The position numbers and the translations under genes were made by a program. A DNA stretch of 21,197 nucleotides from a virus. The stretch spans positions 1-21,197 of the IMG/VR virus record IMGVR_UViG_3300028772_000071, one strand, 5' to 3'. Shown here piece by piece: positions 1-21,197 of the stretch (position 1 is its first letter; every line of letters begins with the position of its first letter). Under the pieces are notes generated by a model. The model searched no databases. It had not been told where the DNA came from and saw only the letters and a program-made list of their open reading frames with translations.

Positions 1-2
1 TA

Positions 3-710
3 CAGGCTAATAACACTTGTATTGCTGGTCAGTTACTCCTAATTGATTTGCTTGAAAAACTTGAAGGGAAATGTGAATTGATACAGAGTAATACGGATGG
101 TATTCTAGTTAAGGTGTATAATTTAGCAGAGAAGGATGAAGTTATTGCTATGTGTGAAGCATGGGGAGCAAGAACTAGAATGACTATGGAATACGATATG
201 TATTCTAAGGTTATCCAGAAGGATGTAAACAACTATATCATAATTCCAGAAGGTGAATTGTATGATAGCAAAGGCAAGCCAAAATGGAAGTGTAAAGGAG
301 CATGGGTAAAGAAGTTGAGCCTATTGGACAATGACCTTCCTATCGTAAACAAGGCAGTCAAGGACTACTTTATTTTTGGAATACCAGTGGAGCAGACTAT
401 TGGACAGGCTAATATGTTAATAGACTTCCAGAAGGTTACAAAAATATCCAGTAAGTATTCTCATGGACACCATAATGGAAAGGTAATAACTGGAAAAGTA
501 CACAGATGTTTTGCAAGTGCAGATTCAAAAGATGGTACACTTTACAAGTATCACAAAGGAAAAGAAGCATTGGAAAAGACTTCCAGTACACCAGTAAACT
601 GTTTTTTGGATGATGGGAATATTGAAGGTAAGAGAGTGCCAGCTAAACTTGACAAAAACTGGTATATAGATTTAGCCAATCAGAGAATAAAAGATTTTGT
701 TGACAGATAG
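3..710 (+). CDS. Family B-type phage DNA polymerase, C-terminal part (5' end outside window)
   Basis: The reading frame is open from the window edge and ends at TAG 708-710, leaving about 235 residues of the polymerase C-terminus. Early in the fragment a helix (GQLLLIDLLEKLEG) is followed by IQSNTDGILVKV, which matches polymerase motif C (usually YxDTDS). The second, metal-binding Asp is kept (fragment residue 32, near position 96), while the first Asp is Asn and the final Ser is Gly. After it come a Lys-rich thumb-like region and a basic tail. The enzyme would copy phage DNA. It lies 49 bp upstream of the primase/helicase gene, so the two look like one replication operon. The ATG/TTG codons inside the window are internal, not the true start. 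The family call rests on motif C and context only, because the exonuclease and motifs A and B lie outside the window. Confidence 0.75.
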   Translation, partial: QANNTCIAGQLLLIDLLEKLEGKCELIQSNTDGILVKVYNLAEKDEVIAMCEAWGARTRMTMEYDMYSKVIQKDVNNYIIIPEGELYDSKGKPKWKCKGAWVKKLSLLDNDLPIVNKAVKDYFIFGIPVEQTIGQANMLIDFQKVTKISSKYSHGHHNGKVITGKVHRCFASADSKDGTLYKYHKGKEALEKTSSTPVNCFLDDGNIEGKRVPAKLDKNWYIDLANQRIKDFVDR

Positions 711-759
711 TGAAAAGCATGATATACTAGGTTTATGTTAGAGGAAGGGGATTGAGCCT

Positions 760-2688
760 ATGCAACTTTTTAAGGGGTATATAGCAAGTAATGGTAAAAT
801 TCCCTTGTCGAGTGTTAAGACAGGGGATATACTTCCAGAGCCACCAGCAACAGGAGATTTTGTAGGGGTTCTGAAAGACAATATAATTCAACTTGATTTT
901 GATGATGAAGAAAGTTCCAAGATAGCTTTAGAGATAGTCAACGAGTACAAACTTAGATGTGACATACTCAAGACCACAAGAGGTATTCATTTATACTTCA
1001 TAGAGGATGGCACAGTAAAAAGTCAATCCGTTGGAGTATTCAATGCTATTGGACTTCATTGTGATATTGGATTAGGATTCAAGAACAGAGTGATACCACT
1101 CAAAGTGACCAAGGATAAGAATGTAATCAGAATTGTGAATGGGGAAGAAGTTCAATCGACTACCAAAGAAACCACATTAAGAGAGTGGGTTCAGACATAT
1201 GATGAATTGGATAAACTACCAGCATTTTTCAGACCGATAGGAAAAGTAGACCATAACCTAAAAGGATGTAATACTAGAAACCAAAGCCTATTCAGTTATA
1301 TACTTGTACTTCAAACTCACAATTTCAATAAGGATGAAACCAGAAGGACTATCAAAATCATAAACAAGTATGTAGTGGAGTCAGCTTTGGATGATAGCGA
1401 GATTGATACCATAACAAGGGATGAAGCTTTCTCAGAAGAATTGTTCTACAATGAGAGAGGTAGTTTCCTCCATGACCGTTTCGGTAACTATATGCTCACA
1501 AACTGCAACATCATAATGATTGACGGACAGATACACATTTATACGCACGATAATCTATACAGTAATGACCCAGCAGAGTTTGAAAAAGTAATGCTTGACA
1601 AAATACCAAGTTTGAGAGATAATCAAAGAAAGGAAGTTTACAAGTATATTGCTTTGAAATGCAGTGCCATTGGAGAGTTCGCTAATTCCAAATATATTGG
1701 GTTAAAAACTACTATATTGGATATTGAAACAGGGGATGAATTTCCATATTCTCCTAAATGGATTATAAACAATAGAATCAATATCGACTATGACCAGACT
1801 GCGTATTCCAAAGTTATGAATGATACACTGAATAAGGTATGTTGCCATGACCCACAGATAAGGTCTTTACTGGAAGAAATGATAGGGTACACTATGTATC
1901 GCAAGAACTCAATGCAAGTATGTTTCATATTGACAGGGGAGGGTTCAAATGGTAAGTCAACAATCCTTAATTGTATCAAAAAACTGCTCGGTAAGCAAAA
2001 TTATACTTCACTCGATTTACGGGAACTTGAAGAAACCTTCAAACCAGCCGAACTATACAATAAACTCGCCAATATCGGTGATGATATATCAGCGAAATAC
2101 CTTGAAAATTCCTCCGTATTCAAAAAAGTGGTTACAGGAGAATCCTTCATGGTACAACGCAAATATGCTCAGCCGTTTGAACTTGAGTGTTATGCCACAC
2201 AGATATTCTGTGCCAACGAACTTCCACAAGTGCATGACAAGTCAGACGGATTCTCAAGGCGAATAGTGCTTGTACCATTCAATGCCAAATTCCAGAAAAC
2301 GGATGCCGATTATGACCCATTCATAGAGGACAAACTTCTATCAGATGAAGCTATAAACTATTTGTTAAAAATTGGCGTTGAGGGATTGACCAGAGTAATA
2401 TACAATAAGCAGTTCACTAAGTCAAGTGCTGGAGAATCTGAGAAGGATGATTATATGAAACTCAATAACAATATGCTTGAATGGTTCGAGAATGACCCTA
2501 GCATAGAGAATGAGAGTGTCAACGATGTATACCTTGCCTATCAAGTCTGGTGCGTTCAGAATGGATGTATGGCAGTTAAAAAGCTTAATTTCAGCAAGGA
2601 TATAAAGAAACATAAGAAACTGGTGTCAAAACCTAAGACAATTCAAGGAAAGTCGGTTCGAGTGTATGTGAGGGAGGATGATGTGTAA
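760..2688 (+). CDS. PrimPol-D5 type primase/helicase (superfamily III)
   Basis: This 642-residue protein should make primers and unwind DNA at the phage fork. The N-terminal 250 residues look like an archaeo-eukaryotic primase domain, with DFD at residues 46-48 (metal ligands) and the TTRGIHLYF strand carrying His77. A middle D5_N-like region leads into an SF3 ATPase core: Walker A GEGSNGKST at 393-401 with Lys399, an acidic Walker B at 441-442 (IGDD), a sensor Asn486 in FCANELP, and an arginine pair at 500-501. The last 80 residues look like a D5-type winged helix, ending KTIQGKSVRVYVRED. The ATG at 760 follows GAGGAAGGGG with about 8 nt spacing. The next gene starts directly after its stop codon, so the two are probably co-translated. 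A paralogue of the C-terminal domain is encoded alone at 13668-13997. Confidence 0.9.
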   Translation: MQLFKGYIASNGKIPLSSVKTGDILPEPPATGDFVGVLKDNIIQLDFDDEESSKIALEIVNEYKLRCDILKTTRGIHLYFIEDGTVKSQSVGVFNAIGLHCDIGLGFKNRVIPLKVTKDKNVIRIVNGEEVQSTTKETTLREWVQTYDELDKLPAFFRPIGKVDHNLKGCNTRNQSLFSYILVLQTHNFNKDETRRTIKIINKYVVESALDDSEIDTITRDEAFSEELFYNERGSFLHDRFGNYMLTNCNIIMIDGQIHIYTHDNLYSNDPAEFEKVMLDKIPSLRDNQRKEVYKYIALKCSAIGEFANSKYIGLKTTILDIETGDEFPYSPKWIINNRINIDYDQTAYSKVMNDTLNKVCCHDPQIRSLLEEMIGYTMYRKNSMQVCFILTGEGSNGKSTILNCIKKLLGKQNYTSLDLRELEETFKPAELYNKLANIGDDISAKYLENSSVFKKVVTGESFMVQRKYAQPFELECYATQIFCANELPQVHDKSDGFSRRIVLVPFNAKFQKTDADYDPFIEDKLLSDEAINYLLKIGVEGLTRVIYNKQFTKSSAGESEKDDYMKLNNNMLEWFENDPSIENESVNDVYLAYQVWCVQNGCMAVKKLNFSKDIKKHKKLVSKPKTIQGKSVRVYVREDDV

Positions 2689-3294
2689 ATGAAAACAATA
2701 ATAAATAATGTAGATGGTAGTTGGAAAAATGTTAAAAACAAGTGTCGCACCACTATAAACAAGGAATATTCGGAGGTGGATGCGTCACCTTCCTTTATTT
2801 ACAAATTGCTAATATCAGAGCATAGTCCAATTAGATTGATAAGTGTGGATTGGTCTTGGAAGAAAATACCATATTGGGTTTCAACTGAATGGAGTAGACA
2901 CAAATTTGAAAAGTTCATTTCAACACAGAGAACGGATAGGACAGGGATTGAACGAGCCATACTTCCACAAGGAGTTGATGTAAACTTTGATGGATATGCT
3001 AATGCTCAAAACCTCATAGATGCTTGGCGAAAGAGATTATGCTTTCAAGCCACACCAGAAGCCAGAGGACTTGCTATGGACTTCAAATTGAAACTGCAAG
3101 ATGTGGAAGTAGAACTTGCAAACGTGCTTGTTCCTAATTGTGTATATCGTGGTGGGTGTCCAGAATTTGTACCTTGTGATTTCTATGGTAAGTTTGTAAA
3201 TTATTGTTATGAACATAGTGTGAACATGAATAACATTCAATCCAGATATGATGCTTATAATGAGTTTGTAAGTATACCAGAGTGGTTAAAATAG
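2689..3294 (+). CDS. thyX: Divergent ThyX-like (flavin-dependent) thymidylate synthase
   Basis: This 201-residue protein resembles the phage branch of the flavin-dependent thymidylate synthases, which convert dUMP to dTMP with methylenetetrahydrofolate and FAD. Visible family features are EHSPIR (45-50), the signature region RHKFEKFISTQRTDR (70-84) in place of RHRxxSxNExSxR, an Arg-rich helix WRKRLC (113-118), PEAR near 123-126, and VPNCVYRGGCPEF (148-160). The signature is altered: the third Arg is Lys and the Ser is displaced, so catalysis by the standard mechanism is not certain. ATG 2689 follows TAA 2686-2688 with no gap, so it is coupled to the primase gene. dUTPase and class III RNR genes downstream would supply the substrate. 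Confidence 0.75.
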   Translation: MKTIINNVDGSWKNVKNKCRTTINKEYSEVDASPSFIYKLLISEHSPIRLISVDWSWKKIPYWVSTEWSRHKFEKFISTQRTDRTGIERAILPQGVDVNFDGYANAQNLIDAWRKRLCFQATPEARGLAMDFKLKLQDVEVELANVLVPNCVYRGGCPEFVPCDFYGKFVNYCYEHSVNMNNIQSRYDAYNEFVSIPEWLK

Positions 3295-3297
3295 GGT

Positions 3298-3315
3298 ACA
3301 ATATGAATATATTGT
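3298..3315 (+). other. Post-stop hairpin E1
   Basis: Four bases after the thyX stop, ACAATAT pairs with ATATTGT around a GAAT loop, a perfect 7-bp stem. No T-run follows, so it is not a normal terminator. It lies just upstream of the next ribosome binding site and belongs to the family of intergenic hairpins described in the findings. Confidence 0.6.
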
Positions 3316-3341
3316 TCGTTATTAGAAAGGAGAATTAAACA

Positions 3342-3545
3342 ATGAGTAAAGCAGACCATCCATATAATAACGTCTTAGGAACACTTGATTTTACAGAAAA
3401 GGAAGGACTTTTCAAGATAGTACAAAGTAGGTTTGATGATGCGATTAGCATCTTGATAGCAGGACATTTATGGATTGATATAACCGAAGAACAATATGCA
3501 CATCTGCAAGATGCAATAAATCTAAGAACAGAAAGAGGATATTAA
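3342..3545 (+). CDS. Small phage protein of unknown function (67 aa)
   Basis: This short protein has no recognisable catalytic motif. It is mildly acidic and reads as soluble alpha/beta, with a helix-prone C-terminal half (EEQYAHLQDAINLRTERGY). The start ATG 3342 has a consensus AAAGGAG 8 nt upstream. The gene sits between the E1 hairpin and a stretch holding a gene-end remnant, in a block of accessory genes behind the replication operon. Its function cannot be inferred from the sequence, but the ribosome binding site and spacing support a real gene. Confidence 0.7.
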   Translation: MSKADHPYNNVLGTLDFTEKEGLFKIVQSRFDDAISILIAGHLWIDITEEQYAHLQDAINLRTERGY

Positions 3546-3577
3546 TATGCTTGGATTAAACACTATTTACAATATGG

Positions 3578-3622
3578 ATTGCTTATGAAGAATATTTAAA
3601 ATTTCCAGAATGGTTAAGATAA
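3578..3622 (+). pseudogene. Possible gene-end remnant resembling the ThyX C-terminus
   Basis: This frame reads IAYEEYLKFPEWLR followed by TAA, with a stop about 20 codons upstream and no usable start. The thyX product ends DAYNEFVSIPEWLK. Both ends are followed by similar sequence (AATATGAATAWATTGT, then AAAGGAGAA). It may be a decayed copy of a gene 3' end with its downstream spacer. The match is short and could be partly chance. Confidence 0.4.
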
Positions 3623-3668
3623 GAATAATATGAATAAATTGTGATTAACATTTTGAAAGGAGAAAAAT

Positions 3669-4025
3669 ATGAGAACAACGGAAAAAAATAAAGAAATGGC
3701 AAATGCCTTACTTAAACTAATAGCGGAAAATCCAGAATTAGAAGTAGTCCCAATGGTGGACACAGAGTGTATTTTTGATGATAGCTACAGCACTTGGATG
3801 GCTAGATGGGGCAGTGCAGACATAGATGAATACTGGTGTTCAAATGAACGAGTGTATTTCAAATCAATAGATTTCGATACTTTAGTCGAAGAATTTATTG
3901 ATAACAACTACGAAGATTATCCGACACTTTCGGATGAAGATGAAGAATTGCAAAAGTTAGCAGAAGAAAAAATAAATGCCTACGATTGGATTAAGGCAAT
4001 ATCGGTCAATATTGTACATTGCTAA
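3669..4025 (+). CDS. Acidic phage protein of unknown function (118 aa)
   Basis: The protein is strongly acidic, with a central WMARWGSADIDEYWC segment, a helical stretch DFDTLVEEFIDNN and a Glu/Asp-rich region SDEDEELQKLAEEK before the C-terminus WIKAISVNIVHC. Small acidic proteins of this kind are common in phage accessory regions, some acting as DNA mimics, but nothing here proves such a role. ATG 3669 has AAAGGAG upstream. The last 14 codons and the following spacer are repeated 1.06 kb downstream at 5045-5102, pointing to an ancestral gene duplication of which only the end remains. Confidence 0.75.
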   Translation: MRTTEKNKEMANALLKLIAENPELEVVPMVDTECIFDDSYSTWMARWGSADIDEYWCSNERVYFKSIDFDTLVEEFIDNNYEDYPTLSDEDEELQKLAEEKINAYDWIKAISVNIVHC

Positions 4026-4041
4026 TCACGAACAATTCAAA
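3984..4041 (+). repeat. 58-bp direct repeat, copy A (gene 3' end plus spacer)
   Basis: This stretch covers the last 14 codons of the 3669-4025 gene and the first 16 bases after its stop. It matches 5045-5102 at 52 of 58 positions. The differences within the coding part give conservative or single-residue changes. Confidence 0.85.
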
Positions 4042-4111
4042 GCTATTTCGCTATATGAAAAAATGGCGCACGATTCACAACTGCATAAAATTTTGAAAGA
4101 GGTGTATGAAT

Positions 4112-4330
4112 ATGAATTATGACAAAATGCCAAGCAGGGGCAAAATAACTTCTGATGGAGAATGGGCTAAGGATTGTGGTTGCGGTGGCAAAGCCTATGT
4201 CTTTTATGATGAAGATGCCACATACAATGTTGAATGTGAAAATTGCGGTACAGTTCTCAGGCTTATAACATCAAGCTTGGATGGGGCAATAAAGTTTTGG
4301 AATAATACATTAGAAGTTGGAGGTAATTAA
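4112..4330 (+). CDS. Lar-like restriction alleviation / zinc ribbon protein
   Basis: The 72-residue protein has the layout of the Lar family: a zinc knuckle with Gly-Gly (DCGCGG, Cys22 and Cys24), a beta hairpin, a second knuckle VECENCG (Cys42, Cys45), and the closing SxDGAIKFWN motif (residues 55-64). Lar of the Rac prophage modulates host type I restriction, so an anti-restriction role is possible but inferred. The first knuckle is CGC where the family usually has CPFC. Two in-frame ATGs exist. GAGGTG at 4099-4104 is well spaced for ATG 4112 and too close for ATG 4106, so 4112 was chosen. Its stop directly precedes the next ATG. Confidence 0.7.
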   Translation: MNYDKMPSRGKITSDGEWAKDCGCGGKAYVFYDEDATYNVECENCGTVLRLITSSLDGAIKFWNNTLEVGGN

Positions 4331-4588
4331 ATGAGTGCTGAAATAGTAATGGGAAACCTTGTTATGTGTAATATATGCCATAAAAGAATAGCCACAAAAC
4401 TATGTGATATGCCTGTTAGAAGAACAAAAAACTTTCACATAAAGATTAATGGAATGACAGATACAAATTTGAGCTTTAAAGAATATACCGCAACTTGTGA
4501 CAAATATATCTGCGACAAATGTGCTGCAGAAGTTGGAAACGGAATACACTTTTGCAAATCGTGTATGTCAAAGCTAAAAAGGGTATGA
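4331..4588 (+). CDS. Cys-rich zinc-binding microprotein (85 aa)
   Basis: Eight cysteines form paired knuckles: CNIC (13-16), Cys25, Cys56, CDKC (61-64) and CKSC (75-78). This suggests two structural zinc sites separated by a hydrophilic beta-rich segment. The family is not recognised. The start follows the Lar-like stop codon directly, with GGAGG 5-10 bases upstream, so the two are probably translated together. The stop overlaps the next start (ATGA). It could bind nucleic acid or a host protein; the sequence does not say which. Confidence 0.75.
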   Translation: MSAEIVMGNLVMCNICHKRIATKLCDMPVRRTKNFHIKINGMTDTNLSFKEYTATCDKYICDKCAAEVGNGIHFCKSCMSKLKRV

Positions 4589-4779
4589 CCATGATAAATA
4601 AATACAATTTAAACGATATTGTTAAAATTGAAAAAGGAAATGAAGTTTACAAAATAGTTGGAATGCACTTAAACACATACAATAACCCCAAAAAGGTATG
4701 GTATTCGCTATATCGTTTATCGGATGGATATATATGCAATATTGCCGAAAATATACTTACACCTGTTATTGCTGTTTAG
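4585..4779 (+). CDS. Small SH3-like phage protein (64 aa)
   Basis: The residues YNLNDIVKIEKGNEVYKIVG followed by short beta strands and a YRLSDGYICNIAE segment fit a small SH3/KOW-like beta barrel of the kind repeated in the DUF3310 protein at 11067. ATG 4585 overlaps the upstream stop codon as ATGA, typical of translational coupling; ATG 4591 is an alternative. A longer frame from 4519 has no ribosome binding site and runs through the upstream gene. The function is unknown. Confidence 0.65.
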   Translation: MTMINKYNLNDIVKIEKGNEVYKIVGMHLNTYNNPKKVWYSLYRLSDGYICNIAENILTPVIAV

Positions 4780-4818
4780 TGCGCAATACAAAAATATTCT
4801 ACATAAGGAGGTCTCAAC

Positions 4819-4959
4819 ATGGGTGGAAAGTATGAAGTACGATATTGTTACAACGATACATTGCAAGTTTATCTATCGGAATATACAAACAGCTGGTTCA
4901 AATTTATGATACTGAGGTTCACCAAAAAGGTCATATATTACAAGGTACAAATGTTTTGA
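4819..4959 (+). CDS. Small basic phage protein (46 aa)
   Basis: A strong AAGGAGG at 4805-4811 precedes ATG 4819 with ideal spacing. The 46-residue product reads KYEVRYCYNDTLQVYLSEYT, then an aromatic, hydrophobic and basic C-terminal half (WFKFMILRFTKKVIYYKV) that could touch membrane or form a beta sheet. No family is certain. It overlaps a longer frame starting at 4845 that lacks a ribosome binding site and was rejected. Confidence 0.65.
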   Translation: MGGKYEVRYCYNDTLQVYLSEYTNSWFKFMILRFTKKVIYYKVQMF

Positions 4960-4981
4960 GCAAGAGAGATTGGATGGATGA

Positions 4982-5086
4982 AAGGAACAGAAGAATGCGG
5001 AGAGAGAAGAATATGGATGCAAGCTAAAAGAAATCAGCATTAAAGGCTGGATTAAGGTAATATCGGTTGATATTGTACCTTGCTAA
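4982..5086 (+). pseudogene. Remnant of a paralogue of the 3669-4025 gene
   Basis: After a TGA at 4979-4981 the frame stays open to TAA 5084-5086 and ends GWIKVISVDIVPC, compared with DWIKAISVNIVHC at the end of the 3669 gene. There is no good start codon or ribosome binding site, and the upstream 21 codons show little similarity. It is best read as the 3' stump of a duplicated gene whose body was lost or replaced. Confidence 0.55.
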
Positions 5087-5102
5087 TCACGAACAATTCA
5101 AA
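5045..5102 (+). repeat. 58-bp direct repeat, copy B
   Basis: This is the second copy of 3984-4041, with six mismatches over 58 bases and no indels. It includes the stop codon and the ATCACGAACAATTCAAA spacer. It lies directly upstream of the promoter of the MazF-like gene. Confidence 0.85.
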
Positions 5103-5121
5103 AATATTATTCACAATGTAC

Positions 5122-5150
5122 TTGACATACCCAATATATCATGCTATAAT
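5122..5150 (+). promoter_or_regulatory. Consensus sigma-A promoter for the MazF-like gene
   Basis: TTGACA (5122-5127), a 17-bp spacer and TATAAT (5145-5150) with an extended -10 (TGCTATAAT). The leader AAGTTATAAAGTTAAATAAA leads into GGAGA. The leader words recur after other promoters in this window. Confidence 0.85.
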
Positions 5151-5183
5151 AAGTTATAAAGTTAAATAAAGGAGAGATAAATT

Positions 5184-5504
5184 ATGAAAAGAGCAGAGAT
5201 ATATTGGGTAGACTTAGGGGAAACAGTAGGTAGTGAACAGAGGAGATGTAGACCATGCTTAATAATACAAGCCAATTTAGGTAATGCAACCTCGCCTACA
5301 GTAACAATTGTTCCAATAACGTCTGCTACCAAGAGTTTCACGATAACTCATGCCCCAGTAGATGGTCTTATTAAACCATCAATAGCATTATGTGAGCAGA
5401 TAAGAACAGTTGATAAGAAAAGAGTAAAGGGTTATATTGCTACGGTAAGTGATTATACTATGATTAATATATCTGAAACAATAAGGTTGACATTAGGCTT
5501 ATAA
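5184..5504 (+). CDS. MazF/PemK-like mRNA interferase, no antitoxin gene visible
   Basis: The 106-residue protein has the full MazF fold pattern: RAEIYWVDLGETVGSEQR at the N-terminus, the basic RRCRPCLIIQ strand (20-29) with the conserved Arg-Pro, the VPITSATK loop (44-50) carrying Ser/Thr of the active site, and ALCEQIRTVDKKRV (68-81). MazF enzymes cut single-stranded mRNA at short motifs and are normally held by a MazE antitoxin encoded just upstream. Upstream here is only a gene remnant and a consensus promoter, so no partner is visible. The promoter for the next genes lies inside its 3' end. It may act in host mRNA shut-off or be controlled by a host antitoxin; both are inference. Confidence 0.85.
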   Translation: MKRAEIYWVDLGETVGSEQRRCRPCLIIQANLGNATSPTVTIVPITSATKSFTITHAPVDGLIKPSIALCEQIRTVDKKRVKGYIATVSDYTMINISETIRLTLGL

Positions 5505-5515
5505 TGTGGTATAAT
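5487..5515 (+). promoter_or_regulatory. Consensus promoter for the nrdH-nrdD block
   Basis: TTGACA (5487-5492), 17 bp, TATAAT (5510-5515) preceded by TGG. The -35 and most of the spacer are inside the 3' end of the MazF-like gene. AGAAGTTAAATTTAAGGAGG follows, resembling the leader of the promoter at 5122. Confidence 0.85.
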
Positions 5516-5549
5516 GATTACAGAAGTTAAATTTAAGGAGGATTAATAA

Positions 5550-5753
5550 TTGATACTTTATAGTAACGGATGCACAAACTGTGAACGATTGAAAGAGCAA
5601 CTGGATATATCTAAAATTGAATATCAAGTTTCAAGTGATTACAGAAGGTTGATTGAATTGAATATAAGGTCTGCACCATGCTTAGAATTTGAAGATGGAA
5701 GTTTCATGCTCTATGATGAAGCCATGATGTATGCCATAAAGAAAAGGGGATAG
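5550..5753 (+). CDS. NrdH/glutaredoxin-like redoxin
   Basis: The 67-residue protein has the thioredoxin-fold pattern of a small redoxin: an N-terminal strand MILYSNG, the active site CTNC (Cys8, Cys11), an alpha helix, and the cis-proline region SAPCLEF (Pro43) followed by GSFMLYDEA. It starts with TTG 5550; AAGGAGG 8 bases upstream decides this start, and no upstream ATG exists in frame. Its stop is 3 bases before nrdD, so it is the likely electron donor for that reductase rather than a general glutaredoxin. Some class III reductases use redoxins instead of formate, and this arrangement suggests the same here. Confidence 0.8.
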   Translation: MILYSNGCTNCERLKEQLDISKIEYQVSSDYRRLIELNIRSAPCLEFEDGSFMLYDEAMMYAIKKRG

Positions 5754-5756
5754 ACA

Positions 5757-7535
5757 ATGGAAAAGCAATTATTAGATTCTAAAACATTAGTGGAGGATTA
5801 TTTATTCAATAAAGATTGGAGGACAAAAGAAAATTCAAACGCACCTAGAAGTTTTGGCTCGCTCAATAAATATATAATTGGAGAAGTTAGTAAAAACTAT
5901 TGGTTGAATGAAGTATACAATAAAGAAATAAAATGTGCATATCTTAATGGTGATTTTCACATCCATGATTTAGGGGCATTAACATTATACTGCGTTGGAT
6001 ATTCATTAGAAAACATACTATTAATGGGGGTACAAGGTATAAGTAATATACCAGTATCAAGTCCACCTAAACATTTCAAAAGTGCTTTATCACAAGTTGT
6101 AAATTTGGCAACAGTATACCAAAATGAACAAGCTGGAGCAGTAGCATTCAATTCCGTAGATACGTTATTAGCACCTTTTATACGAGAAGATGATTTGGAT
6201 AAAATCCAAGTTAAACAAGAATTACAGAATTTTATATTTGCCTTAAATAGCAATTCAAGAATGGGGGCAGAACCAGCATTTACAAATATAACATTAGATA
6301 TAACTCCTTCACCAGATATGTTGCGTAAAAATATAATCATAGGTGGAGATTATAGATTGGATGTATATGGTGATTTTCAAAAGGAAATGGATTTATTTAA
6401 TGAATGTTTTGCTGAAATAATGCTAGAAGGAGATAGTAAGGGTCAGCCATTTTCATATCCAGTATTGACTTATAATATAGGAAAGAGATTTGATTGGAAT
6501 AATCCTAAAAATGATAAAATATTTGAAATGGCTGGTAAGTTTGGATATCCATATTTTTCAAATTTTATAAATTCTGAAATGGATGAATCTGATATAAGAA
6601 GTATGTGCTGTAGACTTAGATTAGATTTAACCGAGTTAAGAAGAAGAAATGGTGGATTATTTGGAGCAGGAGATTCAACTGGTTCAATTGGTGTAGTGAC
6701 TCTAAATATGCCTAGAATAGGTTATATATCATCAAATGAGATTGAATTTTTTAATAAACTAGATATTATATTGAATTTAGCAAAAGATTCATTAGAACTC
6801 AAACGAGTATTCTTGCAAAATGAAGTATTGGATGGTGGATTAATTCCAGCTTATTCTCAATATGTTGGAACGATTGATAATCATTTTAGCACTATTGGTA
6901 TAATTGGGTTTAATGAAATGTGTGAAAACTTTTTAGGAAAAGACATACTATCAATAGAAGGTAAAGAGTTCTCCGTAAAAGTTGGTGAATATATCTTAAA
7001 TAAAATAAAAGAATTTCAAGTAGAAACTGGTCATCTATATAATTATGAAGCATCACCTAGCGAATCAACTTGTTATAGACTGGCTAAAAAAGATAAAGAG
7101 TTATTTCCCGATATAATAACACAAGGTAATTCAGTTCCATACTACACTAATTCTTCTCATATACCAGTATCCAAAGTAACTACTATCAATGATATGATGG
7201 CACATCAAGAAGCTTTACAAGTTCAATTTACTGGAGGATGTGTAAATCATATATATTTAGATGGAGCAATATCTGGTGAACAAGCTAAACATATGGTTAA
7301 AACTTGTTTAACAAATTATAGAAATCCATATATAAGCCTTTCTCCAGTAAATAGATATTGTCCAGAACATGGTTATATTGAAGAACGAGTTGAAAATTGT
7401 CCTAAGTGTGGTATGAAGTTGGATATTATGCAACGCGTAACTGGTTATTTAAGGAAAGTTGAAAATTTCAATGATGGTAAAAAAGAAGAATTTTATGATA
7501 GAAAACAATTTAATGGTATAATTGATTTAAAATAA
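5757..7535 (+). CDS. nrdD: Anaerobic (class III) ribonucleoside-triphosphate reductase
   Basis: This 592-residue glycyl radical enzyme reduces ribonucleoside triphosphates to deoxynucleotides without oxygen. The catalytic domain starts almost at once (DFHIHDLG at 67-73, Cys79), so the usual N-terminal ATP-cone is missing. The active-site loop reads SMCCRLRLD (Cys284-Cys285) where formate-type enzymes have a PMGC-like motif. The C-terminus has a zinc site, CPEH at 535-538 and CPKC at 548-551, with one Cys replaced by His. The radical loop RVTGYL has Gly563. ATG 5757 is 3 bases after the redoxin stop, and nrdG follows after 56 bases. Loss of the ATP-cone predicts no overall dATP shut-off, which would suit a phage. 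The DNA looks more A+T-rich than its neighbours, though this was not computed. Confidence 0.95.
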   Translation: MEKQLLDSKTLVEDYLFNKDWRTKENSNAPRSFGSLNKYIIGEVSKNYWLNEVYNKEIKCAYLNGDFHIHDLGALTLYCVGYSLENILLMGVQGISNIPVSSPPKHFKSALSQVVNLATVYQNEQAGAVAFNSVDTLLAPFIREDDLDKIQVKQELQNFIFALNSNSRMGAEPAFTNITLDITPSPDMLRKNIIIGGDYRLDVYGDFQKEMDLFNECFAEIMLEGDSKGQPFSYPVLTYNIGKRFDWNNPKNDKIFEMAGKFGYPYFSNFINSEMDESDIRSMCCRLRLDLTELRRRNGGLFGAGDSTGSIGVVTLNMPRIGYISSNEIEFFNKLDIILNLAKDSLELKRVFLQNEVLDGGLIPAYSQYVGTIDNHFSTIGIIGFNEMCENFLGKDILSIEGKEFSVKVGEYILNKIKEFQVETGHLYNYEASPSESTCYRLAKKDKELFPDIITQGNSVPYYTNSSHIPVSKVTTINDMMAHQEALQVQFTGGCVNHIYLDGAISGEQAKHMVKTCLTNYRNPYISLSPVNRYCPEHGYIEERVENCPKCGMKLDIMQRVTGYLRKVENFNDGKKEEFYDRKQFNGIIDLK

Positions 7536-7538
7536 AGA

Positions 7539-7568
7539 TTGACAATGTATAAGTGACATAAATAATAA
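7539..7568 (+). promoter_or_regulatory. Possible weak promoter before nrdG
   Basis: A perfect TTGACA (7539-7544) sits right after the nrdD stop, but the -10 at about 17 bp is only ATAATA/TAATAA. It could give extra nrdG transcription. Confidence 0.4.
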
Positions 7569-7591
7569 TAGAAGGTGGAGGTATACAACAA

Positions 7592-8149
7592 ATGGTTAGA
7601 TATAAATATATAGAACATGAACGCAGTGAAGATGCTAATTTTATTGGAGCATTGATAGTAGCATCTGATTGCAAAATAAAATGTAGAGGATGTTTTAACC
7701 GTGACATCAAAAAGATGGAAACGAAGAAGGATACTGCACAGAATATCATCAAGGAGGTGCTTTCTAATCCATTCAACGAGGGTATTATACTAGCTGGCTT
7801 GGAGTGGTCTAGCACACCTACAGACCTCGTAGAACTGGTCACAGAAGCCGATAAACATGGTCTGAAGATAATGATATACACAGGATTAGATTTGGGTGAG
7901 TTTGAAATGAGGATAGGCAAGGCTTGTTGCGATAAGGTTGGAATTAAAGAACTTCCAAAAGATTACAATGATACTTCAATGATGTATGCTTGTATTGGTG
8001 GGATGGTTCTTGATAATGCAATCCATAGTGATTATTATATAAAATCTGGAGCATATGTAAAGGAACTGGAAGTAACTGGTAGAGAAGCATTTGGTGTGAC
8101 ATTGGCAACAAGTAATCAGAATGTTATAAAAATTCAGAAAGAGGTGTAG
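7592..8149 (+). CDS. nrdG: Anaerobic ribonucleotide reductase activating protein (radical SAM)
   Basis: This 185-residue protein installs the glycyl radical on NrdD using S-adenosylmethionine and a 4Fe-4S cluster. The cluster motif is CKIKCRGC (Cys27, Cys31, Cys34; CX3CX2C). It is followed by the family's short partial barrel, with GIILAGLEWSS in place of the GG-E-P strand and LKIMIYTGLDLGEF further on. It carries a longer C-terminal part than compact NrdG proteins, including a second Cys pair near 111-112. GGTGGAGG upstream supports ATG 7592. The stop is one base from the dUTPase start, so the genes form one dNTP-supply unit. Confidence 0.9.
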   Translation: MVRYKYIEHERSEDANFIGALIVASDCKIKCRGCFNRDIKKMETKKDTAQNIIKEVLSNPFNEGIILAGLEWSSTPTDLVELVTEADKHGLKIMIYTGLDLGEFEMRIGKACCDKVGIKELPKDYNDTSMMYACIGGMVLDNAIHSDYYIKSGAYVKELEVTGREAFGVTLATSNQNVIKIQKEV

Positions 8150-8150
8150 T

Positions 8151-8651
8151 ATGGAGAGGGAGATATGTTTCGCAAAAATGAGAGTGGATGCAATCATTCC
8201 TAGTAAGAATCTGGAAAATGCTGGGTATGATGTGTATGCCAACTTTCCAGAGGAATATATAGTTATAGAGCCACATGAAACCAAGATGATACCAACAGGA
8301 ATTGCTAGTGTCCTTCCAGATAGCCTAGTGTTCGTTCTAAAGGAGCGAGGGTCTACTGGTACTAATGGTATGGGACAGAGGGCAGGAGTCATTGATAGTG
8401 GCTATAGAGGTGAATGGTTTGTACCTATCACCAATCACAATGATGTTCCACTGGTAATCTATAAATGTATAGAATTGTTGGACTCAGACTTATTTCCAAT
8501 AGATACCATATTCTATTCTTATAAGAAAGCAGTCTGCCAAGCAATATTGGTGGATGTTCCAGTTGTAAGAATCAAACAAATTCACAAAGACCAGCTTTCA
8601 AATTATGTGTCCGAGCGAGGTTCGGGGTCATGTGGTTCGTCTGGTAAATAA
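8151..8651 (+). CDS. dut: Trimeric dUTPase
   Basis: The enzyme hydrolyses dUTP to dUMP and pyrophosphate, keeping uracil out of DNA and feeding thymidylate synthase. All five family motifs are visible in the 166 residues: AGYDVYAN (24-31), ERGSTG (65-70), GVIDSGYRGEW (79-89) with the catalytic Asp82, KAVCQ (126-130), and the C-terminal arm ERGSGSCGSSGK with Arg156. An insertion of about 20 residues between motifs III and IV (105-122) makes it longer than compact homologues. ATG 8151 is one base after the nrdG stop. With the ThyX-like protein it completes a route to dTTP. Confidence 0.93.
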   Translation: MEREICFAKMRVDAIIPSKNLENAGYDVYANFPEEYIVIEPHETKMIPTGIASVLPDSLVFVLKERGSTGTNGMGQRAGVIDSGYRGEWFVPITNHNDVPLVIYKCIELLDSDLFPIDTIFYSYKKAVCQAILVDVPVVRIKQIHKDQLSNYVSERGSGSCGSSGK

Positions 8652-8695
8652 TCATAATATGAATAAATGGCGAGCAACTATATGGAGGTTCAAAA

Positions 8696-8845
8696 ATGGG
8701 AGATAATAACTATATTGTTTGTAACAATGATTTGTGCAAATATTGGCGAACAGAGGGTAAATGCACATATTGGAAAACAGGAAACTGTGTAGAAATTGAA
8801 GTTGAAAATGGTGTATCAATATGCAAATCTTTTGAAGCGGATTAA
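8696..8845 (+). CDS. Cys-rich microprotein (49 aa)
   Basis: ATG 8696 has GGAGG at 8684-8688 with good spacing. The product has five cysteines (9, 14, 23, 31, 43) in a spread pattern with aromatic residues (KYWRTEGKC, YWKTGNC), which suggests a small metal-bound or disulfide-linked fold. It resembles in style, not in alignment, the other Cys-rich microproteins of this phage. The gene is preceded by an AATATGAATAAATGG spacer and followed by a post-stop hairpin and terminator, so it closes the dNTP operon. The function is unknown. Confidence 0.65.
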   Translation: MGDNNYIVCNNDLCKYWRTEGKCTYWKTGNCVEIEVENGVSICKSFEAD

Positions 8846-8869
8846 TCGCAATACAAAAATAGTGTGATT
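8844..8869 (+). other. Post-stop hairpin E7
   Basis: AATCGCAAT (8844-8852) pairs with AGTGTGATT (8861-8869) with one G-U pair and one mismatch. It overlaps the stop codon of the preceding microprotein and precedes a terminator. Confidence 0.5.
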
Positions 8870-8901
8870 GAGAGGGGAGGAATCCTCTCTTTTTTATTTT
8901 T
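8870..8901 (+). terminator. Rho-independent terminator
   Basis: GAGAGG (8870-8875) pairs with CCTCTC (8884-8889), followed by a T-rich run broken by one A. It ends the nrdH-nrdD-nrdG-dut transcript before a new promoter at 8910. Confidence 0.85.
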
Positions 8902-8909
8902 AAAAAGGG

Positions 8910-8938
8910 TTGACATGGTGTAATATTCATGGTAGAAT
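8910..8938 (+). promoter_or_regulatory. Promoter after the dNTP operon
   Basis: TTGACA (8910-8915), 17 bp, TAGAAT (8933-8938), with CATGGT repeated in the spacer and at the -10 edge. It lies directly behind the terminator and drives the small membrane gene at 8973. Confidence 0.75.
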
Positions 8939-8972
8939 AAGGTATAGTCAAATTAAAGAAGGAGTGAGATAC

Positions 8973-9074
8973 ATGAGTGGTCAAGAAATGGTAGTGGTTT
9001 GCATAATTAAATTATGGTGGATAATAATTCCATGTATCATAGGTGGAATATTAGTCTACAAAACTGAAAAATAG
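8973..9074 (+). CDS. Single-pass membrane microprotein (33 aa)
   Basis: ATG 8973 follows GAAGGAG. The product is almost all hydrophobic from residue 6 to 29 (VVVCIIKLWWIIIPCIIGGILVY) with a short polar end KTEK, so it should cross the membrane once. It has its own promoter and lies before the promoter of the SprT-like gene. Possible roles (superinfection exclusion, lysis timing) are guesswork. Confidence 0.6.
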   Translation: MSGQEMVVVCIIKLWWIIIPCIIGGILVYKTEK

Positions 9075-9077
9075 TTG

Positions 9078-9106
9078 TTGACAAGTACACTTCAAAGTGG
9101 TATACT
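9078..9106 (+). promoter_or_regulatory. Consensus promoter with spacer palindrome
   Basis: TTGACA (9078-9083), 17 bp, TATACT (9101-9106). The spacer contains CACTT-CA-AAGTG, an inverted repeat that could be an operator. The leader AAGTATAGAAAGTTAAATAA repeats the leader words of other promoters here. Confidence 0.85.
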
Positions 9107-9146
9107 AAGTATAGAAAGTTAAATAAATCAAACGGAGGTAGTTAAA

Positions 9147-9779
9147 ATGAAAGCATCAATTAGACCAATGATAGAAAACCTAGAGTTATTATTTGTAGTA
9201 CTTAATGAAGAATACTTTAATGGTGAATTGGAAAAACCAGTTATAACAATCGCACCAGACACTACTAAAGGTGCTTATGGATGGCTGACTAATTGGAGGG
9301 CATGGCAAGAAGAAGGTACAGAAGGTTACTATGAAATCAACTTGTGTGCAGAACATACTGCAAGAGGTTACAAAGCATTAGCTGAAACATTATTACACGA
9401 ACTAGTTCATCTGTACAATCTCCAGAAGGGTATAAAGGACTGTTCAAGAGGTGGCACTTACCATAACAGGAAATTCAAAATCATGGCTGAAACAAAGGGA
9501 CTCATGGTAGAGCAGAGCCAGAAAAACGGATGGGCATACACACAGTTGAACCCAGAAACCAACAGATTCCTTGACACTGTAACAGGAATAGATTTTGTAC
9601 TATTCAGAAGCAAAGTTGAAAGTTCATCTTCAACAAAGAAGTCAAGTAGTAGAAAATACGTATGTACACAATGTGGTCAGTCAATCAGAGCCACTAAAGA
9701 AATCAAAATACTTTGTGGTGAGTGTTCAACAGAAGATGATTTATGGATGATGATATGCGAAGAAAGTGATGAAGATTAA
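9147..9779 (+). CDS. SprT-like zinc metalloprotease with C-terminal zinc ribbon
   Basis: This 210-residue protein has the SprT/Spartan layout: an N-terminal helical part with EEYFNGEL, the zinc protease motif HELVH (His84, Glu85, His88), a third likely ligand His106 in GGTYHNRKF, then a Ser/Lys-rich linker (158-169) and a zinc ribbon with CTQC (173-176) and CGEC (190-193). Relatives such as eukaryotic Spartan digest DNA-protein crosslinks; the phage versions have no settled role. It is transcribed from its own promoter at 9078, with GGAGG before ATG 9147. A role in clearing protein roadblocks from replicating DNA is plausible but inferred. Confidence 0.88.
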   Translation: MKASIRPMIENLELLFVVLNEEYFNGELEKPVITIAPDTTKGAYGWLTNWRAWQEEGTEGYYEINLCAEHTARGYKALAETLLHELVHLYNLQKGIKDCSRGGTYHNRKFKIMAETKGLMVEQSQKNGWAYTQLNPETNRFLDTVTGIDFVLFRSKVESSSSTKKSSSRKYVCTQCGQSIRATKEIKILCGECSTEDDLWMMICEESDED

Positions 9780-9801
9780 TCACAACATGAAAAAATTGTG
9801 A
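9780..9801 (+). other. Post-stop hairpin E8
   Basis: TCACAA pairs with TTGTGA around an A-rich 10-base loop, one base after the SprT-like stop. The AAAAAA tract is in the loop, not after the stem, so this is not a terminator. Confidence 0.55.
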
Positions 9802-9823
9802 CCGATTGAGGGGGGGTATGATT

Positions 9824-9985
9824 ATGAAAAATAGATATGATGGAGTATGTGTATTTTGCTCTTGCAAAGTGCCTAAAAAAGATGGTATATGCTTTGAAAA
9901 TAAAGAAAAAGGTTGGGTAATATCATGTTTTAAATGTGCTAATGTAGGTGTTAATTTAAACAAAAGATTAGATAAATTACGTTAA
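9824..9985 (+). CDS. Cys-rich zinc-binding microprotein (53 aa)
   Basis: The product holds CVFCSC (9-14), Cys23 and CFKC (35-38), a typical arrangement for one zinc ribbon, ending in a basic helix NLNKRLDKLR. ATG 9824 was chosen over the in-frame ATG 9818, which is too close to the GAGGGGGGG ribosome binding site. It is flanked on both sides by post-stop hairpins. The basic tail fits nucleic acid binding, but no family is recognised. Confidence 0.65.
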   Translation: MKNRYDGVCVFCSCKVPKKDGICFENKEKGWVISCFKCANVGVNLNKRLDKLR

Positions 9986-10000
9986 TCGCAATTCGAGCGA
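9986..10000 (+). other. Post-stop hairpin E9
   Basis: TCGC pairs with GCGA around AATTCGA, directly after TAA 9983-9985. The stem is short, but its position and the TAATCGCAA word match hairpin E7. Confidence 0.4.
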
Positions 10001-10016
10001 GCAAGGAGATAAGTTT

Positions 10017-10148
10017 ATGGAAACTGTAAAAATTGATTGTAGATGTAAAGATTGTGAACACAGTGAAATTAAAGGTGATGGAGTAGGTAATGACAATATC
10101 ATAGAATGTGACAGCTACGCATCGAAAAATGAGGAATGGGGAAAATAA
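10017..10148 (+). CDS. Cys-rich microprotein (43 aa)
   Basis: A short frame with CRCKDC at residues 8-13 and one further Cys31, followed by an acidic tail. AAGGAG 10-15 bases upstream supports ATG 10017. Four cysteines could bind one zinc ion. It lies between two intergenic hairpins, in the same style as its neighbours. The function is unknown. Confidence 0.55.
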   Translation: METVKIDCRCKDCEHSEIKGDGVGNDNIIECDSYASKNEEWGK

Positions 10149-10150
10149 AG

Positions 10151-10180
10151 TTACGAACAATTCAAATAAATTATTCGTAA
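10151..10180 (+). other. Post-stop hairpin E10
   Basis: TTACGAACAATT (10151-10162) pairs with AATTATTCGTAA (10169-10180): 11 of 12 pairs around a CAAATA loop. No T-run follows; an AAAGGAG ribosome binding site comes a few bases later. This is the clearest member of the family. Confidence 0.75.
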
Positions 10181-10196
10181 TTTGAAAGGAGAAATC

Positions 10197-10493
10197 ATGG
10201 AAAAGAAAAATTGTTGGAACTGTAAACACTATGTGTTTTCAATGATTGTTTTACCTTGTTGTTATTGTAAGGATTGTAATAAATGGGAAAGAAGAAATTA
10301 TGATGATTCAAAATGTCCATGTTGCCCTAAGTGTGGTTCAGAGGATTATGTTGAAGTAGAGGAAGGTATCAAATGCCCATTCTGTGGTCAGATAGATGAT
10401 AGGGGTGATAAAGAATGTTCAATGTGTAGAAGGTCATTGGATGATGGTATAGAAGTGGTGTACGGTGATGGCGAAGTATGGGAGGTAGAATAA
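10197..10493 (+). CDS. Multi-knuckle zinc protein (98 aa)
   Basis: The protein carries many CxxC pairs: CWNC (6-9), CCYCKDC (21-27), CPCCPKC (40-46), CPFC (60-63) and CSMC (74-77), followed by an acidic tail ending GEVWEVE. It probably binds three or more zinc ions as stacked ribbons, like rubredoxin-type or double zinc ribbon proteins. ATG 10197 is fixed by AAAGGAG 5-11 bases before it; an upstream TTG in frame has no such site. The stop overlaps the next start (TAATG). The role is unknown. Confidence 0.75.
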   Translation: MEKKNCWNCKHYVFSMIVLPCCYCKDCNKWERRNYDDSKCPCCPKCGSEDYVEVEEGIKCPFCGQIDDRGDKECSMCRRSLDDGIEVVYGDGEVWEVE

Positions 10494-10651
10494 TGAGTAT
10501 TCTTACAATTGATTATGGTTTAATTCCAATAGTATTAGTAGAGAATAGAAGGGGAATTAGATGTATAGATGGTGTTGAAACCTCAGAAGGGGAGTATTAT
10601 GATATAATTCAAGTAGCCGATGAATTTTATGCAATGAAGGAGTGTGTGTAA
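10493..10651 (+). CDS. Small phage protein (52 aa)
   Basis: ATG 10493 overlaps the upstream stop (TAATG), with GGGAGG upstream, so translation is coupled. The product (SILTIDYGLIPIVLVENRRG, then RCIDGVETSEGEYYDIIQ) reads as a small beta-rich domain with an acidic C-terminal helix. No family is recognised. Confidence 0.6.
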   Translation: MSILTIDYGLIPIVLVENRRGIRCIDGVETSEGEYYDIIQVADEFYAMKECV

Positions 10652-10652
10652 T

Positions 10653-10859
10653 ATGGGTAGAAGACCAAAGGAAGACCTAAGTTTTTTTGAAAATGCAAAA
10701 GGTGAGATAGAGTATCTAAAGTGTTGTAATGAGTGTCCAGAGGCTTGTAAACAGTCACACAAGGTAGTCAGTATTTGTTGCAGGACATATAATGAAATGA
10801 AAAAGAATTTAAGAAAAAAGAAAAAAGATGTTGACAAGATACTACCTCGCATGGTATAA
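10653..10859 (+). CDS. Cys-rich basic microprotein (68 aa)
   Basis: It starts MGRRPKEDLSFF, has a cysteine cluster KCCNECPEAC (residues 23-32) and ICC (41-43), then a very basic helix MKKNLRKKKKD. The basic tail suggests nucleic acid binding next to a small metal site. ATG 10653 follows the previous stop by one base; a longer frame from 10644 starts inside the upstream gene. The promoter of the next operon is buried in its last codons. Confidence 0.65.
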   Translation: MGRRPKEDLSFFENAKGEIEYLKCCNECPEACKQSHKVVSICCRTYNEMKKNLRKKKKDVDKILPRMV

Positions 10860-10860
10860 T
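10831..10860 (+). promoter_or_regulatory. Consensus promoter for the DUF3310 operon
   Basis: TTGACA (10831-10836), 18 bp, TATAAT (10855-10860) with TGG before the -10. It overlaps the 3' end of the upstream coding region. AAGTTCATAAGGTTAAGGAGG follows. Confidence 0.85.
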
Positions 10861-10887
10861 AAGTTCATAAGGTTAAGGAGGTAGCAC

Positions 10888-11067
10888 ATGAGCAAGAAAG
10901 ATATACACATAGGCACAATAAACGGAATAGACTTACTACTGCACAGGAGAGGTAAGGTTGATAGGACAGATGATAATGTCAAGAGAGGGGTGGGAGTACA
11001 TATTCCCAACAAGTACAAGACCAAGACAAAGCAACGAGAACAGAACGAACTAAGGAGGATGTATTAA
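10888..11067 (+). CDS. Small basic phage protein (59 aa)
   Basis: First gene behind the promoter at 10831, with AAGGAGG before ATG 10888. It is basic throughout (KKD, HRRGKVDR, KYKTKTKQR), with a hydrophobic patch IDLLL and no cysteine. It may bind nucleic acid. Its stop overlaps the start of the multidomain DUF3310 protein (TAATG). Confidence 0.65.
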   Translation: MSKKDIHIGTINGIDLLLHRRGKVDRTDDNVKRGVGVHIPNKYKTKTKQREQNELRRMY

Positions 11068-12302
11068 TGAAAAAGTTTAGAAAAGGTGACAAAGTAAGGT
11101 TTATAAATAACGCATCATTCGTACCAAAAGGATACACCGGAACAGCAATGGGTGATGATAGAAAAGATTGTGAGGTATTAGTTGAGGTAGATAACTGGCA
11201 TGATGGTCATGGTGGACATGAATTTGGAATTGGTGGAGATAGTTGTTGGTACTGCTGGACTGATTCATTGGAACTGGATAGAAAATTCAAGGCTGGAGAT
11301 ATCGTAAAGATAATAAATAATGGTGCTTCTTATACTACCTACAGAGATTGGTATGAAGAATACTTAGCAGATTGTGGTTTTTATGAAGACAATGCATCAC
11401 CAGAAGATGGCGAGTATGAGGTCATGGTAGTAGCAAGTCATGGTAGTTGGAGTGGAACTCTTTATGGAATAAGAGAAGCCAAAGGAGATTTTTCATCACA
11501 AGTTTATATCATAGGTGAGAATGGTTTGGAGTTAGTTTCAGAAATAGTGAAGGAGGAAGTTGAATTGAAATCAGACGAGAATCCAGTATATAAAATGGGA
11601 GAATTTGTAAGATGTATCTCCAGAACAAAGGACAATGTCGAGGGTCTTATCCTTGGCGAAGTTTATGAAATGGTCGGAGCAAGTATGTATGACGGTAATT
11701 TGATACTCTCAGTAAAAGGAAAAGATGGTAAGTTGTTCCATTCCATAGATAGATTTGAAAGTGTAGATTCAGAAAAGGTTACAGAAGATGATTTCTATAT
11801 CATGAAGTGTGATATTGCTCCATTGGGTAAGGTTGGATATAAAGAAATGGGAATCTGTGAAATTGCTCCAGATATGGTCAACGAGCCACCACACTACAAG
11901 ACTGGTGGAATAGAGTGTATCGACTACCTTGAAGCCAAGATGGGTATAGAAGCCTTTGAGGGATTCTGTATAGGTAATACACTCAAGTACCTCTCAAGGC
12001 TTGGACAGAAGGGTGACAGGCTTGAAGATATGCTCAAGGCACAGTTCTATCTGAATAAGGCAATTAGTCTTCATACTGCCCCTACAGAGCCTACAGAGGT
12101 GGATGGTGCTTGTAATAGACCAATAACCTCCAAGCAGATAGGTTATATAGCAGGACTTACCAAGAAATTAGAAATAGATAGGTATGACCTACCAGAATAT
12201 ATCTCACCATTATACAACTACAAAGAACTATCAGAAGCAGAAGCAAGCATAGTCATAGACAAGCTTATAGCAATTAAAGATTACAAGGAGATTGGGTTAT
12301 AA
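11067..12302 (+). CDS. Multidomain protein: SH3-like barrels, DUF3310, and C-terminal helical domain
   Basis: The 411 residues divide into parts. Residues 1-72 form an SH3-like barrel (FRKGDKVRFINN, then a His/Gly-rich loop and CWYCWTDSLEL). About 74-157 is a second barrel (FKAGDIVKIINN), and about 175-235 a third (YKMGEFVRCISR). Residues 271-334 are a DUF3310 domain (VNEPPHYKTGGIECIDYLEA, then CIGNTLKYLSRLGQKGD), common in phages and linked by some to nucleotide metabolism. The C-terminus (352-405) has ITSKQIGYIAGL and LSEAEASIVIDKL, a helical pair seen at the end of several phage DNA-metabolism proteins. The start is coupled to the upstream stop (TAATG). The fusion is unusual, since DUF3310 often stands alone. 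The function is unknown. Confidence 0.8.
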   Translation: MKKFRKGDKVRFINNASFVPKGYTGTAMGDDRKDCEVLVEVDNWHDGHGGHEFGIGGDSCWYCWTDSLELDRKFKAGDIVKIINNGASYTTYRDWYEEYLADCGFYEDNASPEDGEYEVMVVASHGSWSGTLYGIREAKGDFSSQVYIIGENGLELVSEIVKEEVELKSDENPVYKMGEFVRCISRTKDNVEGLILGEVYEMVGASMYDGNLILSVKGKDGKLFHSIDRFESVDSEKVTEDDFYIMKCDIAPLGKVGYKEMGICEIAPDMVNEPPHYKTGGIECIDYLEAKMGIEAFEGFCIGNTLKYLSRLGQKGDRLEDMLKAQFYLNKAISLHTAPTEPTEVDGACNRPITSKQIGYIAGLTKKLEIDRYDLPEYISPLYNYKELSEAEASIVIDKLIAIKDYKEIGL

Positions 12303-12406
12303 TGTTCTGGGCAATAGTATTCAATCTAATAATGATAGGCATAACGGGTGGATGGTGGATATTAATAATGCTCATAGCATTGTTTGTAAAATTAATGAGG
12401 GGGTAA
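12302..12406 (+). CDS. Membrane microprotein (34 aa)
   Basis: ATG 12302 overlaps the DUF3310 stop codon (TAATG) and has AAGGAG upstream. Nearly the whole product is hydrophobic (FWAIVFNLIMIGITGGWWIL and onward) with KLMRG at the end, so one membrane segment with a basic C-terminus is likely. No function can be assigned. Confidence 0.6.
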   Translation: MFWAIVFNLIMIGITGGWWILIMLIALFVKLMRG

Positions 12407-12410
12407 TAAA

Positions 12411-12626
12411 ATGGAAGAATTTGTAAAGTCACTAGTTGAACAGGCAATATTACTAGAGGAAACCCTGATACAAACCATAAAAGTTATGGAAGTATTTGAG
12501 GAAATGGTTGAGGGTGCTAGAAATAATCCAGACATGGATATAGACCGACTCTCTGATGAAATTGACATATATCCAATATTCGACAGGATAGCTAAACTTG
12601 TAGATAATTTAAGTAGTAGATTATAA
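12411..12626 (+). CDS. Acidic helical phage protein (71 aa)
   Basis: The sequence is nearly all helix-forming and acidic, with heptad-like spacing of Leu, Ile and Val in the first 35 residues (VKSLVEQAILLEETLIQTIKV), which fits a short coiled coil or helical bundle. GAGGGGG before ATG 12411 supports the start. It is the last gene before a new promoter at 12634. Confidence 0.65.
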   Translation: MEEFVKSLVEQAILLEETLIQTIKVMEVFEEMVEGARNNPDMDIDRLSDEIDIYPIFDRIAKLVDNLSSRL

Positions 12627-12633
12627 AAAACAG

Positions 12634-12662
12634 TTGACAAAGTTCCTTGCTTATAGTATACT
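12634..12662 (+). promoter_or_regulatory. Consensus promoter
   Basis: TTGACA (12634-12639), 17 bp, TATACT (12657-12662). It starts just behind the 12411 gene and gives a leader of about 110 bases before the ribosome binding site at 12761. Confidence 0.85.
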
Positions 12663-12775
12663 TATATTAGTGGCAAGGGATTGCTACATAACAGAAAAGG
12701 ATGGTGTTGGGGACGGTAGAAATGTGGATTGATTTAATGGACGAGAATAAGGTGTATATTAAGGAGGAATTTATA

Positions 12776-12967
12776 ATGGAAATTAATGTAGCAGGAGATT
12801 GGAGAGAAGTAATAGACATTCACAGCACAGCAATATCATATCGAAAGGTAGTCAAGGGTAGTCCAGATGTATTTATAATCGGCTCATGCTCACCAGATAA
12901 AGCCAAACTTAGATTCCAAGACCAGTTTGATGGTTGGGTATACTTCAAACTTGAAAGAGGGTTATAA
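12776..12967 (+). CDS. Small phage protein (63 aa)
   Basis: The strong AAGGAGG at 12761-12767 fixes ATG 12776, although the frame is open further upstream with an in-frame ATG at 12722 behind a poor GGGGACGG. The product reads MEINVAGDWREVIDIHSTAI, then alternating beta strands and a C-terminal WVYFKLERGL, which suggests a compact beta-rich fold. No family is recognised. Confidence 0.65.
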   Translation: MEINVAGDWREVIDIHSTAISYRKVVKGSPDVFIIGSCSPDKAKLRFQDQFDGWVYFKLERGL

Positions 12968-12968
12968 C

Positions 12969-13142
12969 ATGGAAGGGAGAACACTTACAATCATAATGTT
13001 CATTATCCTATTGATATTAAATATAATAACAACAATTATGTTTGTACTTTCCAATGCTGGTATAGTAAACATAATAATAGAAGTGGTATCAATTGTAACT
13101 TGCATCGCATTATTAATTTCAACAATAAGAGGAGGAAAATAA
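12969..13142 (+). CDS. Two-span membrane microprotein (57 aa)
   Basis: ATG 12969 follows AAAGAGG by a few bases. Two long hydrophobic runs (about residues 6-27 and 31-52) are joined by a short turn SNAG, with a basic end RGGK, so both ends may lie on the same side of the membrane. This size and topology recall small phage holins, but there is no lysin gene nearby and the location is not a lysis cassette. The stop overlaps the next start (TAATG). Confidence 0.65.
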   Translation: MEGRTLTIIMFIILLILNIITTIMFVLSNAGIVNIIIEVVSIVTCIALLISTIRGGK

Positions 13143-13342
13143 TGGAAAAGAATAGTTGTATGGAGTGTGGAGATACAGTCAGAAAATCATGTGGGTGTGG
13201 TAAGTCAGTCATGGGTGTACCACTTTGCAATCAATGTTTCTTCGGTAGCATCAAAGTGAATGACTATCCTTGCAACGATTGTTCTGGAACATTAGCCACA
13301 AGTAAATGTCACTTTGCTCCAAAGAATTTGGGAGGTTATTAG
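13142..13342 (+). CDS. Cys-rich zinc-binding microprotein (66 aa)
   Basis: Nine cysteines are arranged as CMEC (6-9), CGC (17-19), CNQC (29-32), CNDC (44-47) and Cys56, consistent with two zinc sites. GAGGA before ATG 13142 and the TAATG overlap point to coupling with the membrane gene upstream. It resembles in layout the 4331 and 10197 proteins. The function is unknown. Confidence 0.7.
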   Translation: MEKNSCMECGDTVRKSCGCGKSVMGVPLCNQCFFGSIKVNDYPCNDCSGTLATSKCHFAPKNLGGY

Positions 13343-13663
13343 ATGATTTGGGTTAAATCACAGGAAGGTAATGCAATACACGAATGTTCTGGTGTATTTG
13401 TCAATGAATGTTCGCTTAGGGTATTCAGTGGGGAACAGTGGAACACAGTTGGTAGATATGATACTCCAGAGATAGCACAGGATGTTATGAGGATTGTCTG
13501 GAGGGCAATACAGAGTGGTGGTAATGCAGTAAACTTACCTATCAATTCGGATGGCTCATACACTGACAAAATAGATGTAACTTCCTTTGAAGGTGGTAAA
13601 AGAGAGATAGATGGTTTGAAACATAGTCCCGATGAATATATTATAAATTTTGCGAGGGTGTGA
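13343..13663 (+). CDS. Phage protein of unknown function (106 aa)
   Basis: ATG 13343 directly follows the upstream stop, with GGGAGG 6-11 bases before it. The N-terminal part is beta-rich (MIWVKSQEGNAIHECSG, CSLRVFSGEQWNTVGRYD), followed by a helix TPEIAQDVMRIVWRAIQSG. This gives the appearance of a small phage protein that binds a ligand or nucleic acid, but no catalytic residues stand out. Confidence 0.7.
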   Translation: MIWVKSQEGNAIHECSGVFVNECSLRVFSGEQWNTVGRYDTPEIAQDVMRIVWRAIQSGGNAVNLPINSDGSYTDKIDVTSFEGGKREIDGLKHSPDEYIINFARV

Positions 13664-13667
13664 GATA

Positions 13668-13997
13668 GTGGATACTAATAGATTAAAGGTCATGCTAAAT
13701 GAGGTATCTGACATAAAAGGTAAACGAAAAGCTATGAATTATTGGTTTAGGTGTGAATGTGAAAAGTTAAAACCAACTACTGTAAATTGGTGGTTGGGAA
13801 CTTCACCTAAAATACTTGACAGAGTTATTATAGATGTGTATAATGAATATGTAGAGTATTGTCATGTAAAACACAAAAGACCATTCAAAAGGACAAAGTT
13901 TGGAATTGAAATGACATCGTTTGGATATGTGTCAAAGGTAAAAACTATAAAAGGTGCAAATTACCGAGTGTATGATAAAGTTACAGATTACAATTAA
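13668..13997 (+). CDS. Stand-alone D5-type C-terminal winged-helix protein
   Basis: The start is GTG 13668, chosen because GAGGGTG lies 8 bases before it; a TTG 18 bases upstream has no site. The 109-residue product resembles the last 80 residues of the primase/helicase at 760. VIIDVYNEYVEYCHV matches SVNDVYLAYQVWCVQ, and VSKVKTIKGANYRVYDKV matches VSKPKTIQGKSVRVYVRE. In the helicase this winged helix is thought to bind DNA; here it lacks the ATPase. It sits directly upstream of a repeat-bearing non-coding region and the small terminase gene, so it could bind DNA there as a regulator or origin factor. That role is inference. Confidence 0.65.
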   Translation: MDTNRLKVMLNEVSDIKGKRKAMNYWFRCECEKLKPTTVNWWLGTSPKILDRVIIDVYNEYVEYCHVKHKRPFKRTKFGIEMTSFGYVSKVKTIKGANYRVYDKVTDYN

Positions 13998-14364
13998 ATT
14001 ACAGACCAGTTACAAGTTGAATTGAAATCAGTACAATGATTGGTATCACTGGGTTACAACTACTATTATAATTTTAATATATTAAAAAGGTTGTAACCTT
14101 CTGTAATTATTGATATGACTGGATGGAGCATATATATTACTATATAATACAACTATTTCTTCTAATAAAAAGTAATATAAAGTAATATATAAATGATATA
14201 TATAGAGAATAGGAAAGTTGCGTAATCTGTAATTTGAAATTTAAAGAATTAAGCTATTACTTGCTTGCGAGGATTTCAAAAATTACAAAATTACAGAACG
14301 ATTTTCGACTATTCTAATTTTCGACCAAAACGGTTATAGTATTACTGAAAAGGAGTTGATATAA
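13998..14364 (+). other. Non-coding region upstream of terS; candidate packaging site or regulatory region
   Basis: No gene fits in these 367 bases. They contain a 9-bp inverted repeat GGTTACAAC/GTTGTAACC within 14050-14100, four copies of the octamer AATTACAG (+ at 13997 and 14289; reverse at 14101 and 14227), and ATTTTCGAC twice (14301-14309 and 14317-14325, 16 bp apart). A very A+T-rich tract spans 14130-14210. cos and pac sites often lie beside or within the small terminase gene, so this is a reasonable place to look for one. Confidence 0.5.
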
Positions 14365-14886
14365 TTGGCAAATAAAGGAATTCATACTTCGCCAGAAACT
14401 GCTGGTATACAAAATATGCCACCAAATTATCCAGATACACATAAAGATGATTTAGGAACAATGAAAGGCTTAATGCCTATATGGAACAGAGGATTTCAAA
14501 ACAGAGAGAATTATAAAGGCCTTTGGACTCCAGAAACTTTGAAAATGGAAATTAATGCCTTTTTTGAATATTGTTTCGATAATGAAGTCAAACCAGCTAA
14601 AGTGGGGCTATCACTATGGTTAGGGGTTACGAAACAAACTTTATGGGTTTGGGAAAAAGAATCTACGGATTTCAAATCTGACCTTATAAGATGGGCAACA
14701 TCATTAATTGAAATGTCTTATGTGGGCAGAGCCGAGAAATACCCAACTGCAAACATATTCTTGCTAAAATCATCTCATGGTCATGTTGAAACTTCCAGAT
14801 TGGATGTAGTTGCGACAAATGAGCAGATGCAGACTGATGAAGTACAAGACAGAATTGCACAACTTGGACTAGATAAGCCTAAATAA
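14365..14886 (+). CDS. terS: Terminase small subunit
   Basis: The 173-residue protein has the layout of a DNA-recognising small terminase. After a polar N-terminus (about 1-45) comes a helical helix-turn-helix-like part with TPETLKMEINAFFEYCFDN and VGLSLWLGVTKQTLWVWEKE (around 80-100). A helical region suited to oligomer formation follows, then a polar tail. It should bind the packaging site and load the large subunit. The start is TTG 14365, supported by AAAGGAG at 14349-14355. The gene is followed by its own terminator and is separated from terL by 4.2 kb, which is unusual because the two are normally adjacent. Confidence 0.8.
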   Translation: MANKGIHTSPETAGIQNMPPNYPDTHKDDLGTMKGLMPIWNRGFQNRENYKGLWTPETLKMEINAFFEYCFDNEVKPAKVGLSLWLGVTKQTLWVWEKESTDFKSDLIRWATSLIEMSYVGRAEKYPTANIFLLKSSHGHVETSRLDVVATNEQMQTDEVQDRIAQLGLDKPK

Positions 14887-14894
14887 TGTAAATT

Positions 14895-14917
14895 GCACTC
14901 AGAAATGGGTGCTTTTT
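14895..14917 (+). terminator. Rho-independent terminator after terS
   Basis: GCACTC (14895-14900) pairs with GGGTGC (14907-14912, one G-U pair) around AGAAAT, followed by TTTTT. It separates terS from the downstream non-coding region. Confidence 0.85.
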
Positions 14918-15210
14918 CTATGCCCAGAAATAATAGGGGTAGAGTGGTCAAAATAGGCATTTTTACGATGGGGCTATAGGCTGATTCCCAGACTTGATAT
15001 TTTGATTTGCTCAACGGAGAGCATAGGGAAATGTGTTCAACGTATACTTTGTTCACTAAGGGGGTAAAGTCGCTTAGAATGGCTCTAAATCGCATAAATA
15101 ATCATTCTCCGTTAGACCTACTTTCAAACTCTATAGGTTTATGTGAAAGTTTACTTTCAAACTCTATGGGTTTTTACTTTCAAACCCTATATGTCTATGA
15201 CTGGATGTGC
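14918..15210 (+). other. Non-coding region downstream of terS, possible structured RNA
   Basis: No convincing gene is present; a 90-codon frame from TTG 15007 lacks a ribosome binding site and is made partly of repeats. An 8-bp inverted pair AACGGAGA (15013-15020) and TCTCCGTT (15106-15113) encloses about 85 bases, and short direct repeats follow at 15119. A structured RNA or a protein-binding region are both possible. Confidence 0.4.
15119..15196 (+). repeat. Three direct repeats of about 22 bp (TACTTTCAAACYCTAT)
   Basis: Copies start at 15119, 15152 and 15175. The first two match at 21 of 22 positions; the third diverges in its last third. In copy 2, AAACTC can pair with GGGTTT around TAT. 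CTTTCA (15121) and TGAAAG (15144) also form an inverted pair. Confidence 0.8.
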
Positions 15211-15427
15211 GAATGTTTCGAAAATTGTGAATCTTCTGAATATTGTGAATGTTTTGAATTTTCAGACAATTCAGATTAGTGTGGGTTGTGCGAAATGTTC
15301 AAACAATTCAAACAAATAGAACAAATGAAATAATTCAGAATATTGTGAATGTTCGGAATGGTACGAACGTTCGTGTTTTTTCCAATAATTCGAATAGTTC
15401 ATACAATTCAAACAATATATCGAATTG
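15211..15427. repeat. Array of about 23 degenerate 9-bp units (GAATRTTC-like)
   Basis: The stretch can be cut into successive 9-base units with one 1-base slip at 15337: GAATGTTTC, GAAAATTGT, GAATCTTCT, GAATATTGT, GAATGTTTT, GAATTTTCA and so on to AAACAATAT. Most begin GAAT, GAA or AAA, and many end in TTC or TTG. An exact 16-bp piece, GAATATTGTGAATGTT, occurs at 15238 and again 100 bp later at 15338. The array runs up to the DnaA boxes. Confidence 0.75.
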
Positions 15428-15450
15428 TGTTGTTGGAGGTAGGTTTTGGA

Positions 15451-15506
15451 TTGGATAACTACCCTGTGGATAACTCTGTGGATAAGTATCATAAATCTGT
15501 GGATAA
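15451..15506. other. Cluster of three perfect DnaA boxes: candidate replication origin
   Basis: TGTGGATAA, the complement of the DnaA box TTATCCACA, occurs exactly at 15465-15473, 15477-15485 and 15498-15506, all in one orientation. Starts are 12 and 21 bp apart, close to whole helical turns. A related TTGGATAA lies at 15451-15458. The cluster sits between an A+T-rich repeat array and a strong promoter. Confidence 0.7.
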
Positions 15507-15512
15507 AATATG

Positions 15513-15541
15513 TTGACATTATATACTATGGATGTTATACT
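15513..15541 (+). promoter_or_regulatory. Consensus promoter next to the DnaA boxes
   Basis: TTGACA (15513-15518), 17 bp, TATACT (15536-15541). It starts 6 bases after the last DnaA box, so bound DnaA would touch or block the polymerase. It drives the small genes from 15599. Confidence 0.85.
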
Positions 15542-15549
15542 ATATTTAG

Positions 15550-15570
15550 AGGTTAGGAAAACGGTAACCT
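15550..15570 (+). promoter_or_regulatory. Leader inverted repeat
   Basis: AGGTTA (15550-15555) and TAACCT (15565-15570) form a perfect 6-bp inverted repeat around GGAAAACGG, right where transcription would start. It could be an operator or an RNA hairpin. Confidence 0.5.
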
Positions 15571-15598
15571 ACTAAATGGTAAAAGGTGGTAATACATT

Positions 15599-15811
15599 AT
15601 GAAAAGATTTGAATTAGTACTGAAACAAGGTAACATGGAGGTTTTGGTATCATTTGACAAAATAGACAATGACACGTCCGAGCAGTTCATGTTTTTAAGA
15701 GTCGCTAATAAGTCAATAGCTTTACTGGATAAAAAAAGACAGCAGTTGACTTATAAGTTCCAAACAGTAGATACCGTATTCTTCACACTAACAGAAAAGG
15801 AGGTGAAATAA
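15599..15811 (+). CDS. Small beta-rich phage protein (70 aa)
   Basis: The first gene behind the promoter at 15513, with AAAAGGTGG before ATG 15599. The product alternates strands (RFELVLKQGNMEVLVSFDKI, then KFQTVDTVFFTLTEKEVK) and has no cysteine or catalytic motif. Its stop is one base before the next start region. The function is unknown. Confidence 0.65.
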   Translation: MKRFELVLKQGNMEVLVSFDKIDNDTSEQFMFLRVANKSIALLDKKRQQLTYKFQTVDTVFFTLTEKEVK

Positions 15812-15812
15812 T

Positions 15813-15950
15813 ATGGAAGAAGAAAAAATCTACTATATTACATGGGTTGATATGTTTGGAGAAATACAAGAATTCGAATATGACGAGCAGGGCAAAGAAG
15901 ACGTACTAAAATATGCTAAATTGATTATTGAAATAGAAGAAATAGAGTAA
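15813..15950 (+). CDS. Small acidic phage protein (45 aa)
   Basis: ATG 15813 follows AAAGGAGGTG, a strong ribosome binding site located in the end of the previous gene, so the two are coupled. The product starts EEEKIYYITWVDMFGEIQEF and ends in an acidic helix LIIEIEEIE. It is too short for assignment. Confidence 0.6.
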   Translation: MEEEKIYYITWVDMFGEIQEFEYDEQGKEDVLKYAKLIIEIEEIE

Positions 15951-16005
15951 CAAAAAATAATGGTTCGCTGGTTCATCCATAAAGTCAGTAAATAAAGGGG
16001 ATAAG

Positions 16006-16227
16006 ATGAAAAATACAATTGTTGGATATGATAGTATCAGCAAAAAGAAAATTGAATTAGAATATGAGGATATCTATTCTGTTAACTGTTGGCACAATGT
16101 CTACGGTAATCCACAGTATGGTGTATACATGAAGAATGGAAAAAATTATATATTAGTCGATAACTACTCATTATGCAGAAGTTATGTGAACAACTTACAT
16201 TATGTATCACGCAAAAAAGATTTATAA
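16006..16227 (+). CDS. Small phage protein (73 aa)
   Basis: AAAGGGG before ATG 16006 supports the start. The product has NTIVGYDSISKKKIELEYED, then YGVYMKNGKNYILVDNYS and a basic end VSRKKDL; the repeated short strands suggest an SH3-like or beta-sheet fold. It has two cysteines but no metal knuckle. No family is recognised. Confidence 0.65.
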   Translation: MKNTIVGYDSISKKKIELEYEDIYSVNCWHNVYGNPQYGVYMKNGKNYILVDNYSLCRSYVNNLHYVSRKKDL

Positions 16228-16234
16228 AAAAGTG

Positions 16235-16264
16235 TTGACAGGATGCAAAATTACATGGTATAAT
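16235..16264 (+). promoter_or_regulatory. Consensus promoter for the GP88 module
   Basis: TTGACA (16235-16240), 18 bp, TATAAT (16259-16264) with ATGG before the -10, close to the promoter at 10831. The transcript would start a few bases before a strong hairpin. Confidence 0.85.
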
Positions 16265-16272
16265 TAGTTATA

Positions 16273-16301
16273 GGGTTTTGGGGGATTTGAGCCCCCGACC
16301 C
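16273..16301 (+). promoter_or_regulatory. 5' leader hairpin in front of the ribosome binding site
   Basis: GGGGG (16280-16284) pairs with CCCCC (16292-16296), extended by T-G and T-A pairs and, after a two-base bulge, by GGG (16273-16275) with CCC (16299-16301). The loop is ATTTGAG. The stem ends 2 bases before AGGAGG. It may shield the mRNA 5' end or modulate translation of the genes that follow. Confidence 0.65.
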
Positions 16302-16316
16302 ATAGGAGGTAATTAC

Positions 16317-16472
16317 ATGAATAATGAATATATTTTAAAATGTGATAGAATTTGTGCCGAAAATTCAATAACTTTAAGTGGTTGTAAAGGTTGTCCGAAC
16401 TACGCAAACAAAAAAATAAGTTGTAGTGAAATAATGAATTTAGCTAGAAAAATTAAAAGGGGTGTAAAATAA
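16317..16472 (+). CDS. Cys-rich microprotein coupled to GP88 (51 aa)
   Basis: AGGAGG at 16304-16309 fixes ATG 16317; a longer in-frame start at 16278 would lie inside the leader hairpin. Five cysteines (9, 13, 23, 26, 36) in CDRIC and CKGC arrangements suggest metal binding, perhaps iron-sulfur or zinc. The stop overlaps the GP88 start (TAATG), so the two proteins are made together and may work together. The C-terminus is basic (LARKIKRGVK). Confidence 0.65.
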   Translation: MNNEYILKCDRICAENSITLSGCKGCPNYANKKISCSEIMNLARKIKRGVK

Positions 16473-17104
16473 TGAAAATATCTAAAGGCAATTCAAAACT
16501 TGGCAAAATAGCAAATTTTAACATTACTCCATTGAGAACTTGTTCCCCAGAAGCTTGTAATACATGTGGTAAAAATGGTTGCTATGCTTTGAAGGCTTAT
16601 AGGCAATATCCAGCAGTTAGGACAGCATGGGACGAAAATACCGAACTAGCAATAAATGACATTCCTACATTATATCAGGATTTAAGAAAATACTTTACTA
16701 CATTTAAGGGAAAAATATTCCGTATCCATTCAGCAGGTGATTTTGTATCAATTGACTATTTAAAAATGTGGGCTGATATAGCGTTTGAATTTAAAAATAT
16801 CAACTTTATGGCGTATACAAAACAATTTAAAATATTGCAATATTTTATAGATATCTATGGTCGCAATTACATGACACGTAACTTTAAAATAATACTTTCT
16901 TCGTGGACTGGATTAGATATACCTTCAGAACTCTCTTACAAGTTCTCTATTGCATGGTTATGTGAAGACGGACAGAACGCCCCTGTTATGGTATATAATC
17001 TTAAAAAGGCTGGTAGAAGTGTTAGGATATGTGGAGGGGATTGCACTGTTTGCAAGTACTGTTATGAACCAACTGGATTAGATGTTATATTCATAAAGCA
17101 TTAA
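16472..17104 (+). CDS. GP88-family phage protein (possible metal-cluster protein)
   Basis: The 210-residue protein fits the phage GP88 family. It has an N-terminal KISKGNSKLGKIANFNITP, the cluster CSPEACNTCGKNGC (Cys24, 29, 32, 37), a core RIHSAGDF (84-91) followed by SIDYLKMW, a strand INFMAYTKQFK, and a C-terminal cluster CGGDCTVCKYC. Eight cysteines in two sets suggest metal or iron-sulfur sites, and the HSAGDF/AYTK pattern has a radical-SAM-like look without the standard CX3CX2C. The family's activity is not established. ATG 16472 overlaps the upstream stop (TAATG). Confidence 0.75.
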   Translation: MKISKGNSKLGKIANFNITPLRTCSPEACNTCGKNGCYALKAYRQYPAVRTAWDENTELAINDIPTLYQDLRKYFTTFKGKIFRIHSAGDFVSIDYLKMWADIAFEFKNINFMAYTKQFKILQYFIDIYGRNYMTRNFKIILSSWTGLDIPSELSYKFSIAWLCEDGQNAPVMVYNLKKAGRSVRICGGDCTVCKYCYEPTGLDVIFIKH

Positions 17105-17139
17105 TAACATATACCTAATACTATAAAGGAGGGCATTAT

Positions 17140-17214
17140 ATGTTTACTGTGCTGGTGTATATACTCATAATACCGATTGTTATAATAAAGAACTTAGTTA
17201 AGTTTAATGGTTAA
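17140..17214 (+). CDS. Membrane micropeptide (24 aa)
   Basis: AGGAGG lies 8 bases before ATG 17140. The product (FTVLVYILIIPIVIIKNLVK) is almost wholly hydrophobic with a basic end. It is very short, so the call depends on the ribosome binding site and the clear membrane character. It is the last gene before a 438-base non-coding region. Confidence 0.5.
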   Translation: MFTVLVYILIIPIVIIKNLVKFNG

Positions 17215-17247
17215 CATGATATAGATAACTACATTACATGATATAAT

Positions 17248-17290
17248 ATACTGTATAGTTATACACTAATAATGTATAGTTATACAGTAT
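17248..17290. promoter_or_regulatory. Tandem palindromes forming a 43-bp quasi-palindrome (operator-like)
   Basis: GTATAGTTATAC, itself an imperfect palindrome, occurs at 17253-17264 and 17274-17285, starts 21 bp apart (two helical turns). The outer arms ATACTGTATA (17248) and TATACAGTAT (17281) pair perfectly. A diverged third site, GTATAGTGTACAC, lies at 17323-17335. This layout suits a dimeric repressor bound on one face of the helix. Confidence 0.65.
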
Positions 17291-17351
17291 TATTATGCCC
17301 TATTATTGCATACTAATTGTATGTATAGTGTACACAATGCACACTAATCTG

Positions 17352-17486
17352 ACTATTCATAATATTATTAATTATTTTAATTGTTTCGTTTGTACGAATT
17401 GTTTGATTTGTTTTAATTGTTTAAACAATGGTGAATTGCGTGAATATTCATACCCCTCCCACTATTCAGAATATTCTGACAATGAC
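17352..17486. repeat. Second array of degenerate 9-bp units
   Basis: The sequence divides into 9-base units: ACTATTCAT, AATATTATT, AATTATTTT, AATTGTTTC, GTTTGTACG, AATTGTTTG and onward. AATTGTTT recurs exactly at 17379, 17397 and 17415, 18 bp apart each time. It contains perfect palindromes ATTGTTTAAACAAT (17416-17429), TGAATATTCA (17441-17450) and TCAGAATATTCTGA (17466-17479). Confidence 0.65.
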
Positions 17487-17652
17487 TAATCAGTCCCATT
17501 ACCAACTTCTAAATTTTCTGAACAGTTTTAGTGACCTCAAAAAATTCTCGGAAAATTCTATAACAGTTTTTGCAAGTTACCGACAAGTTAGCAAAGCCAG
17601 TTATATCAATGGTTGTAGGGTTATGAATTAGTAGCAAATTAGTAGTTGCAAG
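17487..17652. other. Remaining non-coding sequence between array 2 and the minus-strand genes
   Basis: No gene is seen. AATTAGTAG occurs twice in a row at about 17625-17645, and the stretch lies downstream of the minus-strand operon, where its terminator would be expected; no clear hairpin plus T-run (in minus-strand reading) was found. Confidence 0.4.
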
Positions 17653-17829
17653 TTAAACTACCATTACACCTCCAGTCATTATATTCCATGCCCATTTATG
17701 TCCTCGCTCATATGTGATTTCAGTTGAGTGCATTGTGGAGTAAAAGTATTCCCCATCCCAGAAAATTACTTCCTCCTCAAAGAATGTGTTTATGATTTCC
17801 ATTATTGTGTATGGTGTTTTATTTGGCAT
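17653..17829 (-). CDS. Small minus-strand protein (58 aa)
   Basis: On the reverse strand ATG at 17829 is preceded by AGGAGGAAG inside the end of the upstream gene and runs to TAA at 17655-17653. The product begins MPNKTPYTIMEIINTFFEEE, followed by VIFWDGEYFYSTMHSTEI and a tail WAWNIMTGGVMVV. No family is recognised. It overlaps the upstream minus-strand gene by 11 bases, so the two form one operon. It is among the few genes of the window running against the main direction. Confidence 0.65.
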   Translation of the reverse strand: MPNKTPYTIMEIINTFFEEEVIFWDGEYFYSTMHSTEITYERGHKWAWNIMTGGVMVV

Positions 17830-17968
17830 TTTTATCTTCCTCCTCCTTAATTGATTCTACTAATTGTGCATATGTGGTTCTAATTTCTATTGGTATCCTA
17901 TTATCCATTAACATCAATCCTAGAACTCTACATATTGATGCTAATGTTTTTTTATGTTTATCTTCCAT
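17819..17968 (-). CDS. Small helical minus-strand protein (49 aa)
   Basis: ATG at 17968 has AGGAGG 7-12 bases upstream and a perfect promoter at 18016-17988. A longer frame reaching 18016 would begin inside the promoter and is not needed. The product (EDKHKKTLASICRVLGLMLM, then IRTTYAQLVESIKEEEDK) is helical with a charged C-terminus. It does not show a clear helix-turn-helix, so regulator status is unproved. It is divergent from the metallophosphoesterase gene. Confidence 0.7.
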   Translation of the reverse strand: MEDKHKKTLASICRVLGLMLMDNRIPIEIRTTYAQLVESIKEEEDKNAK

Positions 17969-17987
17969 TCCCTCACCTCCTAAACAT

Positions 17988-18016
17988 ATTATACCATATA
18001 GGATAGGTAATGTCAA
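17988..18016 (-). promoter_or_regulatory. Consensus promoter, minus strand
   Basis: Reading the reverse strand: TTGACA (18016-18011), 17 bp, TATAAT (17993-17988) with ATGG before the -10. It drives the two minus-strand genes. Confidence 0.85.
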
Positions 18017-18025
18017 GAAATATTT

Positions 18026-18055
18026 TTGGAAATGTAGGTTAAAATGAGGTAAAAT
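18026..18055 (+). promoter_or_regulatory. Possible promoter for the late block
   Basis: TTGGAA (18026-18031), 18 bp, TAAAAT (18050-18055). It is weaker than the others, lies back to back with the minus-strand promoter, and could start the metallophosphoesterase-terminase-portal transcript. Confidence 0.45.
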
Positions 18056-18122
18056 CAGTTATAGTAGTTATGAGAAATGACATAGGAAGAAAGAAGGGAT
18101 TAATATTTTAAAAGATTACGAA

Positions 18123-18878
18123 ATGATAGTGCATAAATTTGGTAGGGATGTTGACCATATAAATCTGTATTCGCTGGGAGATTTGCATATAGGTTCTAGT
18201 GAGTTTTCATTGGAACAGTGGTATAAGTGGAAAACCAGAGTTATGGAGGATGAATTTGGATATATAGTAGTTTTAGGTGATTTAATGGACAATGGTTTAA
18301 AGAATAGCAAGACTGATTGTTTTGGAGCAACTATGCGACCAAGAGAGCAAAGAGAATGGCTTGTAGAGGAACTTAGACCGTTAAAAGATAAGATATTATG
18401 TATAACCAGAGGAAACCATGAAAAAAGGTCGGCTGACTTATCAGATGATTGTCCCATTTATATAGTGGCTTGTATGCTAGGTATAGAGCATTTGTATCGT
18501 GAGAATATGTGTTTTGTCAAGGTATCTTTGGGTGACAAGAATAAAGAAAGGCAGTATTCTTATGGAATAGCAGTTGGACATGGCTCGTCAAGAGGTAAGG
18601 CTAAAAATTTCAGCTATTCAATTGACAGCATGGATGTATTTTTTACTGGTCATACTCATACTCCAGAGGAAAGTTATCCAGCTAAACTGGTTATGGACTT
18701 GAGAAATGAAACTGTAGCACAAGTAGGCTTTATACACATGATAGTGCCAAGTTTCTTGGAATTAGGTGGGTATGCCCTTGCTGGGATGTATATGCCCACA
18801 GACTTTAGAAGGATACCATATGTATCGTTGCTTGGAACAAAGAAACAAATAGATGTACACAATTTAGGGGGGATGTAG
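18123..18878 (+). CDS. Calcineurin-like metallophosphoesterase
   Basis: The 251-residue protein has all five metallophosphoesterase motifs: GDLHIG (Asp20, His22), LGDLMDNGL (Asp53), GNHE (Asn98, His99), VGHG (His153) and GHTHTP (His177, His179). It should bind two metal ions and cleave a phosphoester; the substrate (nucleic acid, nucleotide or protein) is unknown. The ATG at 18123 has a poor ribosome binding site. AGAAGGG at 18092-18098 would suit an in-frame ATT at 18105 giving an N-terminus xLKDYEM, so a rare ATT start is possible. It heads the packaging block. Confidence 0.88.
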   Translation: MIVHKFGRDVDHINLYSLGDLHIGSSEFSLEQWYKWKTRVMEDEFGYIVVLGDLMDNGLKNSKTDCFGATMRPREQREWLVEELRPLKDKILCITRGNHEKRSADLSDDCPIYIVACMLGIEHLYRENMCFVKVSLGDKNKERQYSYGIAVGHGSSRGKAKNFSYSIDSMDVFFTGHTHTPEESYPAKLVMDLRNETVAQVGFIHMIVPSFLELGGYALAGMYMPTDFRRIPYVSLLGTKKQIDVHNLGGM

Positions 18879-18879
18879 G

Positions 18880-19122
18880 ATGGATATTAGAAATATAATG
18901 ATTTTGTTTGATAAAACTAAATTTACAAAAGAGGAAATAGTAGCTGAATTAAAAGCTGAAGGTTATAAGCATAATTTCATATTTGCGAACAAGATAGATT
19001 TGGATTATGCGAAAGATTATATGCGAAAGTGTGAAGAAGTGTGGTGCTTCGGTGACTGTGAAGAAATGTTTATGTATATGATGGCAACAGATGAAGGTAT
19101 GGATATATGGACAATGGGTTAG
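18880..19122 (+). CDS. Small phage protein (80 aa)
   Basis: The start lies one base after the metallophosphoesterase stop, behind GGGGGG. The product begins MDIRNIMILFDKTKFTKEEI and has a helical KDYMRKCEEVWCFGDCEEMF segment rich in Met, Cys and acidic residues. It overlaps the start of terL by 16 bases, so it belongs to the packaging operon. It is not recognised as a family member. Confidence 0.65.
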   Translation: MDIRNIMILFDKTKFTKEEIVAELKAEGYKHNFIFANKIDLDYAKDYMRKCEEVWCFGDCEEMFMYMMATDEGMDIWTMG

Positions 19123-20663
19123 AATTAACTAAAGTAGAGGAATTGGTGAAGGTGGTAATACCTAATCTTGAAGATGAACTTTCAAGAGAGGGTGTTGCCC
19201 CTTCTGACCTTGTAGAATTATATAACCTCTATGTGGAAGTATTGAGAATGGTTGCTCCATATGATTTTGTTTCTTATAACAAATATCTAGAATTGGATGA
19301 AGACCATTCGTCACCAACTAAAGCATTTTATCACCACAGGAAAAAGCACCTAGCTGAAATGTTTGAAGCTTTTAATGATATGGAAACTTACGATAAGTAT
19401 GATGTATTATTAATTTCACTTCCTCCAAGAACTGGTAAGACCACTACTGGTATACGGTTTTTGTCTTGGATTATAGGAAAGTACCCAGAGCATACTGAAA
19501 TGGCAACTTCCTATTCAGATAGTATAACAACTTCCTTTTATATGGGAGTCATGGAGATAATTCAGAACCCACGATACAATGAGATATTCCCAGATGCTCC
19601 ACTTGTATCACAGAACGCAAAAAGGGAAGAAATCTGGTTAAAGGTGGCAAAGAGATATCCATCTATAACCTTTGTTCCTATTGGTGGTTCAATGACTGGT
19701 AGATGTGAAGCTGGTAAGTATTTGTATTGCGATGACTTGGTGTCTGGTATTGAAGAAGCACTTTCAATTACTAGACTTGATAAATTATGGCAGATGTATA
19801 CAGTTAACTGTAAACAGAGAAAGAAGGATAAATGCAAGGAAGTACATTTGGCTACAAGATGGTCTGTCCATGATGTAATCACTAAACTTGGAACTGCACA
19901 TGAGGATAATCCTCGATGCAAGGTTATTAATGTATCGTGTTATGACGAGAACGAGGAAAGCCAATTCGACTTCTTAGGTGGTTTTGGAACTGATTATTAC
20001 AAGGACTTAGAAACTACAATGGATGAAGCCAGTTTTGGAGCATTGTATAAACAAGAGCCTATAGAACGAGAAGGATTATTGTACCATAAAGAGGACTTGC
20101 AGTATTTCTTTGACCTTCCAGAAGAACCAGCCGATTCAATCGTTGCGATATGCGATAGTAAGAACATGGGTAAGGATTTTGTGTCTGCTCCTATTGGATA
20201 TGTATATGGTGATACTGTATATATTGATGATGTGACTTATAGTAATGCCCTTCCAGATATAACTAGACCAATGGTTGCTAATAAATGGGTAGAGCATAAA
20301 GTAGTTCGTGCTGATGTAGAGGTGAACAATGGTGGCAACTACTATGCCGAGGATTTGGATGAACTAATTAAAGCCAAAGGTGGTAGAACCAGTATTAGGA
20401 CTTTCTTCAGTAGCAATAACAAGCAAGTAAAGATTATAACATATGCTGATTATGTTGTGAAGCATTTCGTGTTCAAGCATCCTAGTAAATATTCACCGAA
20501 TAGTCAATATTCCCAATTTATGAAAGATATGCTAAAATGGACACAAATGGGTAATAATAAACATGACGATAGTGTTGATAGTATTGCGATGTTGGCACAA
20601 TTAGTGCAATCATTATCAGATGGACAGATTAAGTTTTTAGACCGTAGAAAATTAGGAATATAG
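19107..20663 (+). CDS. terL: Terminase large subunit (ATPase and nuclease)
   Basis: The 518-residue protein is the packaging motor. The ATPase domain has Walker A LPPRTGKT (105-112), Walker B YLYCDD (206-210) and the coupling motif ATRW (249-252). The RNase H-like nuclease follows, with AICDSK (Asp350), VEVNNGG (Glu405) and KHDDSVDSIAML (Asp487 and Asp488 region). It translocates DNA into the procapsid through the portal encoded next and cuts the concatemer. ATG 19107 overlaps the previous gene by 16 bases; the overlap and lack of a better start support it. Its partner TerS is encoded 4.2 kb upstream. Confidence 0.95.
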   Translation: MDNGLELTKVEELVKVVIPNLEDELSREGVAPSDLVELYNLYVEVLRMVAPYDFVSYNKYLELDEDHSSPTKAFYHHRKKHLAEMFEAFNDMETYDKYDVLLISLPPRTGKTTTGIRFLSWIIGKYPEHTEMATSYSDSITTSFYMGVMEIIQNPRYNEIFPDAPLVSQNAKREEIWLKVAKRYPSITFVPIGGSMTGRCEAGKYLYCDDLVSGIEEALSITRLDKLWQMYTVNCKQRKKDKCKEVHLATRWSVHDVITKLGTAHEDNPRCKVINVSCYDENEESQFDFLGGFGTDYYKDLETTMDEASFGALYKQEPIEREGLLYHKEDLQYFFDLPEEPADSIVAICDSKNMGKDFVSAPIGYVYGDTVYIDDVTYSNALPDITRPMVANKWVEHKVVRADVEVNNGGNYYAEDLDELIKAKGGRTSIRTFFSSNNKQVKIITYADYVVKHFVFKHPSKYSPNSQYSQFMKDMLKWTQMGNNKHDDSVDSIAMLAQLVQSLSDGQIKFLDRRKLGI

Positions 20664-20674
20664 GAGGTAAATAA

Positions 20675-21197
20675 ATGATTCTCAAAGGACGTAGAAAAAT
20701 AACTAGTGAATTAACTCCAGAAGAACTTCACGATAAGTCTAAGTTGGCTAAATTACTTAATACTAGCCGAGTAATTCACTTACAGAATAAATCTGAGATA
20801 GATTATTTGGTTAATTATGGTAAAGGTGACCAGCCTGTTTTATTAAAAACTAAGGTAGTCAGAGATGAAATAAACCATAAGATAGTCATGAATCATGCTC
20901 AGATGATAACTAGAAGTGTTAATGGATACTTTCTTGGAACACCAATTCAGTTTATACAAAGTGGATATACGGATAAGAAAGAACAGATAGATATGCTCAA
21001 TAGGTTTGTACAGTATGAGGACAAGTCCTCGTCTGATAGTGAACTTGGAGTATTTCAAAGTATGACTGGTACTGCATATAGGATAATCTATACCGATGGA
21101 TTATTTGCAGATGAAGTTCCATTTGAGGAAAGAACTCTTGACCCATCAACTACTTATGTGGTATATCAGAATAATATTGCAGAGAAACCATTATTGG
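20675..21197 (+). CDS. Portal protein, N-terminal part (3' end outside window)
   Basis: AGGAGG at 20662-20667 precedes ATG 20675, and the frame is open to the window edge (174 codons). After a charged start (ILKGRRKITSELTPEELHD) the sequence IVMNHAQMITRSVNGYFLGTP, preceded by NYGKGDQP, matches the N-terminal region of SPP1-type portal proteins. GTAYRIIYTD and VPFEERTLDPSTTYVVYQNN follow as in that family. The portal is the twelve-fold ring at the capsid vertex that docks TerL and passes DNA. It follows terL by 11 bases in the usual phage order. Confidence 0.85.
   Translation, partial: MILKGRRKITSELTPEELHDKSKLAKLLNTSRVIHLQNKSEIDYLVNYGKGDQPVLLKTKVVRDEINHKIVMNHAQMITRSVNGYFLGTPIQFIQSGYTDKKEQIDMLNRFVQYEDKSSSDSELGVFQSMTGTAYRIIYTDGLFADEVPFEERTLDPSTTYVVYQNNIAEKPLL

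Follow-up and report, generated by a model that had tools for sequence, protein, structure and literature searches.

Nine-bp repeat arrays in a phage fragment and its relatives as candidate runs of overlapping operators for the host regulator CodY

Results and discussion

Genomic setting of the two arrays

The window, meaning here the whole stretch of 21,197 nucleotides that was analysed, is a phage fragment in which the gene of the small terminase subunit lies 5' of a first array of 9-bp repeats (array I), and the genes of an exonuclease-like phosphoesterase and of the large terminase subunit lie 3' of a second one (array II). The small subunit gene, TerS (14365 to 14886, plus strand), is the upstream neighbour of array I and was annotated as DNA-packaging gp3-like (Pfam PF16677, 1.8e-09; PHROG 606, terminase small subunit); a terminator-like hairpin follows it on the same strand (14895 to 14912). 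Three ACTTTCAAACYCTA-like repeats (15119 to 15199, plus strand) lie 5' of array I itself (15203 to 15427, no strand assigned), whose units, about 24 of 9 bp each, fall into two registers separated by a single 1-base slip. Three perfect DnaA boxes, TGTGGATAA, starting at 15465, 15477 and 15498 (15465 to 15506), stand between the array and a sigma-A type promoter (TTGACA-17-TATACT with TG, 11/12; 15513 to 15541, plus strand) located upstream of a block of small genes. Array I is flanked by the terminator-like hairpin on one side and this good promoter on the other, its end being 86 bp from the -35 element.

Array II (approximately 17310 to 17490) has the same 9-bp period and is situated between two convergent 3' ends. 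Its best boxes, at 17461 and 17470, are 9 bp apart, and two further CodY-like boxes with two mismatches each lie beside it (17512-17526 and 17543-17557). A 12/12 promoter of the sigma-A type (17988 to 18016, minus strand) precedes a small minus-strand frame reading towards the array. The first large gene past this site encodes a calcineurin-like phosphoesterase / DNA repair exonuclease (18123 to 18878, plus strand) and is followed by TerL, the large terminase subunit (19107 to 20663, plus strand; PHROG-type annotation).

Two other features of the fragment were recorded on the way. Repeats of another type (TTACAG/CTGTAA), accompanied by an AT-rich stretch, are found upstream of TerS at 13975-14300 of the window and again at 41430-41650 of the longer record G001, at the place called site III below, the word TTGATATGACT being common to both stretches; and a PemK/MazF-type toxin gene is found near an anaerobic ribonucleotide reductase gene (window 5184-5504 and 5757-7535).

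Periodicity of the arrays

An earlier note on this DNA had described 15211-15427 as an array of 9-base units with a single slip, and autocorrelation against dinucleotide-shuffled sequence agrees with it: identity at lag 9 is 0.601 over this interval, compared with a shuffle mean of 0.288 (z 10.0, 0/1000 shuffles). The harmonics at lags 18, 27 and 36 exceed the shuffles as well (z 7.0, 5.2 and 4.3), and a scan in 150-base windows places the top 9/18/27 signal of the whole fragment at array I. The slip is visible in the boxes, which step by 9 over 15212-15284 and resume in the right half at 15294 instead of 15293. The 16-mer GAATATTGTGAATGTT, noticed earlier at 15238 and 15338, does recur 100 bp apart, with no further copy on the same strand of the window. 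A cyclic 9-state model assigned 18 of the approximately 24 units and left 15301-15332 and 15401-15427 as background. Array II had been overlooked; over 17363-17490 its lag-9 identity is 0.521 vs 0.312 (z 5.2, 0/1000).

Coding was examined as an explanation at both sites and rejected. Array I is crossed by frames of 90 aa (15007-15279, plus strand) and 82 aa (15271-15519, minus strand) and array II by one of 64 aa (17295-17489, plus strand), none with a match to a Pfam family, and array I is probably non-coding, as previously supposed. Array I itself contains a terminator-like hairpin with T run (GAACGTTCGTGTTTTTT; 15344-15375), and the hairpin's word is nearly repeated in the array of a relative (L006, about 4222-4239).

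Likeness of the unit to overlapping CodY boxes

CodY is a regulator of Bacillota that senses GTP and branched-chain amino acids. The unit of the arrays, GAATNTTCN with period 9, corresponds to AATNTTCNG read on, and CodY boxes overlapped by 6 nt yield exactly a 9-bp GAAnnTTCn repeat. In the excerpts of PMC10415144 on which we rely, CodY binds a 15-nt pseudo-palindrome, AATTTTCWGAAAATT, and the overlap typical of natural operators is 6 nt, i.e. a 9-bp step; two CodY dimers bind overlapping boxes cooperatively in that register only, affinity dropping when the overlap is altered by one or two bases and cooperativity being lost when it is altered by two, and binding is reduced at 25/26 nt. The same excerpts describe three overlapping boxes at ureA and a proposal of longer CodY oligomers. 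The earlier statement that no standard feature type explains the array is therefore wrong in our reading, overlapping CodY boxes explaining both the unit and the period, and the earlier idea that the array might suit a DNA-coating protein is supported.

The best CodY box of the window, AATTTTCAGACAATT (15257 to 15271; 19.4 bits with the matrix described below), has a single mismatch; the next closest start at 15230, 17512 and 17543 with two mismatches each, the first of these being AATCTTCTGAATATT (15230 to 15244; 16.2 bits). The left part of array I carries CodY-like boxes in register at 15212, 15221, 15230, 15239, 15248 and 15257 (1-5 mismatches), and further in-register boxes occur on the right at 15294, 15330, 15339 and 15348 (3-5 mismatches). 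From 15303 on the period is kept, but 11 of the 14 in-register 15-mers are 6-12 mismatches away from the CodY box. Over the window, 15-nt boxes within 5 mismatches of AATTTTCWGAAAATT are above chance, and pairs of boxes with at most 4 mismatches show the 6-nt overlap: five pairs are spaced by 9 bp and none by 8, 10 or 11. In the relative G2, five such pairs are spaced by 9 bp and three by 10.

CodY operators of Bacillota (e.g. Bacillus subtilis hutP and ureA) have, in the excerpts of PMC10415144, the same AATTTTCWGAAAATT box, 6-nt overlap and 9-bp register, and they tolerate weak boxes inside overlapping runs, as does the phage array. The operators named there consist of two or three boxes and serve host metabolic genes, whereas the phage array holds up to six boxes (1-5 mismatches) inside about 24 units, at two to three places of the genome. 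Fur operators differ from CodY-type arrays in sequence and register. The parallel drawn between Fur and CodY in those parts of PMC10415144 concerns a regulator that oligomerises on overlapping sites.

Conservation in relatives of the window's phage

The record G001 (G1; 52,555 bases) extends the window, its TerS and TerL being 99% and 100% identical to those of the window. Protein searches recovered three diverged relatives, G2 (L088/L014), G3 (L006/L093) and G4 (L011/L090), and a pattern search a fifth lineage, G13 (L116); relatives have TerL about 64-80% and TerS 42-46% identical to those of the window's phage, and are referred to with it as group A. The search in related phages suggested in the earlier note did find the same array. 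At site I, after TerS, it is present in 5/5 lineages, G2 having a short version with only a few boxes. At site II it is present in five of the seven lineages with DNA available there; in G3 the 9-bp period is present with no box reaching 10 bits, and upstream of the exonuclease of L012 and L092 there is neither a CodY match of at least 10 bits nor a strong 9-bp signal. This count leaves out L091, with only 32 bases upstream, and L094-L104 (exonuclease identity 21-35%), none of which has a box cluster. At site III, in the gap that separates the structural block from the early block, a double box, AATCWGAATAGTCTGAATATTC, occurs in G1 and G2, both lineages readable there. The placement of these three sites suggests that the arrays mark borders of transcription units. 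Repeats like ACTTTCAAACYCTA also precede the array in G2, G3, G4 and G13, as well as site III of G1 and G2.

The three DnaA boxes beside array I bring in another reading, in which the array would be a set of replication origin iterons; G2 likewise has one perfect DnaA box at site III, and short direct repeats near DnaA boxes are a trait that the phage array shares with such iterons. The boxes reported in the earlier note do exist and all three are perfect, but they are not conserved with the array: in the array I region G2 and G13 have none, and G3 and G4 one imperfect box each. Cumulative GC skew, read every 2 kb on records that may be incomplete, has no clear turning point, rising throughout G1 and in G2 with a small dip (3514 to 3508) near the end. 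The arrays also lie at two to three places per genome, their unit is that of a host operator, and the word occurs in unrelated phages as well. After a check of the DnaA boxes in five lineages and of the GC skew, an origin was rejected as the main explanation, and the strand-separation element proposed earlier is not supported; as relatives keep the array and not its DnaA boxes, this reading is weak, and we hold it to be extremely improbable.

As regards the host, a blastn query with the locus matched no phage, a TerL search of bacterial genome contigs found no relative, and among 391 Clostridia genomes TerL homologues, distant only, were found in 18. Shine-Dalgarno-like sites precede 25 of the 39 long ATG frames of G1 (random 0.061), a frequency compatible with a Bacillota host without proving it. 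The TerL of L006 (8113-9894) is interrupted at the Walker A motif by a long insert that includes a LAGLIDADG-like domain and is thus probably an intein.

Specificity of the match to the CodY box

The CodY candidate was chosen after sight of the unit, out of several known regulators, and the match was evaluated in several ways. In a letter-order test, 105 palindromes with the composition of the CodY box were compared by their counts at up to 2 or up to 4 mismatches. At the stricter threshold the CodY order ranks first of 105 in the window (4 occurrences; next 2; median 0), and it also leads in G4, G8, G9, G10, the pieces of DH5 and TPWB06 and the terminal repeat of Bacillus phage P59. It shares first place in G2, G11, G12, G13 and the piece of Twort, and comes second in G1 (4 vs 5) and G3 (1 vs 3). 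With the seeds masked, it is first or tied first in nine of ten phage sets, the exception being G3, where no CodY box with at most 2 mismatches is left. The threshold of 4 mismatches is not discriminating, the CodY order failing to come first in 7/10 phage sets and ranking 13/105 in the window. The window, G2, G3 and G4 were obtained from protein homology only, and G13 by pattern search; G8-G13, P59 and DH5 were recovered by array-like queries, so that their box excess is partly a matter of selection. G4 consists of two cuts of one contig, L090 (12,324 bases) being used in the order and permutation tests and L011 (14,125 bases) in the location test.

The second evaluation used a CodY matrix built solely from 63 Streptococcus salivarius sites of Table 1 of PMC5966866, which are predictions made in that paper for genes affected in a codY mutant and not footprints. 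The eight best 15-mers of the window (10.9-19.4 bits) are all in or beside arrays I and II, and no 15-mer of at least 10 bits was found elsewhere in the window. Column-permuted matrices equal the array count in 8/1000 cases for array I and 3/1000 for array II. For whole records at 10 bits, they reach the count in 7 (G1), 33 (G2), 2 (G3), 14 (G4) and 0 (G13) of 1000 permutations; the 8-bit threshold is not discriminating, 129/1000 permutations reaching the count of the whole window and 320/1000 doing as well in G2. With a fixed background, the matches of at least 10 bits lie inside array-bearing intergenic DNA in 7/7 cases in the window, 6/8 in G2, 3/6 in G3, 5/6 in G4, 10/10 in G13 and 8/13 in G1. 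When six typical 15-mers of the phage arrays were searched as text in 5.39 million full texts, the sole match was the paper on the S. salivarius CodY regulon, and 15257-15271 of the window is letter for letter AATTTTCAGACAATT, listed in the table of PMC5966866 as a predicted codY operator.

Boxes in unrelated phages and other replicons

A search with the array pattern gave 27 stretches: five of group A, seven other array-bearing ones and 15 isolated matches. The other array-bearing loci are L111/L122 (L111 in G8), L113 (G9), L040/L132 (L040 in G11), L136 (G12) and L127 (G10), among which G9, G11 and G12 form one group by blastp. In an all-against-all blastp of ten records (frames of at least 45 aa), no protein was common to all array-bearing groups. 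Group A and G10 share an exonuclease, a dUTPase-like and a lysin-like protein, and group A and G12 a tail protein (all named by position or by eye), and P59 has two small proteins of unknown function in common with individual members of group A. A phage-encoded binder was rejected on this result and on the lack of any CodY helix-turn-helix domain encoded in 12 phage records, which also means that the binder would be the host's. Binding by the 13668 product or the primase, which the earlier note put forward for testing, is not supported, given that blastp detects no protein of the other array-bearing groups throughout group A.

In five lineages (window, G2, G3, G4 and G13) both arrays are located between TerS and TerL, as would fit a pac/cos packaging site to which the small terminase subunit binds. 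The same word is, however, found beside TerS proteins only 42-46% alike, and it occurs in G8-G12 and P59, where blastp returned nothing related to the TerS or TerL of the window; the third site, moreover, is far off, at the late/early border. A TerS packaging site was rejected on the ground that TerS relatives are restricted to group A and the word is not confined to phages with a cognate TerS, and we regard this explanation as highly improbable.

A 109-base composite of the units matched 54 of 50,697 phage records, of which 47 are named after Bacillus (37), Staphylococcus (8) or Streptococcus (2), a proportion that depends on the make-up of the collection itself. Most of the matches among those listed have an E value of about 0.3, and seven extend over 80% or more of the query. 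One strong match, TPWB06, is labelled as an Arcanobacterium phage and shares DNA with Staphylococcus phage DH5. In Bacillus phage P59 (bases 1-146060) the reversed pattern occurs twice and the box, with up to 2 mismatches, 46 times; most of the boxes lie in the terminal repeats, and the figure of 46 partly counts twice since there are two such repeats (21 boxes in one of them). By the same count, boxes and reversed pattern stand at 10/6 in DH5 and 8/6 in TPWB06, and there is little or no excess in SPO1 (2/7), A511 (4/0), phiEF24C (5/3), G (25/20) and Twort (3/6), the sequences of DH5, TPWB06 and Twort being pieces of 4-8 kb. The comparison phages gave 2/4 (T4), 3/3 (P-SSM2), 2/2 (Acj9), 6/17 (CP220) and 3/1 (Aeromonas 65). 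No clear excess was present in four of seven named Bacillota phages (SPO1, phiEF24C, G and Twort), and CodY boxes are therefore a trait of some phages, not of all Bacillota phages. The strict array pattern gave 55 stretches in viral contigs, mostly coding repeats as judged by eye, and plasmids gave 3 weak matches in 72,556 records. A small gene immediately before array II of G2 (L110, about 4205-4507; G002 44205-44507) is weakly similar by blastp (33% over 51 aa, E 2.6e-5) to P59 11802-12059, a gene just before a box cluster of that phage.

Look-alike arrays in Bacteroidales

In genome contigs the array pattern gave at least 119 stretches, and the 80 listed among them are mostly from Bacteroidales, many from the rumen. 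These 9-bp arrays, (TCNGANTAN)n, occupy intergenic as well as genic DNA; the corresponding Bacteroidales/Prevotella loci (L137-L216, e.g. L153 4693-5625, L180, L191, L207 and L213) contain many that are degenerate and self-complementary. In-frame (TCNGANTAN)n also occurs within the N-terminal part of four-helix-bundle (23S_rRNA_IVP-like) proteins, by Pfam in L153 and by the same motif in L174, L185 and L213. A separate element, TTTCAGAATATTCWGAATATTCGGAACATTGAT, is common to two Methanoculleus genomes and one Euryarchaeota MAG (L148 6648-6667, L194 6972-6991 and L215 2709-2728).

The CodY helix-turn-helix domain is absent from two tested genomes, one Prevotella and one Bacteroidaceae MAG, and present in two others, which we take to be Lachnospiraceae. 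The Bacteroidales arrays resemble those of the phages in their period of 9 and their GAATATTC-like palindromic word, and their existence means that CodY is not needed for 9-bp arrays of a similar word to arise. They differ in being found inside genes as well and in their conserved columns, TC.GA.TA., which the phage array does not have. In 33 Bacteroidales loci, chosen by their visible arrays from the 80 listed of at least 119 stretches and with the seed masked, the CodY order comes second with 2 occurrences vs 14 for ATTATTCWGAATAAT.

These arrays bear on the alternative that another DNA-binding protein of host or phage, with a similar half-site (GAA-NN-TTC in a 9-bp register), binds the phage arrays in place of CodY. 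It is favoured by the same period and a similar word in Bacteroidales, two tested genomes of which lack CodY, and by the part of array I that keeps the period and not the full CodY box. On the other side, the CodY-trained matrix and the letter order single out the phage arrays and not those of Bacteroidales, and the search for a protein shared by the array-bearing groups found none; we consider such a binder unlikely.

Position of the boxes relative to promoters

In the terminal repeat of P59, four of the 24 TTGACW promoters have a box that ends 28, 28, 28 and 27 nt upstream of the -35 element. In G8, 14 of the 44 promoter-like sites have a box 0-60 nt upstream, six of them at a gap of 18 nt and three at 27-28 nt. 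Box centres at the gaps of P59 and G8 fall near -61 and -71, the positions at which class I activators sit, as known from CRP. Promoters of group A have no fixed box spacing such as that of P59 and G8, with 0-2 scattered cases per record. The fixed spacing in P59 and G8 argues for control in cis in those phages, and the position of array II fits titration better. In the 38.6-kb record G008 (L256), many early genes between 700 and 13300 are preceded by at least one CodY-like box with a strong promoter at a fixed distance, and many of the boxes are flanked by CGGC/GCCG.

The arrays could also be conceived as a selfish or slippage-born satellite of palindromic 9-mers devoid of function, given the 16-mer that recurs 100 bp apart, the variable array length among relatives (short in G2), the two of seven lineages without boxes at site II and the similar Bacteroidales arrays even inside genes. 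We judge this very unlikely in view of the arrays kept at the same borders in lineages whose TerS are 42-46% identical, of the boxes matching a known operator and of the fixed distances between box and promoter in P59 and G8.

A candidate link between phage and host nutrient state

Our preferred reading, held with moderate confidence from sequence comparison, is that the array is a run of overlapping candidate operators for the host CodY repressor, used at the borders of phage transcription units. The close match of the arrays to the CodY operator implies that the phage may read or soak up the nutrient signal of its host. Nutrient-loaded host CodY would nucleate on the strong boxes (15257 and 15230 in array I, 17470 and 17461 in array II) and then spread along the weaker in-register units, so that the use of block borders, for example of the promoter at 15513, would be tied to the nutrient state of the host. 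CodY might in this way affect the small-gene block, the early block or the host pool of CodY, and as copies of the phage multiply, the arrays would also draw CodY off host promoters.

More tentatively, it is possible that several unrelated phage groups, at least some of them infecting Bacillota, have independently gathered arrays of host CodY operators. These would act either by wiring the GTP/amino-acid sensor into phage transcription, with boxes near -61/-71 in the manner of a class I activator, or as a sponge freeing host amino-acid genes from repression. CodY operators are already known; in the literature searched, phage genomes that carry them as long arrays are apparently undescribed: no paper joining CodY boxes with phage genomes was found in the open-access literature, to which the search was confined (subscription papers being outside its scope), and the CodY passages of PMC8235301, PMC11984713 and PMC5730154 do not concern CodY sites in a phage.

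If the preferred reading is true, the phage would read a central nutrient signal directly through its DNA, with no gene of its own, and the arrays would be the longest CodY operators known to us, suited to the study of CodY oligomers. A single purified protein and a single DNA fragment would then suffice to test the link between host starvation and phage development.
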